Assembly: GCF_900111365.1 (NCBI RefSeq) | Contig: NZ_FOGZ01000003.1 | Coordinates: 1-64,000, forward strand | DNA: 64,000 nucleotides | Source: Propionibacterium cyclohexanicum | GTDB lineage: Bacteria; Actinomycetota; Actinomycetes; Propionibacteriales; Propionibacteriaceae | Direction: 5' to 3' | Shown here: piece by piece, positions 1-64,000 of the stretch | Numbering within the stretch: position 1 is the stretch's first letter | How the letters are laid out: the number at the start of each line of letters is the position of its first letter | The notes under the pieces: generated by a model | What the model saw: only the letters and a program-made list of their open reading frames with translations | Told to the model about the DNA's origin: nothing | Databases searched by the model: none | Made by a program: the position numbers and the translations under genes

Positions 1-180
1 CTGCTTGTCCGTGAACACCCGATACCGCGAACCCGTCGACCTCACCCAGCCAGCATCCCGCGCGCCTCACCGAACATATGGGAGACACGCCCTAGCCCCC
101 GGCCTCCGGCCCCCAGCACCCGGCACCCGGCACCCGGCTTCAGAGTCTGATGCCGGCGCAGACGGCACCAGGAATCCGCC
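1..180. other. Left edge, no supported gene
   Basis: About 180 bases before the stop of the first gene. Open frames run through it on both strands but none has a recognisable protein, start signal or codon pattern. Around 110-137 there are short CCCGGCAC-type direct repeats. It could hold the 3' end of a gene beyond the window; I cannot support one. Confidence 0.5.
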
Positions 181-960
181 TCAGCTGAACTGCCAGCTCC
201 GCTTGGACAGCCCGAACCAGAACCCATCGATCACCGTCCGATTGTCCAGCGAGCCCGAGGCGTCGGCCACGCCGAGGGTAATGAACAGCGGCGCCCAGTG
301 ATCCGGCCAGGAGTGTGCCTGGTTGGCAGCCGGGGCCTTCGCCGCATAGTCGAGCAGCGTGTCGACGTCGTGGCGGCGCATCGCCTCGTCTGCCCACTGG
401 TCAAACTCCGAGGACTCTGCCCGGGGCGTCTGCTCGGCGCCTTGCTGCCCGTCGATCCACTTGAGGTTATGGGTCGTGAAGCCCGAACCGAGAATGAGGA
501 CGCCTTCCTGGCGCAGCGGCGCGAGCTTGCGCCCCACGGCGAACAGCGTCCGCGGGTCGACGCCGGGCATCGACATCTGCAGCACGGGCACATCGGCCTG
601 AGGGAACATCTCCTTGAGCGGCACATAGGCGCCATGGTCGAGACCGCGCTGCTCATCGCGATGCACCTGGCCACCGAGCAACTGCTCCACGCGCGCTGCG
701 AGCTCGGGCGCCAACGGCGCGTCATAGCGCACCGTGTAGTAGTGCTGGGGAAAGCCCCAGAAATCGTAGGTGAGCGGAACCCTCTGCTCACTGGCACCGA
801 GCGTGATCGGCTTCTCGTCCCAGTGTGCCGAGATCACCAGGATCGCCTTGGGTCGCGGCAGATCAGTGCCCCACTGGGACAATTCGGAAGTCCACAGACG
901 GTCATCGGCAAGCGGTGGCGCACCATGGCTGAGGAACACTACTGGCTGGAGTTCGGTCAT
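181..960 (-). CDS. LigB-family extradiol ring-cleavage dioxygenase (DODA/YgiD type)
   Basis: Predicted cytosolic non-haem metal dioxygenase of the class III extradiol (LigB) superfamily, close to 4,5-DOPA dioxygenase/YgiD. These enzymes open catechol rings; the real bacterial substrate is often unknown. With the ATG at 960 the protein has 259 residues, normal for the family. Expected metal and catalytic histidines are visible: FLSHGAP (His12), SAHW (His46), LDHGAYVP (His109), GSGFTTHN (His164) and PDHWAPL (His221). Two more in-frame ATGs lie just upstream (969, 972), so the start is uncertain by four codons. It stands alone on the reverse strand, with a short inverted repeat at its promoter that may bind a regulator. 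Confidence 0.85.
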   Translation of the reverse strand: MTELQPVVFLSHGAPPLADDRLWTSELSQWGTDLPRPKAILVISAHWDEKPITLGASEQRVPLTYDFWGFPQHYYTVRYDAPLAPELAARVEQLLGGQVHRDEQRGLDHGAYVPLKEMFPQADVPVLQMSMPGVDPRTLFAVGRKLAPLRQEGVLILGSGFTTHNLKWIDGQQGAEQTPRAESSEFDQWADEAMRRHDVDTLLDYAAKAPAANQAHSWPDHWAPLFITLGVADASGSLDNRTVIDGFWFGLSKRSWQFS

Positions 961-970
961 GACCACCATC

Positions 971-990
971 ATAGTTTATTCTTCAACTAT
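971..990 (-). promoter_or_regulatory. Inverted repeat at the promoter of the LigB gene
   Basis: ATAGTT (971-976) and AACTAT (985-990) form a 6-bp inverted repeat with an 8-bp spacer. On the reverse strand the right arm overlaps a TATAGT hexamer (991-986) that could be the -10 box. The AT-rich patch stands out in this GC-rich DNA. It may be an operator; no adjacent regulator gene identifies the protein. Confidence 0.35.
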
Positions 991-1161
991 AAAACAGTCG
1001 AATCTCGAACCTGTGACTGAACTTGACGCGCCGAACCCCCCAGTGACGCCGCGACGAGGGGCACCGGCCCCGACCGGTCGGCTCGCGGGCACCAGGCACC
1101 GCCGTCGCCGGACTGTCCGCAGCCCTCGGCTGCGTCGCGGCCGACGGGACTGCGTTACCGA

Positions 1162-1195
1162 GCGGGTGGCACGGGCATCTGTCAGCGCCACCCGC
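1162..1195 (-). terminator. Possible terminator hairpin after the HIT gene
   Basis: GCGGGTGGC (1162-1170) pairs with GCCACCCGC (1187-1195), a 9-bp GC stem with a 16-base loop. An alternative small stem GTCAGCG/CGCTGAC (1181-1199) overlaps it. It lies 37 bases past the HIT stop. There is no T-tract, so the call is tentative. The rest of 973-1231 holds nothing else I can support. Confidence 0.3.
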
Positions 1196-1231
1196 TGACG
1201 AATTCATCGCGGATTCCTTCGAGGACCCCCG

Positions 1232-1699
1232 TCAGCCGCTGGCGGCCAGATTCCGGGCGATCTGCTTGCGCAACTCCAGGTGCACGGCGCTGAACGCGAA
1301 ACGTGGGTCTGACCACCTGCTCGCCGGATAGAGCCACACCGGCTTGCGCACCAGCTCCGCGGGCTCCCAGTCATAACGGGGCCAGACGTGGGCGTGGAGG
1401 AAGGGATCGGAATTCCCCAAGATCTCTATATTCACCCTGCGAAAAGCCTCGTCGTGCTCGCGGCAGGCGTGCTCCACCGCATCCGCTAGCCGCTCCACAT
1501 CGTCGACATAGCGCAGCCTCTCGGCGCGCGGCAGATCACTGAGCACGCCCACCCCGGCACGGTCGACGAGCGCGAGGCTGTATCCCGGCAGGAACTGCGT
1601 GTCGCCCATCACCGCGAAGCTCGTGCTCATCCGCGCCATCACCAGCGGATTCTCCCCTCGGATGGCCGACCCGATCCGATCCTCGCGCCAGTTGTCCAC
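1232..1699 (-). CDS. HIT-like family protein
   Basis: 155-residue protein of the histidine-triad superfamily, whose members hydrolyse or transfer nucleotides such as diadenosine polyphosphates or AMP adducts. The active-site stretch is at about residues 101-108, LHAHVWPR. The usual HxHxHxx triad is therefore read as HxHxWxR, with the third histidine replaced by tryptophan; the substrate cannot be assigned. A GTG start at 1699 is favoured because TAGCGT (1711-1706) lies six bases upstream, the leaderless arrangement seen repeatedly here, and no Shine-Dalgarno is present. It has no operon partner. Confidence 0.75.
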   Translation of the reverse strand: MDNWREDRIGSAIRGENPLVMARMSTSFAVMGDTQFLPGYSLALVDRAGVGVLSDLPRAERLRYVDDVERLADAVEHACREHDEAFRRVNIEILGNSDPFLHAHVWPRYDWEPAELVRKPVWLYPASRWSDPRFAFSAVHLELRKQIARNLAASG

Positions 1700-1967
1700 C
1701 CGTCGACGCTAACAAGCGCACTCGACCATCGCGGCACCGGCCTGCGCACGCTCGCCTCCGGTGAGCGGGGCGAATGCTGTCTGACATCGTCGCGCCGCAC
1801 AGCCACTTCACCGAGTGATCACGCACTGTTCCACCCCTCGTCACGCTCCTGAAATCCAGACTTCACATCGTGTCGCGAACGTATCCGGTGGACTGCCGAG
1901 CCCATGGCAGGTCAGCTCGAACACAGCTCAGCTCACTCACAAGCTCGTAGCGGAACCAGGGAGACCG

Positions 1968-2765
1968 ATGAGTCTGGAGAGCGCTCAGCCGACCCTCGTA
2001 CATCTCAGCGACATCCACGCCACCCATCGCAGACTCCTCTACGGAACGGTGGATGGCCTGGCCAGACTGCGAGCGGCCGGCCAACAGCTGCGGGACGCCC
2101 GCGTGTCACCCGAGGCCGTCATCATCACCGGCGACCTCGTCGAACGCGGCGAGGAATTGGCCTACCCCGCTGTCGCACAGGCCGTGCGCGAACTCGCCGA
2201 TACGGTGGACGCCCCGGTGATCACCGCCATCGGGAACCACGACGACCCGGTGGCCGCCCACCAACTGCCCGGCCACGCGGCCGCCCACCACCAGGTGGTG
2301 ATCGTCAACGGCTTGCGCATTGTGGTGCTCGACTCCCATGCCGGCCTTCTCGGACCCGATCAGCTCGCCTGGCTGAGCACCCAGCTGACCCACCGCGCCG
2401 CCCGCGGCACCATTGTGGCTCTGCACCATCCACCACTCGGTTCCCCCCTTCCCGCCTTGGCCAACGCTGGCCTGCGCGACGCAGACAGCCTCCTCGACGT
2501 GCTCTGTGGCTCCGACGTGCGGCTCGTCCTCGCCGGGCACTTCCACCACTCGATGTCGGCGGTGGTGCGCGGCATACCCATCTCGGTCGCTTCATCGCTC
2601 GCCTACCACCAGGTGATGAACGCCGGCCCTGAGGCAGTGAGCGGGCACGACGAATCGCAGTTCTGCCTCATCCGTCTCCTGCCCCACGGCTTCAACTCCA
2701 CTGATGTGCACCTCACGAGCCCTGCCCCGCTGTTCTCCACTCCGCTGCCGGCCCCCACCCACTGA
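1968..2765 (+). CDS. Calcineurin-like metallophosphoesterase (CpdA-like)
   Basis: Predicted soluble dinuclear-metal phosphoesterase of about 265 residues, similar in layout to 3',5'-cyclic-nucleotide phosphodiesterases of the CpdA/Icc family. The motifs occur in order: LSDIH (Asp15, His17), GDLVERG, GNHDD, HHPPLG and AGHFHH, which together supply the metal ligands and the catalytic histidine. The ATG at 1968 is chosen because GGGAG precedes it and the family motif starts about 12 residues in. The frame stays open about 50 codons upstream but that part is not protein-like. The actual substrate (cAMP, other cyclic nucleotides or a phosphodiester) cannot be told from sequence. Confidence 0.82.
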   Translation: MSLESAQPTLVHLSDIHATHRRLLYGTVDGLARLRAAGQQLRDARVSPEAVIITGDLVERGEELAYPAVAQAVRELADTVDAPVITAIGNHDDPVAAHQLPGHAAAHHQVVIVNGLRIVVLDSHAGLLGPDQLAWLSTQLTHRAARGTIVALHHPPLGSPLPALANAGLRDADSLLDVLCGSDVRLVLAGHFHHSMSAVVRGIPISVASSLAYHQVMNAGPEAVSGHDESQFCLIRLLPHGFNSTDVHLTSPAPLFSTPLPAPTH

Positions 2766-2783
2766 GGAAGAACCACGGAAGAC

Positions 2784-2891
2784 ATGTCACGACATGCCGA
2801 TGTTCCGGGAGCCGCTGCCCTCAACGCCGCAGTCCGGCTCAATGACCCCCGGGCTCGCACAGCCCTGGCGAAGGAGCTGGCCATAGCGTGA
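2784..2891 (+). CDS. Small ORF of unknown status before the ABC ATPase
   Basis: A 35-codon frame running from ATG at 2784 (preceded by GGAAG) to TGA at 2889-2891, between the phosphoesterase and the ABC ATPase. The product is alanine- and arginine-rich (ending RTALAKELAIA), with no domain I recognise. It could be a short leader gene, or the remnant of a lost transporter component, since the following ATPase lacks its usual partners. No function is proposed. Confidence 0.25.
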   Translation: MSRHADVPGAAALNAAVRLNDPRARTALAKELAIA

Positions 2892-2934
2892 TTGGCCTGG
2901 TCACCCGGCGTACTTCCTGAGAAAGGTCATCGGC

Positions 2935-4053
2935 ATGTCATCGGTCACCCTGCACCGGGTATCGCTGCGCTATCCCTCTGGCACGATGGGCCTCCAAGAT
3001 GTCGACCTGCACGTCGACGACGGAGAATTCCTCGCCCTTGTTGGCCCCTCGGGTTCGGGCAAGACGACCCTGCTCCGTACGGTGGCTGGTTTCCTGGATC
3101 CCACTCGGGGCACGCTGAGCCTGGGCGAGCGGATGGTCGCCGGAATCGACCCCTGCGCCCCTTACAGGCGTCTCGTGTCCGTGCCGCCCGAGCAGCGCCA
3201 GCTCGGCGTGGTCTTCCAGCAGCATGCGGTCTGGCCGCACTGGAGCGTCGGGCACAATGTCGAGTACCCGCTGCGGGCGGCCCATCTACCGCGCGCCGAA
3301 CGCCGCCGCCGCATCGAGGAGGCACTCGCGCTGGTGGGCCTGGAAGGCTTCGCGCAACGCGACCCCGCGACCCTGTCAGGTGGGCAGCGCCAGCGCGTCG
3401 CGCTGGCCCGCGCGCTGGTCTGCCGGCCGCGCGTCCTACTGCTCGACGAGGCTCTCTCCGCTCTGGACGAGCCGGCGCGCGACCAGCTGCGACGGGAGCT
3501 GTACGCGCTGACCCGTGAGCTCGGCCTGACGGTGATCCATGTCACCCATGACCGATCGGAGGCGCTGACCCTGGCCGACCGGGTCGCCGTCATGGACGCT
3601 GGGCGCATCGAGCAGGTCGGCAGCCCCGAGCAGCTCGCCGCCTCGCCGGCGACGCCGTTCGTGGCCCAGTTCCTGTCCGACGCGACCCTCGTCGAGGGCA
3701 CCCTCGGCCCCGCAGGCTTCGCAGGCGCCCATGGATTGCACCTGCCACGATGGGCACAGCTTCCCCGCTCGGGAACCGGCTTCGTGGCAATCCTGCCCGA
3801 TGCCGTCGAGGTGGACGATGGCCCGCGGACCAATGCCGTGGTGCGCTCCTCTCTGCTCACCGCCCAAGGAAGCGAGGTGGTCCTCGACATGGAAGGACTG
3901 ATCCTTCGGGCTCGCTGTCGCGGATGGCACCCCACCGCTGGCCAGCGGGTGAGCGTGCGGGTCAGCAGCGCGATCTTCTACCCGGGCGACAGGCCGGCGA
4001 CATCCCATCCCGCCCGCCTGGGCCGCATACCCGCCGAGACGGTGCGGCCATGA
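2935..4053 (+). CDS. ABC transporter ATP-binding protein (FbpC/PotA-like)
   Basis: Cytoplasmic nucleotide-binding subunit of an importer of the iron/polyamine/sulfate class, 372 residues. All motifs are intact: Walker A GPSGSGKT near residue 37, Q-loop VVFQQH, signature LSGGQRQR near 147, Walker B LLLDEALSALD, and H-loop HVTHDR. A C-terminal TOBE-type region of about 130 residues follows, as in importers that sense substrate. No substrate-binding protein or permease gene is adjacent, so the cargo is unknown and the ATPase may be orphaned. Its stop overlaps the ATG of the broken phosphatase gene (ATGA). Confidence 0.85.
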   Translation: MSSVTLHRVSLRYPSGTMGLQDVDLHVDDGEFLALVGPSGSGKTTLLRTVAGFLDPTRGTLSLGERMVAGIDPCAPYRRLVSVPPEQRQLGVVFQQHAVWPHWSVGHNVEYPLRAAHLPRAERRRRIEEALALVGLEGFAQRDPATLSGGQRQRVALARALVCRPRVLLLDEALSALDEPARDQLRRELYALTRELGLTVIHVTHDRSEALTLADRVAVMDAGRIEQVGSPEQLAASPATPFVAQFLSDATLVEGTLGPAGFAGAHGLHLPRWAQLPRSGTGFVAILPDAVEVDDGPRTNAVVRSSLLTAQGSEVVLDMEGLILRARCRGWHPTAGQRVSVRVSSAIFYPGDRPATSHPARLGRIPAETVRP

Positions 4054-4256
4054 CCCGTGCCCTCATGCGTCATGGCCAGACGCCGTGGAACAGCGAGCGG
4101 CGTCTCCCCCATGCACACCGACGACCCGCGCGCACCCACGACCCGCTCGATCGACCCGCTCGATCGACCCGCTCGATCGACCCGCTCGATGCGAGCGGCT
4201 GGCGCCAGGTGCCCTCCTCGAGGCAGGCTCAGGTCACGTGCGCGCCACAGCCGTGA
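4050..4256 (+). pseudogene. Histidine-phosphatase (phosphoglycerate-mutase family) remnant
   Basis: Starts in an ATGA overlap with the ABC ATPase stop. The first 15 residues are the canonical start of the family, including LMRHGQTPWNSERRL with the phosphate-binding RHG. The next expected motif, T-D-x-P-L-x-x-x-G, appears only after an expanded 13-bp repeat (PLDASGW). Translation then ends at 68 codons, whereas intact members have about 190-230. The histidine-phosphatase core after residue 50 is absent. Read as a gene broken by repeat expansion and a 3' deletion; a short functional peptide is unlikely. Confidence 0.7.
4140..4191. repeat. 13-bp tandem repeat, four copies
   Basis: Four head-to-tail copies of GACCCGCTCGATC (the last ending in G) fill 4140-4191 inside the histidine-phosphatase remnant. 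The unit length is not a multiple of three, so gaining or losing a copy changes the reading frame. The single ancestral copy would encode part of the family motif DPLDASG. Confidence 0.9.
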
Positions 4257-4269
4257 GCAGATGCTGGGC

Positions 4270-4851
4270 TCACAGCCACAAGAGCCATCCGGTGACCAAG
4301 GCGACCAGGGGCGGGACCGTCGCGCCGTAGATGGCCTGGCGCGGGGTATGCGCGTCGATGAGTACCCTCGCGACGGCCACGACAGGCACCAGCACGAACA
4401 GCGGCAAGAACGACGGACCGCCCTCGATCACCAGTGTTGCCACCACCACTCCCAGCAGCCCGGCGTGCGCAGAGACCTTTGTCCAGAAGGTGCCGAGCAT
4501 GAGGGCGCCCAGTCCTGCCGTCATGGACAGCTGGGCCACGACGAGGCCCTGCGGCGCGCCGATCCCCCAGTAGACCAGCCCGGCTGCCAGTTCCATGCCG
4601 ATGACGACGAACAGCAGGACGACCCGCTGACCCCGATGTGGCACATTGAAGGATTCGATGATCCCGGCCACTCGCAGGACAACGGCGAGCGCACAGGGGG
4701 GCAGCGCACCGAAGACCAGGCTTGCGGCAGCCCATCGCCAGCCGCCCGCGATGAAGCCGATGAGGACCAGCCCGACCGGCACAGTGACCGCCGGATGGAA
4801 GAGCAACGAGGTCAGTTGGGCGAAGCCACGGGCGGCTGCGTTCGATGTCAT
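4270..4851 (-). CDS. PAP2-type membrane phosphatase
   Basis: 193-residue polytopic membrane protein with about five or six hydrophobic segments. The second half resembles the PAP2/phosphatidic-acid-phosphatase core in reduced form: K-V-S-A-H-A-G in the position of the PSGH motif, then R-V-L-I-D-A-H-T-P-R-Q-A-I-Y-G-A resembling SRxxxxxHxxxD. Family members remove phosphate from lipid phosphates or undecaprenyl pyrophosphate. ATG 4851 is chosen because GGGAGG precedes it, and longer in-frame starts would run into the ParA gene upstream. The weak motif match leaves catalytic activity uncertain. Confidence 0.6.
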   Translation of the reverse strand: MTSNAAARGFAQLTSLLFHPAVTVPVGLVLIGFIAGGWRWAAASLVFGALPPCALAVVLRVAGIIESFNVPHRGQRVVLLFVVIGMELAAGLVYWGIGAPQGLVVAQLSMTAGLGALMLGTFWTKVSAHAGLLGVVVATLVIEGGPSFLPLFVLVPVVAVARVLIDAHTPRQAIYGATVPPLVALVTGWLLWL

Positions 4852-4900
4852 GCGCCCTCCCGATGTGGTCAGTGCAGCGACGGGTGCGATGACGTGTCGC

Positions 4901-6205
4901 TCACAGGCCTCGCGCCACAGCCGCCCCGGCGCCCAGCCATGCGCGCTGGGTCTGCGGCGCCAGCGCATCGTAGCGAAGCACGCCGCCGACCATCGCCTGG
5001 TCGAAGGGGATCGTCACGACCTCCCTGGCCAGCGACTCGAAGCCCTCGACGATACGGCGGATGTCGGCACTCGAGGCCTTGCTGTCGGCCTGCGTGACGA
5101 TGGCGACGGCGTTCCTGGCCAGCTCGGCCGCGTGCGCATCGCGGGTCTGGAGCGCCTCGAGCAGCAGCGCACCGGCCTCGGCGTGGTCGTCGCGCGTGCT
5201 CGTGACGACGACGATCTGGTCGGCGTGATCGATCATCCGTCGCCACATCGGATCGGACTCGTCATTGCCGGAATCGATGAACACCATCCGGTAGTACTTG
5301 GTGGCCACGGTGTGGATCGCGTCGACGTCTCCGGGCCCGACGCGCTGCTCCTGCGCCAGGGCCATCGGCTTGCTGCGCAATACATCGAAGCGGTCGCGGA
5401 CCTGGTGGTGCACGAACTGCTCCAGGTCGGCGGCCTGGGCCTGCGGTCCGAGCAGGTCGTCTATCTCGGGCAACAGGTCGAGCAGGGTCGATTCGTGGGG
5501 GCCCTGTTCGGTGCGCCAGCCCAGCGTGCCGCGCGTCTGGTTGTTGTCCCAGGCGAGCACCCCCGAGCCCCCATAGCGGGCAAACACCGCGGACAGCAGC
5601 ACGGTCGTCGGAGTCTTGCCGGCACCGCCCTTGCCATTGACGATGGCCACCGTGCGCGGGCCGTCCCAGTGCTGGCTGACCGCCTGGACGTCCTCGCGCT
5701 CGGACCTCTCCTGTGCACCGGGCGCGAGATGGGTTCCGAAGGTGCGATTGAGGCTGCCCCGCCAACCCTGGGCGGCAGGCTGGTCCACCTCATCCTGGAC
5801 GAGGAAGGAGCGGCGAGCAGGTCTCGGCTCGGCGTCCTCCTCGGTGCTGGGCTCGTCGGAGAGCTGAGCCGCCCTCGAACGGCGGGGCTGCGAGGCGTCC
5901 ATTGCGGGCCCGAGTTCCATGTCACGATCACTTCCGTCGATCCGATAATGCTGCTGACCCTGAGGGCTCACCACCAGCAGATGGTACTGCCTGCCGTCCG
6001 CGCGGGCCGCGGCGCTGACTTGGGCGATGGCCTGCCTGATGGCCTGCGCCGTCGTCTCGGTGCCCTGCACCGAAGTGCGTCCGTTGATGGTCAAGGTGAG
6101 CGTCGAGGACCGGTCGATGAGCGCCAGCTGAACGGCCTCGGTGGACCCGGCCATCTCCCCGGCAGTGCGCCCCGGCCACGCTGTCAGTCGATTCATGTCA
6201 CTCAC
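4901..6205 (-). CDS. ParA/MinD-family ATPase with N-terminal extension
   Basis: 434-residue cytosolic protein. Residues 1 to about 180 form a variable region with an early segment (ALIDRSSTLTLTINGRTS...) and a charged linker. A SIMIBI/ParA ATPase domain follows, with the deviant Walker A GKGGAGKTPT near residue 188, an AWDNNQTRGTLGW element in the switch I region, and a VFIDSGND Walker B/switch II. Such actinobacterial ParA-like proteins serve chromosome or plasmid partition, cell-pole positioning, or type VII secretion. No ParB, parS or secretion gene is adjacent, so the role is unassigned. GTG 6205 is preferred because GGGGGAG lies six bases upstream. It is divergent from murT. Confidence 0.72.
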   Translation of the reverse strand: MSDMNRLTAWPGRTAGEMAGSTEAVQLALIDRSSTLTLTINGRTSVQGTETTAQAIRQAIAQVSAAARADGRQYHLLVVSPQGQQHYRIDGSDRDMELGPAMDASQPRRSRAAQLSDEPSTEEDAEPRPARRSFLVQDEVDQPAAQGWRGSLNRTFGTHLAPGAQERSEREDVQAVSQHWDGPRTVAIVNGKGGAGKTPTTVLLSAVFARYGGSGVLAWDNNQTRGTLGWRTEQGPHESTLLDLLPEIDDLLGPQAQAADLEQFVHHQVRDRFDVLRSKPMALAQEQRVGPGDVDAIHTVATKYYRMVFIDSGNDESDPMWRRMIDHADQIVVVTSTRDDHAEAGALLLEALQTRDAHAAELARNAVAIVTQADSKASSADIRRIVEGFESLAREVVTIPFDQAMVGGVLRYDALAPQTQRAWLGAGAAVARGL

Positions 6206-6295
6206 GGCAAGCTCCCCCACCCATATTCGGCCATCTCCAGGCACACAACCCAAGACTGTCATGCCGACGATGTGGCCGCCCGTCACCGCCACCAC

Positions 6296-6355
6296 TGTCT
6301 TTCGACAGCGTGTCTCTCGACAGCTTGTCTCTCGACAGCGTGTGTCGTGGCAGCG
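6296..6355. repeat. 15-bp tandem repeat with built-in dyads between parA-like gene and murT
   Basis: Four copies of a TGTCTCTCGACAGCG-like unit occupy 6296-6310, 6311-6325, 6326-6340 and (degenerate) 6341-6355. Each good copy contains the dyad TGTC-N4-GACA. The array sits in the divergent promoter region between the ParA-like gene and murT, so it could be an array of operator sites or simply a slippage product. Confidence 0.8.
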
Positions 6356-6432
6356 TGTGCCTCCACTGTGCGTCCCAGCCTGGGTGTCCCAGTCCGGCGA
6401 GCCCGCAGGAGGCAGACCGGCGTGCTGCCACA

Positions 6433-7743
6433 ATGGGGGCCATGGCTTCGATTCCAGCCGCGCAGGTCCAGCGCGGACGCCCCATCGGTCCCGATCTGCC
6501 CCGTCGGGCCTGGCGGGGCGCGGCGATCGGCGCTGGGAACCTGGCGGCATGGGCCTCCAGGGCCAGCGGCCGCGGAAGCGGCGCGTCGATCCGCGGACAG
6601 GTGATCACGACGCTGTATCCTCGGGCATTCGCCGAGCTCATCGCCGGCCGGCGGATAGCCGCTGTCTCCGGGACGAATGGGAAGACGACCACCACACACC
6701 TGCTCACTGCGGCGCTGCGGTCATCGGTGGCTGACCCGCACGACGTCGTGACCAATGCCGACGGGGCGAATCTGCGCGAGGGAATCGCCTCGGCGCTCTC
6801 GCAGCGCATTCACGCCCCCATCGCGGTCCTGGAGACCGACGAGCAGGTGGTGCCCGATCTGGTCCGGTTGGGGCACCCCGAGGTGCTTGTCATGCTGAAC
6901 TTCAGTCGCGATCAACTGGATCGGCACCACGAGATCAAGTCGCTGGGCAAGAAGTGGCGCGACGCCCTGCAGGCGCTCGGGGAACAGGGCCCGGTCGTTG
7001 TCGCGAACCTGCACGACCCGCTGGTGAGCTGGGCCGCCGAGGCGGCGCACACCACCATCTGGGTGGACATGGGCGTCGGGTGGACCCAGGACGCGGCATT
7101 GTGCCCGGAGTGCGGCGCCGTGCTGCGCTACGAGCTCTCGGAGGGCTGGTCGTGCCCTGGGTGCGGTCTGGCCCAGCATGCGCCCGACTACGCGGTCGAC
7201 GCCGAGGGTCTCCGGGGCCCGGAGGGGGCCCACTGGCCCCTGCAGTTGGCAGTGCCCGGCCGTTTCAACCGGGGCAATGCGGCATGCGCGCTGGCTGCCG
7301 CCGTGGTCATGGGCGTGCAGCCCACCACGGCATTGCAGGCCATGGCCGGTGTCACGGCACCAGCGGGGCGTTTCTCGATCGGCCACTTCGGCGAGACGAG
7401 TGCCCGGCTGCTGCTCGCCAAGAATCCCGCGGGCTGGTCCGAGTCGCTCCTGGTGATGCAATCGGACCCCGTGATCCTCGCCATCGACTCGGCAATTGCC
7501 GACGGCACCGACGTGAGCTGGCTGTGGGATGTGGACTACGAGCAGCTCGCTGGGCGCCATGTCGTCTGCACCGGACCGCGCGCCCAGGACCTGGCGGTGA
7601 GGCTGTCGTACGCCGGTGTCGGGCACAGCCTGGTGCCCTCCCTCGGCGAGGCGATGCACGCCCACTACGACGGCACGGTCGATGTCTTGGCCACGTATAC
7701 GGCCTTCCTCACTCTTTGCAAGATGGGCGGAGTCACATGGTGA
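6433..7743 (+). CDS. murT: Lipid II isoglutaminyl synthase, Mur-ligase subunit MurT
   Basis: Mur-ligase-like subunit that activates the alpha-carboxyl of D-glutamate in the lipid II stem peptide, so that GatD can amidate it to D-isoglutamine. The ATP-binding motif SGTNGKTTT lies near residue 80, followed by the central ligase domain with an inserted four-cysteine zinc ribbon (CPECG...CPGCG around 220-245), diagnostic of MurT, and a DUF1727-type C-terminal domain. The start is either 6433 or 6442; neither has a well-spaced Shine-Dalgarno. The last codons overlap gatD by six bases, so the two subunits are coupled. Confidence 0.93.
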   Translation: MGAMASIPAAQVQRGRPIGPDLPRRAWRGAAIGAGNLAAWASRASGRGSGASIRGQVITTLYPRAFAELIAGRRIAAVSGTNGKTTTTHLLTAALRSSVADPHDVVTNADGANLREGIASALSQRIHAPIAVLETDEQVVPDLVRLGHPEVLVMLNFSRDQLDRHHEIKSLGKKWRDALQALGEQGPVVVANLHDPLVSWAAEAAHTTIWVDMGVGWTQDAALCPECGAVLRYELSEGWSCPGCGLAQHAPDYAVDAEGLRGPEGAHWPLQLAVPGRFNRGNAACALAAAVVMGVQPTTALQAMAGVTAPAGRFSIGHFGETSARLLLAKNPAGWSESLLVMQSDPVILAIDSAIADGTDVSWLWDVDYEQLAGRHVVCTGPRAQDLAVRLSYAGVGHSLVPSLGEAMHAHYDGTVDVLATYTAFLTLCKMGGVTW

Positions 7744-8516
7744 GCCACAATCCGGTCAGGATCGTTGTCGTGTACCAGAGCCTGCTGGGCATCTACGGCG
7801 ACCGGGGCAACGCGATGGTGCTGACCCAGCGCCTGAGGCGCCGCGGGATCGACGCGGAGCTGGTCATGGTGGAGCCGGGCTCGCCCGTGCCGACCGACGG
7901 CGCGGTCTACCTGCTGGGAGGCGGGGAGGATCTGGCGCAGGTGGCGGCCGTGAACGCGATGCGCGCCGATGGAGGGATCTTCCATGCCCTCGAGGACGGC
8001 GCCGTGCTGTTTGCCGTGTGCGCCGGCTACCAGATCGCCGGGAACACCTTCACCGTCGGCGACCATGACGAGGTGATCGAAGGCCTCGGGCTCGTTGACG
8101 CCACCACCAGGCGTGGTCCGGTTCGCGCGGTCGGCGAGGTGCTCTCGCACTGGACACGTCCCGACGGCCTCGAGGTGGTGCTCAGCGGGTTCGAGAACCA
8201 CGGCGGGTATACGACGCTGGGGCCAGCCGCGAGGCCGCTGGCGCGCATCGAGCTTGGAGTGGGCAACTGCGGCGACGGCACGGAAGGCGCGGTGCAGGGC
8301 CAGGTGGTGTGCACCTATCCGCACGGCCCGAATCTGGTCCGCAATCCCGCGCTGGCCGACTGGCTCCTCGAGAAGGCGCTCGGGAGGACCCTCGGAGAGC
8401 TCCCAGACGAGCAGCTCAACGAGGAACTGCGTGTGCTGCGTGAGCAGCGGATCACCGTGGCTCGCCATTCGAAGAACCTCGCGGAGGACACCCGCTGGCT
8501 GGGTGCCCGACGCTGA
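7738..8516 (+). CDS. gatD: Lipid II isoglutaminyl synthase, glutamine amidotransferase subunit GatD
   Basis: Class I (triad) glutamine amidotransferase that supplies ammonia to MurT for amidation of lipid II. The 258-residue protein has the nucleophile elbow FAVCAGYQ (catalytic cysteine near residue 98) and the histidine motif YPHGPNL near 198. The ATG at 7738 overlaps the end of murT. Amidated stem peptides are the normal substrates of transpeptidases and affect lysozyme recognition in Gram-positive bacteria, so the pair is probably essential or nearly so. A strong hairpin follows at 8723. Confidence 0.94.
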
Positions 8517-8636
8517 ACCGGCTGGGACCCACGGCATGGCGCAGGCCCGAGCCGACGACATGGCCCGGTTCGGCATGGCGCGGGCCCTGTTCGATGGCAC
8601 GACTACTGCCCCGGCCACTACTGCGCCTCTGCCGCC

Positions 8637-8690
8637 ATGGTTCTGGGGCGATGGTTCTGGGGCGATGGTTCTGGGGCGATGGTTCTGCCA
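8637..8690. repeat. 14-bp tandem repeat after gatD
   Basis: Three full copies and one partial copy of ATGGTTCTGGGGCG fill 8637-8690, in the 255-bp gap between gatD and the converging surface-protein gene. I see no gene in this gap. Confidence 0.85.
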
Positions 8691-8722
8691 CCACAGTTCC
8701 GCCACCGCGGCTGCCACCACAT

Positions 8723-8758
8723 GGGGGTGTCCCGGGCACATGGGCCCAGGACACCCCC
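8723..8758. terminator. Hairpin terminator between converging genes
   Basis: GGGGGTGTCC (8723-8732) pairs perfectly with GGACACCCCC (8749-8758), with a 16-base loop that contains its own GGGC/GCCC pairing. It lies between the stop of gatD (+) and the stop of the surface-protein gene (-), so it can serve both directions. Only a short T-run (TTT) follows on the forward strand. Confidence 0.65.
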
Positions 8759-8771
8759 CCCTTTCACCCGC

Positions 8772-11700
8772 TCAGGCGCGGTGCCGCCGGAGCCTGGCCA
8801 GGCCAAACACGCCGCCCGCCAGGATGAGCAGCAGCCCGGCCAGCACCGCCGCGCCACTGGCACCGGTATCGGGGAGCAAGCCGCCTCGGGCCTGCGGGGT
8901 CTGCGACGCGGACGGTTCGGAGGTGGGGGGTTCGGAGGTGGCCGATGAGGCGCGATCCGTGGAGCCAGCGCCAGCAGAACTCGGCCCGGCAGCGGTCGGC
9001 TGACCGGCCGTCGGGGAGACCGTGCCCGGGACAGGTGACGAGGGCGCTGTGCTCGCAGGAGCCGAGGGGCTCTGGGAGGAAGCCATCGCGCTGACAGTCA
9101 CCTGGAACGAGGCGGTGATCGACCGATCGGCTGCCAGCGCCACCGACCCGGTCGCGGTGCCGGCCTTCGTGAGATCGGGAGCCGTCAGGATGTACTCATC
9201 GGGCGACAGTATGCGCGTCGTGCCGTCCTGGAGAGTCGCGGTGACCTCCAGCCCCGAGGGGTCGAAGGAGCCGCCCTGCTCATACTGGGCCTTGGCCGGC
9301 GGCTTGGTCACCTGGATCGAGACGACCTTCTCGGCCGTCACGGTGAGCACGAACTCGGCGCTGGCGGTGCTCCCCCCGGCATCTTTCACCGTGAGGCTCA
9401 CGTGGTGATCCCCCGCGGGGATTCCGGACACGAACGTCAGGGAGTTGGTGGCATCGTCCCAGCCGATCTTGCCATCCGCCGTGTCCCCGGACAGGCTGAT
9501 CGCCAGCGGGCTGACCCCGGTCAGGGTGAACGGCTCGGAACGTGCGCTGTCATCCTCCCGGATCGTCTGGGTGGACGGGCCATGGATCGACACGGGAGTC
9601 GGCACGGTCAGCACAAGGGCTGGGGCCATGTCGGCGCTCGCATGGCTGAGTCCGCCGGTGGCGGCTCCTCGCGTGCTGACGAACCGCAGCTCATTGGTGC
9701 TCGAAGTGTCGCCGATCGCGAACAGAATGGACGTCTGCCCGGCGCCGAGTGCTTGCGCGACGAACTTGGTCACGTCGACGCCGATACGGCGCCCGTCGAT
9801 CGGATCGTTCTGGTGATTTCCGCCACCTTCGGGAACCACGGTCGAGCCGAGCGTGAACGACTCGGACGAGGCGGTGTTGTCCTGGGTGGCGGTGAATTTC
9901 GGCATCGACTTCCAGGTCATCGCGGAGACCGGGCAGCTGGTGGCCCCGTTTGTGCAGACCGTGTCGCTCACCGGGGTCACGAGGAGCCGATCCGTCGTAT
10001 CCGCGGGAACCGACGAGCTCCGGTGGCCGACATAGGTGAGCTCCAGTGTCGCCTGCTTCGGGACTTCACCGGCCGTGAGCTTGCTCAGATCGACCTGCAC
10101 ATAGCTGATTTTCCCGTCGCCGTTTCCGGTGGTGTATTGCTCACCCAGGAGCCCGTGACCGGTGTTGCGGACGATGAGGGTGAGATCGGAGGAATTGTTC
10201 ACCGATTGGTCACCCGACCATGCGCCGACCCAGGTGTCTGCGGTGACCGGCACGGATTCCGAGGTGGACTCCGAGGAGTCCACCGTGATCTTCACAGCAG
10301 TGGTCACCGGACCATAGGCACCGGCCTGGGCCCCCTTGTCCCTCGCCGCGAAGGTCACGGTCGGGTTGGTTCCCACATCGGTGATCGAGGGCTTCCAGCT
10401 GAACACGCCGGTGGCCGGATCGAACGAAGCGCCCTGCGGGACGCCGGTTGCGCTGAGCACGACGTCATCGCCATGGTCCGGGTCGGTCGCTGCCACCGTG
10501 AACCGCAAGAGGTTGCCGCTCTGTATGCGGGCAGTGCTGAACTGGGGCGAGGTGAAGACAGGAAGCGCATTGGAGATCACGTCATGGCTGGCGCCCTGGG
10601 GATCGGTATAGGTGAACGCCATCTCGGACACGCCCGAGGTCGTGAGATTGGCCTGGTTCGTGTAGGCGACGATGCTGGGCCCGTTGGAGAAGTTGTTGAG
10701 CACCAGATGGCCGACATTGCTCACCTTGTTGGCCACCGGTGTGGTGAACCCGAGCCCGTCGAGCCGGACGTCGGGAATCGGTGTCTTGGTGATCGTGTAG
10801 TCGGCCCCGGAGCCGTTCGGGTTCGGAGCGTATCCCTCGTCCCTCTGCTGGGCGGCCGTGATCGTCTGGGGGGTGCCGTCCCCGCCTGTCACATCCAGCC
10901 CGGTGGCGATGCCCGCCGAATCGATGGAGCTGTTCTTGACGCTGATCGACTGGATGCGGGGATAGATGTTGGAGCTGCCCATCACATCGATACCTTTGAC
11001 GGTCATCCCGGTCGGGTTGAAGTTGTCGAATGAGTAGTTCTTGAGCTGGTAGCCCAGGGACTGGTAGCCGAGCCGGATGCCATTGCCCGCACCGGCCGAC
11101 CAGCTGAGCTGATTGCTGACCGAGATATCGGCGGAGTCGGCATTGTCCCACTCGTTGGAGTTGTAGCCCACCCGCTTCGAGACCGCCTCATAGGCAGCCA
11201 CCGCATTGACATAACCTTGCACATCGGCGCTTCCGGTGCCGAGCTGGAAGTGTCGCATGGTATCGGAGTTGGACGGTGTGAAGCCATTGCTGGGGTTGTA
11301 GTGCCCCGAGGCGAAGGCATCGTCATTGCCCATCGTGAACACGCCATTCGCGGTGATGTTCTGGCCACTGGCGAAGTCCGTGCCATCCACCCACGGCTGG
11401 GCATAAGGTGTCAGGCCCTTGATGTTGTTGAACGTGACGTTCTTGGCAGTATGCGTTTCCCAGTTCCACTGCTTGACATCGCGCACATAGGTGTCGTTGA
11501 AGGCGATGTCGTGCGAGTGCACGATCATCACGCCCCCCTGATGCTGGCTGGAGTAGGCGTCATGGAGGTCCCCGCCGGCCTTGTTGGTGTAGTTCGCGAC
11601 ACCGTTCCCGTCGAACATCCCCCGGCCGTCGATCTCGATATTGCTGGATCCCCAGATGCCGATGGCTGGTTCCATGGCCTCCGTATTGGCCTGCACCCGG

Positions 11701-12752
11701 TTTTGCAGAAGAGCGCCCTCGTCGGTGTAGATCTTGAGCTTTCCACCCTTGAGCTTGCTCCCGTCGAACCCGGTGATCTCCAGACCCGACCACACATAGC
11801 TGCCGGCTGGGAAGTAGAGCGTATTGAGTGTCCCGGGATTGTCAGCGATGGCCTTGAGTGCTGCGCTGAGCGCATAGCTCACGTCATTGCTCGCCATCTG
11901 GCGCTCATCCGGATAGTGGACATTCGAGGTACCGGCGGCGACGATCTTTCCGGCTGCCGTCTGCTGGTTGGCCGGGATCGGGCTTCCTGCCACTGTCTGA
12001 CCTGCCACCGAGCTCTTCTGCGACGCCACGGCGAGTTGTGCCGTCGAGTTCGGGTGCTTCGCGAGGTATTCCTTGGCGAATTCTTGGAAATTGAGTACGC
12101 CGGTGGCGGTGTTGACCCCTGAGCCGTCGGGGGCGGATGTCGTGTCGAGTTTGGTCGCCGGATCCTCTGCAGGATCGTTGATGATCGCCAGATAGGGCCG
12201 GGCGGATATGTCGGTCACACCTCCATTGACCGAGACCAGGGCGTAGTTCAGATTCGCAACCGCCGACATCTGGAACGTGATGGTGTGTCTGTCGGCACTC
12301 ACCGAGATCGCGCTCGCGGGGTAATAGCGAGTCGGATAGACACTGACGGTGTCCACTGCGACAGTGGGCAGCGTCACGGTGATGACTGGAGTGCGCGATG
12401 TGGACGAGAATCGGGCAATATCGGCGTTGTGGCCGCCCTTCGTGTACTGAACCGCAGTAACGGGCGTTCCGTTGGCGGAGACCGTGTACTTGGCCGAGGC
12501 CACATCCGGACTCTGCGATATCGCCCCAGAGATCACATCGGGGCCAACCCCGCTTGGCGCATAGCTGTGAATCGCGCCGTTGTCCTCGGCGACCGCGGGA
12601 CGTGCTGCCACGAATGAGGTTGAGCCGAGCATCATGGCCCCTACGGCGATGCCCGAGATCACCCGGCGCAGCCGCTGCGCCCGTGAGCCGGCACGCACTC
12701 CGGTTGCGCCGCCTGGATTCGGCCGGATACCTCTGAGATACGCCATCGTCAT
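8772..12752 (-). CDS. LPxTG-anchored right-handed beta-helix surface protein, probable glycoside hydrolase
   Basis: 1326-residue secreted protein. A long signal peptide with an arginine-rich n-region ends near AVA55. A pectate-lyase-like beta-helix of about 450 residues follows; SNIEIDGRGMFDGNG and VDGTDFASG...GNDDAF (near residue 475) resemble the acidic motifs of GH28/GH49 enzymes such as dextranases. Next come a cadherin/Ig-like repeat (TDPDHGDDV...SFDPATGVFSW), a DNRLRE/CBM96-like domain (about 835-1050), an Ig-like domain, a Big_3-like domain (QYEQGGSFDPSGLEV), a Ser/Pro/Thr spacer, LPDTGASG near 1294, a hydrophobic span and RRHRA. Sortase should fix it to the wall, where it would cleave a polysaccharide. 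GTG or ATG starts at 12752 or 12746 are both possible. Confidence 0.85.
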   Translation of the reverse strand: MTMAYLRGIRPNPGGATGVRAGSRAQRLRRVISGIAVGAMMLGSTSFVAARPAVAEDNGAIHSYAPSGVGPDVISGAISQSPDVASAKYTVSANGTPVTAVQYTKGGHNADIARFSSTSRTPVITVTLPTVAVDTVSVYPTRYYPASAISVSADRHTITFQMSAVANLNYALVSVNGGVTDISARPYLAIINDPAEDPATKLDTTSAPDGSGVNTATGVLNFQEFAKEYLAKHPNSTAQLAVASQKSSVAGQTVAGSPIPANQQTAAGKIVAAGTSNVHYPDERQMASNDVSYALSAALKAIADNPGTLNTLYFPAGSYVWSGLEITGFDGSKLKGGKLKIYTDEGALLQNRVQANTEAMEPAIGIWGSSNIEIDGRGMFDGNGVANYTNKAGGDLHDAYSSQHQGGVMIVHSHDIAFNDTYVRDVKQWNWETHTAKNVTFNNIKGLTPYAQPWVDGTDFASGQNITANGVFTMGNDDAFASGHYNPSNGFTPSNSDTMRHFQLGTGSADVQGYVNAVAAYEAVSKRVGYNSNEWDNADSADISVSNQLSWSAGAGNGIRLGYQSLGYQLKNYSFDNFNPTGMTVKGIDVMGSSNIYPRIQSISVKNSSIDSAGIATGLDVTGGDGTPQTITAAQQRDEGYAPNPNGSGADYTITKTPIPDVRLDGLGFTTPVANKVSNVGHLVLNNFSNGPSIVAYTNQANLTTSGVSEMAFTYTDPQGASHDVISNALPVFTSPQFSTARIQSGNLLRFTVAATDPDHGDDVVLSATGVPQGASFDPATGVFSWKPSITDVGTNPTVTFAARDKGAQAGAYGPVTTAVKITVDSSESTSESVPVTADTWVGAWSGDQSVNNSSDLTLIVRNTGHGLLGEQYTTGNGDGKISYVQVDLSKLTAGEVPKQATLELTYVGHRSSSVPADTTDRLLVTPVSDTVCTNGATSCPVSAMTWKSMPKFTATQDNTASSESFTLGSTVVPEGGGNHQNDPIDGRRIGVDVTKFVAQALGAGQTSILFAIGDTSSTNELRFVSTRGAATGGLSHASADMAPALVLTVPTPVSIHGPSTQTIREDDSARSEPFTLTGVSPLAISLSGDTADGKIGWDDATNSLTFVSGIPAGDHHVSLTVKDAGGSTASAEFVLTVTAEKVVSIQVTKPPAKAQYEQGGSFDPSGLEVTATLQDGTTRILSPDEYILTAPDLTKAGTATGSVALAADRSITASFQVTVSAMASSQSPSAPASTAPSSPVPGTVSPTAGQPTAAGPSSAGAGSTDRASSATSEPPTSEPSASQTPQARGGLLPDTGASGAAVLAGLLLILAGGVFGLARLRRHRA

Positions 12753-12819
12753 CCCCCGCTCGCACGACCCACCGACATGGTGTGGCCTCGACGGTGCGCG
12801 TCCGTGCACACCGGTGGTT

Positions 12820-12850
12820 ACGATAACATCGTCGTGCGCAGAGCCGTCAA
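12820..12850 (-). promoter_or_regulatory. Candidate promoter and dyad upstream of the surface-protein gene
   Basis: On the reverse strand TTGACG (12850-12845) could be a -35 box and TATCGT (12825-12820) a -10 box, but with a long 19-base spacer. The forward sequence ACGAT-AAC-ATCGT (12820-12832) is a perfect 5-bp dyad overlapping the putative -10, suggesting repression. Both calls are tentative. Confidence 0.35.
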
Positions 12851-12900
12851 GGGTTCCTGGATACGAACGCAATTCGCCGAAACGCGATACACCTGAACGC

Positions 12901-12935
12901 GATTTGGGGGGCACTCAGTGAGTGCCCCCCAAATC
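12901..12935 (-). terminator. Strong hairpin terminator after tRNA-Lys
   Basis: GATTTGGGGGGCACTC (12901-12916) pairs perfectly with GAGTGCCCCCCAAATC (12920-12935), a 16-bp stem with a 3-base loop, directly past the 3' end of the reverse-strand tRNA-Lys. On that strand it would stop tRNA transcription before it reaches the surface-protein promoter. Confidence 0.8.
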
Positions 12936-12943
12936 CTTCGCAG

Positions 12944-13016
<73 letters not shown>

Positions 13017-13076
13017 GTGCGTCAAAGAACTATAGACCCGCTCACCGACCAGACCAAATCCAGGCTTCCGCTCGCC

Positions 13077-13442
13077 TCACAGGTACAGCCCGGCCGAGCC
13101 CTCGCCCACCTGCTCGTCCGCGACACCGTGCAGATCGCGCTCGCGCAGCAGCACATAGACCTTCGAGCGCACCTCGACCTCCGCACGATCCGCTGGATCG
13201 AACAGCACACGTTCACCGGCATGGACCGAGCGGACGCTGGGTCCGACCGCCACGACGCGTCCCCATGCCAGCCGATGGGCAATCTGCACCGTGGCGGGAA
13301 TGAGGATGCCGCCTTCGCTGCGGCGATCTCCCCTGTCATCGTCCATTGCCACGAGCACCCGCTCGTGAAGCATCCGGATGGGAGGTGCCGGCTCCGTGAC
13401 CGGAGGGTTGGCCGCAGGACCCGAGTCCGGCAGCTCAGCCAC
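13077..13442 (-). CDS. GroES-like co-chaperonin-fold protein
   Basis: 121-residue protein. After a 22-residue Pro/Ala-rich lead the chain reads as a Cpn10 domain: MLHERVLVAMD, GGILIPATVQ, WGRVVAVGPS, VHAGERVLFDP, ending in the strand pair YVLLRERDLHGV. The mobile loop that contacts GroEL looks shortened, and no groEL is nearby, so it is more likely an accessory GroES-fold protein than the main co-chaperonin. GTG 13442 overlaps the TGA of the DUF3618 gene, so the two are translationally coupled; such pairs are familiar from other actinobacteria. Confidence 0.75.
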   Translation of the reverse strand: MAELPDSGPAANPPVTEPAPPIRMLHERVLVAMDDDRGDRRSEGGILIPATVQIAHRLAWGRVVAVGPSVRSVHAGERVLFDPADRAEVEVRSKVYVLLRERDLHGVADEQVGEGSAGLYL

Positions 13443-13746
13443 GGGCGACCCTGGATCCCACCGCGCGCCCGATACCGCGGATCGACACGACGACGAGCAC
13501 CACTCCGACCGCGGCGAGCACACCCGTGCCGATCCGGTCCCAGCGCGGACCGCCCTCGTCGACGACGGTGGCCTTCACCTTCTCCTTGCCGTCCTCGATC
13601 CGCTGCTTGACGGCTGCCACCGCGTGCCTCTTCAGGGCAGTGGGATGAACCTCGGAGACCAGGCCCTCGACGTTGGCACTGAGCTTGTCTCGATTCGATG
13701 CGATCCGCGCGCGGAGACGATCGATGTCTGAGTCGTTCTTGGCCAC
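13435..13746 (-). CDS. DUF3618 membrane-anchored helical protein
   Basis: 103-residue protein. Residues 1-65 are highly charged and helical (DIDRLRARIASNRDKLSANVEGL, then HPTALKRHAVAAVKQRIEDGKEKVK), typical of DUF3618. Residues 73-90 form one hydrophobic span (TGVLAAVGVVLVVVSI), followed by a short basic tail. A cytoplasmic coiled region held at the membrane is likely; no function is established. GTG 13746 is chosen because GGGAGG lies seven bases upstream. It is first in a two-gene operon with the GroES-like gene. Confidence 0.75.
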   Translation of the reverse strand: MAKNDSDIDRLRARIASNRDKLSANVEGLVSEVHPTALKRHAVAAVKQRIEDGKEKVKATVVDEGGPRWDRIGTGVLAAVGVVLVVVSIRGIGRAVGSRVARG

Positions 13747-13926
13747 AAGGTCCTCCCGTTGCTGAGGGTCGTCACCTGCGGATAACCGCGTCACGATGAC
13801 GTCTGATCGGTGGACCCAGCCTATTCCCCCCGAACCCCCTGGGACGACCGAGACTCCCGGCCCGGGCCTGCTCATCGTAGGGGGACATCGCCGCAGGCCA
13901 GCCGGGCATTGGCCTAGTGTGTGGTC

Positions 13927-14421
13927 ATGAACCAGTTGTCCGACGGCAGTACCGCCCCCGAATTCGCCTTGCCGGATGCCGAGGGCAAGATCACCCGACT
14001 GGCCGATTACCCTTGCCAGACTGTCATCGTCTACTTCTATCCTGCCGCGATGACGCCCGGTTGCACTGTTCAAGCCATCGACTTCTCGGCCTCGCTCGAC
14101 GATTTCGAGAAGGCCGGATTCGAGATCATTGGCATCTCGCCGGACACGACCGAGGCTCTGCGGACGTTCATCTCGAAGAAGAAGTTGAGGATCACCCTGC
14201 TGGCCGATCCCCAGCGCACGACCATCGATGCCTACGGAGTCTGGGGGACGAAGGTGCTCTACGGCAAGGAGATCGCCGGGCTCATTCGCTCGACCTTCAT
14301 CATCGACGTCGACGAGCGCGGCCGAGGCACCGTGCGGGAGGCGCACTACAATGTGCGCGCCACCGGCCATGTCGAGCGGCTGCGCCGCGAACTCGGTATC
14401 CCGGCAGCTGCCATCTCCTGA
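13927..14421 (+). CDS. bcp: Bcp/PrxQ-type peroxiredoxin
   Basis: Cytosolic thiol peroxidase that reduces hydrogen peroxide and organic peroxides using thioredoxin. The 164-residue chain has the peroxidatic motif MTPGCTVQA (Cys near 45), where the family usually shows TPGCTxEAC; the resolving cysteine five residues later is replaced (AIDFS), so it probably works as a 1-Cys enzyme or uses another thiol. TAGTGT (13915-13920) sits six bases before ATG 13927, consistent with a leaderless transcript. The next gene, a LacI regulator, follows within 12 bases. Confidence 0.9.
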   Translation: MNQLSDGSTAPEFALPDAEGKITRLADYPCQTVIVYFYPAAMTPGCTVQAIDFSASLDDFEKAGFEIIGISPDTTEALRTFISKKKLRITLLADPQRTTIDAYGVWGTKVLYGKEIAGLIRSTFIIDVDERGRGTVREAHYNVRATGHVERLRRELGIPAAAIS

Positions 14422-14432
14422 GCGGGGCTGCC

Positions 14433-15434
14433 ATGAAGGACGCCGTGCATCGGCCCTCGATGGCCGATGTGGCAGCGCGGGCTGGAGTTTCCCACCAGAC
14501 CGTGTCCAGGGTTCTCAACGATCCCGGCAGCGTCGCCCCGGCCACCCGCAAGCGAGTTGAGAGCGCGATCGCCGAGTTGCACTATCGGCGGAATCTGGCG
14601 GCGAGAGCCCTTGCCGGACGCCACGCGCGAGTGATCGGTGTGCTGAGCGACATGGGCCCCTGGTTCGGGCCGACCCAGTCCCTGGTGGCGATCGAAAGGG
14701 GGGCGCGCGCGATGGGCTATCTCACCGTGGCCGGCGTGCTCACCGACGCCGCCGACCTGGGGACGACCGTCCGGCAGTTCCTCGATCTCGGCGTCGAAGG
14801 GGCCATCGTCATCGCCCACGACCGGCCCACCCTGGGTGCCGCCCGTATGCTCTCCGGTCAGCTTCCGGTCTGCCTGGTGTGCGCCGACGGTCAACACGCG
14901 GACACGGCCCAGGTGGTCATCGACCAGTACGGCGCGGCGCGGGCAGCCACACGCCATCTCCTCGACTCGGGCCGCCGACACATCGCGCACCTCGCCGGAC
15001 CCATCGACTGGTTCGACGCGGCCCGCCGTGAGCAGGGCTGGCGCGACGAACTCAGCGACGCGGGCCTCGACCACATCGTGCGCGCAGCGGGCTGGCGGGC
15101 CGTCGAAGGCTATCGAGCCACCCAATCACTGCTCGCCTCGGGCACCCGCTTCGACGCCGTCTTCGCGGCCAACGACATGGTGGCGCTCGGAGCGATCCGG
15201 GCTGCCAACGCGGTGGGCCTGCGGGTCCCCGAGGACATCGCCATCGCCGGCTTCGACGACGTCGAGGGTGCCGACCAGTTCCTACCGCCATTGACGAGCG
15301 TCCGCCAGCCCTTTCCTGAGCTCGGCCTGGCCGCGGTCGGACAGCTCGGCAGGCTGCTCGCCGGGCAGGCAACCGAACCGGTCGTGCTGCGGCCCGAGCT
15401 GGTGATCAGGACTTCCAGCGCCTCGCCACGCTGA
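14433..15434 (+). CDS. LacI-family regulator of the arabinose genes
   Basis: 333-residue repressor. The N-terminal helix-turn-helix and hinge are clear (MADVAARAGVSHQTVSRVLN, then LNDPGSVAPATRKRVESAI). A periplasmic-binding-protein-like effector domain follows, with the usual FAANDMVALGAI and GFDDVEGADQFLPPLTSVRQP blocks. About 180 bp after its stop is a perfect 20-bp LacI-type palindrome within the promoter of araD-araA, so it most likely senses L-arabinose or a related sugar and represses that operon. The ATG at 14433 follows bcp closely, so it may be co-transcribed with it. Confidence 0.88.
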   Translation: MKDAVHRPSMADVAARAGVSHQTVSRVLNDPGSVAPATRKRVESAIAELHYRRNLAARALAGRHARVIGVLSDMGPWFGPTQSLVAIERGARAMGYLTVAGVLTDAADLGTTVRQFLDLGVEGAIVIAHDRPTLGAARMLSGQLPVCLVCADGQHADTAQVVIDQYGAARAATRHLLDSGRRHIAHLAGPIDWFDAARREQGWRDELSDAGLDHIVRAAGWRAVEGYRATQSLLASGTRFDAVFAANDMVALGAIRAANAVGLRVPEDIAIAGFDDVEGADQFLPPLTSVRQPFPELGLAAVGQLGRLLAGQATEPVVLRPELVIRTSSASPR

Positions 15435-15504
15435 GTCCGGGGCCAGGTCACGGCTCGCCGTGGTGCTGGCAGGCACACTGCTCGCGAGTGGCTCGACCGA
15501 TGCC

Positions 15505-15569
15505 GGCCCGAAGGGCCGATTGCCGGATGGGGCCCGAAGGGCCGATTGTCGGGTGGGGCCCGAAGGGCC
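15505..15569. repeat. Three iterated GGCCCGAAGGGCC hairpins, 26-bp period
   Basis: GGCCCGAAGGGCC, a 5-bp stem with a GAA loop, occurs at 15505-15517, 15531-15543 and 15557-15569, joined by 13-base linkers (GATTGCCGGATGG-like). The array lies between the LacI stop and the araD promoter. It could terminate lacI transcription or be a palindromic repeat element. Confidence 0.85.
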
Positions 15570-15576
15570 GAACGGA

Positions 15577-15605
15577 TTGACGGGAGTGTTCCAGGGTTGG
15601 ACAAT
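15577..15605 (+). promoter_or_regulatory. Promoter of araD-araA
   Basis: TTGACG (15577-15582) and GACAAT (15600-15605) are spaced by 17 bases, a good match to a housekeeping-sigma promoter. Transcription would begin near 15612, inside the operator that follows, leaving a leader of about 130 bases before araD. Confidence 0.7.
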
Positions 15606-15610
15606 GATAT

Positions 15611-15630
15611 CGATGTGAGCGCTCACATCG
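15611..15630. promoter_or_regulatory. Perfect 20-bp LacI-type operator
   Basis: CGATGTGAGCGCTCACATCG is completely palindromic and carries the central GAGCGCTC typical of LacI/GalR-family sites. It covers the predicted start of transcription, so bound repressor would block initiation. The adjacent LacI gene is the obvious ligand. Confidence 0.85.
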
Positions 15631-15743
15631 AGTGGGGCCGGCTAAGGCGCCGCACCCATCGCGGCCGCTGTCGAGGTCAGGGGCCGATATCCGGCGGTCA
15701 GCTGCCCCGTGCCGGGGTACCGGAGCCGAACTGAGGAGGATGG

Positions 15744-16466
15744 ATGTCCGAGATCGTTCTAGCTGATCTGCCCGAGGACGTGCAGGCAGACGTCGCACGA
15801 ACCCGCCAGGTGGTGAGTGATCTGCACGCCGAGCTACCCCGCTGGGGTGTTGTGGTGTGGACAGCCGGCAACGTCTCGCAGCGAGTGCGCTGCGCGGAAC
15901 AGATCGGCCAGGATCTCCTGGTCATCAAGCCCTCCGGCGTGCGCTACGACCAGCTCGGCCCCGAGAAGATGGTCGTGTGCACCCTGGACGGCACGAAGAT
16001 CGTCGATGGCACCTCCGACAAGCTCAGCCCCTCCTCCGATACCGCGGCCCACGCCTATGTCTATGCGCACATGCCAGAGGTCGGCGGGGTCGTGCACACC
16101 CATTCCAGCTATGCAACCGCATGGGCGGCGCTGCGCAGGCCGATTCCCTGCGTGCTCACCATGATGGCCGACGAGTTCGGGGGCGAGATCCCGGTAGGAC
16201 CCTTTGCCCTCATTGGGGACGACTCCATCGGCCGGGGCATCGTCGAGACGCTGCGCAATTCCAACAGCCCGGCCGTGCTGATGGCCAATCATGGCCCCTT
16301 CACGATCGGTGGCGATGCCGAGGCGGCCGTGAAGGCTGCCGTGATGTGCGAAGAGGTTGCCCGCACCATTCACCTGGCCTACCAGGCCGGTACCCCCGTA
16401 CCGCTCGATCCCGAAGCGGTGACGCGGCTCAATGACCGTTACCAGCACGTCTACGGCCAGCACTGA
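15744..16466 (+). CDS. araD: L-ribulose-5-phosphate 4-epimerase
   Basis: Cytosolic class II aldolase-family enzyme converting L-ribulose 5-phosphate to D-xylulose 5-phosphate, the last step that feeds arabinose into the pentose phosphate pathway. The 240-residue length is normal. It shows the substrate loop TAGNVSQR, the phosphate site KPSGVRY, the zinc motif VHTHSSYAT (HxH), and the third zinc histidine in LMANHGPFTIG. AGGAGG stands five bases before the ATG. It is first in an operon with araA, behind a LacI operator; no araB kinase gene accompanies it. Confidence 0.95.
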   Translation: MSEIVLADLPEDVQADVARTRQVVSDLHAELPRWGVVVWTAGNVSQRVRCAEQIGQDLLVIKPSGVRYDQLGPEKMVVCTLDGTKIVDGTSDKLSPSSDTAAHAYVYAHMPEVGGVVHTHSSYATAWAALRRPIPCVLTMMADEFGGEIPVGPFALIGDDSIGRGIVETLRNSNSPAVLMANHGPFTIGGDAEAAVKAAVMCEEVARTIHLAYQAGTPVPLDPEAVTRLNDRYQHVYGQH

Positions 16467-16493
16467 CATTCGTCTGGGACGAAGGAGACAATT

Positions 16494-18005
16494 GTGAAGA
16501 ACGCCTATGACGGCGCAAAGATCTGGTTCCTCACCGGTTCGCAGGATCTCTACGGCCCCGATGTACTCGATCAGGTGGCCCAGCAGTCCCAGCAGGTGGC
16601 GGGACTGCTCGACGAGTCGGAGGAGATCCCGGTTCCGATCGTGTGGAAGCCGGTGCTCAAGGAGCGCGATTCCATCCGCCGTGCATTCCTCGATGCCAAT
16701 TCCGATGATTCCTGCGTCGGTGTCATCGCGTGGATGCACACCTTCAGCCCGGCCAAGATGTGGATCCTTGGGCTCGACGAGCTGCACAAGCCCCTCTTGC
16801 AGTTGCACACGCAGGCGAATATCGCGCTGCCGTGGTCGACCATCGATATGGATTTCATGAATCTCAACCAGGCCGCGCACGGCGACCGGGAGTTCGGCTA
16901 TATCGTCTCGCGCCTGGATGTGCCTCGCGCGATCGTCGTAGGTCATGCCAGCCAGCAGCCGGTGCGCCACAAGGTGGGGGTCTGGGCCCGCGCCGCGGTG
17001 GGCTGGCACGACCTGCATCAGCTGCGAGTCTGCCGCTTCGGGGACAACATGCGCAATGTCGCCGTCACCGAGGGGGACAAGACCGAGGTGGAGCACAAGC
17101 TCGGTGTGTCGACGAACACCTGGCCCATCAATGAGCTGGCCGAGGCGATCGCCGCCGTCGACGAGAAGCGCATCGACCCGCTCATCGACGAGTACATCGA
17201 GCGCTACGAGGTGGCCCCCGAGTTGCTGCCCGGCGCCCCCCGTCATGAGTCCCTGCGCTATGGCGCACGCCAGGAACTCGCGATGCGCGATTTCCTGGAA
17301 GCCGGTGATTTCGGGGCATTCACCACCAATTTCGAGGATCTCGGTGCGCTGCGCCAGCTTCCCGGGCTGGCCGTGCAGCGGCTGACCGCCGACGGCTACG
17401 GTTTCGGAGCCGAGGGTGACTGGAAGACCGCCATCCTCGTACGGCTGGCCAAGGTGATGGGCCAGGGCCTGCCCGGTGGCGCCTCGCTCATGGAGGACTA
17501 CACCTACGAGTTGACGCCCGGCAAGGAGAAGATCCTCGGCGCGCACATGCTCGAGGTCTGCCCCAGCCTCACCACCTCCACGCCCCGCCTGGAGATCCAT
17601 CCGCTGGGTATCGGCGCACGGGAGGATCCGGTTCGCCTGGTCTTCTCAGCCGACAAGGGCCCGGCCGTCGTCGTGGCCCTCAGCGACATGCGCGACCGGC
17701 TGCGGTTGACCGCCAATGTGGTATCGGTCGTCGGCCCCGATGAGCCACTGCCCAAGCTGCCGGTCGCGAGTGCGGTGTGGTCGCCCGAGCCGGACCTGGC
17801 CACCTCGGCCACCTGCTGGCTGACCGCAGGAGCCGCCCATCACACCGTGATGAGCACGGGCGCCGGCCTGGAGCACTTCGAGGCCCTGGCAGACATCGCG
17901 CGCATCGAGCTGGCTGTAATCGATGCCTCGACGACGGCCCGGGAGTTCGCCCAGACCCTGCGCACCAATGCGGTCTATCACAAGCTGGCCGACGGGGTGC
18001 GCTGA
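16494..18005 (+). CDS. araA: L-arabinose isomerase
   Basis: Cytosolic Mn-dependent isomerase interconverting L-arabinose and L-ribulose, 503 residues, the full family length. It is recognised from the N-terminal [12 protein letters not shown], the [11 protein letters not shown] block, [11 protein letters not shown], the metal-ligand regions around GAEGDWKTA and [10 protein letters not shown], and the C-terminal [10 protein letters not shown]. The GTG start at 16494 is supported by GAAGGAG seven bases upstream. It lies 27 bases after araD and is followed by two strong hairpins at 18024-18094. Confidence 0.96.
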
Positions 18006-18023
18006 CCAGCGGTGATGGATCGA

Positions 18024-18094
18024 TCGGGGGGTGCGGCGTGACGGCACTCACCCCCCGACAAGGGGCGCGCGGGTCTCGCACCCGCGCGCCCCTT
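18024..18094 (+). terminator. Double hairpin terminator after araA
   Basis: Stem 1: TCGGGGGGTG (18024-18033) with CACCCCCCGA (18049-18058). Stem 2: AAGGGGCGCGCGGGT (18060-18074) with ACCCGCGCGCCCCTT (18080-18094), a perfect 15-bp stem with a 5-base loop. Both lie between araA and tRNA-Leu. A T-tract is lacking, as is common in actinobacteria. Confidence 0.75.
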
Positions 18095-18157
18095 GCGCAA
18101 TGGCATGTCGTTCGCTCGGCGGTCCGCCGCTGTTGCATCGCTAGACTGATCGCGCTC

Positions 18158-18239
18158 GCCGGAGTGGTGGAATTGGCAGACACGCAGGATTTAGGTTCCT
18201 GTGCCGTGAGGCGTGAGGGTTCGAGTCCCTTCTCCGGCA
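18158..18239 (+). tRNA. tRNA-Leu (TAG anticodon)
   Basis: Class II tRNA of 82 bases: acceptor GCCGGAG/CTCCGGC, anticodon stem CAGGA/TCCTG with loop TTTAGGT (anticodon TAG), a long variable arm (TGCCGTGAGGCGTG), T-arm with GGTTCGAGTCC, and discriminator A. CCA is not encoded. A TAGACT hexamer at 18142-18147 may be its -10 box. Confidence 0.93.
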
Positions 18240-18262
18240 CGCTCGTCGCTCCCCCCTGGTGG

Positions 18263-18283
18263 GACAGCCGCCCAGTGGCTGTC
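18263..18283 (+). terminator. Possible terminator after tRNA-Leu
   Basis: GACAGCC (18263-18269) pairs with GGCTGTC (18277-18283) around a 7-base loop, 24 bases after the tRNA end. The stem is short and has no T-tract. Confidence 0.35.
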
Positions 18284-18326
18284 AGTCGCTGCGCACTCCC
18301 GAGATCCACCGAATGACATCGGGGAA

Positions 18327-19292
18327 TCAGGGCATCAGCACAGTGCGAACACCCGGCTGAGGCTGCTCGGCCCACACTGCGTGCACCTCCTCGAGCGGGG
18401 CAACCCTGGTTTCCACGGCGATGCGTCCGGCATTGATCGCCTCGACCAGACTGGGAAGCTCGGCGAGGTACTCCCGAGGCCCGATCGACCCCTGCCCGCT
18501 GCCGATGAGCCTCAGGTGGGCAGAGCGCAGTGCCGCCGAGGGCAGCACGATGTCAGGCCCCGCGACCGACCCGATCTCGATCCAGTCGAGGGGCCGGCTT
18601 CGGTCGGTCCGTGCCCTGAGCAGCGCGGGGATGGCACGCCCGCTCGGTGCGCCCCACAGATAGTCGAGTACGACGTCGGCGTCAGCCGCGGCGCCGGCAA
18701 GGGCACTGGCCGTGGCATCGAGATCCTCGGTGAGACGGACCCTTACGTCCGCGCCCAGTGACGCGAGCCTGGCGAGACGTCTCGGATCTCTGCCGGCGGC
18801 CACCACCGAGCCAGCTCCGAGCAATTTCGCAATGCGCACCGCCATCGTGCCCGCGCTGCCGGTGGCCCCCAGAACGAGCACCGCCGCGCCTGGCGTCAGC
18901 GTGATGCGCCGACGCAGCGCAACCCATGACGACATGGCGGGGTTCATCGCAGCTGCGATGCGCACAACGTCGCTGCCCTCGGGCAATGCAATGGTCCGCC
19001 GCGGATCGACGACGGCTCGGGTGGCCATCGAGCCGAACCGGTCGTCATCCAGCGCGAAGTAGACGAGAGCCCCATCGGCGCGACGACCCACACCGTCGAT
19101 GCCCGGGATCTGGGGCAGGCGCCCAGAACTCGTGTAATGGGCGCCGCGTGCTCCCGAGCGGACGCGCGGATGCAGTCCCGCAGCGAGCACCTCGACGAGT
19201 TCCTCACCGGCCCGCGGTTCGGGAATCTCGATGGGCCGATAGCTCGCAGGCTCGGCGAAATCGCTGACGACAGCTGCTTGGATCTGGATCAT
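18327..19292 (-). CDS. Quinone-oxidoreductase-like MDR protein
   Basis: 321-residue medium-chain dehydrogenase/reductase of the zinc-less quinone oxidoreductase type. It has an N-terminal GroES-like catalytic domain (IPEPRAGEELVEVLAAGLHPR) and a Rossmann domain with VLGATGSAGTMAVRIAKLLGA near residue 140, which should bind NADPH. No catalytic zinc ligands are seen. Such enzymes reduce quinones or reactive carbonyls. It is divergent from a MarR regulator, and a 35-bp inverted repeat covers both starts, so it is probably induced when MarR senses a small aromatic or oxidant. Confidence 0.82.
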   Translation of the reverse strand: MIQIQAAVVSDFAEPASYRPIEIPEPRAGEELVEVLAAGLHPRVRSGARGAHYTSSGRLPQIPGIDGVGRRADGALVYFALDDDRFGSMATRAVVDPRRTIALPEGSDVVRIAAAMNPAMSSWVALRRRITLTPGAAVLVLGATGSAGTMAVRIAKLLGAGSVVAAGRDPRRLARLASLGADVRVRLTEDLDATASALAGAAADADVVLDYLWGAPSGRAIPALLRARTDRSRPLDWIEIGSVAGPDIVLPSAALRSAHLRLIGSGQGSIGPREYLAELPSLVEAINAGRIAVETRVAPLEEVHAVWAEQPQPGVRTVLMP

Positions 19293-19308
19293 GGGAGCTC
19301 CTCATTGG

Positions 19309-19343
19309 TTCGTATTGCGTACTACTTTAGTACGTAATACGAA
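19309..19343. promoter_or_regulatory. 35-bp inverted repeat, probable MarR operator
   Basis: TTCGTATTGCGTACTA (19309-19324) and TAGTACGTAATACGAA (19328-19343) are complementary except at one position, with a 3-base centre. The element fills most of the 72-bp gap between the divergent MDR and marR starts and would overlap both promoters. Its AT-rich, symmetric form fits a MarR-family dimer site. Confidence 0.8.
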
Positions 19344-19364
19344 CTACCTTGCTAGGCTGGGGAC

Positions 19365-19817
19365 ATGGCAGAAGCCGAACTCTCCCCCGCCGACGCGCTC
19401 GCTCAGCTCTCCTTCCTGGTCCATGCCCGCATCGAGGCGCACTCGGGCGCCCGAGGACTGTCTGTCACGCAGATCCGCATGCTCGGCATCCTGCGCGACC
19501 GCACTCCGCTCATCGGGGAGCTGGGCGCGCGACTGGGACTCGACAAGTCGAGCATCAGCGGGCTCGTCGGCCGTGCCGCCCGGCGCGGGCTCGTGGAGCG
19601 CGTCCCCTCGGCGCAGGACCGGCGTGCCATCCACGTGCAGCTCACCGACGCCGGCAGGGCTCTCGCATCGAGCGTGCAGGCCGATGTCGAGGCTGACGTC
19701 GACACCATCCTTGCCCCGCTGGGAACACGGGAAGCAGCCCTGCTCGTCCATCTCGCAAGCCTGCTGCTCGCCGCTCAACCCGAGCCGGGCACACCCGGCA
19801 CATTGGGCACCGGCTGA
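19365..19817 (+). CDS. MarR-family regulator
   Basis: 150-residue winged-helix dimer. The helix-turn-helix is LIGELGARLGLDKSSISGLVGRAARRGLV, and the wing is DRRAIHVQLTDAGRAL, both typical. It is expected to repress itself and the divergent oxidoreductase through the inverted repeat at 19309-19343 and to release DNA on binding a phenolic or oxidised ligand. TAGGCT (19353-19358) lies six bases before the ATG, so the transcript is probably leaderless. Confidence 0.88.
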   Translation: MAEAELSPADALAQLSFLVHARIEAHSGARGLSVTQIRMLGILRDRTPLIGELGARLGLDKSSISGLVGRAARRGLVERVPSAQDRRAIHVQLTDAGRALASSVQADVEADVDTILAPLGTREAALLVHLASLLLAAQPEPGTPGTLGTG

Positions 19818-19953
19818 GCGTCCACCCGCCGCGCAGCGCTGGCGAGACATCGGGAAGAGATGATGCCGCACGCCCCTCGCCATGAACAGCTCACCACGCG
19901 ATGACGGGGCGAGCGTCATTGTCCCGCTCGCTCCCAGCGAGTTGACTGGGCTC

Positions 19954-20706
19954 ATGGACGTGCTCATCCTTGGTGGCTCCTCCCTGGGACGCGCCTTGGC
20001 CGCCGCGCTGGCCGAAGCGGGATTGGACGTGACGACATCTCTGGCTGGGCGCACGAAGACACCGAGGGCCCTGCCGGGTGAGGTTCGCATCGGCGGCTTC
20101 GGTGGAGCCGAAGCCCTGTCGGCCTGGCTGGGTGAGCAGCACCCGGGCTGCGTCGTCAATGCCGTGCACAGCTTTGCGACCGCCATCTCCGAGCACGCCA
20201 GCACCGCCTGTGCAGCCACCGGAACCCCGCTTGCCCGGCTGGTGTCCCCGAGCTGGCACGAGCTGGCCTCCAGCGAGCAGTGGATCTGGGTTCCCGATCA
20301 CGATGCCGCTGCAGCGGCCGTGCGCACCCTGCCAGATCCCGTGCTGCTCACCGTCGGACGCCAGGCCACTGCGCACTACCTGGGCCTGGGCACCCGCGAC
20401 ATCACCCATCGGGTGATCGACGCCCCAGCCCAGCAGCTGCCCGACAGCTGGCGGCTGCTCAGGGCGCGCGGCCCCTACACCCTGGCCGGGGAACGCGAGC
20501 TCATGGACGCCCCGGGCCATCGGATCGCCACCCTCGTCACCAAGGACTCCGGAGGCATTCGGCCCGATCCGAAGATCCAGCTGGCCCAGCAGCTCGGAGC
20601 CCATGTCGTCATCGTCGAGCGCCCGCCCCAGACCAGTCAGGTACCGGTTCTCGGGGATGTCGACTCCGCGGTGCACTGGATCCAGGAAACCCTTGGCAGC
20701 CGATAG
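19954..20706 (+). CDS. cbiJ: Precorrin-6A/cobalt-precorrin-6A reductase
   Basis: Reduces a double bond in the corrin ring of (cobalt-)precorrin-6A with NADPH. From ATG 19954 the protein has 250 residues, the family length. It opens with the nucleotide-binding stretch MDVLILGGSSLGRALAAAL and carries the family features VNAVHSFATAISEHASTACAATGTP and VTKDSGG near the C-terminus. An upstream in-frame ATG at 19882 would add 24 residues that do not look like the family. It is the first of three forward genes cbiJ-cbiT-cbiC. Confidence 0.88.
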   Translation: MDVLILGGSSLGRALAAALAEAGLDVTTSLAGRTKTPRALPGEVRIGGFGGAEALSAWLGEQHPGCVVNAVHSFATAISEHASTACAATGTPLARLVSPSWHELASSEQWIWVPDHDAAAAAVRTLPDPVLLTVGRQATAHYLGLGTRDITHRVIDAPAQQLPDSWRLLRARGPYTLAGERELMDAPGHRIATLVTKDSGGIRPDPKIQLAQQLGAHVVIVERPPQTSQVPVLGDVDSAVHWIQETLGSR

Positions 20707-20716
20707 GCTGGCAGGC

Positions 20717-21355
20717 GTGAGTGCCGATCCCGATGCGAGCCTGCTCGGTCGGACACCGGGGCTGGACGAGGCGCACTACGAACACGACGGCCTCATCACC
20801 AAGCACGCCGTGCGGGCCGTCGTACTTGCCGCCCTGCGTCCCCTCCCCGGACAGCTGCTGTGGGATCTGGGAGCCGGTGCCGGCTCGGTGGGGATCGAGT
20901 GGTGCCGGACGGACCCGCGGTGCCGTGCGTTCGGCGTGGAGTCCAGGCCCGGGCGCGCCGCACGGGCCCGGATCAACGCGGCGCGACTCACGCTACCCGG
21001 TCAGCTCGAGGTGGTGGACGGCACGCTCGACGAGGTCATCGAGAGCCTGCCCAGACCGGATGCGATATTCATCGGGGGCGGGCTCACCGAGGAGCTCGCA
21101 CAACGCTGCCTGGCGTTGCTGGGCGCCAAAGACAGGCTGGTGGCGACCGCAGTGACTCTGGAGGCCGAGCTCGTGCTGAGCCACCTGCACATGCACTGCG
21201 GCGGTGAGCTCCTGCGCATCTCGGTCGAGACCGCCGACCGGATCGGGCCCTTGCACGGCTGGGCGCCGGCACGCACGATCACGCTGTGGGCCGTTGCGGC
21301 CGGGTCAGGGGACACGCCGGCCGGCGCCCCCACCACGACATTGAGGGGACGATGA
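20717..21355 (+). CDS. cbiT: Cobalt-precorrin-6B (C15)-methyltransferase, decarboxylating
   Basis: S-adenosylmethionine methyltransferase that methylates C15 and drives decarboxylation of the ring-C acetate. It has a class I Rossmann fold with LLWDLGAGAGSVGIEW (SAM motif I), then AFGVESRPGRAARARIN and DAIFIGGGL. It is 212 residues from GTG 20717, the size of a stand-alone CbiT. TAGGCT (20704-20709), which includes the cbiJ stop codon, is seven bases upstream, so an internal leaderless promoter is possible. Its TGA overlaps the cbiC ATG. Confidence 0.9.
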   Translation: MSADPDASLLGRTPGLDEAHYEHDGLITKHAVRAVVLAALRPLPGQLLWDLGAGAGSVGIEWCRTDPRCRAFGVESRPGRAARARINAARLTLPGQLEVVDGTLDEVIESLPRPDAIFIGGGLTEELAQRCLALLGAKDRLVATAVTLEAELVLSHLHMHCGGELLRISVETADRIGPLHGWAPARTITLWAVAAGSGDTPAGAPTTTLRGR

Positions 21356-22005
21356 TGGCGGACTATCTCAACAACGGAGCGGACATCTACCGGGAATCAT
21401 TCCGGATCATCCGTGCCGAATCCGAGCTGGCGCGCTTCCCCGCCGACCTCGAGCCCGTGGTCGTCCGGATGATCCACGCCGCCGCCGATCCCGCCATCGC
21501 GCCCGACATCGCCTACACGGATTCGATCGTGGACTCCTGCCACCGCGCCCTGGCGGGCGGGGCAGCCATCCTGTGCGACTCGTCGATGGTCGCCACCGGT
21601 ATCATCCGCTCGCGCCTGCCGCGCGACAACGAGGTGGTCTGCCACATCAAAGAACCCCGGCTGGCGGCACTCGCCGCGCAGCTCGATGTGACGAAGACCT
21701 GCGCAGCAGTCGACCTATGGGCGCAGGAGGGACTGCTCGATGGATCCGTGGTCGCTATCGGCAATGCCCCGACCGCCCTCCTGCACCTGCTGGAGGTGGC
21801 GCACGCCAGCGGCGCCCGTCCGGCCGGCGTGATCGGCATCCCGGTGGGCTTCGTGGGCGCCGCGGAGAGCAAGCAGGCCCTCGTGGACGACGATCTGGGA
21901 CTCGACTATCTCACCTTGCTGGGCCGGCGGGGCGGATCGGCGATCACCGTGGCGGCAGTGAACGCGATCGCCTCGCGGGCCGAACTGACCAATGAGCACA
22001 TCTGA
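21352..22005 (+). CDS. cbiC: Cobalt-precorrin-8 methylmutase
   Basis: Moves the methyl group from C11 to C12, giving (cobalt-)hydrogenobyrinate. The 217-residue protein has the expected pattern: IYRESFRIIRAE near the start, RMIHAAADP with the catalytic histidine, AILCDSSMVATGI, AIGNAPTALLHLLE, GVIGIPVGFVGAAESK and GGSAITVAAVNAI. The start overlaps the cbiT stop (ATGATG at 21352) and is preceded by GAGGGGAC. It ends facing cbiX, with only 19 bases between the two stops. Confidence 0.95.
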   Translation: MMADYLNNGADIYRESFRIIRAESELARFPADLEPVVVRMIHAAADPAIAPDIAYTDSIVDSCHRALAGGAAILCDSSMVATGIIRSRLPRDNEVVCHIKEPRLAALAAQLDVTKTCAAVDLWAQEGLLDGSVVAIGNAPTALLHLLEVAHASGARPAGVIGIPVGFVGAAESKQALVDDDLGLDYLTLLGRRGGSAITVAAVNAIASRAELTNEHI

Positions 22006-22024
22006 GGCTCCCCCGCAGCCAGGC

Positions 22025-23266
22025 TCAGCTCTGGAGCAGGCGCAAGAGCTCGTCGCGAATCCGCACGCTGCGCCGGGGGTCACGGTTACCCACCACGGCC
22101 ACGGTGAGGCCGCCACCGGCCTGCGTGGCGGGGGTGAAGGCGCTGCCGGCAACCGCCTTGTCGCAGCGCACGCAGAAGATGTGTGACGCCTCAGCGGCCT
22201 GCGCGATCTCCTCGTTGACCTGCGGATCGTTCGAGGCCGCCAGCACATACCAGGCCCCCGCGACATCTCGGGGGCTCGCGGCCCGTTGCTGCCAGTCGAC
22301 GAGCCCCTGCTGTGCCAGCTGCGCGACGCGGATTCCAGCACTGGGAGCCACCACCCGCACCTGGGCACCAGCCGCCAGCAGTTTGGGGATGCGCCGCTCC
22401 GCGATGCGCCCCGCCCCGACCACGAGCACATCGCGGCCCTGCAGGCGCAGCCCGCTGAGATAGACCGGCGCCCCTTGGCCTTCGCCCACCGTGCCGAGCT
22501 GTTCTCGGTACCGGTCGATGAGGATCTCGGCGATCTCGCCGGCGGGCCCGAGAACCTCGGCGACGCGGACCTGAACACCGGGATGCGACGCGGACCAGGC
22601 CGCCACCTGCTCGTGGAGCCAGGTGCGAAGGCGACCGGCGAACAGGAAGTTCGGCGCCACGAGGATCTGCTGGGCGCCGGAATCGGCGGCTGCGGTGAGG
22701 CTCTGAGGCACGCTCGGGCGCACCACCTGGATGAAACTGGGCAGCACCTGCTCCAGCCCCATCTCCTCCCAGACCTGGCGGCTCAGCCGGTAGTGGTTCG
22801 AGTTGGCATCGGTGTCCAGTGCCCCGCGTCCCACCAGTACGACGCTCGTGTCGGCGGCGCGCCAGGCCGGACCGTCATCGGGTTCAAGGGCCCGCGCGAT
22901 GCGCCGTTCCAGCACTGTGCGCACTCTCGGGTCGGGCAGCAGCGGACCCGCATAGGCCACCCGGTGCTCGCCCCGGCCGCGCTCGACCGCACCGGGAATA
23001 TCGCGGCGGATATGGCCCCCGGTGTTGAGCAGGAGCGGCACGACCACCGCTTCGGGCCCATCCGGCCCGGGATCCGGCGCCCGGTCGAGCACCTGTGCCA
23101 GCGCCGTGGCGATGTCCGGCTCGACGATCTCGACGAAGCCGAGTGCCACATGGACACCGGGCAGGGCCCCGGCCACCTTTTCGACCAGCGCGCGGCATTG
23201 CGCCAGGCCCTGCGCGTCGCGGGTGCCATGTCCAGCGATGACGAGGGGCGTTCTCGGCTCAGGCAT
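22025..23266 (-). CDS. cbiX: Sirohydrochlorin cobaltochelatase fused to precorrin-2 dehydrogenase
   Basis: 413-residue fusion. Residues 1 to about 255 are a two-lobe CbiX that inserts cobalt into sirohydrochlorin; metal-handling histidines are in VIAGHGTRD and LLLNTGGHIRRD, and the second lobe has VLVGRGALDTDANSN. Residues from about 262 on are a siroheme-synthase-type NAD domain (DVLVVGAGRIAERRIPKLLAAGA, then YVLAASNDPQVNEEI and GGGLTVAVVGNRDPRRS), which would oxidise precorrin-2 to sirohydrochlorin. One chain may thus make and load the substrate. ATG 23266 follows AGGAGG and overlaps the cbiEGH stop by eight bases. Confidence 0.9.
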   Translation of the reverse strand: MPEPRTPLVIAGHGTRDAQGLAQCRALVEKVAGALPGVHVALGFVEIVEPDIATALAQVLDRAPDPGPDGPEAVVVPLLLNTGGHIRRDIPGAVERGRGEHRVAYAGPLLPDPRVRTVLERRIARALEPDDGPAWRAADTSVVLVGRGALDTDANSNHYRLSRQVWEEMGLEQVLPSFIQVVRPSVPQSLTAAADSGAQQILVAPNFLFAGRLRTWLHEQVAAWSASHPGVQVRVAEVLGPAGEIAEILIDRYREQLGTVGEGQGAPVYLSGLRLQGRDVLVVGAGRIAERRIPKLLAAGAQVRVVAPSAGIRVAQLAQQGLVDWQQRAASPRDVAGAWYVLAASNDPQVNEEIAQAAEASHIFCVRCDKAVAGSAFTPATQAGGGLTVAVVGNRDPRRSVRIRDELLRLLQS

Positions 23267-25709
23267 GGTCGGCCTCCTGTTCCTGCCCGTGACCGGACAT
23301 CCAGTGGTAATCGCGCGGTGTGACGAGCAATGTGCGTCCGCCACCGCTCGTGACGAACTTTGTCGTCGAGGAGCCCACGACGACAAGGGTGTTCATGTCG
23401 ACTGAGGCGGGCTCGAAGGTGCCGAGAGTGCTCAGCTGGACACTCTGGCGGGCCCGCTCGGCCTGGGCGACTGCCGCGACCGGCGTCCCGGGACCGCGAT
23501 AGTGCGCAATGATCGCCAGCGCATCGGGCAGATGATGCCGACGGGTTCGCGAACGCGGGTTGTACAAGGTGATGACGAAGTCGCCTCGTGCGGCCGCCCG
23601 AACCCGCTCGAGGATGACATCCCAGTCGGTGTGCAGATCGGACAGGCTGATCGTGGCATGGTCGTGGCCCAGCGGCGCGCCGAGGATGGCCGACACGGCC
23701 AGCTCGGCAGTGATTCCGGGGATGATGTCGACATCCACTCCCTCGGTGCCCATCTCGAGAGTGGGGCTCGCCATGGCATAGATGGCCGGATCCCCGCCAC
23801 AGACGAAGGCCACGTCGAGCCCCTTGCGGGCCGCGTCGATGGCTGCCTGGGTGCGCTGCTCCTCGGTGCCCATCTTGGTGGCCAGCACCTCGGCATGGGG
23901 ACTGACCAGATCGCGGATCTGGTGCACATAGGGTCCGTAGCCCACGACGAGGTTCGCGCGCCGGATGGCGCGCTCGGCGCGCGGGCTCAACAGATCACGG
24001 GAGCCCGGGCCGAGACCGACGACGTGGAGTCGCCCGCGCGCCGGGATGCGTCCGATGGCGCAGGTGGCCTGAGCAGACTTGCGCTTGGCGACGACAAGCT
24101 CGGCCCCGCTGGCCAGCACGCTCGCCTCGGCCACCGATGCGGTCCCCACCTGCGCCTTGACCAACGACGAAGGCGTCGGCACCGATTGCGCGTCGAGCAG
24201 CTCGGCAGGAAATGTGCGATAGTCGACGCCGAGCTGCCTCGCCAGTCGGATCAGGCCCCGCTCACCGGCCTTCACATCGGCGCTGACCAGCTGCGCCACC
24301 GAGCCCAACGCCAGGTGGTGCTCGGCCAGAGTCGTCTCGAGCAGTTCCCGCAATGCGTCCGTCTCGGTGCCCTTGTTGCATCCCATCCCCACCACCAGGC
24401 TCGGTGGATGGAGCACCACGGTAGGCAGAGTTCCGCTGTGCGGATCGGCCACCTCGTCGGTGACACGGATCTTGGCCACAGGTCTGGCAGAATCGGGCGC
24501 GACATTTGCGGGCAGCGGGGGTAGGGGCCACAGTCGCTGCCTGTCGAGTTGCACCGGCTCACCCTCCAGAATCGCCGAGGTGACGGCGCCGACATCACCA
24601 TCGAAGGCCCAGCCGAGCTGATCGAGGGCCGGGACACCCAGCGAGTCGGTGGCGGTGGAGACCACGGCGGTGGCCCCCAGCGCCTCGCCGATGCGCCTGG
24701 CGAGTTCGTTGGCCCCTCCGACATGGCCGCCGACAAGAGGGATCGCGAAGTGGCCGGCCCCATCGACGACGACCACGCCCGGATCGGTCATCTTGTCCGC
24801 GAGCAGCGGCGCAATGAGCCGCGTTGTGGCACCGAGCGCGAGATGGGAGACGATGAGGTCACATTCGTGCCAGGCGGCCACCAGTCCGCGAGCTGCCGGT
24901 CCGTCATAGCGCCTCGAGGCGATGCCGAGCGCTGCGTCGATATGGTCGGCGGCGGCCCTGGCGCGAGTCGAATTCACCACCTGGCCGACGATGGGTTCCC
25001 GGTCCGTGCCGTCGGGGGCGACGTCGGTGCCCGGCTGGCGCTCGCCTGGTCCTCGCGTCCACGGCTCGCCCGCCAGTTCGGGGACCTGTCCGATGGCCTG
25101 AGGCGAATCGGGCCGGTGGTCCAGCACGAGCACGACATGGGGATCGCGAACATCTCTTTCGTCCAGGGCGGCCGCCTCGTGGGTACTCAGCACGCGGACG
25201 CGCTCGCCGGCCTCGCCCAGTTGCTCGGCCACGACGAACCACTTCTGGCGATCGGCAAGCCCCCGGACGAGCTGCACGATACCGCGATCCGGCGCGGTGA
25301 GCACCGCAACTTTTGGATGACTACGGCAGATGCGCACTGCGGTGTCGATTCCCCGCGAGTGCGCATTGACCACCTGGGCGTCGTCCCAGGGCAGCGCGAC
25401 GGCCGCGAACGCGGCCTGGATCGAGCTGGGGGCCGCGATGACCTCGCACTGCAGGCCGCTGCGCCGCAAGCTGCGCACGATGCCGAAGTACAGCGGATCG
25501 CCGCTGGCCACGACCACCGCCCGTCCTTGCGCCCCCACAGAGCTCAGCGCCTCGATCGCCGGGGCGAGCGGCCCCAGCTCGATGCGCCGGTCCTGCCCGA
25601 CGCCGAGTGCCTCGAGCTGGCGGTGCCCGCCGACGACGATGTCCGCCTGGGCCACGTCGGCGCGCAGTTCCTCGCTGACTTGGCCGAGGTATCCGTGGAC
25701 GCGAATCAT
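23259..25709 (-). CDS. cbiEGH: Three-domain corrin enzyme CbiE-CbiG-CbiH
   Basis: 816-residue fusion of three consecutive anaerobic-pathway activities. CbiE (about 1-195; ASGDPLYFGIVRSLRR) methylates C5. CbiG (about 215-550; WHECDLIVSHLALGATTRLIAPLLADK, VVVDGAGHFAIPLVGGHVGGANELAR, VVGMGCNKGTETDALREL) opens the lactone and expels acetaldehyde. CbiH (about 555-805; HVVGLGPGSRDLLSPRA, FVCGGDPAIYAMAS, VITLYNPRSRTR) methylates C17 and contracts the ring. The open frame extends 200 codons further upstream, but ATG 25709 overlaps the cbiF stop (ATGA) and opens with a methyltransferase strand. The same fusion is known from Propionibacterium. Confidence 0.93.
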   Translation of the reverse strand: MIRVHGYLGQVSEELRADVAQADIVVGGHRQLEALGVGQDRRIELGPLAPAIEALSSVGAQGRAVVVASGDPLYFGIVRSLRRSGLQCEVIAAPSSIQAAFAAVALPWDDAQVVNAHSRGIDTAVRICRSHPKVAVLTAPDRGIVQLVRGLADRQKWFVVAEQLGEAGERVRVLSTHEAAALDERDVRDPHVVLVLDHRPDSPQAIGQVPELAGEPWTRGPGERQPGTDVAPDGTDREPIVGQVVNSTRARAAADHIDAALGIASRRYDGPAARGLVAAWHECDLIVSHLALGATTRLIAPLLADKMTDPGVVVVDGAGHFAIPLVGGHVGGANELARRIGEALGATAVVSTATDSLGVPALDQLGWAFDGDVGAVTSAILEGEPVQLDRQRLWPLPPLPANVAPDSARPVAKIRVTDEVADPHSGTLPTVVLHPPSLVVGMGCNKGTETDALRELLETTLAEHHLALGSVAQLVSADVKAGERGLIRLARQLGVDYRTFPAELLDAQSVPTPSSLVKAQVGTASVAEASVLASGAELVVAKRKSAQATCAIGRIPARGRLHVVGLGPGSRDLLSPRAERAIRRANLVVGYGPYVHQIRDLVSPHAEVLATKMGTEEQRTQAAIDAARKGLDVAFVCGGDPAIYAMASPTLEMGTEGVDVDIIPGITAELAVSAILGAPLGHDHATISLSDLHTDWDVILERVRAAARGDFVITLYNPRSRTRRHHLPDALAIIAHYRGPGTPVAAVAQAERARQSVQLSTLGTFEPASVDMNTLVVVGSSTTKFVTSGGGRTLLVTPRDYHWMSGHGQEQEADHA

Positions 25710-26701
25710 TGCTTGTCTCCTGGCTGAACTTCTGGGGTGCCCGCGACAGCCCCGTCCGAATGCCGGCCGGTCACCGGCTGGCCGGCGCGCTGGGACACCG
25801 TCTCGGGCACTCCCAGCGGGGCCGCGACCGCCGGATCCGCGTCGCGATACTCGTGGCGGAATCCGGGGTGATAAAGATGACTGCGGGTGCCGGTCGGTCC
25901 GGCGCCCACGGCGGGGCCGACGAGGACGATCGTGTGCTTCCACAGCTTGTGGGCGCGCATCGTCGCGGACAGCTGGGCCAGCGGGCAGCGCAGCACCATT
26001 TCCTCGGGCCAGCTCACCGCATAGCCGACGACGCAGGGCGTCTGAGGCGGGTAGCCCCCGGCGAGCAGGGCGTCCTGGAGGGCCTTGTTGCGCGCCGCCG
26101 AGAGATAGATGGCCATCGTGGCTCCGTGGGAGGCGAACGAGGCGATCGTCTCCCCCGGCGGCATCGGGGTGCGACCGCCCTCCAGCCGGGTGATCGTAAG
26201 GGACTGGCTCACCTGCGGCACCGTGAGCTCCGCCCCGACGCGGGCAGCCGCCGCGGAGAACGCCGAGACGCCCGGCACCACCTGCACCGCCAGACCCAGC
26301 CGCTCGCACAGATCGCGCTGCTCGGCGATTGCCCCGTACAGCGAGGGGTCACCGGTGTGCACGCGGGCCACGAGCAGGCCCTCGTCGCGTGCCCGCGTAT
26401 AGACGGGCACCAGCGCCTCCAGCGGCGCGGACGCGGAGTCGATGACCTCGGCCTCGGCTCGGCGTTCGGCAATCACCTCGGGGCTGACGAGGCTCGATGC
26501 CCAGACGATGATGTCGGCAGCGGCGATCACTCGGGCGCCGCGCAGCGTGATGAGATCACCGGCCCCGGGGCCAGCACCCACGAACACCACCGACCCCTGC
26601 CCGGCTCCCACGGCGGGCGCCGGGACGACCTCGCCAGGAGCTGCGTCGGCGAGATCGTCCCCGACGCGGGCCTCGGGAGTGACCGACTGCTTCCCACTCA
26701 T
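25706..26701 (-). CDS. cbiF: Cobalt-precorrin-4 C11-methyltransferase
   Basis: SAM-dependent tetrapyrrole methylase for C11. The domain runs from about residue 35 (VVFVGAGPGAGDLITLRGARVI), through ARVHTGDPSLYGAIAEQ and VVPGVSAFSAAAARVGAELTVP, to KLWKHTIVLVGPA, with the downstream SHLYHPGFRHEYR typical of CbiF. Compared with the usual ~255 residues it carries a 35-residue N-terminal and a ~45-residue C-terminal low-complexity extension, 331 in all. It overlaps both neighbours by four bases (ATGA), so the operon is translated as a coupled unit. Confidence 0.94.
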   Translation of the reverse strand: MSGKQSVTPEARVGDDLADAAPGEVVPAPAVGAGQGSVVFVGAGPGAGDLITLRGARVIAAADIIVWASSLVSPEVIAERRAEAEVIDSASAPLEALVPVYTRARDEGLLVARVHTGDPSLYGAIAEQRDLCERLGLAVQVVPGVSAFSAAAARVGAELTVPQVSQSLTITRLEGGRTPMPPGETIASFASHGATMAIYLSAARNKALQDALLAGGYPPQTPCVVGYAVSWPEEMVLRCPLAQLSATMRAHKLWKHTIVLVGPAVGAGPTGTRSHLYHPGFRHEYRDADPAVAAPLGVPETVSQRAGQPVTGRHSDGAVAGTPEVQPGDKQ

Positions 26702-27462
26702 ATCCGCCCTCCGGTGCTGGTCCGCGCTGGCGTCGACAAGACGGTGGAGAAATAGGGCAGGGTCTGGTGCGCGTCCACCTCGGCGAGGGTGACGATCTGC
26801 TGACCGGGCAGGGAGACATCGGTGCCGATGACTGCGCTTCGACCACGTCGGCGCAACTCATCGAGCACCCCCGGCAGGGTGCGTCCCCCCTTGTAGACAG
26901 TCACCGTGTCGACGACGTCGAGCACCTCGCCAAGCCGCTGCGCACCCACCGTGGCCGGGACGAGCGCCAGGATCTCACGCCCCTCGACGAGCGGCCAGCC
27001 GCTCGTGGCGGCCAGCGCCTGCATGGCGGTGATGCCTGGCACCAATTCGAAGACCACGTCCGTCAGCTCGCGCGCCACACCCGAGCGCAGATAGCTGAAG
27101 GTGGAATACACGGTCGGATCGCCGATGGTGGCGAATACGACGGTGCGCGCCCCCCTGCCGAATGCATCGACGGCAGCCCGGACGCTGGCCCGCCAGCTCT
27201 CGGCACGTTTGGGCCCGACCCCGTGACGCTCCGACATGGAGAAGGGGATGCGTTCGATGCGCCGCGCCGCGCCCGGGCAGGCCTCCTCGACGATCCGCTC
27301 GGCCCGGCCCGGCCCGTCCGCAGAGCCCTCGGTGGCCGGCACGAGGATCACCTCGGCCGAGTTGAGCAGATTCACCGCCTTGACGGTGAGCAGCTGCGGG
27401 TCGCCGGGGCCAACCCCCACTCCCACCAGCCGCCTCGTGTGCTGCGCGTGTTCGTCTGCCAT
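26698..27462 (-). CDS. cbiL: Cobalt-precorrin-2 C20-methyltransferase
   Basis: First dedicated corrin methyltransferase, adding a methyl at C20 from SAM. It is 254 residues, starting LVGVGVGPGDPQLLTVKAVNLL, with VFATIGDPTVYSTFSYL and FELVPGITAMQALAATSGWPLVEG; the family motifs are complete. ATG 27462 follows GGAGACCGG. It leads the reverse operon cbiL-cbiF-cbiEGH-cbiX and sits 36 bases behind a cobalamin riboswitch, so high adenosylcobalamin should shut the operon down. Confidence 0.94.
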   Translation of the reverse strand: MADEHAQHTRRLVGVGVGPGDPQLLTVKAVNLLNSAEVILVPATEGSADGPGRAERIVEEACPGAARRIERIPFSMSERHGVGPKRAESWRASVRAAVDAFGRGARTVVFATIGDPTVYSTFSYLRSGVARELTDVVFELVPGITAMQALAATSGWPLVEGREILALVPATVGAQRLGEVLDVVDTVTVYKGGRTLPGVLDELRRRGRSAVIGTDVSLPGQQIVTLAEVDAHQTLPYFSTVLSTPARTSTGGRI

Positions 27463-27497
27463 CCGGTCTCCTCAGGTACCTCGCCCAATGTCGCCTC

Positions 27498-27631
27498 GCG
27501 AAGGGCGAGTATCTGGCTGACAGGACCTTTGGCTCGCGAGCGCGCAGCTCACCTCAGGTGCCTGTTCACAGTGGCGGGACCGCGCCGGAATACCAGCTGG
27601 GCTGGGCACCGGACTTCCTCGTCTCCTTCGC
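27498..27631 (-). promoter_or_regulatory. Cobalamin riboswitch for the cbiL operon
   Basis: On the reverse strand the leader shows the conserved core in order: GAGGAAGTCCGGTG, ATTCCGGCGCGGTCCCGCC, ACTGTGA and the B12 box CAGCCAGATACTCGCC. The closing stem pairs GCGAAGG (27631-27625) with CCTTCGC (27504-27498). Just past it CTCGCCC can pair with GGGCGAG, a hairpin overlapping the 3' arm of the closing stem and reaching toward the GAGGAG ribosome site of cbiL, so control may be on translation. The distance to the cbiL ATG is 36 bases. Confidence 0.88.
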
Positions 27632-27751
27632 TGCCCCAGTCTGGCACGTCTTGCCGACAGCCCGGCAGCCGTGCCCATCCGCGGCCGGTGCCGCAGGCAC
27701 ACGGGGGAGGGTGAGGATCGGGCGAGAGACCTGCTGTGTATCCTTGATCGC

Positions 27752-27930
27752 GTTGGTACGACCATCGCCGATGGGCGTCGAAAGAGGGAATTCGGTGTGA
27801 TTCCGGAGCTGTCCCGCAGCGGTAAATGGGAACGACATCACGTTTCGGCACTGGGCATTTCGCCTGGGAAGCCGTGGTGGAGGAAAACGGGAAGATTCTC
27901 GCCTGCCCATGAGCCCGAACACCTGCCAAC
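27752..27930 (+). promoter_or_regulatory. Cobalamin riboswitch upstream of mutA
   Basis: The forward strand carries the classic btuB-type core: AGAGGGAATTCGGTGTGATTCC, GGAGCTGTCCCGCAGCGGTAAA, GGCACTGGGCATTTCGCCTGGGAAG (conserved parts only), and the B12 box GAGCCCGAACACCTGCC. GTTGG (27752-27756) pairs with CCAAC (27926-27930) to close it. TATCCT (27739-27744) is a fitting -10 box for a start at about 27751. The aptamer reads toward mutA, which begins 338 bases later; no other forward gene intervenes. Confidence 0.88.
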
Positions 27931-28268
27931 TGCGACGACGCGAGCCGCCGTATCCACCCCGCGGAGGGTCGTCAACGTCGGAAGCGCATGGATGATGCCG
28001 AAGATCGCGATGAAGAAGTCCGGCCGGCAGGCCGGGCGCGCCGACTGGCGGGTGCTGCGGCATCGGCCAGCCTCGTGCCCGCAGGCCTGTGGTGAGTTTC
28101 GCAGCTGGTTTCACGGGCACCGTCCGATGGCTACGAGGCCATACGGGGCGTCCACCAACCCTCCGTCTCGGTTCGCCGATGCGGTGGGTCCAGGAACGGC
28201 CGGCGGCCAGTTCGTGGTGTCGTGGAGTATCGGCACGGCACCTTGACCCTTCCAGGAGCAGGAGTCGC
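27931..28268 (+). other. Long leader between riboswitch and mutA
   Basis: No convincing gene lies in these 338 bases; open frames here have no protein-like content. There are GC hairpins, for example CCGGCC (28020-28025) with GGCCGG (28030-28035), which could be part of an expression platform or a terminator. The last part, AGGAGCAGGAG, is the ribosome site for mutA. A second promoter inside the leader cannot be excluded. Confidence 0.5.
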
Positions 28269-30182
28269 ATGAGCAAGACTGAAACCGAGGGCACTGTGGC
28301 CGCCGACGCGGCCACAGACGTCCCCACGAAGCTCAGTCTCGCCGGAGATTTTCCCCCGGCGACCGAGGAGCAGTGGGAGATCGAGGTTCAGAAGGTTCTC
28401 AACCGAGGACGCCCACCAGAAAAGCAGCTCACCTTCGAGCAGTGCCTGGCGCGCCTCACGAAGAAGACGATCGACGGCATCAGCATCCGCCCGATGTACC
28501 GGCGCCAGGATGCGCCGCAGACACTGGGCTACCCCGGAATCGTTCCGTTCACCCGGGGCACGACGGTACGCAATGGCGACATCGACTCCTGGGATGTCCG
28601 CGCCCTCCACGAGGACCCCGATCCCGAATTCACCCGCAAGGCAGTCCTCACCGATCTGGAGCGCGGCGTCACGTCGATCTGGCTGCGCGTCGGATCCGAT
28701 GCCGTCAAGCCCGAGGACGTGGCCGGCGCACTGTCCGATGTGCTGCTCGAGATGACCAAGGTCGAGGTCTCCAGCCGGGAGGACCAGCAGGGGGCTGCCG
28801 AGGCCCTGCTCGGCGTCTACGAGAAGTCCGGTAAGCCGGCCGACGAGCTGCAGCTGAACCTTGGCATCGACCCGATCGGCCTGGCGGCCCTGCAGGGCAC
28901 CACACCTGATCTGTCGACCCTGTCGACGTGGGTGAAGAGACTCGAGGGCTATGCCAAGTCGCGGGCCATCATGGTCGACGGCACCATCTACCACAATGCG
29001 GGGGCCGGGGACGTCGCCGAGCTGGCGTGGAGCCTCGCCACCGGTATCGAGTACGTACGCGCCCTCCTCGACCAGGGCATCGGCGCCGACGAGGCCTTCG
29101 ACGCCATGAACTTCCGAGTGAGCGCCACCCACGACCAGTTCCTCACGATCGCCCGGCTGCGCGCCCTGCGCACCTGCTGGTCGCGCATCGGCGAGGTCTT
29201 CGGGGTCAGCCCCGACAAGCGCGGCGCCCGGCAGGTTGCCGTCACGAGCTGGCGCGAGCTAACTCGCCAGGACCCCTATGTGAACATCCTGCGCGGCACG
29301 ATCGCCACCTTCTCGGCGGCGATCGGCGGGGCGGAGGCCGTCACGACGCTGCCGTTCTGCTCGGCGCTTGGCCTGCCCACCGACGACTTCGCCCGCCGGA
29401 TCGCACGCAATACCGGCATCATCCTGTCCGAAGAGGTGAACATCGGGCGCGTCAACGACACCGCCGGAGGCTCCTTCTACGTGGAGTCGCTCACCAAGAG
29501 CCTGGCCGAGGCGGCCTGGGCCGAACTGCAGAGCGTCGAGGGCCTGGGCGGCATGGCCGCTGCCCTCACCGGCTCCCACGTGACCGACACCCTCGCGGCA
29601 TGCAATGAGGAGCGCGCCACGCGGCTTGCCACCCGCAAGCAGCCCATCACGGCCGTCAGCGAATTCCCCATGATCGGTTCGCGCAGCGTGGAGACCAAGC
29701 CATTCCCCCCCGCCCCGGCACGCAATGGACTCGAGTGGCACCGCGACGCGGAGGTCTTCGAGTCACTGGTGGACCGCAGCAAGACACTCGAGGGCCCCAA
29801 GGTCTTCCTCGCCTGTCTCGGCAGCCGACGCGACTTCGGTGCCCGCGAGGGCTTCTCTGCCCCGGTGTGGCACATCGCGGGGCTCGAGACCCCCGAATCC
29901 GAGGGCGGCACGACCGAAGAGATCGTGGCAGCCTTCAGACAGTCGGGGGCCGTCGTGGCCGACCTGTGCTCGTCCGCCAAGGTGTACGCGCAACAGGGCC
30001 TGGACGTGGCCCGAGCGCTGAAACAGGCCGGAGCGAAGGCCGTCTATCTCTCCGGCGCCTACAAGGAGCTCGGCGAGGGTGCGGATCAGGCTGAGGACGT
30101 CTTCGCCGGCCGCATATTCCTTGGTATGAACGTCGTGGACGTCCTGTCCACCGTGTTGGATCTGATGGGAGCTGCGGAATGA
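28269..30182 (+). CDS. mutA: Methylmalonyl-CoA mutase small (beta) subunit
   Basis: Non-catalytic partner of MutB in the adenosylcobalamin-dependent mutase that interconverts succinyl-CoA and (R)-methylmalonyl-CoA, the central step of propionate fermentation. The 637 residues closely match the length of the Propionibacterium subunit, and long stretches are recognisable ([50 protein letters not shown]). The C-terminal flavodoxin-like domain lacks the DxHxxG cobalamin ligand, as expected for this subunit. An in-frame upstream extension is rejected because AGGAG precedes ATG 28269. Its stop overlaps the mutB ATG. Confidence 0.96.
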
Positions 30183-32389
30183 GCACTCTGCCTCGTTTCG
30201 ATTCGATCGCACTGGGCGAAACCCCAGTGCCCCCCGACGCCGCGAAGGCGTTCGAGGAGCTGGCCGCCAAGGCCGGCAGCCATGAGGAGTGGACGACCCC
30301 CGAGCAGATCCCGGTGGGCACGCTGTACAACGAGGACGTCTATTCCGACGTCGACTGGCTGGACACCTTCGCCGGTATTCCGCCGTTCGTGCACGGCCCC
30401 TATGCCACGATGTATGCCTTCCGCCCCTGGACGATCCGCCAGTACGCAGGCTTCTCGACGGCCAAGGAGTCCAACGCCTTCTACCGGCGCAACCTCGCCG
30501 CCGGCCAGAAGGGCCTGTCGGTCGCCTTCGACCTGCCCACCCACCGCGGCTACGACTCGGACAATCCCCGGGTGCCCGGCGACGTCGGCATGGCCGGCGT
30601 GGCCATCGACTCCATCTACGACATGCGCGAGCTGTTCGCCGGCATCCCGCTGGACCAGATGAGCGTCTCGATGACCATGAACGGCGCGGTGCTGCCGATC
30701 CTGGCGCTCTATGTGGTGACGGCCGAGGAGCAGGGTGCCAAGCCCGAGCAGCTCGCCGGGACGATCCAGAACGACATCCTCAAGGAGTTCATGGTTCGTA
30801 ACACCTACATCTATCCGCCGCAGCCGAGCATGAAGATCATCTCGGACATCTTCGCCTACACCAGTGCGAACATGCCGAAGTGGAACTCCATCTCGATCTC
30901 CGGCTATCACATGCAGGAGGCCGGCGCGACGGCCGACATCGAGATGGCCTACACGCTGGCCGACGGCGTCGACTACATCCGCGCCGGCGAGTCGGTGGGC
31001 CTCAAGGTGGACCAGTTCGCGCCGCGGCTGTCGTTCTTCTGGGCGATCGGCACGAACTTCTTCATGGAAGTCGCCAAGATGCGCGCCGCCCGCATGCTGT
31101 GGGCCAAGCTCGTCAAGCAATTCGATCCGAAGAACCCCAAGTCGATGAGCCTGCGTACCCATTCGCAGACCTCCGGCTGGTCGCTCACCGCCCAGGACGT
31201 GTACAACAACGTGATCCGCACCTGCGTGGAGGCCATGGCCGCCACCCAGGGCCACACGCAATCGCTGCACACGAACTCGCTGGACGAGGCCATCGCCCTG
31301 CCGACCGACTTCTCGGCGCGGATCGCCCGTAACACCCAGCTGTTCCTTCAGCAGGAGTCGGGCACCACGCGCGTCATCGATCCGTGGAGCGGCTCGGCCT
31401 ACGTCGAGAAGCTCACCTTGGAACTGGCCCGCAAGGCATGGGGACACATCCAGGAGGTCGAGCACGCCGGTGGAATGGCGAAGGCCATCGAAGCGGGCAT
31501 CCCCAAGCTGCGCATCGAGGAGGCTGCGGCCCGCACCCAGGCCCGGATCGATTCAGGCCGTCAGCCGCTCATCGGCGTCAACAAGTACCGTCTCGATCAC
31601 GAGGACCCCCTCGAGGTCCTCAAGGTCGACAACACCCAGGTGCTTGCCGAGCAGAAGGCAAAGCTGGTCAAGCTGCGAGCTGAGCGCGACGAGCAGGCCA
31701 CCCAGGCCGCCTTGGAGCGGCTCACCTGGGCTGCCGCCAATCCAGATCCCACCGATCCAGATCGTAATCTGCTGAAACTGTGCATCGACGCAGGTCGGGC
31801 CATGGCCTCGGTGGGCGAGATGAGCGATGCCTTGGAGAAGGTCTACGGTCGCTACACTGCGCAGATCCGCACCATCAGCGGTGTGTACGCCAAGGAAGTG
31901 AGGTCCTCCCCAGTGGTTGACGAGGCACGCGCTCTGGTGGACAAGTTCGAGCAGGCCGAGGGTCGTCGCCCCCGTATCCTGCTCGCGAAGATGGGCCAGG
32001 ACGGCCATGACCGTGGCCAGAAGGTGATTGCCACGGCCTTCGCCGATCTCGGCTTCGACGTCGATGTGGGCCCGCTGTTCCAGACGCCGCAGGAGACGGC
32101 CCGCCAGGCCATTGAGGGTGACGTGCACGTGGTCGGCGTCTCCTCCCTGGCCGCCGGCCACCTCACGCTCGTCCCGGCGCTGCGCAAGGAGCTGGACAAG
32201 CTGGGGCGCCCCGACATCCTCATCGTCGTCGGCGGCGTCATCCCCGAGCAGGACTTCCAGGCGCTGCGCGACGCCGGCGCGATGGACATCTACCCGCCGG
32301 GAACAGTGATCCCCGATTCCGCGGTCCGGCTGCTCAAGGAATTGCTGAGGCACGAGAACGTGGCAGGGGCAGGCGTCGCGGATGCCTAG
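30179..32389 (+). CDS. mutB: Methylmalonyl-CoA mutase large (alpha) subunit
   Basis: Catalytic subunit, 736 residues. Residues 1 to about 560 are the TIM-barrel that binds CoA and generates the radical ([44 protein letters not shown]). The C-terminal ~150 residues are the cobalamin domain with GQDGHDRG (the histidine replaces the lower ligand), [11 protein letters not shown] and IVVGGVIP. It begins four bases inside mutA and its end overlaps meaB by eight, so all three are translationally coupled. It should be active only when charged with the cofactor made by the cbi genes next door. Confidence 0.97.
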
Positions 32390-33392
32390 ACGCGTTGACG
32401 TCCCTGCGCTGGCCGGCCAGGTCATGGCCGGCCAGCGCGCGGGCATCGCGCAGGCCATCACGCTCGTCGAGTCCTCGCTGCCCGCTCACCGTCCGCTGGC
32501 CCGCGAGCTCCTCTCCCGTCTGCTGCCGCATTCCGGCAATGCGGTAAGGGTCGGGCTGACGGGAGTACCAGGGGCGGGGAAATCCACGTTCATCGACGCG
32601 ATGGGCTGCCGGCTCATCGAGCGGGGTCACAAAGTGGCGGTGCTGGCCGTCGACCCCTCGAGCACCCGGACCGGGGGATCGATCCTCGGCGACCGGACCC
32701 GAATGGGCAAGCTCGCCGAGAGCGACGACGCCTATATCCGGCCGTCCCCCTCGGGCGGCCATCTCGGTGGGGTAGCGCGCGCCACTCGCGAGGCCATGGT
32801 CATCATGGAAGCCGCCGGATACGACACGATCATCGTCGAGACGGTGGGCGTGGGCCAGTCCGAGGTTGCGGTGGCGGGGATGGTCGACACCTTCCTGCTG
32901 CTGTCACTGAGCGGGGCCGGGGATCAATTGCAGGGCATCAAGCGAGGCATCCTCGAGCTCGCCGACGTCATCGCGGTGAACAAGGCCGACGGCGACAACG
33001 CCGCCGAAGCCCGCATCACCGCCCGTGACCTGTCGATTGCAATGCGGCTCATGAACGACGAATCCAGCGGGCGGCGCACACCGGTACTCACCTGCAGCGC
33101 GCTCACCCACACCGGGCTCGACGAGGTCTGGCAGGCCGTCCTCGACCATCGGGCCTGGGTCGAGTCGACCATCGGCCTGACCAGACGCCGCGCCGACCAG
33201 CAGGTGGACTGGCTGTGGGCCCAAATCGAGGGAACCGTAGTGGACTCACTGCGCTCGACCCCGGAGCTGGTAAGCCTTGGCCGACGCCTTGAATCGGAGG
33301 TGGAATCGTCCTCGGTCAGTGCTCTGGAGGCCTCCTCGGAGTTCCTGGCGGCCTATGCGAAGGCCGTGCCCGGCTTCGGCTGGGGTGACTGA
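32382..33392 (+). CDS. meaB: Methylmalonyl-CoA mutase GTPase chaperone MeaB
   Basis: G3E-family GTPase (MeaB/MMAA, formerly ArgK) that gates adenosylcobalamin delivery to the mutase and protects it from inactivation. The 336 residues contain the P-loop [14 protein letters not shown] near 58, [22 protein letters not shown] (switch I region), [15 protein letters not shown] (switch II), VNKADG (base recognition), and the C-terminal dimerisation helix. The overlap with mutB and a shared operon make the assignment firm. It ends 21 bases before the converging tocopherol-cyclase-like gene. Confidence 0.96.
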
Positions 33393-33413
33393 GCCACCGC
33401 CATCGACTGGCCG

Positions 33414-34490
33414 CTACCCGACGCCCGAACTGCGGGCCCGGGTGGTGGCCAGCGCGCCTGCCCGCTCCAGGCCGCCGTGTTCGAGTCCGGCCAGCTGCGA
33501 GCGCCCCTGCCAGACCACGCGTCCGTGGCGACGCACCCGGACACTCAGCTCGCCGGCCAGCTGCTCGATCGCGCCGGGCACGGCACGCCGAGATCCGGAC
33601 GGCCCATCGGTGCCAGGTGGACCCGCGACGAGCGGCACCGGCAGCACCAGGGCGTCGTTCAGCGGCGCGTGACCGCGGACCGACACCGACCAGCCCGCGC
33701 GCCGTCCCTCCAGGACCCACTCCTCGTCGCTGACCCGGGCCTTCACAGCGGAGCTCACCGGGTTCCCCCACCGTAGGACGCGCCCGCCCGGCAGCCGGAC
33801 GACGAGACCGGTGACCTCAGTGCGCGCGGGACCGGCAACCACCTGACCGCCAGCGAAGGCGACGCAGGCGTCCGGCTGCCTGAAACCCTGGGCCTGCCCC
33901 CACCACCAGGAGTCGGGGAAACCCGCCCGGCCCCAGTTCTTCTCCCCGTACACCAGTGCCGCGTCACATCTCGTGCGATGGTCCCCCACCACCAGGGACC
34001 CAGCGACCCGCCCGCCAAGCAGCCAGGGATGCCAGTACTGGTTGAGTCCGGGAATCACCTGGAACCAGCTCGAGCCCCCGAAGGGCCGCCCACTGGGCCA
34101 ACGCGACAGCGCGGACAGCTGCACATCGATCCTGGCGTCGGCGCCGAGATCGACCACAAGGCGCCCCTCGCTCCCCCAGAATGTGATCCCCTGCCCCGCC
34201 GCTCTCACGCCGAGCCCGGTAGGATCCGCGTGAGCCTCGGGGAGAATCGCCTGGCGCCAAAAACCCGCGGAATCACCGACCCCGGCAAGCGCCCAGCATC
34301 CGGTCCGGTCCGTCTGCACGCCGATGAGCGCGATGACGACCCGGCGGCTGACCGGGTCGGTGATTCGCCAGTAATAGCCCTCCATGGCCACACCATGAGC
34401 CCGCTCGGGATGTCCGAAGGGCAGATCCGCGCCGAGGGCACGGTATCCGAGATCGAAACGGCCGGCTGATCGAGCGCGAGAAGAGGTCAT
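33414..34490 (-). CDS. Tocopherol-cyclase-like protein
   Basis: 358-residue protein that resembles the tocopherol cyclase/VTE1 family, a lipocalin-like all-beta fold. Recognition rests on YYWRITDP near the start, the PFGGSSWFQVIPGLNQYWHPWLLGG stretch, and the hallmark EKNWGRAGFPDSWWWGQAQGF. Bacterial members occur outside tocopherol makers and their reaction is unknown; acting on a prenylated quinone such as menaquinone is an inference only. No signal peptide is evident. ATG 34490 is used; the frame is open further upstream but becomes arginine-rich shadow sequence. It may be last in the rph-to-dinB run. Confidence 0.72.
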   Translation of the reverse strand: MTSSRARSAGRFDLGYRALGADLPFGHPERAHGVAMEGYYWRITDPVSRRVVIALIGVQTDRTGCWALAGVGDSAGFWRQAILPEAHADPTGLGVRAAGQGITFWGSEGRLVVDLGADARIDVQLSALSRWPSGRPFGGSSWFQVIPGLNQYWHPWLLGGRVAGSLVVGDHRTRCDAALVYGEKNWGRAGFPDSWWWGQAQGFRQPDACVAFAGGQVVAGPARTEVTGLVVRLPGGRVLRWGNPVSSAVKARVSDEEWVLEGRRAGWSVSVRGHAPLNDALVLPVPLVAGPPGTDGPSGSRRAVPGAIEQLAGELSVRVRRHGRVVWQGRSQLAGLEHGGLERAGALATTRARSSGVG

Positions 34491-34583
34491 GTGCGCGATC
34501 CTGCCATGCCAGCGCGCTTCGCGGGCCCGCCATCTGGACCTGCACATATACCTACCGGGCGGGAGCGCCGGATTCACGACATC

Positions 34584-34637
34584 GCCCGATCGTCCGGACC
34601 CGCGAGGGCCGCCCGATCGTCGGGACCCGCGAGAGCT
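34584..34637. repeat. 27-bp direct repeat, two copies
   Basis: GCCCGATCGTCCGGACCCGC... occurs at 34584-34610 and again, with four mismatches, at 34611-34637, in the 172-bp gap between dinB and the tocopherol-cyclase-like gene. Confidence 0.75.
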
Positions 34638-34662
34638 GCCGGCGCCCGGGCACCGGCGCTGC

Positions 34663-36066
34663 TCAGTCCTGTGGGGCAACGCCCGATGTCCTTCGCCACC
34701 CCGGCCCGTGCTGCGATCCGGCCGGATCGGCGCTGCGGGCCCACGCCATGGCGGCGATCTCGGCTCGGTGCAGCCCCGGGTCGTCCGCTGACAGCGAGCG
34801 CACCGGGCCGACACCGCTGCCACGGCTCTCGAAGCGCACTGTCACGACACCATGGCCCGAGCCCCAGACCCACCCCCGGCCCCATCTGTCGTGCTCAACA
34901 TCGATCCCTGCCGGATAGAGCTCGCTGCCACGCCGGTTGCCAGGCATTACCGAACGCGTCTCGTGGACACTCACCGGTCGGGCAGCGGACTCGTCCGCCG
35001 GGGCGAACAACTCCTCCTGGGCGGCCTGCACCAGATTCGCCACGCCCAGTCCAACGAGGCGCACGCCGGTGCGCAGATCCACGCCGCTGACCAGGCTCTG
35101 TGCCAGGGCCGCGATGCGTTCGGGCGAGTCGGTGGCACCAGAGAGGGTGCGCGAGCGTGAGATCGTCGTGAAATCGGCGGAGCGCACCTTGAGGGTCACT
35201 GTCCGGGCGAAGAGCCCCGCATCGGCCAACCTCTCGGCCACCAGCTCGGCGTCGCGAGCCACCACGGCGCTCACCTGGGAGGCCTCGGTCAGGTCGGTCG
35301 CAAAGGTGTCCTCCACCGAGATCGACTTCGCCTCGCCGCGGGGCCCGACCGGGCGATCGTCGCGTCCGAATGCCAGGGCGTGCAGGCCCTCCCCCACGCT
35401 GTGTCCCAGTTCACGCACCAGCTCGTGCTCACGGGCGCTGCGCAGTTCGGCCACGGTGTGCAGACCCAGGCGGTTCAGCTTGTCGGCCGTGGCCGGGCCG
35501 ATGCCGGGGATCGCCCGCACGGGCAGCGGCGCCAGGAAATCGAGTTCCTCGCCTGGGGGCACGATCCGAGAGCCGTTGGGCTTGGCGGCCTCGCTCGCCA
35601 GCTTCGCGATGAGCTTGCTCGATCCCACTCCCACCGAGGCGTGCAGGCCCTCGGTGCGGCGGGTGATCTCGGCACGCAGCCACGAGACCAGGGCGTTCAG
35701 CGATTCGGCGTCCAGCGGGTGGCCGCCCGCTGCGAGGTCGACGAAGGCCTCGTCGATGCTCAACGGCTCGACGAGCGGGCTGAGTTCGCCCAGCAAGGCC
35801 ATGACGATGCCGCTCGACTGCCGATAGGCCGCGAAGCGTGGCGTCAGATAGGCCGCGTGCGGTGCAAGACGGCGCGCCCGCGAGGTGCTCATGGCCGAGT
35901 GGACGCCGAAGGCCCGAGCCTCATAGCTCGCGGTGGCCACCACACCGCGCGTCCCCACGCCGCCGACGATCACCGGCTTGCCGCGCAGCGAGGGCTTGTC
36001 CCGCTGCTCGACGGAGGCGAAGAAGGCGTCCAGGTCCAGGTGCAACACGCTCGCGGTGCCGCGCAT
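34663..36066 (-). CDS. dinB: DNA polymerase IV
   Basis: Y-family translesion polymerase, 467 residues. The palm has [16 protein letters not shown] and [10 protein letters not shown] with the catalytic acidic residues; the thumb helix-hairpin-helix is [18 protein letters not shown]; the little-finger domain follows. After about residue 370 there is a C-terminal module ([29 protein letters not shown]) found in actinobacterial DinB proteins, of unknown use. It lacks a recognisable terminal beta-clamp-binding pentapeptide. ATG 36066 follows GGAGG and lies five bases after folA, so it belongs to the nucleotide operon. Confidence 0.93.
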
Positions 36067-36071
36067 GGCTC

Positions 36072-36593
36072 TCAGCCTCCGGGGAGGGGCCTGGCGGGCT
36101 CGCGACGGGCATAGCCGACGAAGTCGAAGCGCATGCCCGGCTCCCGGAAGGTCTCGCGCCACTGCTGTGGGTCGATGGCGGGGAACAGCACCCCACCCTC
36201 GGCGCTGCGGTGCACCGCGGTGATGTCCAGGGCACCGATCCACGGCCAGGCGGCGCGATAGACACTCCCGCCACCGATCACGAAAACCGTCTCGTCGAGT
36301 GTCGAGGCCAGCGCCAGCGCGCCCTCGACGCTGCCGACCGCCAGGCCACGCGAGCCCTCCGGCTGCTCCAGGGGCCAGCGAACCAGCTCCGGATGGTGGC
36401 TCACGACAATGCTCGTGCGTCCGGGCAGCAGACCCATCGCGTCATGGGTCGTGCGGCCCACGACGAGAGGGTGACCCATGGTCAGCCTCTTGAACCGCTG
36501 CCAGTCCTCGCGGAACTTGAACGGCTGGTCGCGTCCGTCGCCGATGACTCCGTTGGCGGCGACCACGGCGATCGCGATCACGGTTGTGCTCAT
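36072..36593 (-). CDS. folA: Dihydrofolate reductase
   Basis: NADPH-dependent reductase regenerating tetrahydrofolate, needed because ThyA upstream produces dihydrofolate. The 173 residues carry [13 protein letters not shown], a shortened substrate-binding stretch ([32 protein letters not shown]), and [16 protein letters not shown]. The family usually has a P-W pair before the acidic substrate contact; here it reads [12 protein letters not shown] 36599 is a possible alternative start. It follows thyA by 13 bases. Confidence 0.92.
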
Positions 36594-36606
36594 CCCCACC
36601 TACCCC

Positions 36607-37419
36607 TCAGACTGCGACCGGTGCCTTGATGGCCGGCCAGGGGTCATATCCCTCCACCGTGATGTCGCCCAGCTCGAACCCGTCGATCGTTGTCACCTCG
36701 GGGTTGAGATGGATTCTCGGCAGCGCCCGGGGCGTGCGGGACAGTTGCTCGCGTACCTGGTCGACATGAGTGTGGTAGATGTGCGCGTCACCGAGGGTGT
36801 GCACGAAGTCGCCGACTCGCAGCCCGCAGACCTGGGCCACCATATGGGTGAGCAGCGCATAGCTCGCGATATTGAACGGCACGCCGAGGAACAGATCGGC
36901 ACTGCGCTGGTAAAGCCCGCAGCTCAGCGTGCCCGGCTGGCCCTCGGTGCCGGGAGTGACATAGAATTGGAAGAGCAGGTGACACGGCGGCAACGCCATC
37001 TGCGAGACCTCGGCGACATTCCATGCCGAGACGACCAGTCGGCGCGAGTCCGGATTCGTCCGGATCTGCTCGATCACCTGCCCCAGCTGATCGATGTGCC
37101 CGCCGCGGTAGTCGGGCCAGCTGCGCCACTGGTGTCCGTAGACCGGTCCCAGATCCCCGTTGGCGTCAGCCCACTCGTCCCAGATGTGGATCTCGTGCTC
37201 GTGGAGCCAGCCGATGTTCGTGTCGCCGCGCAGGAACCACAGGAGCTCCCCGAAGACCGCACGGGTGTACAGCTTCTTCGTCGTGACCAGGGGGAAGCCA
37301 TCGGCGAGGTGGAATCGCAGCTGGTGGCCGAAGATGCTGCGCGTGCCGGTTCCGGTGCGGTCGGGCTTGTCGACGCCATCGGCCATGACATGGGAAAGCA
37401 GATCAAGGTACTGCTGCAT
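36607..37419 (-). CDS. thyA: Thymidylate synthase
   Basis: Methylates dUMP to dTMP with methylene-tetrahydrofolate. The 270 residues contain [25 protein letters not shown]-type [23 protein letters not shown], the catalytic cysteine in [12 protein letters not shown], and [19 protein letters not shown]. It starts three bases after the rdgB stop. There is no strong Shine-Dalgarno, so translation probably depends on coupling. Confidence 0.97.
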
Positions 37420-37422
37420 CGC

Positions 37423-38247
37423 TCAGGGCTCCAGTGGTGTGATCCCGCTCGAGGGTTCGGCGGGGCGGGGCTGCGGACGGGCCGGGTCGGTTGCCGGGCG
37501 CGTGCGGGGGATGGCCGGGATGGACGCCGTCCACTCGCTGGCGGGCAGGGTGGTCTCGGGCCCCTCGTGGTCGGCGCCGGGAAGATCGAGGTCTTCCTCG
37601 CTGAGGCCCTCGGGCAGTGGCAGGCCGAGCTGGCGGGCCAGGATGGGCAGCATGGCCCGTACCGAACGGCCACGATGGCTGATGGCGTCCTTCTCCTCGG
37701 CTGTCATCTCGGCAGTGGTGCGCAGCCGACCGTCGGCGTCGGGAACCTGGTCGTCGGGCACGAAGATCGGGTCATAGCCGAAGCCATGCGAGCCCTTGGG
37801 GCGTGTCGTGAGGTGGCCGGTCATCACACCGCGGGTGGTGAACTCCCGACCGTCGGGCATGACCAGCGCCATGACCGAGACGAACTGAGCCTGACGCCGG
37901 CCTCGCGGCACGTCCTCGACCTGGCGCAGGACGAGCTCCAGGTTGGCGATGTCCTCCTCCTCGGGGCCGTTCCAGCGGGAGCTGCGCACCCCGGGCATGT
38001 GGCCCAGCGCATCGACGCAGATCCCGGAATCATCGGCCAGCGAGGGCAGCCCACTGTGGATCATGCCCTGCCTGGCCTTGATGAGGGCATTGCCAGCAAA
38101 GGTCCATTCGGTCTCGTCTGGCTCTGGATAGGGCTCGATGTCCTTGAGACAGATGACATCGACATCCATGTCGTACTCGTCGATGATGCGACGCAGCTCG
38201 GTGAGCTTCTTGCCGTTTCCGGTGGCCAGCAGCACACGCGGTGTCAT
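37423..38247 (-). CDS. rdgB: XTP/dITP pyrophosphatase (HAM1/RdgB)
   Basis: House-cleaning enzyme hydrolysing non-canonical purine nucleoside triphosphates. The core is complete: [41 protein letters not shown] and [14 protein letters not shown], with [13 protein letters not shown] at the end. At 274 residues it is about 70 longer than usual; the excess is a C-terminal Pro/Ala/Thr-rich tail after residue 205, of no known role. ATG 38247 overlaps the rph stop (ATGA), the conserved actinobacterial rph-rdgB pair. Confidence 0.95.
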
Positions 38248-39005
38248 GAGTGGGCCCTCCCATCGGGGGACTTGAGCGCCTCCTGCTGCAACGCGGCCAG
38301 GTCTCGGCATCCTGCCTCACCAAGATCAAGCAGCTCGTTGAGCAGTGCGCGGTTGAAGGGATCACCTTCGGCAGTACCCTGCACCTCGACGAGATCACCG
38401 GTGCCAGTGCAGACGATGTTCATGTCCACGTCGGCGGTGCTGTCCTCGTCATAGGCGAGGTCGAGCATCGGGACGCCGTGCACGACACCCGCCGAGATCG
38501 CTGCGACCGAACCGGTCAGCGGTTCGCCGGCCAGCAGCTTGCGCTCGCGCAACCACGCCACGGCGTCGTGCAGCGCCACATAGGCCCCGGTGATGGACGC
38601 CGTACGGGTGCCGCCGTCTGCCTGGAGCACATCGCAGTCGATGATGATGGTGTTCTCGCCCAGCGCCCGGTAGTCGATCACCGCGCGCAGACTGCGCCCG
38701 ACGAGCCGGCTGATCTCGTGGGTGCGACCGCTCACCCTGCCCTTGCGCGATTCCCGGTCGTTGCGGGTGTTGGTGGCGCGCGGCAGCATCTCGTACTCGC
38801 TGGTCACCCAGCCCAGACCCGAGCCCTTGCGCCAGCGCGGCACACCCTCGCTCACCGATGCGGCGACGAGCACCCGGGTGCGGCCGAATTCGATGAGGCA
38901 GGAACCCTCGGCGTGGTCGAGCCAGTGGCGGGCGATGGTGACCGGACGCATCCGGTCCAGCGCCCGTCCGTCGCTTCGGGTCACGGAAGAAATGGTGTCA
39001 GACAC
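38244..39005 (-). CDS. rph: RNase PH
   Basis: Phosphorolytic 3'-5' exoribonuclease that trims tRNA precursors. It is 253 residues from GTG 39005: [15 protein letters not shown] at the start, [40 protein letters not shown] (phosphate site) and [17 protein letters not shown]. The start is supported by TAGGTT (39018-39013), seven bases upstream, and by the family N-terminus; much longer open-frame extensions are rejected. It leads the reverse run rph-rdgB-thyA-folA-dinB. Confidence 0.95.
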
Positions 39006-39268
39006 ACCCACCAACCTACCGTCGAGCCCTCTGCCCGGCCAACGAGAGTCCGGCGAGATCGGGCGGCCCGACTCACTGCCGCGCCGCTGGCTCACATGGC
39101 CGGGAGACCGCGCAGCTGATGGACCGCGCAGCTGGTGGACTGCACAGCCACTCAACCGGGCGTCCTGCCAGGGGCCCCACGGCGGATCACCCCAGCGTGA
39201 CGGATGCGGCGGCATGACGGATGCAGCAGCGATTGGCGCTGTCAGGCGGGACTGGGGTCTCGCCTCGA
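39006..39268. repeat. Intergenic region with imperfect 16-bp tandem repeat
   Basis: GACCGCGCAGCTGATG (39106-39121) is followed by GACCGCGCAGCTGGTG (39122-39137) and a decayed third unit. The rest of the gap between the divergent rph and the ABC-ATPase promoter has no gene I can support. Confidence 0.55.
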
Positions 39269-39298
39269 TTGGAATTTGGTCTGACCGGTCAGTATGGT
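39269..39298 (+). promoter_or_regulatory. Promoter with TetR-type operator in the spacer
   Basis: TTGGAA (39269-39274) and TATGGT (39293-39298), 18 bases apart, form a plausible promoter. The spacer ends with the perfect 12-bp palindrome CTGACCGGTCAG (39281-39292), the size and form of a TetR-family site. The TetR gene ends this operon, so autoregulation is likely. Confidence 0.65.
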
Positions 39299-39332
39299 TT
39301 GGGTGTTCGGGTCGACGAAACAGGAGTACGCG

Positions 39333-40031
39333 ATGACCGAGTTCGCCATCGAGGCGCAGGACCTCCAGCTGCGGAGCAAGCGCGGAATGGTCTACGGGCC
39401 ACTCGACTGGGCGCTGGAACGTGGTCAGCTTGGGGTGGTGAGCGGGCCTCCCGACAGCGGGAAGTCGACGCTCATGCTCACCTTCACGGGCCGCATGAAG
39501 CCCTCCGAGCCCTCGAAGCTGCGGGTGCTCGGTTCCTGGCTGCCCGGCGATGCCCGCCGGGTTCAGCAGCTCAGCTCCGTAATGGGGGTCGGCGGCCTGG
39601 ACGATCTCGACGACGTCGTCACAGTGCGCGCCACCGTGCGCGAGCGGCTCGCCTGGCTTGCGCCCTGGTACCGCGTCGTGCGCAACCCCTCCGACGAGCA
39701 GATCACCCAGCTGTGCGCGCCGGCGTTCGGACAGCTGCCCATCCCTTCGGGGTCGACCCGCATCTACAAGCTGTCCGAGTCGTCCAATCTGCTGCTGCGC
39801 ATCGCCCTGGCGCTCGCCAGCAAGCCCGAACTCATCGCCGTCGACGCGGTCGACCAGCTGCACGACGTGGCCGAGCGCGCGGTGCTGTGGCGTCGCCTGG
39901 ACGCCATCGCGGCCAGCGGCATCACCGTCGTTGCCTCCACCACCGGCATCGAGGGCCTCGACACGATCGACTGGACCACCCCGCCCACCCACCTTGACCT
40001 CGGCCTCACCGACGCCGCGAAGGAGTCCTGA
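39333..40031 (+). CDS. Degenerate ABC ATPase paired with a YhgE/Pip protein
   Basis: 232-residue protein with an ABC-ATPase outline. Walker A is present ([11 protein letters not shown], near residue 47). The LSGGQ signature is not seen; the equivalent site reads [30 protein letters not shown], so the Walker B catalytic glutamate also appears to be alanine. It can probably bind ATP but may hydrolyse it poorly or only with a partner. AGGAG stands seven bases before ATG 39333. It ends directly at the start of the membrane protein gene, indicating a complex. Confidence 0.75.
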
Positions 40032-42833
40032 ATGTTCGCATGGACATCACACGGAACAGAGCTGAAGAGGTTCTTCCGTCAGCCCATCACGCTCGGCGCC
40101 ATCGCCGTGCTGCTCCTCATCCCGCTGCTCTACGGAGCCATGTACGTCTGGGCCTTCTGGAGCCCCACCGATCGGCTGCAGGATCTGCCTGTCGCTCTCG
40201 TCAACGACGACGTACCGACGACGATGAACGGCCAGCCGCTGGCCGCCGGCAGCTCGGTCGTCGACCAGCTCGTCGACAAGAAGCCGCTCGGCTGGCACCA
40301 GGTCAACGCCCAGGAGGCCGCCGAGGGCGTGAAATCGGGCAAGTACTACTTCTCGGTGACGATCCCGGCCACCTTCTCCAGCGACATCGCCTCGCTCGCC
40401 GGCCCTGACCCCACGGCTGCAGAGATCCAGGTGAAGTACAACGACTCCAATTCCTTCCTGGCCGGCGAGCTGGGCAGCACCGCCATGGTCCAGATTCGCG
40501 ACGTGGTCTCCCAACAGATCGGCGAGCAGGCCACGAAGACCCTCGTTGTGGGGCTGAGCAGCGCCCGCAGCGGCCTCTCGGACGCCTCCGACGGGGCCTT
40601 CGTCCTCCAGAACGGCATCAAGACCGCCAAGGACGGCTCCCAGCAGCTGAGCGTCGGCGCCAGTCAGCTCGACGAGGGCGCCGCAGCACTGCATGCCGGC
40701 GCCGGACAGCTCGCCGCCGGCACCTCGCGTGCCGCGGATCAGGTGTCCGGTCTGCCCTCCGGCGTCTCCACCTTGAATTCCGGTGCCCAGCAGCTGTCCG
40801 ATGGCCTGGGCCAGCTGCAGGCGCAGACCCCGGCACTGCTCGCCGGCGTCCAGTCGCTGGCCGCCGGCGCCTCCCAGGCCGCCGCCGGAAACGCCGAGGT
40901 CAACGCCGCCCAGCAGGACTATGTGAACGGGGTGCAGCGAGCAGCCGAGGGTTCCCAGCAGGTGTCAGGGGGCCTGAACACCCTGGACTCCCAGTTCGCC
41001 ACTTTGGCCGGCGGAGCGTCCACCTTCGCCCAGGGAGCCGCCAGCTACTCCACCGGCGCCGGCAACTTCGCCACCGGGGCAGGCAATTTCGCCAACGGAG
41101 CCCAGGAATGGCAGTCCGGTGCGAGCAAGTGGCTGGGCCAGGCCCAGGGCATCACTTCGACCATGTCCTCTGGAGCCTCCGCGCTGGCCGACAAGACCGG
41201 CAAGGACTCCCAGTTCTACCGGGCTGCCAGCGCGGTCGCGTCCGGCACCGGTGAGCTTCCCGGCCAGTTGAACCAGATCGACCAAGCCATACAAGCGGCC
41301 CGCACGGATATCACCGATGGCAATACGGCCCAAGCAGATCAGGAACTCAAGAAGGCACAGGACCTCACCAACCAACAGGCCCAGGAAAAGGCCAGCAATC
41401 TTGCGGGCGGCGCAGCGCAGGTGCGCGATGCCATCTACTCCGACACCAAGCCGGCCGACCCACAGTCCACGACGATCAACGCAGCCGCCAGCCAGTTGCA
41501 CGATGGCGCGTCCGAGCTCGCGAGCGAAGCCGGCCCACACAGCGAACTGGGCACCGGCCTAGGCCAGCTGTCCGACAGCCAGCAAGCCCTGGCGGCCGGT
41601 GCCCAGCAGCTGAGCGAACCGGCCACGCAGCTGTCCGCCGGTTCCGGCCAGCTCACCGAGGGTGTCACGCAGCTCAGTTCCGCCAAAACCCAGATCGATG
41701 CACTGAGCACCGGCGCGCAACAGCTGTCGGAGGCCTTCACGAACAATGACCCCCACCAGGGGCTGGTCGCGGGAGCCAAGACGATCCAGGCCGGCACCCA
41801 GCGCCTCGCCGACGGCTCCTCGACGCTGTCCACGGGAGCCTCCCAGCTGTCCGGCGGCGCAGCTCGACTCGGCAGCGGTATCGATGCGCTCGCCACCGGA
41901 GGAAAGCAGGTGGCGGCCGGTACCGGCCAGCTCGACGCGCAGGTGCCGACCCTGGTCAGCGGTGTCCAGCAGCTCAACGACGGTGCCCAGCAGATCGCCA
42001 GCTCCACCCAGGCCCTCAAGGACGGCACGGCAGCACTGTCCGGCAAGGCCCCCGAGCTGACCAAGGGCCTCGACCAGGCCCAGGCGGGCAGCGGAACGCT
42101 TGGCGAGAAGCTCAAGTCGGGCAGTTCCCAGATCCCCCACGACTCCGCGGACACCCAGCAGCAGCGCGCAACGGCGATCAGCTCGCCCGTCCAGCTGGCG
42201 ACCAGCTATCTGCACAAGGTGGCCTCGTGGGGTGAATTCTTCGCCCCCTTCTTCATCGGCCTGGGACTGTGGGTCGGCGCGCTCATCAGCTGGCTGCTGC
42301 TGCGTCCGCTCCAGTCGCGTGCCCTGATGACCTCGGTCAATGGTTTCCGGATGGCGTGGGGGTCGCTGAACTCGGCGCTGGCCCTGGCCGCCGGGCAGGT
42401 GCTCATCATGCTCTCGGTGATGCACTTCGCCATCGGCCTCGATGCCCACAACTGGCCGGCCACGATCCTGTTCGCCTTCCTCGTCGCCGCCGCCTTCTTC
42501 GCGCTGCAGCAGATGCTCCAGATCGCCTTCGGCTCGGCAGTCGGCAAGGTCATCATCATCTCCGTCCTCATGCTGCAACTGGCCTCGGCCGGCGGCACCT
42601 ATCCGATCCAGACCGAGCCCGGCTTCTTCCAGGTGGTGAGCCGGTGGATGCCAATGACCTATGTCGTCAACGGGCTGCGCGAGGCGATCACCGGCGGAAT
42701 CGGGCCGGCGTTCTGGACAGCCGTCATCGTGCTGGCCGCCATCTTCGCGGTCTCGCTCGCGGTGTCGTCCATCCTGGCCGCGCGCAAGCGGATGTGGAGC
42801 CTGTCGCGCCTCCACCCGGCGCTTTCGCTTTAG
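40032..42833 (+). CDS. YhgE/Pip-family membrane protein
   Basis: 933-residue membrane protein. One transmembrane helix near residues 22-42 is followed by an extracellular region of about 650 residues made largely of repeated 7- to 11-residue units of the form GAxQLxxGxxxL, predicted to form long helical rods. Five or so hydrophobic helices then occupy about 715-915 in ABC-2-like fashion. The family includes the Lactococcus phage infection protein Pip and YhgE/EsaA-like proteins; in actinobacteria it is often beside an ABC ATPase and TetR. Export of a surface or lipid substrate is an inference. The start follows the ATPase stop with no gap. Confidence 0.85.
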
Positions 42834-42843
42834 GCTTGGTGGA

Positions 42844-43419
42844 ATGACGGCACGCGGCGCAATCGGGACACGGCGCAGTGGCACACGAGAGGCCATCCTT
42901 GCGGCGGCAACCCATCTGTTCGCCACCCGCGGCGTCTCGACCACCTCGGTGGACGAGATCGCCGCGGCGGCCGGCATCGCCAAGGGCAGCATCTACTACA
43001 ACTTCGGCTCCAAGTCCGGGCTGGTCGAGGCGCTCATGGCCGAGCAGACCGTGCGAGTGGCCGAGGCGATCCGGGTGGCAACGGAAGGCCTGGCCGCAGA
43101 TGCGCTGACCCGCGCGGTGGTGCGTACCCTGCTTCACGAGGTGCACGACCACCCCGACGCTGCGCGCGTGCTCGTCTCGGAGGTCTTCCGCACCGAGCGC
43201 TCCTGGCGCGAGTCGGTGTCCACCTGGCGCAACGCCATGATGGGCCCACTCACCCGCGACAGGGGCGGCGCGGTCACTCCCATTGACCGTATCGCTGCTG
43301 CCGCCGTCATCGGGGCAACCCTGACCGCCGGACTGGAATGGCTCGTCTTCCACCCCGAACTGAGCTTTGACCAGGTGTGCAGCGAGGTCATCAGCGCGCT
43401 GGGCCTGGATCAGGGGTGA
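42844..43419 (+). CDS. TetR-family regulator of the Pip operon
   Basis: 191-residue repressor. The N-terminal helix-turn-helix is typical (REAILAAATHLFATRGVSTTSVDEIAAAAGIAKGSIYYNFGSKSGLVEA; only the general form is quoted in part here). The ligand domain has a TetR_C-like ending. It follows the Pip gene by 10 bases, and TAGGCT (42831-42836), sharing the Pip stop codon, is seven bases before its ATG, so it may also have its own leaderless transcript. The probable target is the palindrome at 39281. Confidence 0.87.
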   Translation: MTARGAIGTRRSGTREAILAAATHLFATRGVSTTSVDEIAAAAGIAKGSIYYNFGSKSGLVEALMAEQTVRVAEAIRVATEGLAADALTRAVVRTLLHEVHDHPDAARVLVSEVFRTERSWRESVSTWRNAMMGPLTRDRGGAVTPIDRIAAAAVIGATLTAGLEWLVFHPELSFDQVCSEVISALGLDQG

Positions 43420-43478
43420 TGCCCGAAGCCTGCTGCCCGGACCGGCGGGCAGGTCTCGCGGCTGCCTTCCGGCCGGGA

Positions 43479-44291
43479 TCAGCCCAGGCTGACTTGGCGC
43501 ACCTCGCGTACGAATCCGCCCATGAGGCGTTGTCCCAGACCCTTGAAGAGGGAGGGGTCGCCGGTGGTGAGGAAGTCACGGTGCACCTCGTCGGGCTCCG
43601 GGATGTCGCCGCGCAGCAGGTCCTCGCGGGTGAGCATCGCGAAGGTGGCCCGGGCCGACTCGTCGGAGCTGGACACCAGCGTCACCGAATCCCCCATGAC
43701 ATAGCTGATGACGCCGGACAGCAGCGGGTAGTGCGTGCAGCCAAGGATCAGCGTGTCGACATCGGCCTCCTTGAGCGTGCTGAGATAGCCCTCCGCAAGA
43801 CCCAGGACCGTGGGCCCAGTGGTGATCCCGGACTCGACCAGTTCGACGAACCGAGGACAGACCTGGGTGAACAGCGTCACGGGGGACGCTGCGAGCGCGT
43901 CATTGTAAGACCGGGAGGCGGCCGTCCCGTGAGTACAGATGACGCCGATCCGATGATTGCGGGTGATCTTCGCGGCCTTGAGGGCGGCGGGCAGGATGAC
44001 CTCGATGATCGGCAGGTCGTAGCGCTCCCGGGCATCCCGCAAGGCCGCCGAGGACGCGGTATTGCAGGCGATGACGAGGGCCTTCACTCCCCGGGCGACA
44101 AGCTCGTCGAGGCATTGCAGCGCGAAGCTGCGCACCTCGGCGATCGGGCGCGGACCATAGGGTGCCCTCGCGGTATCACCCAGATAGACGATGTCCTCGT
44201 GGGGCAGCAGGTCGACGACGGCACGCGCCACGGTGAGCCCGCCGAACCCTGAATCGAAGATGCCGATGGGTGCATTCACGTCTGGGCTCAC
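43479..44291 (-). CDS. murI: Glutamate racemase
   Basis: Supplies D-glutamate for peptidoglycan. The 270 residues have [29 protein letters not shown], the first catalytic cysteine in [11 protein letters not shown] and the second in [12 protein letters not shown] 44291 is preferred: TAGACT (44304-44299) is seven bases upstream with no Shine-Dalgarno, implying a leaderless mRNA. A second GTG at 44279 is possible. It lies downstream of clpS-DUF2017, the order seen in mycobacteria, but rph, normally soon after, is 4.5 kb away here. Confidence 0.95.
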
Positions 44292-44376
44292 CCGAGCGAG
44301 TCTAGGGCGCCCGAGCCAGACGCCGAAAACGCCGGCGCCACTCACCCTGCCCTCGGGCCCGAGAGACCGGGGCCCT

Positions 44377-44982
44377 TCAGATGAGGCAGTCGAGCAGGGA
44401 CTCCTGCACCCAGCCGAGCCATTCGTAGATGGAGAAGACCGTGGTGCGCGGATCGGCGTCGGGCAACTCGGCGAGCTCGTCCTGGTCGACCGAGGAGGTG
44501 ATGCCCAGCCGCACCGACAGGGCCAGACGCAACGCCGTGAGCGTCTTGAGCCAGTCCTCCACATGCTCGTCCGAGACGACGCACCGCCGGTCGCGCCCAA
44601 CCTGGTTGAGGTCGGCGATCACCACGACCGCGGAATTGAGCTTCGCGTCGCGCTGTTCGGCCTGGCTGAAGCGCCGGAACTCCGCCGCGGCAGCCGGATC
44701 GTCGCGGTAGGCGTCGGGGAAGAGCCGGCGCAGCACCGGATCGACGCCCTCGTCACTGCAGAAATCGCCCTCCACAGGATCGGTGAACTCTCGCTCGAGC
44801 TCACCGAGGATGTCCGCATCGCTGTCGCCGCTGCCCGCCGTGAGCGCCCCCGAGCCCACCGGGGGCATGGCCTCGCTGGTGAGCAGCTCCACCAGCTGCT
44901 GGGCCAGGCCCGCCAGGATCGTCAGCTCGGCGTCCTCGAGGGTGCAGGTGAGCTCGCCATGGCGACGGCGGAAGGCGTGCAT
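44377..44982 (-). CDS. DUF2017 family protein
   Basis: 201-residue cytosolic protein of an actinobacterial family with no known activity. The pattern is typical: an opening strand ([32 protein letters not shown]), an acidic middle and a helical ending with [24 protein letters not shown]. Its ATG shares one base with the clpS stop (TGATG). The constant linkage to clpS suggests a part in regulated proteolysis, as inference only. Confidence 0.85.
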
Positions 44983-45293
44983 CACTGTGCCCGGCCGACC
45001 GTCGCCCACAGCCCGAAGCCCTGCATCGCGTTCACATCGCGTTCCATGGCTTCTCGCATCCCGCTGCTCACCACTGCCTTGCCTTCCATGTGCACCTGCA
45101 TCATGAGACGCTCGGCGCGTTCGCGCGAGTAATGGAAATAGCTGCAGAACACGTGGGTGACGTAGCTCATGAGATTCACGGGGTCGTCCCAGACGATCGT
45201 CACCCAGGGATTCGCGTCCAGGGTCGCCTCATCGGGCAGTTCGGCAACGGCGGTATCGCCCCCCGGAGCGGTCAATGGAGGGATGTCCGACAT
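44982..45293 (-). CDS. clpS: ATP-dependent Clp protease adaptor ClpS
   Basis: 103-residue adaptor that carries N-degron substrates to ClpC/ClpA-ClpP. The core is clear: [46 protein letters not shown] spans residues about 30-75 and contains the D-D-P-V-N loop and the acidic residues that bind the amino terminus. ATG 45293 is preceded by ATGGAG. Divergent from pncB with 88 bases between, as in mycobacteria. Confidence 0.94.
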
Positions 45294-45381
45294 GGCTCCA
45301 TTTTCACGCACCGCCCAAAACTCCAGACATCGGGTGGCCGGGCGCGATCCCGAGTGTGTGATCGGCCCTAGGGTGACTGTC

Positions 45382-46737
45382 ATGACCAGCACCGCGCTGT
45401 TGACCGATATGTATGAGCTCACGATGGTCAGGGCCGCCCTGCACTCGGGCACGGCATCCCGCCACGTCCTGTTCGAGCTGTTCCCGCGACGCCTGCCCAC
45501 CGGGCGCGGATACGGCGTGGTGGCGGGCACCGGACGCATGCTCGAGGCCTTGCGAGACTTCCGCTTCGGCGACGCCGAGATCGACTACCTCCTGAAAGCC
45601 CAGGTGGCCGACGACGCGCTCGCCGAGTTCCTGTCCGGCTTCCGCTTCGGCGGCGACATGGTCGGCTACCCCGAAGGTGAGCTCTACTTCGGGGGATCGC
45701 CGCTGCTCCAGGTCGAGGGCAGCTTCGCCGAGGTCGTCGTCCTCGAGACTGCGCTGCTGTCGATCTACAACCACGACTCGGCGATCGCCTCGGCCGCCAG
45801 CCGAATGACGATGGCAGCCGAGGGCCGTCCCATCCTGGAATTCGGGGCCCGGCGCACCCACGAGGAGTCCGCCGTGGCCGCGGCCAGGGCCGCCTATATC
45901 GCCGGCTTCGGAGCCACCTCCGACCTGGAGGCAGGCCGGCGTTTCGGGCTGCCGGTGAGCGGCACCGCCGCCCATGCCTTCGTGATGCTCTTCGACACCG
46001 AGGAGGAGGCCTTCAAGGCACAGCTGGACTGGCTGGGCGAGGACACCACCCTGCTCGTCGACACCTACGACGTCGAGCAGGCGATCCGCACCGCGGTACG
46101 ACTGACCGACGGCAAGCTGGGCGGGGTCCGGATCGATTCGGGCGATCTGAGCACCGAGGTGCGCCAGGTGAGGGCCCAGCTCGACGCGCTGGGAGCCACC
46201 CAGACCCGCATCATCGTCACCAACGACCTGGACGAGTACCAGATCGCCGCATTGCGGGCGGCCCCGGTGGACGGCTTCGGGGTGGGCACCGCTCTGGTGA
46301 CCGGCTCGGGCCACCCGACCTGCGGATTCGTCTACAAGATGGTGGCCAAGGCATCCTCGGATGAGCCCGGCGCCCCTATGCATGCCGTCGCTAAGAAGTC
46401 CGCGAACAAGAACACGATCGGGGGACGCAAGTTCGCGCTGCGCCGCATCGACGAGCGGGGCATCGCCCAGGCGGAGGTGATCGGTGTCGACCTCGCACCG
46501 CGGGCCGATTCCAACGACCGCTCATTGCTCACCGATCTGGTGAAGGGCGGCCAGATCGTCGGTGACGAGCCGATCCAGGTGGCCCGGGAACGTCACGAGC
46601 GGGTCCGCGCAGAGCTGCCGATGAACGGACGTCATCTGGCCAATGCCGAGCCGGCAATTCCGACTCTCATCCTCGACGAGGCCGGGCGCCCCACTGACAA
46701 CGTGTACCAGGTGGGGCCGGCCCCGACGAATCTGTGA
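45382..46737 (+). CDS. pncB: Nicotinate phosphoribosyltransferase
   Basis: Makes nicotinate mononucleotide from nicotinate and PRPP in NAD salvage. It is 451 residues, with [18 protein letters not shown] at the start, [48 protein letters not shown], and the PRPP-site RIDSGDL...[12 protein letters not shown]; the autophosphorylated histidine region (GTAAHAFVM) is intact. TAGGGT (45369-45374) lies seven bases before the ATG, so a leaderless start is likely. The stop abuts a converging gene with one base between. Confidence 0.95.
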
Positions 46738-46738
46738 G

Positions 46739-47384
46739 TCAGCCGATGAGCAGGCCCCAGGCCACGGTCACGAGCAGCACGACCCCGGTCGCCACCATGA
46801 AGGCCATTCCTGCCGGATGCCCAAGGTTGACGGTGTAGCCGATCCCGTTGCGCTTGGGCACCAGCCACGAGGCGTTGGCGGTGTTGTAGTGGAACAGCCC
46901 GAGCTTCCAGGACGCGTCCTCATCGGGAGAGTCCGGCCCCGCGAGGCCACGCTTCTCGCGGGCACCGCGCTGAGCGTTCGCCACCGCCACAACTGCCCAC
47001 ACCACCGGGACGAGCGACCGTGCGCTCAGGGCGATGACCGCCACCGCAAGCGTCAGAACGGCACCCCCACACTGGCACAGCGAGTACCGCGCCCCACGAT
47101 CTCTCGACCCAGCGGTCAACGCGTCCGCTGTCATCCCAGTGTCGCGGATAGGGATCGGGCAGATGCGAATAGTTCGCCGCGACGAGGATGAGCGACGCCA
47201 CCGATATGAGCAGGGCGGTGGCGTGCACGGCCCACAACGGCCGGTGCCGCCGCACCCGAAGTCGGGGCCGCGGGCGAGCCCACGCCCCCTCGGCCGGCTC
47301 GGAACTGGCGGGCGAACCGGTGCGCAAGAACTCAATGACCCAGGCATCGGTGAGGCTGGGCCGATCCCGGTCCTCGGAGCTCAT
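46739..47384 (-). pseudogene. Frameshifted DUF1648/DUF5808 membrane protein gene
   Basis: Two overlapping reverse frames together make one plausible protein. The first part (from ATG 47384) gives a basic N-terminus, a membrane helix and the DUF1648 signature LPDPYPRHWDDSGRVDRW. The second part, in another frame, gives two more helices, then DEDASWKLGLFHYNTANASWLVPKRNGIGYTVNLGHP, a DUF5808 motif, and a last helix. Removing one G from the run of five G on the coding strand (47064-47068) joins them as VPVWGAVLTLAV. It is either a real inactivation, a slippage site, or a sequencing error. Confidence 0.75.
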
Positions 47385-47471
47385 GCGCCGTCCAATGACG
47401 AACGCCGGATGGCACCACCCGAGAAGACAGCGGCCCCGGCCGGACCCTTTCCGGGTGGTAACTTCGCGGCC

Positions 47472-48476
47472 ATGAGCTTCCTGCCGCAGGTCTCCGATAC
47501 CTTCGATTCCAGCCGGTGGCGCACTGTCGTGCCCGAGGACAGCCCCCTGACCGAGACCACCTATCACCGGCTCGTCTCCCGCGGCGACGCCGACGGCACA
47601 CCAGCCGGCACCGATCTGCCCGTGGTGAGGATCGCCATCGACCGTCCGCTCGTGAGGAACGCCTTCGGCCCGCACACCGTCGACGAGCTCTACCGCTGCC
47701 TCGACGACGCCCGCTGCACTCCCGATGTCGCGGCCATCCTGCTCACCGGCAACGGCCCATCCCCCAAGGACGGCGGCTACAGCTTCTGCTCGGGGGGCGA
47801 CCAGCGCGCCCGAGGAGCCCAGGGCTACCGCTACGCGCAGGCCGACAAACCCTCGAGCGAGCACGGCTGGGACCCGGCGCAGCTGAGCTCGGCACGCCGC
47901 GCCCGCCTCGACCAGGGTCGCCGGTCCAGGCTGCACATCCTCGAGGTGCAACGCCTCATGCGCTCCACCCCCAAGCCGATCATCGCCGTGGTGCCGGGCT
48001 GGGCCACCGGCGGCGGGCACTCCCTCATGGTGGTCGCCGATCTCGCGATCGCCAGCAAGGAACATGCCGTCTTCAAGCAGGTGGACGCCAATGTCAGCTC
48101 CTTCGATGCAGGCTATGGCTCCGCTCTGCTGGCCCGCCAGGTCGGCGACAAGCGGGCACGCGAGATCTTCTTCCTCGCCGACAGCTACGACGCCGAGCAG
48201 GCCGAGGCCTGGGGCGTCATCAACAAGGCCGTGCCTCACGCCGAGCTGGAGACGAGCGCCATCGCCTGGGGCCTCACCATCGCCGGCAAGTCACCCCAGT
48301 CGATCAGGATGCTCAAGTACGCCTTCAACATGGTCGACGACGGTCTCGCAGGGCAACAGGCCTTCGCCGGCGAGGCCACCCGGCTCGGCTACATGACCGA
48401 GGAAGCCCAGGAAGGACGCGACGCCTTCCTCGAGCACCGGGCACCCGACTGGTCGAGCTTCCCCTACTACTTCTGA
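47472..48476 (+). CDS. menB: 1,4-dihydroxy-2-naphthoyl-CoA synthase
   Basis: Crotonase-fold enzyme closing the naphthoate ring in menaquinone synthesis. It is 334 residues, slightly long for the family through an insert near 90-140 (ARGAQGYRYAQADKPSSEHGWDPAQLSSAR). The oxyanion and active-site parts are FCSGGDQRARG, PIIAVVPGWATGGGHSL and NVSSFDAGYGSALL. No Shine-Dalgarno is clear. An 8-bp inverted repeat (ACCACCCG/CGGGTGGT, 47414-47459) lies in its leader. menE follows after 11 bases. Confidence 0.95.
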   Translation: MSFLPQVSDTFDSSRWRTVVPEDSPLTETTYHRLVSRGDADGTPAGTDLPVVRIAIDRPLVRNAFGPHTVDELYRCLDDARCTPDVAAILLTGNGPSPKDGGYSFCSGGDQRARGAQGYRYAQADKPSSEHGWDPAQLSSARRARLDQGRRSRLHILEVQRLMRSTPKPIIAVVPGWATGGGHSLMVVADLAIASKEHAVFKQVDANVSSFDAGYGSALLARQVGDKRAREIFFLADSYDAEQAEAWGVINKAVPHAELETSAIAWGLTIAGKSPQSIRMLKYAFNMVDDGLAGQQAFAGEATRLGYMTEEAQEGRDAFLEHRAPDWSSFPYYF

Positions 48477-48487
48477 GCAGCACACCG

Positions 48488-49714
48488 ATGAATCCCCAGA
48501 TCTTCCAGATCCTTCCGGTGCGCCGCGAAGCGAGCGATCTCGGCAGCTTGGCCAGGGCACTGGCGCAGGTCTTCGACGGTACCGCGGACCGGATCCTCGT
48601 CCCCGCCGATCCCGGCGAAGACCCTGAGGCGCTGCGCGCCGATCTGACAGCCCGGGTGCGCCGGCTGCCCGAGGACGTCCGGATCGTCGTTCGCACCTCC
48701 GGCTCGACGACCGGACACGGCCGTCTCGTGGGGCTGGCCGCCCACCAGCTACGAGCCTCTGCCGAAGCTACTGCGCAACGCCTGGGCGGGCAGGGCCAGT
48801 GGGTGCTCGCGCTGCCGCCCCATCACATCGCAGGACTGCAGGTGGTGGCACGCTCGGTTCTCGCCGGCCGCGAACCGGTGCCCACCCAGGGCCGCTTCAG
48901 CCCCGCCGAGCTCGCCCGCGCACTGGACCGCGCACTGCGCGCTGAGCCCACCAGGCGGGTCCACCTCTCACTGGTGCCGACCCAGCTGGCCGATGCACTG
49001 CGCGATCCCGCCGCAACGAGGGCCCTTGCCCGGGCAGCCAGCGTCCTCGTGGGCGGAGACGCCACCGGGGCACGACTGGCCGAACAGGCCCGCAGCGCGG
49101 GCATCGCGCTACGGCGCAGCTACGGCATGAGCGAGACCTGCGGCGGGTGCGTCTACGACGGACGGCCCCTGCGCGGAGTACACATCCGGCTCGGCACCAC
49201 TCGCGACAGCCTCGACACCAGTGGCCGGATCTGGCTGGGCGGCCCGATGGTGATGAGCGGCTATCTGGACGGTGAGCTCGGGGTGACCAGGCAGGGCACC
49301 GTCCGCTGGATCGCCACCCAGGACTGGGGGCAGCTGCGAGACGGCCAGCTGGTGGTGGGCGGGCGCCTCGACGACGTCATCGTGACCGGGGGCCTCAAGG
49401 TGAGTGCGGCGGACGTGCGCGAGGCCGCGCTCGCCACCGGGATGGTGCGCGAGGCGGCAGTTGTGGGACTGCCGAACGAACGGTGGGGCCATCTCGTCGC
49501 CGCGGTGCTCGTCGCCGACAGTCCATGGCAGCCGGGCTCGGCGCGCATGCTGCGCGACGCGATCGGCCGACGGATCGGCCGGGCCCGTGCTCCCCGAGTA
49601 GTGGTGGTACTCGACGCACTGCCCCGGCTGGCATCCGGGAAAACCGATCGGGTCGCCGCGCGAAGGCTCGCCGAGGAGGCGCTGCGAGACGGCACGGCCT
49701 TCTCCATTGATTGA
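48488..49714 (+). CDS. menE: o-Succinylbenzoate-CoA ligase
   Basis: Acyl-adenylate-forming enzyme that activates o-succinylbenzoate with CoA for MenB. It is 408 residues, a short actinobacterial form: the ATP loop RTSGSTTGHGR, the adenine region RRSYGMSETCGG, GRLDDVIVTGGLKVSAADVREAAL (hinge and A8), and the C-terminal catalytic lysine in LASGKTDRVAARRL. It lies just after menB, its direct successor in the pathway, so the pair is an operon. Confidence 0.93.
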   Translation: MNPQIFQILPVRREASDLGSLARALAQVFDGTADRILVPADPGEDPEALRADLTARVRRLPEDVRIVVRTSGSTTGHGRLVGLAAHQLRASAEATAQRLGGQGQWVLALPPHHIAGLQVVARSVLAGREPVPTQGRFSPAELARALDRALRAEPTRRVHLSLVPTQLADALRDPAATRALARAASVLVGGDATGARLAEQARSAGIALRRSYGMSETCGGCVYDGRPLRGVHIRLGTTRDSLDTSGRIWLGGPMVMSGYLDGELGVTRQGTVRWIATQDWGQLRDGQLVVGGRLDDVIVTGGLKVSAADVREAALATGMVREAAVVGLPNERWGHLVAAVLVADSPWQPGSARMLRDAIGRRIGRARAPRVVVVLDALPRLASGKTDRVAARRLAEEALRDGTAFSID

Positions 49715-49753
49715 AGCCGAAATGACCTGACGGGCTGCCTAGACTGGACCGAC

Positions 49754-51025
49754 GTGTGCTCCTGCGTGACTGACGCGGCGGATCCGGCCGCCCTGCGCCG
49801 ACGCGCCCTTCCAGGTGCCGACGCGCTCACCCCTCTCGACGGAAGCGACTGGTTGGCCCGGGTCCTGGAGCTCGTACCACACCGGATTGGGCGCCCCTAT
49901 ATATGGCTCGCGCCGCACGGAGGACCGGCCATGGTCGGCTGGGGCACAGCGGCATCCTTCAGCGCCAGCGGCCCCCGCCCGGCGAGTACCGCCTGGCAGC
50001 AGTTCCGCGACTGGTCGCGAAAGCTCGACTCAGATCCCCTGGCATTCGGCTCGTTCCCCTTCGACCCCGCCGCGCCAGGCCGTCTCGTGGTGCCTGCCGT
50101 GACGATCGTGCGCACCGCGCAGGGTCGGCGAAGCGAGATCATCTGTGCACCGCAGACCGATCTGCTCGCCATCATCGAGGCGGGCCGGCAAAGCACCCTG
50201 ATGCGCGATCCGGCCGCACCTCGGCTGCGTGAGGTGGACTGTGCGGATGCCCGGCGCAGCTGGACGAGTGCCGTGAGCGCCACGACCACAGTGCTGGCCG
50301 ATCGGACGGCGGGGATCGAGAAGGTCGTGCTCAGCCGGGCAGTGGACGTCGTGGCAGACCGCCCGCTCGACGAACTGCGGATTGCCCGCTGGCTGGGCGA
50401 ACACCACCGGGACTGCTGGACCTTTTCGCACGAGGGCCTCATCGGTGCAACCCCTGAGCTGCTCGTCGAGGTGAGCGAGGCCATCTTCCGCTGCCGCATC
50501 CTCGCCGGGACACGCACCCCGGCATGGGAGGGCGAGCTGCTGGACGATCCCAAGGAACGCCACGAGCACGAGCTGTCAGTGGATTCGGTGACGGCCAGGC
50601 TTGAGGAGGCAGGCCTGAACGATCCGCACCTGGACGGACCCTTCCTGCTGCGGCTGCCCAATGTCACCCACCTGGCCACCGACATCACCGCGTCCCTCGA
50701 CCCGGCCGTGAGTTCAGCCCACATCACCGATGTCCTCTTTCCCACCGCAGCCATCTGCGGAACCCCGCGCTCGGCGGCGTTCGAGCAGATCCGGCGCGTG
50801 GAGAGCATCGACCGCGGGCGCTTCTCGGGGCCGGTGGGCTGGACTGCCACCGACGGATCGGGACAGTGGGGCCTGGCGCTGCGCTGCGCCCAGCTCTCGC
50901 CCGATTCCCGTGCCGCCCGGATCTTCGCCGGCGCCGGTATCCTGGCGAGTTCCGAGCCGGACAACGAATGGCACGAGACGCAGGCGAAGATGGCCCCGAT
51001 GCGCCAGGCCCTGCACCACGGCTAG
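49754..51025 (+). CDS. menF: Isochorismate synthase
   Basis: Converts chorismate to isochorismate, the first dedicated step of menaquinone synthesis. The 423 residues show the chorismate-binding fold in its C-terminal 260: KVVLSRAVDVVADRPL, CWTFSHEGLIGATPELLVEV, the RILAGTRTPAWEG loop, DPKERHEHELSVDSV, LPNVTHLATDITASL, FPTAAICGTPRSAA and FAGAGILASSEPDNEWHETQAKM. GTG 49754 follows TAGACT (49740-49745) by eight bases with no Shine-Dalgarno; probably leaderless. It converges on menD. Confidence 0.93.
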   Translation: MCSCVTDAADPAALRRRALPGADALTPLDGSDWLARVLELVPHRIGRPYIWLAPHGGPAMVGWGTAASFSASGPRPASTAWQQFRDWSRKLDSDPLAFGSFPFDPAAPGRLVVPAVTIVRTAQGRRSEIICAPQTDLLAIIEAGRQSTLMRDPAAPRLREVDCADARRSWTSAVSATTTVLADRTAGIEKVVLSRAVDVVADRPLDELRIARWLGEHHRDCWTFSHEGLIGATPELLVEVSEAIFRCRILAGTRTPAWEGELLDDPKERHEHELSVDSVTARLEEAGLNDPHLDGPFLLRLPNVTHLATDITASLDPAVSSAHITDVLFPTAAICGTPRSAAFEQIRRVESIDRGRFSGPVGWTATDGSGQWGLALRCAQLSPDSRAARIFAGAGILASSEPDNEWHETQAKMAPMRQALHHG

Positions 51026-51060
51026 CAGATGCCCGCGCAGATCGCTGCAGACCCAGCGGA

Positions 51061-52746
51061 TCAGCCACGCGGCGTGAGAGGAACCTCCAGATAGCTCCTG
51101 CCGTGGATCGGCTCTCGCAACGCGGCCTCCAACTCCTCCCCGACCACCACACGACGGTAGTCCGCCCCGATCGAGCGAGCCAGGCCGGCCAGGTCGAACA
51201 GCTGCGGCGTGCGGAAGAAGCGGCGGAACAGCTCCGGCTCGGCACCGGCATGTTCGAGGCCGGCGAAGATGGCACCACCCCCGTCGGCCAGCACCACCAC
51301 CTGGACATCGGGTTCCAGCTCGGCCTCGCCCCGCAGCATTCCCATCGCATCGTGGATCGCGGTGAGATCCCCGATCACCACCCGCACGGGACGGCCCAGA
51401 CCAGCCCATACCCCGGTTGCGGTGGCCACCGTCCCGTCGATCCCGGCCAGGCCACGGTTCGCAATGACCATGGGAGCATCTCTGCCCGGCACAGCCCACC
51501 GGTCGAACGCCCTGATCGGCTCGGACGCGCCGATGACCAGCGAGGGGGCGTCCTGCGCGCAATGGGCCGTCCAGATGCTGGCGCAGGCCGCCTCCTTCAG
51601 GCTCGGCTCCCGGTATCTGTCCGGCCGGCTTTCCGACTGCCAGGCGTCGAGCCAACCTGACGGCGCCGCACCGCTCACCACCAGCGGACCGCGGAACACC
51701 TGCGCCAGACCTGAGACATCGGTCCAGCGTGCCCGATCGACCACCGCCACGATGCGCGGCCCACGATCTGCCAGCAAGGCGCTGACCGGCCTCGACAAGG
51801 TGGGATGCCCATAGACGAGAACGCCCTCGAGCTCCTCGGACAGCGGTCCCCGCACGCATCGCTGGTAATCGGTGAGCGCATTCGGCCCGAAACGCGCGCC
51901 CGAAGAGGGTTCCGCCAGCAGCGGCCACCCACCGTCGAGCGCCACCTGTTGGGCGAGTGGCCCCGCCGCATCCCCGGCCACGACGACCGTGCGCGGCGGC
52001 ATCTCGATTTGCGCCGGCATCTCGATCCGGTGCGCCCCCGCGCTTGCCGGGATGTGCGGAGTTCCCGTGGGCCACGCTTGCTGTGGCCCACCACCATCCG
52101 GGCGCCACGGCAAGCGTGGCCCACCACCATCCGGGCGCCACGGCAAGCGTGGCGCCAGGGGCTCGCGGAAGCAGACATTGATCTGCACCGGCCCCGGATC
52201 GCTACCCAGTTCACCGGTTCCGGCCCTCACTGCCCGGCTCACCAGTCCGTCCAGCCGCTCGTCTGGGGGGAAATCGGCCGGCACGTCCTCCACTCGCCTC
52301 ATGATGGGCCCGAACAGGCCGAGCTGGCGCGTGGTCTGGTTGGCGCCGGTACCCCACATCTCGTGAGGGCGATCGGCGGTACAGGCGATCACCGGCAGCC
52401 CGGCGCTGTCCGCCTCGCACAAGGCCGGATGAAGATTCGCCACCGCAGTACCCGAGGTGGCGACGACCACCACCGGAGTTGGCTGGCCGCTCACCGCGGT
52501 GGCCTTGGCGATGCCGAGCGCCATGAAGGCCGCAGCACGCTCGTCCAGACGGACGTGCACGCGTACCAGGCCCGCCTGCTCGGCACTGTGGAGCGCGTAG
52601 CCCAGCGGAGCATCCCGCGAACCCGGGCAATAGACCACCTGGCGGACACCGCTGCCCGCGAGGGCCACCACCAGGCGCCGCGCCAGCAGCGCGGACGCCA
52701 CCTCCCCGACTTCGCCCCCGGGGCTCGTGGCAGACTCGGCGCTCAT
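51061..52746 (-). CDS. menD: SEPHCHC synthase (MenD)
   Basis: Thiamine-diphosphate enzyme adding a succinate-semialdehyde unit from 2-oxoglutarate to isochorismate. It is 561 residues: the pyrimidine domain with VVYCPGSRDAPLGYAL and LDERAAAFMALGIAKAT (the ThDP-activating glutamate), a transhydrogenase-like middle domain, and the diphosphate domain with NRGLAGIDGTVATATG and GDLTAIHD. In the linker after residue 200 it has a duplicated 11-residue unit, PRLPWRPDGGG. The start overlaps the menC stop (ATGA at 52743-52746), so menC and menD are coupled. Confidence 0.94.
   Translation of the reverse strand: MSAESATSPGGEVGEVASALLARRLVVALAGSGVRQVVYCPGSRDAPLGYALHSAEQAGLVRVHVRLDERAAAFMALGIAKATAVSGQPTPVVVVATSGTAVANLHPALCEADSAGLPVIACTADRPHEMWGTGANQTTRQLGLFGPIMRRVEDVPADFPPDERLDGLVSRAVRAGTGELGSDPGPVQINVCFREPLAPRLPWRPDGGGPRLPWRPDGGGPQQAWPTGTPHIPASAGAHRIEMPAQIEMPPRTVVVAGDAAGPLAQQVALDGGWPLLAEPSSGARFGPNALTDYQRCVRGPLSEELEGVLVYGHPTLSRPVSALLADRGPRIVAVVDRARWTDVSGLAQVFRGPLVVSGAAPSGWLDAWQSESRPDRYREPSLKEAACASIWTAHCAQDAPSLVIGASEPIRAFDRWAVPGRDAPMVIANRGLAGIDGTVATATGVWAGLGRPVRVVIGDLTAIHDAMGMLRGEAELEPDVQVVVLADGGGAIFAGLEHAGAEPELFRRFFRTPQLFDLAGLARSIGADYRRVVVGEELEAALREPIHGRSYLEVPLTPRG
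52087..52152. repeat. 33-bp tandem duplication inside menD
   Basis: Two identical 33-bp units (52087-52119 and 52120-52152) encode PRLPWRPDGGG twice. Part of the unit continues to the left (CTGTGGCCCACC), hinting at a former third copy. The length is a multiple of three, so the menD frame survives. Confidence 0.92.
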
Positions 52747-53747
52747 TGGAGGCGCAGGCACATGAGTTCGAGGCGATGGGCCCAGCGCCAGCACAGCTCC
52801 ACCGCAACATCCTGGCCGACCGGGACGTCAACGCCGACGCGCCGCACCGCAACGCAGCCGTCATCGGGAGCCAGCGGCCGATCGGTCACATCGGAGGCGA
52901 ACAGCTCGACGGTGGCCAGCCCACAGGCATGATCGAGCCTCGGCAGTGCCGCCGCCAGCTGGGCCCCCACGGACAGCCCGACCGAGGTCTCCAACGCCGA
53001 GGAGACCACAACCGGCAGCTTCGCGCGAGCCACCACATCCAGCGCCCGTCGCAGTCCCCCGAGCGGCTGCGCCTTGATGACGAGCAGGTCGGCGGCTCCC
53101 GCCGCCGCCACCGCCAGGGGATCACTGGCCCGGCGCACCGACTCGTCCGCCGCCACCGGAACATCGACGGCCCGACGCACCTGCGCCAAGCCCTCCACCT
53201 GCCCGGTGGGCTGCTCGACATATTCCAGCCCCTGGGCAGCTGCATCCAGCTCGCGGATCGCCTCGATCGCCTGCTCCACGGACCAGGCCCCATTCGCGTC
53301 GACCCTGATCCGCCCAGACTCACCGAGGGCAGCACGTACCGCTTCCACCCGGGCACAGTCGTCGCGCAATGCGCTGTGTGGATCGGCCACCTTCACCTTT
53401 GCCGTGCGACAACCCCCGCTGTCCTGGACCAGGGCGGCGGCCGTCTGGGGCGAGACAACGGGAATCGTCACATTCACCGGAATACGGCCGCGCACCACCG
53501 CCGGCGGCTGCTCGCACGCCGCCTCGATGGCGGCGCGTAGCCATTCGACCGATTCATCGGGCCCATAGTCCCAGAAGGGTGAGCACTCGCCCCAGCCGGC
53601 CGGGCCGTGCAGGAGAAGTCCGTCGCGCACCGAGATACGGCGGAAACGATGGCGCATCTCGATGCGGTAGACCAGCAGCCGGTCGATGCCGCGGATCTGC
53701 AGGCATGGCGGCAGTTGGATCTCGCTGAGGCTCGCCCGCTCACTCAC
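52743..53747 (-). CDS. menC: o-Succinylbenzoate synthase
   Basis: Enolase-superfamily dehydratase making o-succinylbenzoate. It is 334 residues from GTG 53747. The barrel shows the K-x-K catalytic motif (CRTAKVKVAD), metal ligands in RVDANGAWS, EYVEQPT and AADESV, and the opposite lysine in LVIKAQPLGGLRRAL. TACGAT (53759-53754) lies six bases before the GTG, the leaderless pattern. Upstream in-frame ATG 53786 would add 13 residues. Coupled to menD by overlap. Confidence 0.92.
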   Translation of the reverse strand: MSERASLSEIQLPPCLQIRGIDRLLVYRIEMRHRFRRISVRDGLLLHGPAGWGECSPFWDYGPDESVEWLRAAIEAACEQPPAVVRGRIPVNVTIPVVSPQTAAALVQDSGGCRTAKVKVADPHSALRDDCARVEAVRAALGESGRIRVDANGAWSVEQAIEAIRELDAAAQGLEYVEQPTGQVEGLAQVRRAVDVPVAADESVRRASDPLAVAAAGAADLLVIKAQPLGGLRRALDVVARAKLPVVVSSALETSVGLSVGAQLAAALPRLDHACGLATVELFASDVTDRPLAPDDGCVAVRRVGVDVPVGQDVAVELCWRWAHRLELMCLRLQ

Positions 53748-53844
53748 CCGGCAATCGTAGCCATGGCTCTCGTCCGCACCGTCCATGCCCCGTCCGTCAT
53801 CCGTGGGCTCGGTCCGGACGACCACGCGCCCCCGCCAGCCGTGA

Positions 53845-56022
53845 TCATGTGGCGCTCGAACGGATCGCCTCGTCGCTTCGCCAGGGACTGGGCACGGTGC
53901 TGAACCCGTTCATCACCGCGGACAATCGCATCGGGCGCTCCATCCGGTAGATGTCCTCGAGCGTGAGCGGCTGTCCATCGGCTCCGCACAAGGGCACGCG
54001 CCAGTTCGGGTACTCGTCGACGGTACCGGGCTGGTTCTGGATGCGGGTGTCACCGACCGCATCGACGAGCGTCACGCTGAGCACCCGCGACGGGGTCCAG
54101 GTGAGCAGCCGGTACAGCGCCAGCACATTCGCCTCGACCGGATCCTCCACCCGATCGTCGATGGCCCCGCGCTGGCACAGATAGTCCCACCAGCGACGCA
54201 GCTGCTCCCCGGCGATGCGTTCTTCGTCCTCGAGACTCTCGGTGAGCAGCCCCAGCTTGGCCCGCAACTTCACATGCGCCTTCGTGAGGTAGCCGGCCGT
54301 GGGGGGCAGGTCGTGGGTGTTCACCGAGGCCAGGCAGTATTCGCGCCAGTTCTCCGGAGGAATCGGGTTGCCCGCATCGTCCTCCTCGAACCACAGCACG
54401 GAGGTGCCGAGGATGCCGCGCTCGGCGAGATAGCGGCGGGTCCACGGCTCGACGGTGCCCAGATCCTCCCCGATGATCACGGCCTGGGCCCGATAGGCCT
54501 CCAGAGCCAGGATGCCGACGAGTGCCTCGTGGTCATAGCGCACATAGGTGCCCTCCCGGGGCCCCGAGCCTTCGGGAACCCACCACAGGCGGAACATCCC
54601 GATGATGTGATCGATGCGCACACCCCCGGCGTGCTCCAACACATTGCGCACCATGGTGCGGAAGGGGGCATAGCCGAGGTCTTCGAGCCGATCCGGGCGC
54701 CAGGGCGGCTGGCCCCAGTCCTGCCCCAGCTGGTTGTAGGCATCCGGTGGTGCCCCCACGCTCATGGCGTCCGCATAGACGTCGCGCATCGCCCAGGCGT
54801 CCGAACCGGCGGCGCTCACCCCGACAGCCAGGTCGGTGATGACGCCTACCGGCATCCCGGCGTCCTTGGCCGACTGCTGAGCGTCGCTGGCCTGGGAAGC
54901 GGCGATCCACTGCAGCCACTCCTGGAAGTCCACCTCGTCGCGGTGCTCGTCGTGGAAGCGGTCGACCTGGGGAGAGCTGGGGCGCTGCAAGGGCGCATCC
55001 CACAGCCGCCAGTCCGGGCCGTGGTACTCGCACAGCACGGCCCAGGTGGCGAAGTCGCGCAGCGTGCGTCCCTCCCGGCGCCGGAAGGCATCGAAGATCA
55101 TCTGTCGCGAATCCGTCCGCCGGGCGGCCCAGATGATGCGAAGCGCCTTGCGCTTGTACTCCCAGCACAGGTCACGTGCGATGATCTTCTCCCCGGCCAG
55201 GCGATCCCTCAGCTGCTCGCGCAGCTCGGCGATGCGCGCCCGGCTGTGCTCGTCGAGGGTGGCGTATTCCATGATCGTCTCGGGGCGGATGTACAGCGGG
55301 TTGACGAACAATCGGCTGCTCGGCAGATAGGGCGAGGGCTCCATCGGCGGAGCCGGCTGGGCGGCGTGCATCGGGTTGACGAGCACATAGCCGGCGTACT
55401 GCTGCGAGGCCGACCAGGCAGCCAGCGCCCCCAGATCGACGAAGTCCCCCACCCCCCATGAACCGGCGCTGCGCACGCTGTACAGCTGCGCCGAATAGCC
55501 CCAGATCCGTCGCTCGCCCATCGACTGGGGGAAGCCGAGGAAGGCCGGTGAGACGATGAGCGTGGCCCGGGCCTCGCGATCGTCCGAGCTGGCCTGCAGG
55601 CGGTGGTAGCCGAGTGGAAGATCGCCGGGAATCTCGAAGGTGGCCTCGCCGATCAGCTCCTCGCCGATCTGGCGTGGCGGGGCGAAGTTGTCCACCTGTG
55701 TCGCCTCGGCCGAACCACCCTCCTCCAGCCTGATGCTCAGCCGGGCGGGATGCCCATCGGCGACGTGCAGATTGACGCGTACCGGCTGGCCCTGGCGGGT
55801 CACGACCACCGGTGGCAGCAGGCGACGCCATGGCTTGTCGCGCTGGTCACGCAGGGCCTGCTCGGCGGCGCCGGGGGCCGACACGTCGATCCCGAGGGCG
55901 GCGAGCACGCTGACCACGGTCTTCTCGCTCACCTGAACCTGGCGACCCTTCCAGTCCCAGAACTCGGTGGCGATGCCGAACAGTTCGGCGAGTTCGTTCA
56001 GTGCAGGGTCACCCAGGGCCAT
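53845..56022 (-). CDS. malQ: 4-alpha-glucanotransferase
   Basis: Amylomaltase (GH77) transferring alpha-1,4-glucan segments in maltose and glycogen metabolism. The 725 residues include an N-terminal beta-sandwich extension of about 140 typical of actinobacterial MalQ, then RRIWGYSAQLYSVRSAGSWGVGDFVDL, PYLPSSRLFVNPLYI, the nucleophile region GGVRIDHIIGMFRLWWVP, IIGEDLGTVEP and SVNTHDLPPTAGYL. ATG 56022 is preferred because TAGGGT (56034-56029) lies six bases upstream; GTG 56028 is the alternative. No maltose genes are adjacent. Confidence 0.95.
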   Translation of the reverse strand: MALGDPALNELAELFGIATEFWDWKGRQVQVSEKTVVSVLAALGIDVSAPGAAEQALRDQRDKPWRRLLPPVVVTRQGQPVRVNLHVADGHPARLSIRLEEGGSAEATQVDNFAPPRQIGEELIGEATFEIPGDLPLGYHRLQASSDDREARATLIVSPAFLGFPQSMGERRIWGYSAQLYSVRSAGSWGVGDFVDLGALAAWSASQQYAGYVLVNPMHAAQPAPPMEPSPYLPSSRLFVNPLYIRPETIMEYATLDEHSRARIAELREQLRDRLAGEKIIARDLCWEYKRKALRIIWAARRTDSRQMIFDAFRRREGRTLRDFATWAVLCEYHGPDWRLWDAPLQRPSSPQVDRFHDEHRDEVDFQEWLQWIAASQASDAQQSAKDAGMPVGVITDLAVGVSAAGSDAWAMRDVYADAMSVGAPPDAYNQLGQDWGQPPWRPDRLEDLGYAPFRTMVRNVLEHAGGVRIDHIIGMFRLWWVPEGSGPREGTYVRYDHEALVGILALEAYRAQAVIIGEDLGTVEPWTRRYLAERGILGTSVLWFEEDDAGNPIPPENWREYCLASVNTHDLPPTAGYLTKAHVKLRAKLGLLTESLEDEERIAGEQLRRWWDYLCQRGAIDDRVEDPVEANVLALYRLLTWTPSRVLSVTLVDAVGDTRIQNQPGTVDEYPNWRVPLCGADGQPLTLEDIYRMERPMRLSAVMNGFSTVPSPWRSDEAIRSSAT

Positions 56023-56088
56023 GGCCACACCCTAGGACACCCGGCGGCCCATTCCGTGACGAGTTCGCCGGCACCGGACACGGCCCGG

Positions 56089-56979
56089 TCATGGCCGCAC
56101 GGAGATCACCTGGGTCCGGGCCAGCAGATCGTGCAGTGCCTGGCGACGCGGGTTGAACAGCGGCCACAGGCCGTTGGCTGCAGTGAGCACGAAGCCCAGC
56201 GTGCTCAGCTGGGAGAACAGAGAGAAGACCTGGCAGAACAGCCACCCGGCGTTGCGCAGCAGGCTCGTGGACCAGCGCAGCCCGAAGCGTTCGCGTCCGT
56301 GTCCGGCCCGCACGACGCGCAGGCCCATGAGCAGCTGGCCGATGGTGGCGGCCTTGAATCGCATCATGAGGGTTGCATAGCAGAACTGGGCGACCAGCAG
56401 CGCCACGTTGTAGACGATCCACAAGGTGGTGATGCCATATCTGGGATCGGCCGGGGAGAGCGGAATATCGGTATTGCCGGCGCTCACCGCGGTCAGCACA
56501 TCGGCCTCCCAGGCCTCAATGCCCGCCACGAGCCGTTGTCCGAAGAGCATCAGCGCGAAAACCTGCACGACAGTGAGGAGCAGATAGTCCACGATGAGCG
56601 CCGCGAGCCTGGACCACCAGCCAGCCAGCCGGACGCCGTCGTCGGTGGTGGGGCCACCACCCGTGGCGAAGCCCGCCTGCGTGCGGTAGGGCATCGGTCT
56701 GGCATCGAATCCGGCGGCGTACCTGCCCGGGCGCTCAAGGGAATCGGTACCCGGGTATCCGCCCGGGGCCATCGGGCCCGCCGCAGCCGGTGGTCTGTCG
56801 GCCGCGGTCCTCGAGGGGGGCACCCTGGTGTTGCGTGTCCACCGCTGCCCGTCCCAGTAACGCTCGAGTCGGGCGTCGGCCGGGTCGGGATACCAGCCCA
56901 TCGGGGGCAGCTGGGGGTCGCCGGGCTGGAGCCGGGACTCGTCGTCTCGTCGTTGCGGTCCACCGGGATAATCGCTCAC
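56089..56979 (-). CDS. RDD-family membrane protein with DUF2510 domain
   Basis: 296 residues. An N-terminal DUF2510 motif (GWYPDPADARLERYWDGQRWT, about 28-48) is followed by a proline-rich linker. An RDD domain with three or four membrane helices begins LAGWWSRLAALIVDYLLL, with R and D in the family positions, and ends FNPRRQALHDLLARTQVI. RDD proteins are linked to ion or small-molecule transport but the role here is unknown. GTG 56979 is the only well-placed start. Confidence 0.82.
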   Translation of the reverse strand: MSDYPGGPQRRDDESRLQPGDPQLPPMGWYPDPADARLERYWDGQRWTRNTRVPPSRTAADRPPAAAGPMAPGGYPGTDSLERPGRYAAGFDARPMPYRTQAGFATGGGPTTDDGVRLAGWWSRLAALIVDYLLLTVVQVFALMLFGQRLVAGIEAWEADVLTAVSAGNTDIPLSPADPRYGITTLWIVYNVALLVAQFCYATLMMRFKAATIGQLLMGLRVVRAGHGRERFGLRWSTSLLRNAGWLFCQVFSLFSQLSTLGFVLTAANGLWPLFNPRRQALHDLLARTQVISVRP

Positions 56980-57013
56980 GGTTCACAGCATGCCATGCCG
57001 CTCATCCGCTCGT

Positions 57014-58435
57014 TCACGGCGCCGATCGTGCCGGGGGCGTGTCGTGGACCGGCCCGATACGGATGGCAACCAGCAGGCACAAGCCCGCGGCGAGGGTGGG
57101 GACGAGATAGACCACACCGAAGACGGTGCTCCAGGCGTGTCCGGTGTGTAGAGCCGCATAGACCGACCCGGCAATGCCGATCACGAGAGAGTTGCCCAGG
57201 CCCTCGCAGACCTGCAGGGACGAGGTCCATCTGCCCAGTTCGGCTGGCCTGCTCAGCGTCATCACGGCCAGCGAGGTACTCGCGACGGTAAGCCCCATCC
57301 CGAATCCTGCCAGCCCATAGGAGCTGAGGATGAGCCCCACCGGCAGCCGCGGCCAGACCGCGCAGGCCAGCATGAGGGCTATGCCCACCGCTGTGGAGCC
57401 CGCACCGGCAATGACGATCTGGTCACGGCGCAGTGCCAGCCAGGGCCTGGCCTGCAGCCACGATCCGAGGGACCAGCCCACCGAGCCGATGCTGAGCATG
57501 AAACCCACCTGACGCAAGCTGAGCCCGTGCGCCTGGGTAAGCAGCAACAGCAGATAGGTCTCGGCCGTCATGAACGCGCCGGTGGCCAGCCCCCGCGACG
57601 CCACCACGGACGGCAGACCCGGTGCGGCACGTAGGAATCCTCTCGGCATGATCGCCGGAACAGCCACGCCCAGCGCCACGATGCCGGCGATGCCAACCCC
57701 GATGGCCACCAGATCGAGCCGATGACCGGCATACTGGACCAGCGCGGCCCCCAGGGCGGCGGCACCGGCAGCCCAGATCGGGGTCTGTCTGCCGCGTGCG
57801 AAGGGCGGGGCTGCACCCTCCGACGGATCGCCCGCGGCATACCGGATGCTCTCGGCGCGCCAGAACCGGTACATCGGGCGCCATCCCACCACCAGGCCTG
57901 CCGCAAGCACTGGCAGCAGCCCCCAGAACACCCAGTGCCAGCCGATGTGCTCGGTGATGAAGGCAGCGACCGGCGGCCCGACGAAACTGGGCAGCACCCA
58001 GCAGAACGAGAAGACAGCCATCAACCGGGGACGCTGCTCGTCGCTGAAGGCACGCCCGACGAGCACCATGAGTGCGACATTGAGCGCGCCACCGCCCAGT
58101 CCCTGGACGGCTCGCATGGCGAGCAGCAGGTCCATGCTGCTCGCGGCGCCAGCGCCGAACAGGCCGACCGCGAAGAGGACGAAACCTGCGGCCAGCGGAG
58201 GGATGACGCCGATCCGATCACAGGCACGTCCGGCCAGCACGATACCGAGCACCTGCGAGGTGGTGAAAATGGTGAACGCCCAGTCGTACAGATCCAGCCG
58301 TCCGAACTGGCTGGCTGCCGTGGGCATGGCGGTGAGCGTGCCGTAGGACTCGAAAGCAACTGCCAAGACACCGATGAGAATGGCGGCGACCAGACCCCGG
58401 CCGGGCTCTCTCGTGGCGGCGTCGTCGAAGGTCAC
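57014..58435 (-). CDS. Major facilitator superfamily transporter
   Basis: 473-residue inner-membrane protein with 12-14 predicted helices. The first helix holds AILIGVLAVAFESYGTLTAMPTAA; motif A-like GRACDRIGVIPPL lies between helices 2 and 3; motif C-like stretches follow (VLPSFVGPPVAAFI). The general pattern suits a proton-driven drug or metabolite exporter of the DHA type. Substrate unknown, no adjacent regulator. GTG 58435 start. Confidence 0.85.
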   Translation of the reverse strand: MTFDDAATREPGRGLVAAILIGVLAVAFESYGTLTAMPTAASQFGRLDLYDWAFTIFTTSQVLGIVLAGRACDRIGVIPPLAAGFVLFAVGLFGAGAASSMDLLLAMRAVQGLGGGALNVALMVLVGRAFSDEQRPRLMAVFSFCWVLPSFVGPPVAAFITEHIGWHWVFWGLLPVLAAGLVVGWRPMYRFWRAESIRYAAGDPSEGAAPPFARGRQTPIWAAGAAALGAALVQYAGHRLDLVAIGVGIAGIVALGVAVPAIMPRGFLRAAPGLPSVVASRGLATGAFMTAETYLLLLLTQAHGLSLRQVGFMLSIGSVGWSLGSWLQARPWLALRRDQIVIAGAGSTAVGIALMLACAVWPRLPVGLILSSYGLAGFGMGLTVASTSLAVMTLSRPAELGRWTSSLQVCEGLGNSLVIGIAGSVYAALHTGHAWSTVFGVVYLVPTLAAGLCLLVAIRIGPVHDTPPARSAP

Positions 58436-58532
58436 GGCGAACCATCAAACCATGGCCCGTGCAGGGAGCACCAGCCTGCCCTTCGGATGAACGTGACGCC
58501 TGCACAGTGAATGCCATGCGAGTCGTGACACC

Positions 58533-58805
58533 ATGGGTGACATGAGTCAGCTGGCACCAGGATCACAGACAACCGTCAAGGAGCGCACCCAGCCCGTCTA
58601 CGAGGACGGGGACGAAGAGCGTTTCAGCCATTTCGTGCCGAAGGGCAAGCTCATGGAGGCCATGGTCAACGGCACTCCAGTGGTTGCGTTGTGCGGCAAG
58701 GTGTGGGTGCCCAGCAGGAACCCCGAGAACTTCCCGGTCTGCCCCACCTGCAAGGAGATCTGGGAGCAGATGAGCCCGGGCAAGGACAAGGGCCCGGACC
58801 GCTGA
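58533..58805 (+). CDS. DUF3039 small zinc-binding-type protein
   Basis: 90-residue protein of the actinobacterial DUF3039 family. Features are FSHFVPKGKLMEAMVNGTPVVALCGKVWVP and FPVCPTCKEIWE; a histidine and three cysteines (H-x..-C..C-x-x-C) suggest a small zinc site. Function unknown. ATG 58533 or 58542 may be the start. It is divergent from the MFS gene and converges on the CDF transporter. Confidence 0.8.
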   Translation: MGDMSQLAPGSQTTVKERTQPVYEDGDEERFSHFVPKGKLMEAMVNGTPVVALCGKVWVPSRNPENFPVCPTCKEIWEQMSPGKDKGPDR

Positions 58806-58838
58806 GCGGGGGCCGGCTCGCCGCAAGGCAGCAGTTGG

Positions 58839-59846
58839 TCAGTTGCCGGACCCGATCCCGCGGGCGGCCCGATAGACGGCGCGCCTGATGTCGGGCTCGA
58901 GATAGACATAGGTGCACATCGGCTCGGCCTCGCGGATATTGCGTTCCGCCGCATCGATGACCGCCGAGACATAGCCGGCGCTCTGCGTGGGGGCAACGGC
59001 GATCTTCGCAGCCACCAGCACCTGCTCTGGTCCGACATGCACGGTCTTCATGTGGATCACTGCCTCGATCCCGGGCGTGCTGGTCAGCGCGGCAGCGATC
59101 ACACCCGCCATCTGGGGGGTGGCCGACTCGCCCAGCAGCAGGCTTTGCATCTCAACGCCCAGCAGCACGGCCACGGCGATGAGCAGCAGGCCGATCATCC
59201 CGGCGCCGAGCGCATCGAATAGCCCGTTTCCGGTCAGCAGGGTCAGCCCCACCCCAAGCAGCGCGAAGACCAGGCCCGCCAGCGCGGCAGAATCCTCCAG
59301 CAACACCACGGGCAATTCGGGGGCCCGCGACTCGTGGACGAACTGCGCGATGCTCAGCTGTTCACGAGCCGAATGCGTCTCCCGAAGGGCCGTGCGCAGG
59401 CTCACCGACTCGGCAACCAGGCTCAGCCCGAGGACGACCAGCGGGACCCACCACCACGACGAGGCCAGCAGCTCGTCGGGCTCGCCGCGCAGGACCTCGG
59501 CGATCTTGAGACCGGTCTCGTACAGGGCGAACAGGCCTCCGACGCTGAACAGGATGATGGAGACCAGAAAGGCGTTGATGTAGCGCTGACGGCCGAATCC
59601 GAAGGGGTGCACGGAGTTGGGACCGCGCTTGGCGCTGCGTCCGCCCAGGAGCAGCAGGACCTCGTTGCCGGTGTCCGCGAAGGAGTGGATCGCCTCGGAC
59701 AGCATGGAACTCGCCCCGGTGAGCAGCCAGGCCAGGAACTTCGTGAGCGCGATTGCCAGATTGGCCGCCAGTGCGGCGACGGTCGCCCTGGTGGCTCCCC
59801 TCGTGGGGTGGGCGGACCGGTGGCTGCGTGCCTTCCCGGGCGCCAT
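58839..59846 (-). CDS. Cation diffusion facilitator metal transporter
   Basis: 335-residue membrane protein that should export a divalent metal (zinc, iron or manganese) in exchange for protons. Six helices are predicted. Helix 2 has SSMLSEAIHSFADTGNEVLLLLG with the H-x3-D metal site, and HPFGFGRQRYINAF follows. Helix 5 has ELPVVLLEDSAALAGLVFALLGV, where E-D-x3 replaces the usual H-D-x3-D. A cytoplasmic ferredoxin-like dimer domain ends the chain. Its ATG overlaps the TobH-like stop by one base. Confidence 0.88.
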   Translation of the reverse strand: MAPGKARSHRSAHPTRGATRATVAALAANLAIALTKFLAWLLTGASSMLSEAIHSFADTGNEVLLLLGGRSAKRGPNSVHPFGFGRQRYINAFLVSIILFSVGGLFALYETGLKIAEVLRGEPDELLASSWWWVPLVVLGLSLVAESVSLRTALRETHSAREQLSIAQFVHESRAPELPVVLLEDSAALAGLVFALLGVGLTLLTGNGLFDALGAGMIGLLLIAVAVLLGVEMQSLLLGESATPQMAGVIAAALTSTPGIEAVIHMKTVHVGPEQVLVAAKIAVAPTQSAGYVSAVIDAAERNIREAEPMCTYVYLEPDIRRAVYRAARGIGSGN

Positions 59847-60877
59847 CAGATCTGCTGGCCGGGTGTGCCACCGCGCCGTGACCCGATGCGCAGATAGGCA
59901 GCGCCGTACAGGCCCTTCTGGAGGAGCGCGACATAGCGATCGACGTCGCTGCCCTGTCCGGCGTCGAGCGCGCAGATCCGCACGTCGTGGGCCTGTGCGG
60001 TCTCGAGCAGGGTCTGGCGCTCCACGGCCATCTCGGGGCTGTCTCCCATGTCGTTGAGCACCAGCAGCACCGGGCGCAGCGAGGCCTGGTGCTCGGTGGG
60101 GTCGGCGAAGGGATCGCGGGGACCGGTCGCCTCGATGACGGGCAGCAGTTCCTCGCTTCCCACGGCGAGTGCTGCCAGGCCGGTGGCGCGCCGCAATGCC
60201 TCGGCGACTCGCCGACTGGCGCGGGCCGCGAGCACGGATCCGCCCCAGACCAGCGGAAGCGCATCCGCCAGCCCGAGAGCCAGGTCTTTGGCGGCATTCG
60301 TGGACAGGTCACGATAGGGGCTGGACTCCTCGGCCACCATGTCGGCCACCTCGGCGGTGTCGGAGGGGACGACATCGGGTCCCAGCTCGACTTCGTGCAG
60401 CACTGACATGAGGGCTATCGCCGCAGCGAGGGGGTCGCCGGTCGCGGTCGGGACCCGCAGCGTCGAGGTGCCCTCAGCGGCCGCCCACACCGGGGAATCC
60501 TCGGGTGTCGCGACGAGCAGGGCGGCGCCCCGGCGGGCTGCCTCGTAGGTGGCCGACACGAGGGCCGCATCGGAGCCGTCACGCGAGGCGAGCACGACGA
60601 CCAGGTCGAGAGCTCCCACCCACGCCGGCAGCCCGGCGAAGGGCCACGCGACGAACGGTACCGGGCAGCAAGGCTCGAGGACTGCCCTCACCAGGCGGGC
60701 CTCCTGGCCGACGATGATGACGCCGCGAGGACGTCGGCCGGCCTCGAAGTCCGGTTTACCGAGGATCTGTGCCTCGAGTCGGATGCGCGCGCCGGCACCG
60801 GCCAGGAAGCGCAGCGAATCGTCGGCCTCCGCCAGGATCTGCGGGTCGTCGAGCGCCGCGTCGTCGAAGTCATTCAT
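59846..60877 (-). CDS. TobH/SIS-domain protein
   Basis: 343-residue protein resembling the actinobacterial TobH family (Rv3256c-like), which has phosphosugar-isomerase (SIS) folds. Visible parts: ILAEADDSLRFLAGAGARIRLEA, VVVLASRDGSDAALVSATYEAARRGAALLVATPEDSPV (SIS-like), LVWGGSVLAARASRRVAEALRRATG and the C-terminal GLYGAAYLRIG. No activity is established; a link to mannose-phosphate metabolism is inferred from its neighbours in other actinobacteria. It starts nine bases after the Trm112-like gene. Confidence 0.8.
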   Translation of the reverse strand: MNDFDDAALDDPQILAEADDSLRFLAGAGARIRLEAQILGKPDFEAGRRPRGVIIVGQEARLVRAVLEPCCPVPFVAWPFAGLPAWVGALDLVVVLASRDGSDAALVSATYEAARRGAALLVATPEDSPVWAAAEGTSTLRVPTATGDPLAAAIALMSVLHEVELGPDVVPSDTAEVADMVAEESSPYRDLSTNAAKDLALGLADALPLVWGGSVLAARASRRVAEALRRATGLAALAVGSEELLPVIEATGPRDPFADPTEHQASLRPVLLVLNDMGDSPEMAVERQTLLETAQAHDVRICALDAGQGSDVDRYVALLQKGLYGAAYLRIGSRRGGTPGQQI

Positions 60878-60885
60878 GACCGATC

Positions 60886-61086
60886 TCAGCCCCTGTGCGC
60901 ATGGCGGGCCTGGTCGACCAGCAGGACCGGGATCTGATCGCGCACCGGATAGGCCAGCCCACACGCGGTGTTGGTGCATGCCAGCTCGGATCGTTCATAG
61001 TCGACCGCAAGCTTCGCGTGACAGCTCGGGCATGCCGCGATGTCGAGAAAGCCGGCCGACAGATCGAGTTCGGATGTTCTTGCCAC
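60886..61086 (-). CDS. Trm112-like small zinc protein
   Basis: 66-residue protein with two cysteine pairs, ACPSCHAKL and ACTNTACGLAYPVRDQIPVLLVDQA, the layout of the Trm112/UPF0434 family, small zinc-ribbon partners or activators. It sits between the phosphomannomutase-like gene and TobH and is probably co-transcribed with both. A role with a methyltransferase is known in eukaryotes; in this operon it is undefined. Confidence 0.82.
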   Translation of the reverse strand: MARTSELDLSAGFLDIAACPSCHAKLAVDYERSELACTNTACGLAYPVRDQIPVLLVDQARHAHRG

Positions 61087-61113
61087 GGTGCGTCTCCTTG
61101 TGTGCGGCGGTGT

Positions 61114-61926
61114 TCAGGCGGACAGCAGATCGCAGGCGGGCCTTCCCCCTGCACGCAGTTCCGTGATGACCCCCGCCAGGAACTCCAGTGTCTCTCGTGG
61201 CCCGCTCACCGCATGGCAGGGCACGCCCAGCGCGCGCACCGGATAGTCGTTCCCGCCGGGCTCGAGCCGGTCCCCCACGAAGAGCATCTCGTCCAGACCG
61301 ATGCCCGTCTGTTCTGCGAGCTGGGCCATGCCATATCCCTTGTCGATTCCGCGGCGGGTGATGTCGATGGAGGTGGAACCGCCGGCCCTCACTTCGAGTC
61401 CGGGCAGCTCGGCCGCGACGGCTGAGCGGAGCGCCTCACGCTTCTCGCCGGCGGGATCCCAGTTCCTCTTCGATGCCACGTCGGCGTGCTGGCCGAGTGC
61501 CGAATAGGTCACCTGACTGCCACGATCCTCGATACGATCGCCGCGGACCAGCGCGTCCGGCTCCCACAGATGAAGGGCCTTGGCGTGACGGGTCAGGGCC
61601 GTGATCGCCCGTTCGCGCTCGTCCACTGTGAGATCACGGGCATAGAGCTCGCGCCAGGCCCCGTCGATGTGGCGCAGATAGCGCGTTCCGCAGGTGGGCA
61701 TGAGGTGCAACTGCGTGAGATCGGCCTCAGCGGGGAGCCGGTCGAGCAGCTGCTCGCGGAACTGGCCGAACTGGCCGCCGGAAATGACGCAGACCGGTCG
61801 CAATGTCAGCAGATCGGTGAGCGTCCGGCTCATCGCCGGTGGCAACGGTGACTTCGATGGCGCCAGGGTGTCGTCCAGGTCGAAGGCGATGAGCGCCGGG
61901 AATCGGTCGCGGCAGCTGTTCTCCAT
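61114..61926 (-). CDS. HAD-IIB protein resembling eukaryotic-type phosphomannomutase
   Basis: 270-residue haloacid-dehalogenase-fold protein. The nucleophile motif is LIAFDLDDTLAPSK near residue 15, followed by a type IIB cap and the distal acidic motif FVGDRLEPGGNDYPV. The stretches EDRGSQVTYSALGQ, GGSTSIDITRRGIDKGYGM and VGDRLEPGGND run parallel to the human PMM2 family, which interconverts mannose 6- and 1-phosphate. It occupies the slot where mycobacteria have the unrelated ManB. A phosphatase role is the alternative. TAGTCT (61939-61934) is seven bases before the ATG, suggesting a leaderless start. Confidence 0.75.
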   Translation of the reverse strand: MENSCRDRFPALIAFDLDDTLAPSKSPLPPAMSRTLTDLLTLRPVCVISGGQFGQFREQLLDRLPAEADLTQLHLMPTCGTRYLRHIDGAWRELYARDLTVDERERAITALTRHAKALHLWEPDALVRGDRIEDRGSQVTYSALGQHADVASKRNWDPAGEKREALRSAVAAELPGLEVRAGGSTSIDITRRGIDKGYGMAQLAEQTGIGLDEMLFVGDRLEPGGNDYPVRALGVPCHAVSGPRETLEFLAGVITELRAGGRPACDLLSA

Positions 61927-61979
61927 GCAGGCCAGACTAGTGCACCGAGCCCCTCAGGCCGGTGTCCACCGGGGTCCGC

Positions 61980-62360
61980 TCACCGCTGCGTACCCCGCCC
62001 CCGATCGGTGATGACGCGCAGATGTCCGCGGTGGGCCAGCTCCACCACAGTGCTCTCGTCGGGGCTGTCGGAGCGCACGGGCGCCTGGCCGAAGCCGATC
62101 TCGCGCACAGCATCGGCAAGGGCCAGCAGATCGTCCTCGTCGGGGGCGGGCGGTTGCGCGCTGGCATCGGTGAGGCGGATGATCTCCCAACCGCGTGGCG
62201 CGCTCGTGGACTGCGCATGGGCACTGCACAAGTCGTAGCTGCCCGGCTCGGCCGCGGTCGCCAACGGGCCGACCACGGCAGTGGAATCCGCGTAGGCGAA
62301 AGTCAGGGTGGCAACAGCTCTCTCATTGCACCCGTTCCTGGAACAGCGCCTGTCCTTCAC
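61980..62360 (-). CDS. DUF3499 family protein
   Basis: 126-residue actinobacterial protein with a short zinc-type N-terminus (RRCSRNGCNERAVATLTFAY...YDLCSAHA: three cysteines and a histidine) and a helical acidic C-terminal half. Function unknown. GTG 62360 has TAGCCT (62373-62368) seven bases upstream, the leaderless pattern. It is divergent from the minimal zincin gene, matching Rv3258c-Rv3259 order. Confidence 0.82.
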   Translation of the reverse strand: MKDRRCSRNGCNERAVATLTFAYADSTAVVGPLATAAEPGSYDLCSAHAQSTSAPRGWEIIRLTDASAQPPAPDEDDLLALADAVREIGFGQAPVRSDSPDESTVVELAHRGHLRVITDRGRGTQR

Positions 62361-62430
62361 GGCTCACAGGCTAGTCCAACGCCAGGCCCCCGCACCGGCC
62401 GACTCGCCACAGCGCGCCTACGCTGGGAAC

Positions 62431-62871
62431 ATGCGTACCCGTGACCGCCACGGGCGTGGCCTGCGCGGGCCACTCGCCCTGCCCAATCCCCTCACGACAC
62501 GGCCCGTCGCGGTGCCCCAGCAGCCACGCGGCCTGGCCTATTTCCTGCTGTGCGTGCAGGATGCGGTGTCCGAGGTGGCAACACACTGCCCCGATGTCAT
62601 CGACGAGATCGACATCGGGGTCGACGAGGTGCCCGATGCTCGCACGCTGTGGAACGACATCGGCGAATATGACGCGGTGCCTCTGGCTGCCGCCGTCGAA
62701 GCGGTGGGCGAGCAGCATCCACGGGTGGTCATCTACCGTCGCCCGCTCGAGCGGCGCGCGGCGGACCGGGAGGATCTCCACGAACTCGTCCACGAGACCC
62801 TGGTGGATCAGCTCGTCGCTCTCACCGGGCGCAGTGTCGACGAGATTGACCCGGACCAGGGAGAGGACTAG
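62431..62871 (+). CDS. Minimal zincin metallopeptidase-family protein
   Basis: 146-residue protein of the small zincin family (COG3824-like). The zinc motif HELVHETLVDQ near residue 120 matches HExxH in spacing but the glutamate position is shown as E-L-V-H, giving H-E-L-V-H, intact. The rest (FLLCVQDAVSEVATHCPDVIDEIDIGVDEVP, VVIYRRPLERRAADREDL) is typical. Substrate unknown. TACGCT (62419-62424) is six bases before ATG 62431, indicating a leaderless mRNA. Confidence 0.85.
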   Translation: MRTRDRHGRGLRGPLALPNPLTTRPVAVPQQPRGLAYFLLCVQDAVSEVATHCPDVIDEIDIGVDEVPDARTLWNDIGEYDAVPLAAAVEAVGEQHPRVVIYRRPLERRAADREDLHELVHETLVDQLVALTGRSVDEIDPDQGED

Positions 62872-62906
62872 GAACAGCGTCCAGCCCTTCGACAGTGGAC
62901 GGCGAA

Positions 62907-63983
62907 TCAAGAGTCAGGCGCTGAGTCAATCGCGGGCGGGGCCATGACCACGCTGTTGCCGGCCAGTACAACACCCCTGAGACAGATGTGTTCAACGGGG
63001 ACCTCGGGGTCGTCGATCTTCCCGAGGAGGAGCTCCATGGCTCTCAGCGCCATCTGCGCCACTGGTTGCTGAAAGGTTGTCAGCCCGATCCAGGCGGAGT
63101 CGAGCGGTGGCATGCCATCGAAACCGCTCACCGAGACTTCTCCCGGAACGGCCACACCGTGCGCTTCCAACGCACCGGCCACCTCTACGGCCCGCAAATC
63201 GGTCGGGCACATGACAGCCGTGAGCTCTCGCTGCGAATCCGCGGCCTGGCGAGCCGTGTCATCGGGTCTGCCGCGCTCGAGCAGTTCACGAACGATCTCG
63301 CCGGCGCCGCGCTCGAGGGGCGCGACAACCTCGACCACCGTGACGCCGCGCTGACGCAGCCGCGCCGCCATCGCCATGGAGCGATCATTCTGGGTGAGAG
63401 CGCTGCTGCGAGGAACGATGAGGACACCGACGACACGGTGCCCCAGATCGGCGAGGTGGTCGGCCATTCTCAGACCACCGTCAGCCTCGTCGCAGTAGAC
63501 GCTGGCAAGGTGGGGATGCAGCTCCGGACGCCCGACGACCACGGTTGGCACCCGAAGGGCGAACTCCGCAATGTCATCAGCAGGAAGCAGTCCGCTGCAC
63601 ACCACAAGACCATCGACGCGCAGTGAGATCAGGGCGGCCAGTGCGGCCTTCTCATTCGCGACTCGCCCCACACCGGTGGTCGTGAGAACCCTGTACCCCG
63701 ATTCGAGTGCCTGTTCCTCGACGACCGCCCGGATCTGGGCGTACAGCGGTGACACCGTGTCCCTGACGACCATGCCGATAGTGCGGGTCCGTCCCCGCAC
63801 CAGACCGCGGGCCATCGCGTTCGCCACATAGCCGAGCTGGCGGGCCGCGAGCTCAACTCGGATCCTTGTCGACTCCGAATAGGGACCGGTGCCGGCCAGC
63901 ACCCGCGCCGCCGCCGACTTCGACACTCCGGCCTGCTCTGCGACGTCGACGATCGTCGGTTGGACGGGGCGACAGGCTGACAT
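62907..63983 (-). CDS. LacI-family transcription regulator
   Basis: 358-residue regulator. HTH: PTIVDVAEQAGVSKSAAARVLAGTGPYSESTRIRVELAARQLGY (conserved form), then the hinge and a sugar-binding-type domain (RTIGMVVRDTVSPLYAQI, GFDGMPPLDSAWIGLTTFQQP). It reads away from the right edge, so its regulon is probably beyond the window. No sugar genes in the window adjoin it. It is not closely similar to the arabinose LacI in the effector domain. Confidence 0.88.
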   Translation of the reverse strand: MSACRPVQPTIVDVAEQAGVSKSAAARVLAGTGPYSESTRIRVELAARQLGYVANAMARGLVRGRTRTIGMVVRDTVSPLYAQIRAVVEEQALESGYRVLTTTGVGRVANEKAALAALISLRVDGLVVCSGLLPADDIAEFALRVPTVVVGRPELHPHLASVYCDEADGGLRMADHLADLGHRVVGVLIVPRSSALTQNDRSMAMAARLRQRGVTVVEVVAPLERGAGEIVRELLERGRPDDTARQAADSQRELTAVMCPTDLRAVEVAGALEAHGVAVPGEVSVSGFDGMPPLDSAWIGLTTFQQPVAQMALRAMELLLGKIDDPEVPVEHICLRGVVLAGNSVVMAPPAIDSAPDS

Positions 63984-64000
63984 GGCTGGAGCTTATGACG

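Follow-up and report, generated by a model that had tools for sequence, protein, structure and literature searches.

Cobalamin riboswitches of propionic acid bacteria have been described before. In P. freudenreichii, they were reported upstream of cbiL, cbiB, and mutA (Deptula 2017; PMC5644110), an account that credits their recognition to Vitreschak 2003. The cbiL and mutA riboswitches were said to lie very close to each other, in opposite orientation, and it was suggested that they "can therefore interact"; their effect was described as yet to be addressed (PMC5644110). Another paper lists riboswitches of cbiL, cobD, and cbiM (PMC11494915), and control by the cbiM riboswitch of P. freudenreichii UF1 at the transcriptional level is among the findings it cites. 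For C. acnes, riboswitches located upstream of both cobamide-dependent and cobamide-independent reactions were reported (PMC9600381). The divergent layout of the cbiL and mutA riboswitches is, then, already known from P. freudenreichii (PMC5644110), and the question becomes a sharper one: why have five genera, Cutibacterium among them, kept a full class-I aptamer at the head of the transcript for a B12-dependent mutase with a central place in propionate fermentation, and what is the sign of the control?

The window analyzed here is a stretch of 64,000 nucleotides from Propionibacterium cyclohexanicum (contig NZ_FOGZ01000003.1, positions 1 to 64,000). Scanning it with cmscan (Rfam 15) gave one RF00174 match at 27737-27944 on the plus strand (100.9 bits, E 4.7e-24) and a second one at 27486-27653 on the minus strand (35.4 bits, E 2.5e-5); both exceed the gathering score of the family, 31.5 bits, and a repeat run returned identical scores. 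The initial annotation had proposed two cobalamin aptamers on opposite strands and named an Infernal search with RF00174 as the check, which gave the two opposite-strand matches it expected. It placed them at 27498-27631 and 27752-27930, so that the sites were right and the bounds slightly inside those of cmscan. Both aptamers are located between cbiL (ATG at 27462, minus strand) and mutA (ATG at 28269, plus strand), and RF00174, NCBIfam, and promoter motifs place each on the sense strand of a B12-related operon, within its 5' leader. On the minus strand, these are cbiL, the precorrin-2 C20-methyltransferase gene (26698..27462; TIGR01467, 222 bits, cut-off 163), cbiF/cobM, encoding precorrin-4 C11-methyltransferase (25706..26701; TIGR01465, 328 bits), an open reading frame with CbiE, CbiG, and CbiH domains (23259..26309, putative start; TIGR02467 and TIGR01466 above cut-off, CbiG-type matches below theirs), and one with chelatase (CbiX-like) and CysG N-terminal domains (22025..23386; TIGR01470 above cut-off, the CfbA-type match below). 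The plus-strand operon consists of mutA and mutB, for the small and large subunits of methylmalonyl-CoA mutase (28269..30182, start by homology, TIGR00642, 814 bits; 30179..32389, NF006944, 1264 bits), and meaB, for the mutase-associated GTPase (32382..33392; NF006958, 469 bits). The gene calls of the initial annotation are confirmed, with CbiL, CbiF, CbiE/H, MutA, MutB, and MeaB all reaching NCBIfam curated cut-offs.

A putative mutA -10 element, TATCCT, lies at 27739..27744 (plus strand). In 22/22 genomes, the motif TANNNT precedes the first G[CT]TGGT of the mutA aptamer by 6-7 nt, a spacing found at 0.4% of background positions; a start site at ~27751-27752 is therefore very probable for mutA, with the transcript and its aptamer sharing their first base. 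For cbiL, a -10-like element, CAGACT, was found at 27638..27643 (minus strand); it is weak, was assigned by sequence and position only, and suggests a start at ~27631. The two putative start sites agree with the ~120-bp promoter gap that had been proposed, and they support the idea of a complete aptamer at the head of each transcript, one for cofactor synthesis and the other for cofactor use.

To place these elements among relatives, 147 Propionibacteriaceae genomes were searched with RF00174, MutA, and CbiL, and the upstream regions were then read. An aptamer on the mutA strand precedes mutA in 22 genomes, the window genome included, which represent the five genera Propionibacterium, Cutibacterium, g4, g21, and g23; it is missing from the upstream regions of four mutA genes of other genera. 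In genus g23 (L025/G076 and L026/G061), an extra open reading frame of ~140-150 codons lies between the aptamer and mutA, and the mutA gene behind it still carries the GGAGCAGGAG element discussed below. The minus-strand match is marginal when taken alone; the same compact aptamer was recognized before cbiL in 14 of the 15 other genomes read (L007, L027-L038, L039, and L040), the one without it being L039. Of the cbiL counterparts, twelve passed either E <= 0.001 or the gathering score; three score below gathering, those of P. australiense (28.3 bits), one Cutibacterium-group genome (25.4 bits), and P. freudenreichii (22.2 bits). By comparison of sequences, both aptamers are genuine and have been conserved, each together with its operon; control by adenosylcobalamin or a related corrinoid is the predicted function of both leaders.

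The two aptamers differ in architecture. In the cmscan alignment, the mutA aptamer covers 189/189 RF00174 positions, including the CACUGG..CCUGGGAAG arm and the ACCUGCC box. The class-I peripheral (P10-like) arm was sought in the alignment of the cbiL aptamer and is absent: 24 model positions are skipped, with 0 bases in their place. Several P1/P2 pairs of this aptamer are non-standard, and the peripheral arm is short in most of its relatives. This fits a class-I assignment for the mutA aptamer and a class-II-like form for that of cbiL. The claim of the initial annotation that the aptamers differ stands in this sense, full class I versus compact, and both sequence forms that it quoted are present in the window. 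Two architecturally different aptamers for one cofactor in one genome lend themselves well to testing ligand selectivity and set point.

We consider it probable that two independent cis-acting cobalamin riboswitches head the two divergent transcripts and repress both, the sign at mutA being inferred. Each switch would most likely act in cis on its own operon. It is proposed that the binding of (adenosyl)cobalamin leads, in both leaders, to the docking of loop L5 onto a downstream element. In the cbiL leader, the main sequence conserved between the aptamer and the start codon is (C/T)(G/A)GGCGAG..CCTGAGGAG, which ends in the Shine-Dalgarno sequence; in the window, this candidate expression platform, the main conserved block of 15 cbiL leaders, is TTGGGCGAGGTACCTGAGGAG (27468..27488, minus strand). 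The presumed docking element, GGGCGAGGTACCTGAGGAG, adjoins the Shine-Dalgarno sequence ~24 nt before the start codon, and docking would prevent translation and reduce cbi expression. A comparable arrangement is described for env8HyCbl, where L5-L13 docking masks the Shine-Dalgarno sequence (PMC5282855). The conserved block thus points to OFF control at the level of translation. Pairing of L5 with the GGGCGAG block is possible, and in most species it is no better than in shuffled sequences. Repression in cis is the most likely mode of action of the cbiL switch, supported by the qRT-PCR data for C. acnes, in which cbiL mRNA in the presence of B12 amounted to 0.74- and 0.24-fold (PMC4863617).

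The mutA leader is built differently, with a separate hairpin after the aptamer. In the window, a P13/L13-like hairpin, ACCC-CGCGGA-GGGU, stands just 3' of the aptamer (27956..27969, plus strand) and is conserved in four Propionibacterium leaders. The Cutibacterium and g4 leaders have an equivalent hairpin with an invariant CGAGGG loop; its stem pairs in 100% of them, 3/4 pairs show two-sided changes, and its covariation score was reached by 0/500 shuffles, so this covarying hairpin is, as far as sequence can tell, the expected P13/L13. The loop partner changes together with L5: of the leaders with L5 UCCCG, 5/8 have CGGGA no more than 40 nt from the aptamer, and those with L5 CCCCG have GAGGG instead. 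The L5/L13 match is clear in P. freudenreichii and weak in the window species, whose L13-like loop, as in L008 and L009, is a poor pairing partner of L5. Docking at this hairpin would most likely lower mutAB-meaB expression. The mutA Shine-Dalgarno sequence lies within the conserved GGAGCAGGAGTC (28255..28266, plus strand); GGAGCAGGAG occurs in all riboswitch-bearing mutA leaders and is absent from the four riboswitch-less mutA genes. No intrinsic terminator was found on the plus strand of the mutA leader, and downstream of the aptamer the four Propionibacterium mutA leaders contain no stretch of at least four U. In the window species, ~310 nt without a U-run terminator separate the aptamer from the Shine-Dalgarno sequence, which makes direct masking of the latter less likely here than a loss of mRNA stability or termination by Rho. 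Two further candidates were rejected. A conserved leader peptide was dismissed, as the upstream open reading frames that are present differ in sequence between species. Direct pairing of L5 with the Shine-Dalgarno region was also set aside; GCGGAGCA is the top L5 partner in 14/14 Cutibacterium/g4 leaders, but it is invariant and the pairing contains an A-C mismatch.

Repression of mutA is expected, by inference only, and the repression of a B12-dependent enzyme by B12 is counter-intuitive, which speaks against the explanation we prefer. The physiological logic of making the mutase only when its cofactor is present favors the opposite sign, with adenosylcobalamin binding freeing the mutA ribosome-binding site and the cbiL switch shutting synthesis down. 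In riboswitch-bearing leaders, CCTGC of the conserved B12 box and GCAGG at the Shine-Dalgarno sequence of mutA are complementary, which such an ON switch could use; RNAalifold, applied to 14 post-aptamer sequences, draws them as paired, and the pair would be in competition with the bound aptamer. However, in full-leader ensembles almost every species gives CCTGC and GCAGG a pairing probability close to zero, accessibility ratios are spread about 1, both partners are invariant and so provide no covariation, and the cobalamin riboswitches in the literature we found are mostly repressive. We regard this alternative as unlikely. The related proposal, which sees in the mutA aptamer a natural switch of the ON type, or of another non-repressive kind, for an adenosylcobalamin-dependent enzyme, through which one ligand would turn synthesis down and use up at one divergent locus, seems to us quite doubtful. 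In folding calculations, the accessibility of the Shine-Dalgarno sequence with and without the aptamer had no consistent direction in either leader. In Xylanibacter, B12 raises mutA and mutB transcripts, there without a nearby riboswitch (PMC11575231). With both switches repressive, as we prefer, scarce free cofactor would raise cofactor supply and mutase together and keep the propionate pathway running, and plentiful cofactor would lower both. Removal of the mutA leader could matter for strains producing propionate or vitamin B12.

The second alternative treats the divergent pair as one regulatory unit, in which the ratio between synthesis and use is set by a shared promoter region or an interaction of the leaders. 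The putative start sites are only ~120 bp apart, the layout recurs in P. freudenreichii DSM 20271, and an interaction was hinted at for that species (PMC5644110). Nevertheless, the Propionibacteriaceae search found cbiL and mutA as neighbors only in the window genome and in DSM 20271, that is, in 2/4 Propionibacterium genomes. In P. australiense and another Propionibacterium (G067), the genes are apart and both switches are kept; among the Cutibacterium and g4 genomes with both genes placed, no adjacency was found, and the switches are kept there as well. The adjacency is neither required nor unique. Since the switches persist where the genes are far apart, the suggestion of the initial annotation that a single locus sets both functions is unnecessary, and a special significance of the shared locus was rejected. 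Moreover, the two transcripts diverge without overlap, and therefore no antisense contact is implied. A further back-to-back pair of cobalamin riboswitches, ~213 bp apart, was observed in G070 (L073:2991-3507), between two divergent substrate-binding-protein/permease operons that are B12-transporter-like; the arrangement has evidently arisen elsewhere with other genes. A coordinated locus is, in our judgment, improbable, and the neighboring placement would reflect a chance gene order of the P. freudenreichii lineage or be, at most, a convenience.

The last alternative, that in the window species the cbiL element has decayed into a relic, leaving mutA with the only working switch of the two, could be argued from a score barely above the cut-off, the non-standard P1/P2 pairs, and the low score of the P. 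freudenreichii counterpart, yet it is very improbable given that the core CGGTCCCGCCACTGT, the box-like AGCCAGAYACTC, and the GGCGAG..CTGAGGAG block are kept across 15 leaders and that cbiL of C. acnes is repressed by B12.

Cobalamin aptamers were also noticed elsewhere in the genome of the window species. On contig C15, a cbiB riboswitch (L005:1501-1668, plus strand) stands several hundred nucleotides upstream of cbiB, with a CobC-like phosphatase gene antisense between them. An aptamer-like match of 32.8 bits on contig C30 (L004:1501-1574, plus strand) lies directly upstream of a gene for a XerC/XerD-like tyrosine recombinase, an unexpected neighbor for a B12 switch. The third, on contig C47 (L006:1501-1569, minus strand; 31.6 bits), is followed by a lipoprotein-like gene and a membrane protein gene; the membrane protein resembles an ECF-transporter T component by eye and has no NCBIfam match.

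Among the known systems, the closest is that of P. freudenreichii, with the same two genes, close and in opposite orientation, and B12-box elements in both riboswitches; the window species is a different one (its MutA is 73% identical to that of DSM 20271), and its cbiL aptamer scores higher with RF00174. The RS2/RS3 pair of Pseudomonas denitrificans also comprises two cobalamin riboswitches between two operons, although, as described in PMC8123684, those operons serve synthesis and cobalt transport and involve no B12-dependent enzyme. Taken separately, the mutA aptamer resembles the class-I riboswitch of the E. coli btuB type (RF00174) in spanning the full model, CACUGG..CCUGGGAAG arm included, but it would control the operon of a B12-dependent enzyme rather than uptake, and in the window species the Shine-Dalgarno sequence is remote from it. 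The cbiL aptamer shares with compact class-II-like riboswitches of the env8HyCbl type the lack of the P10-like arm and a conserved element adjoining the Shine-Dalgarno sequence, whereas its top-scoring Rfam family remains RF00174.
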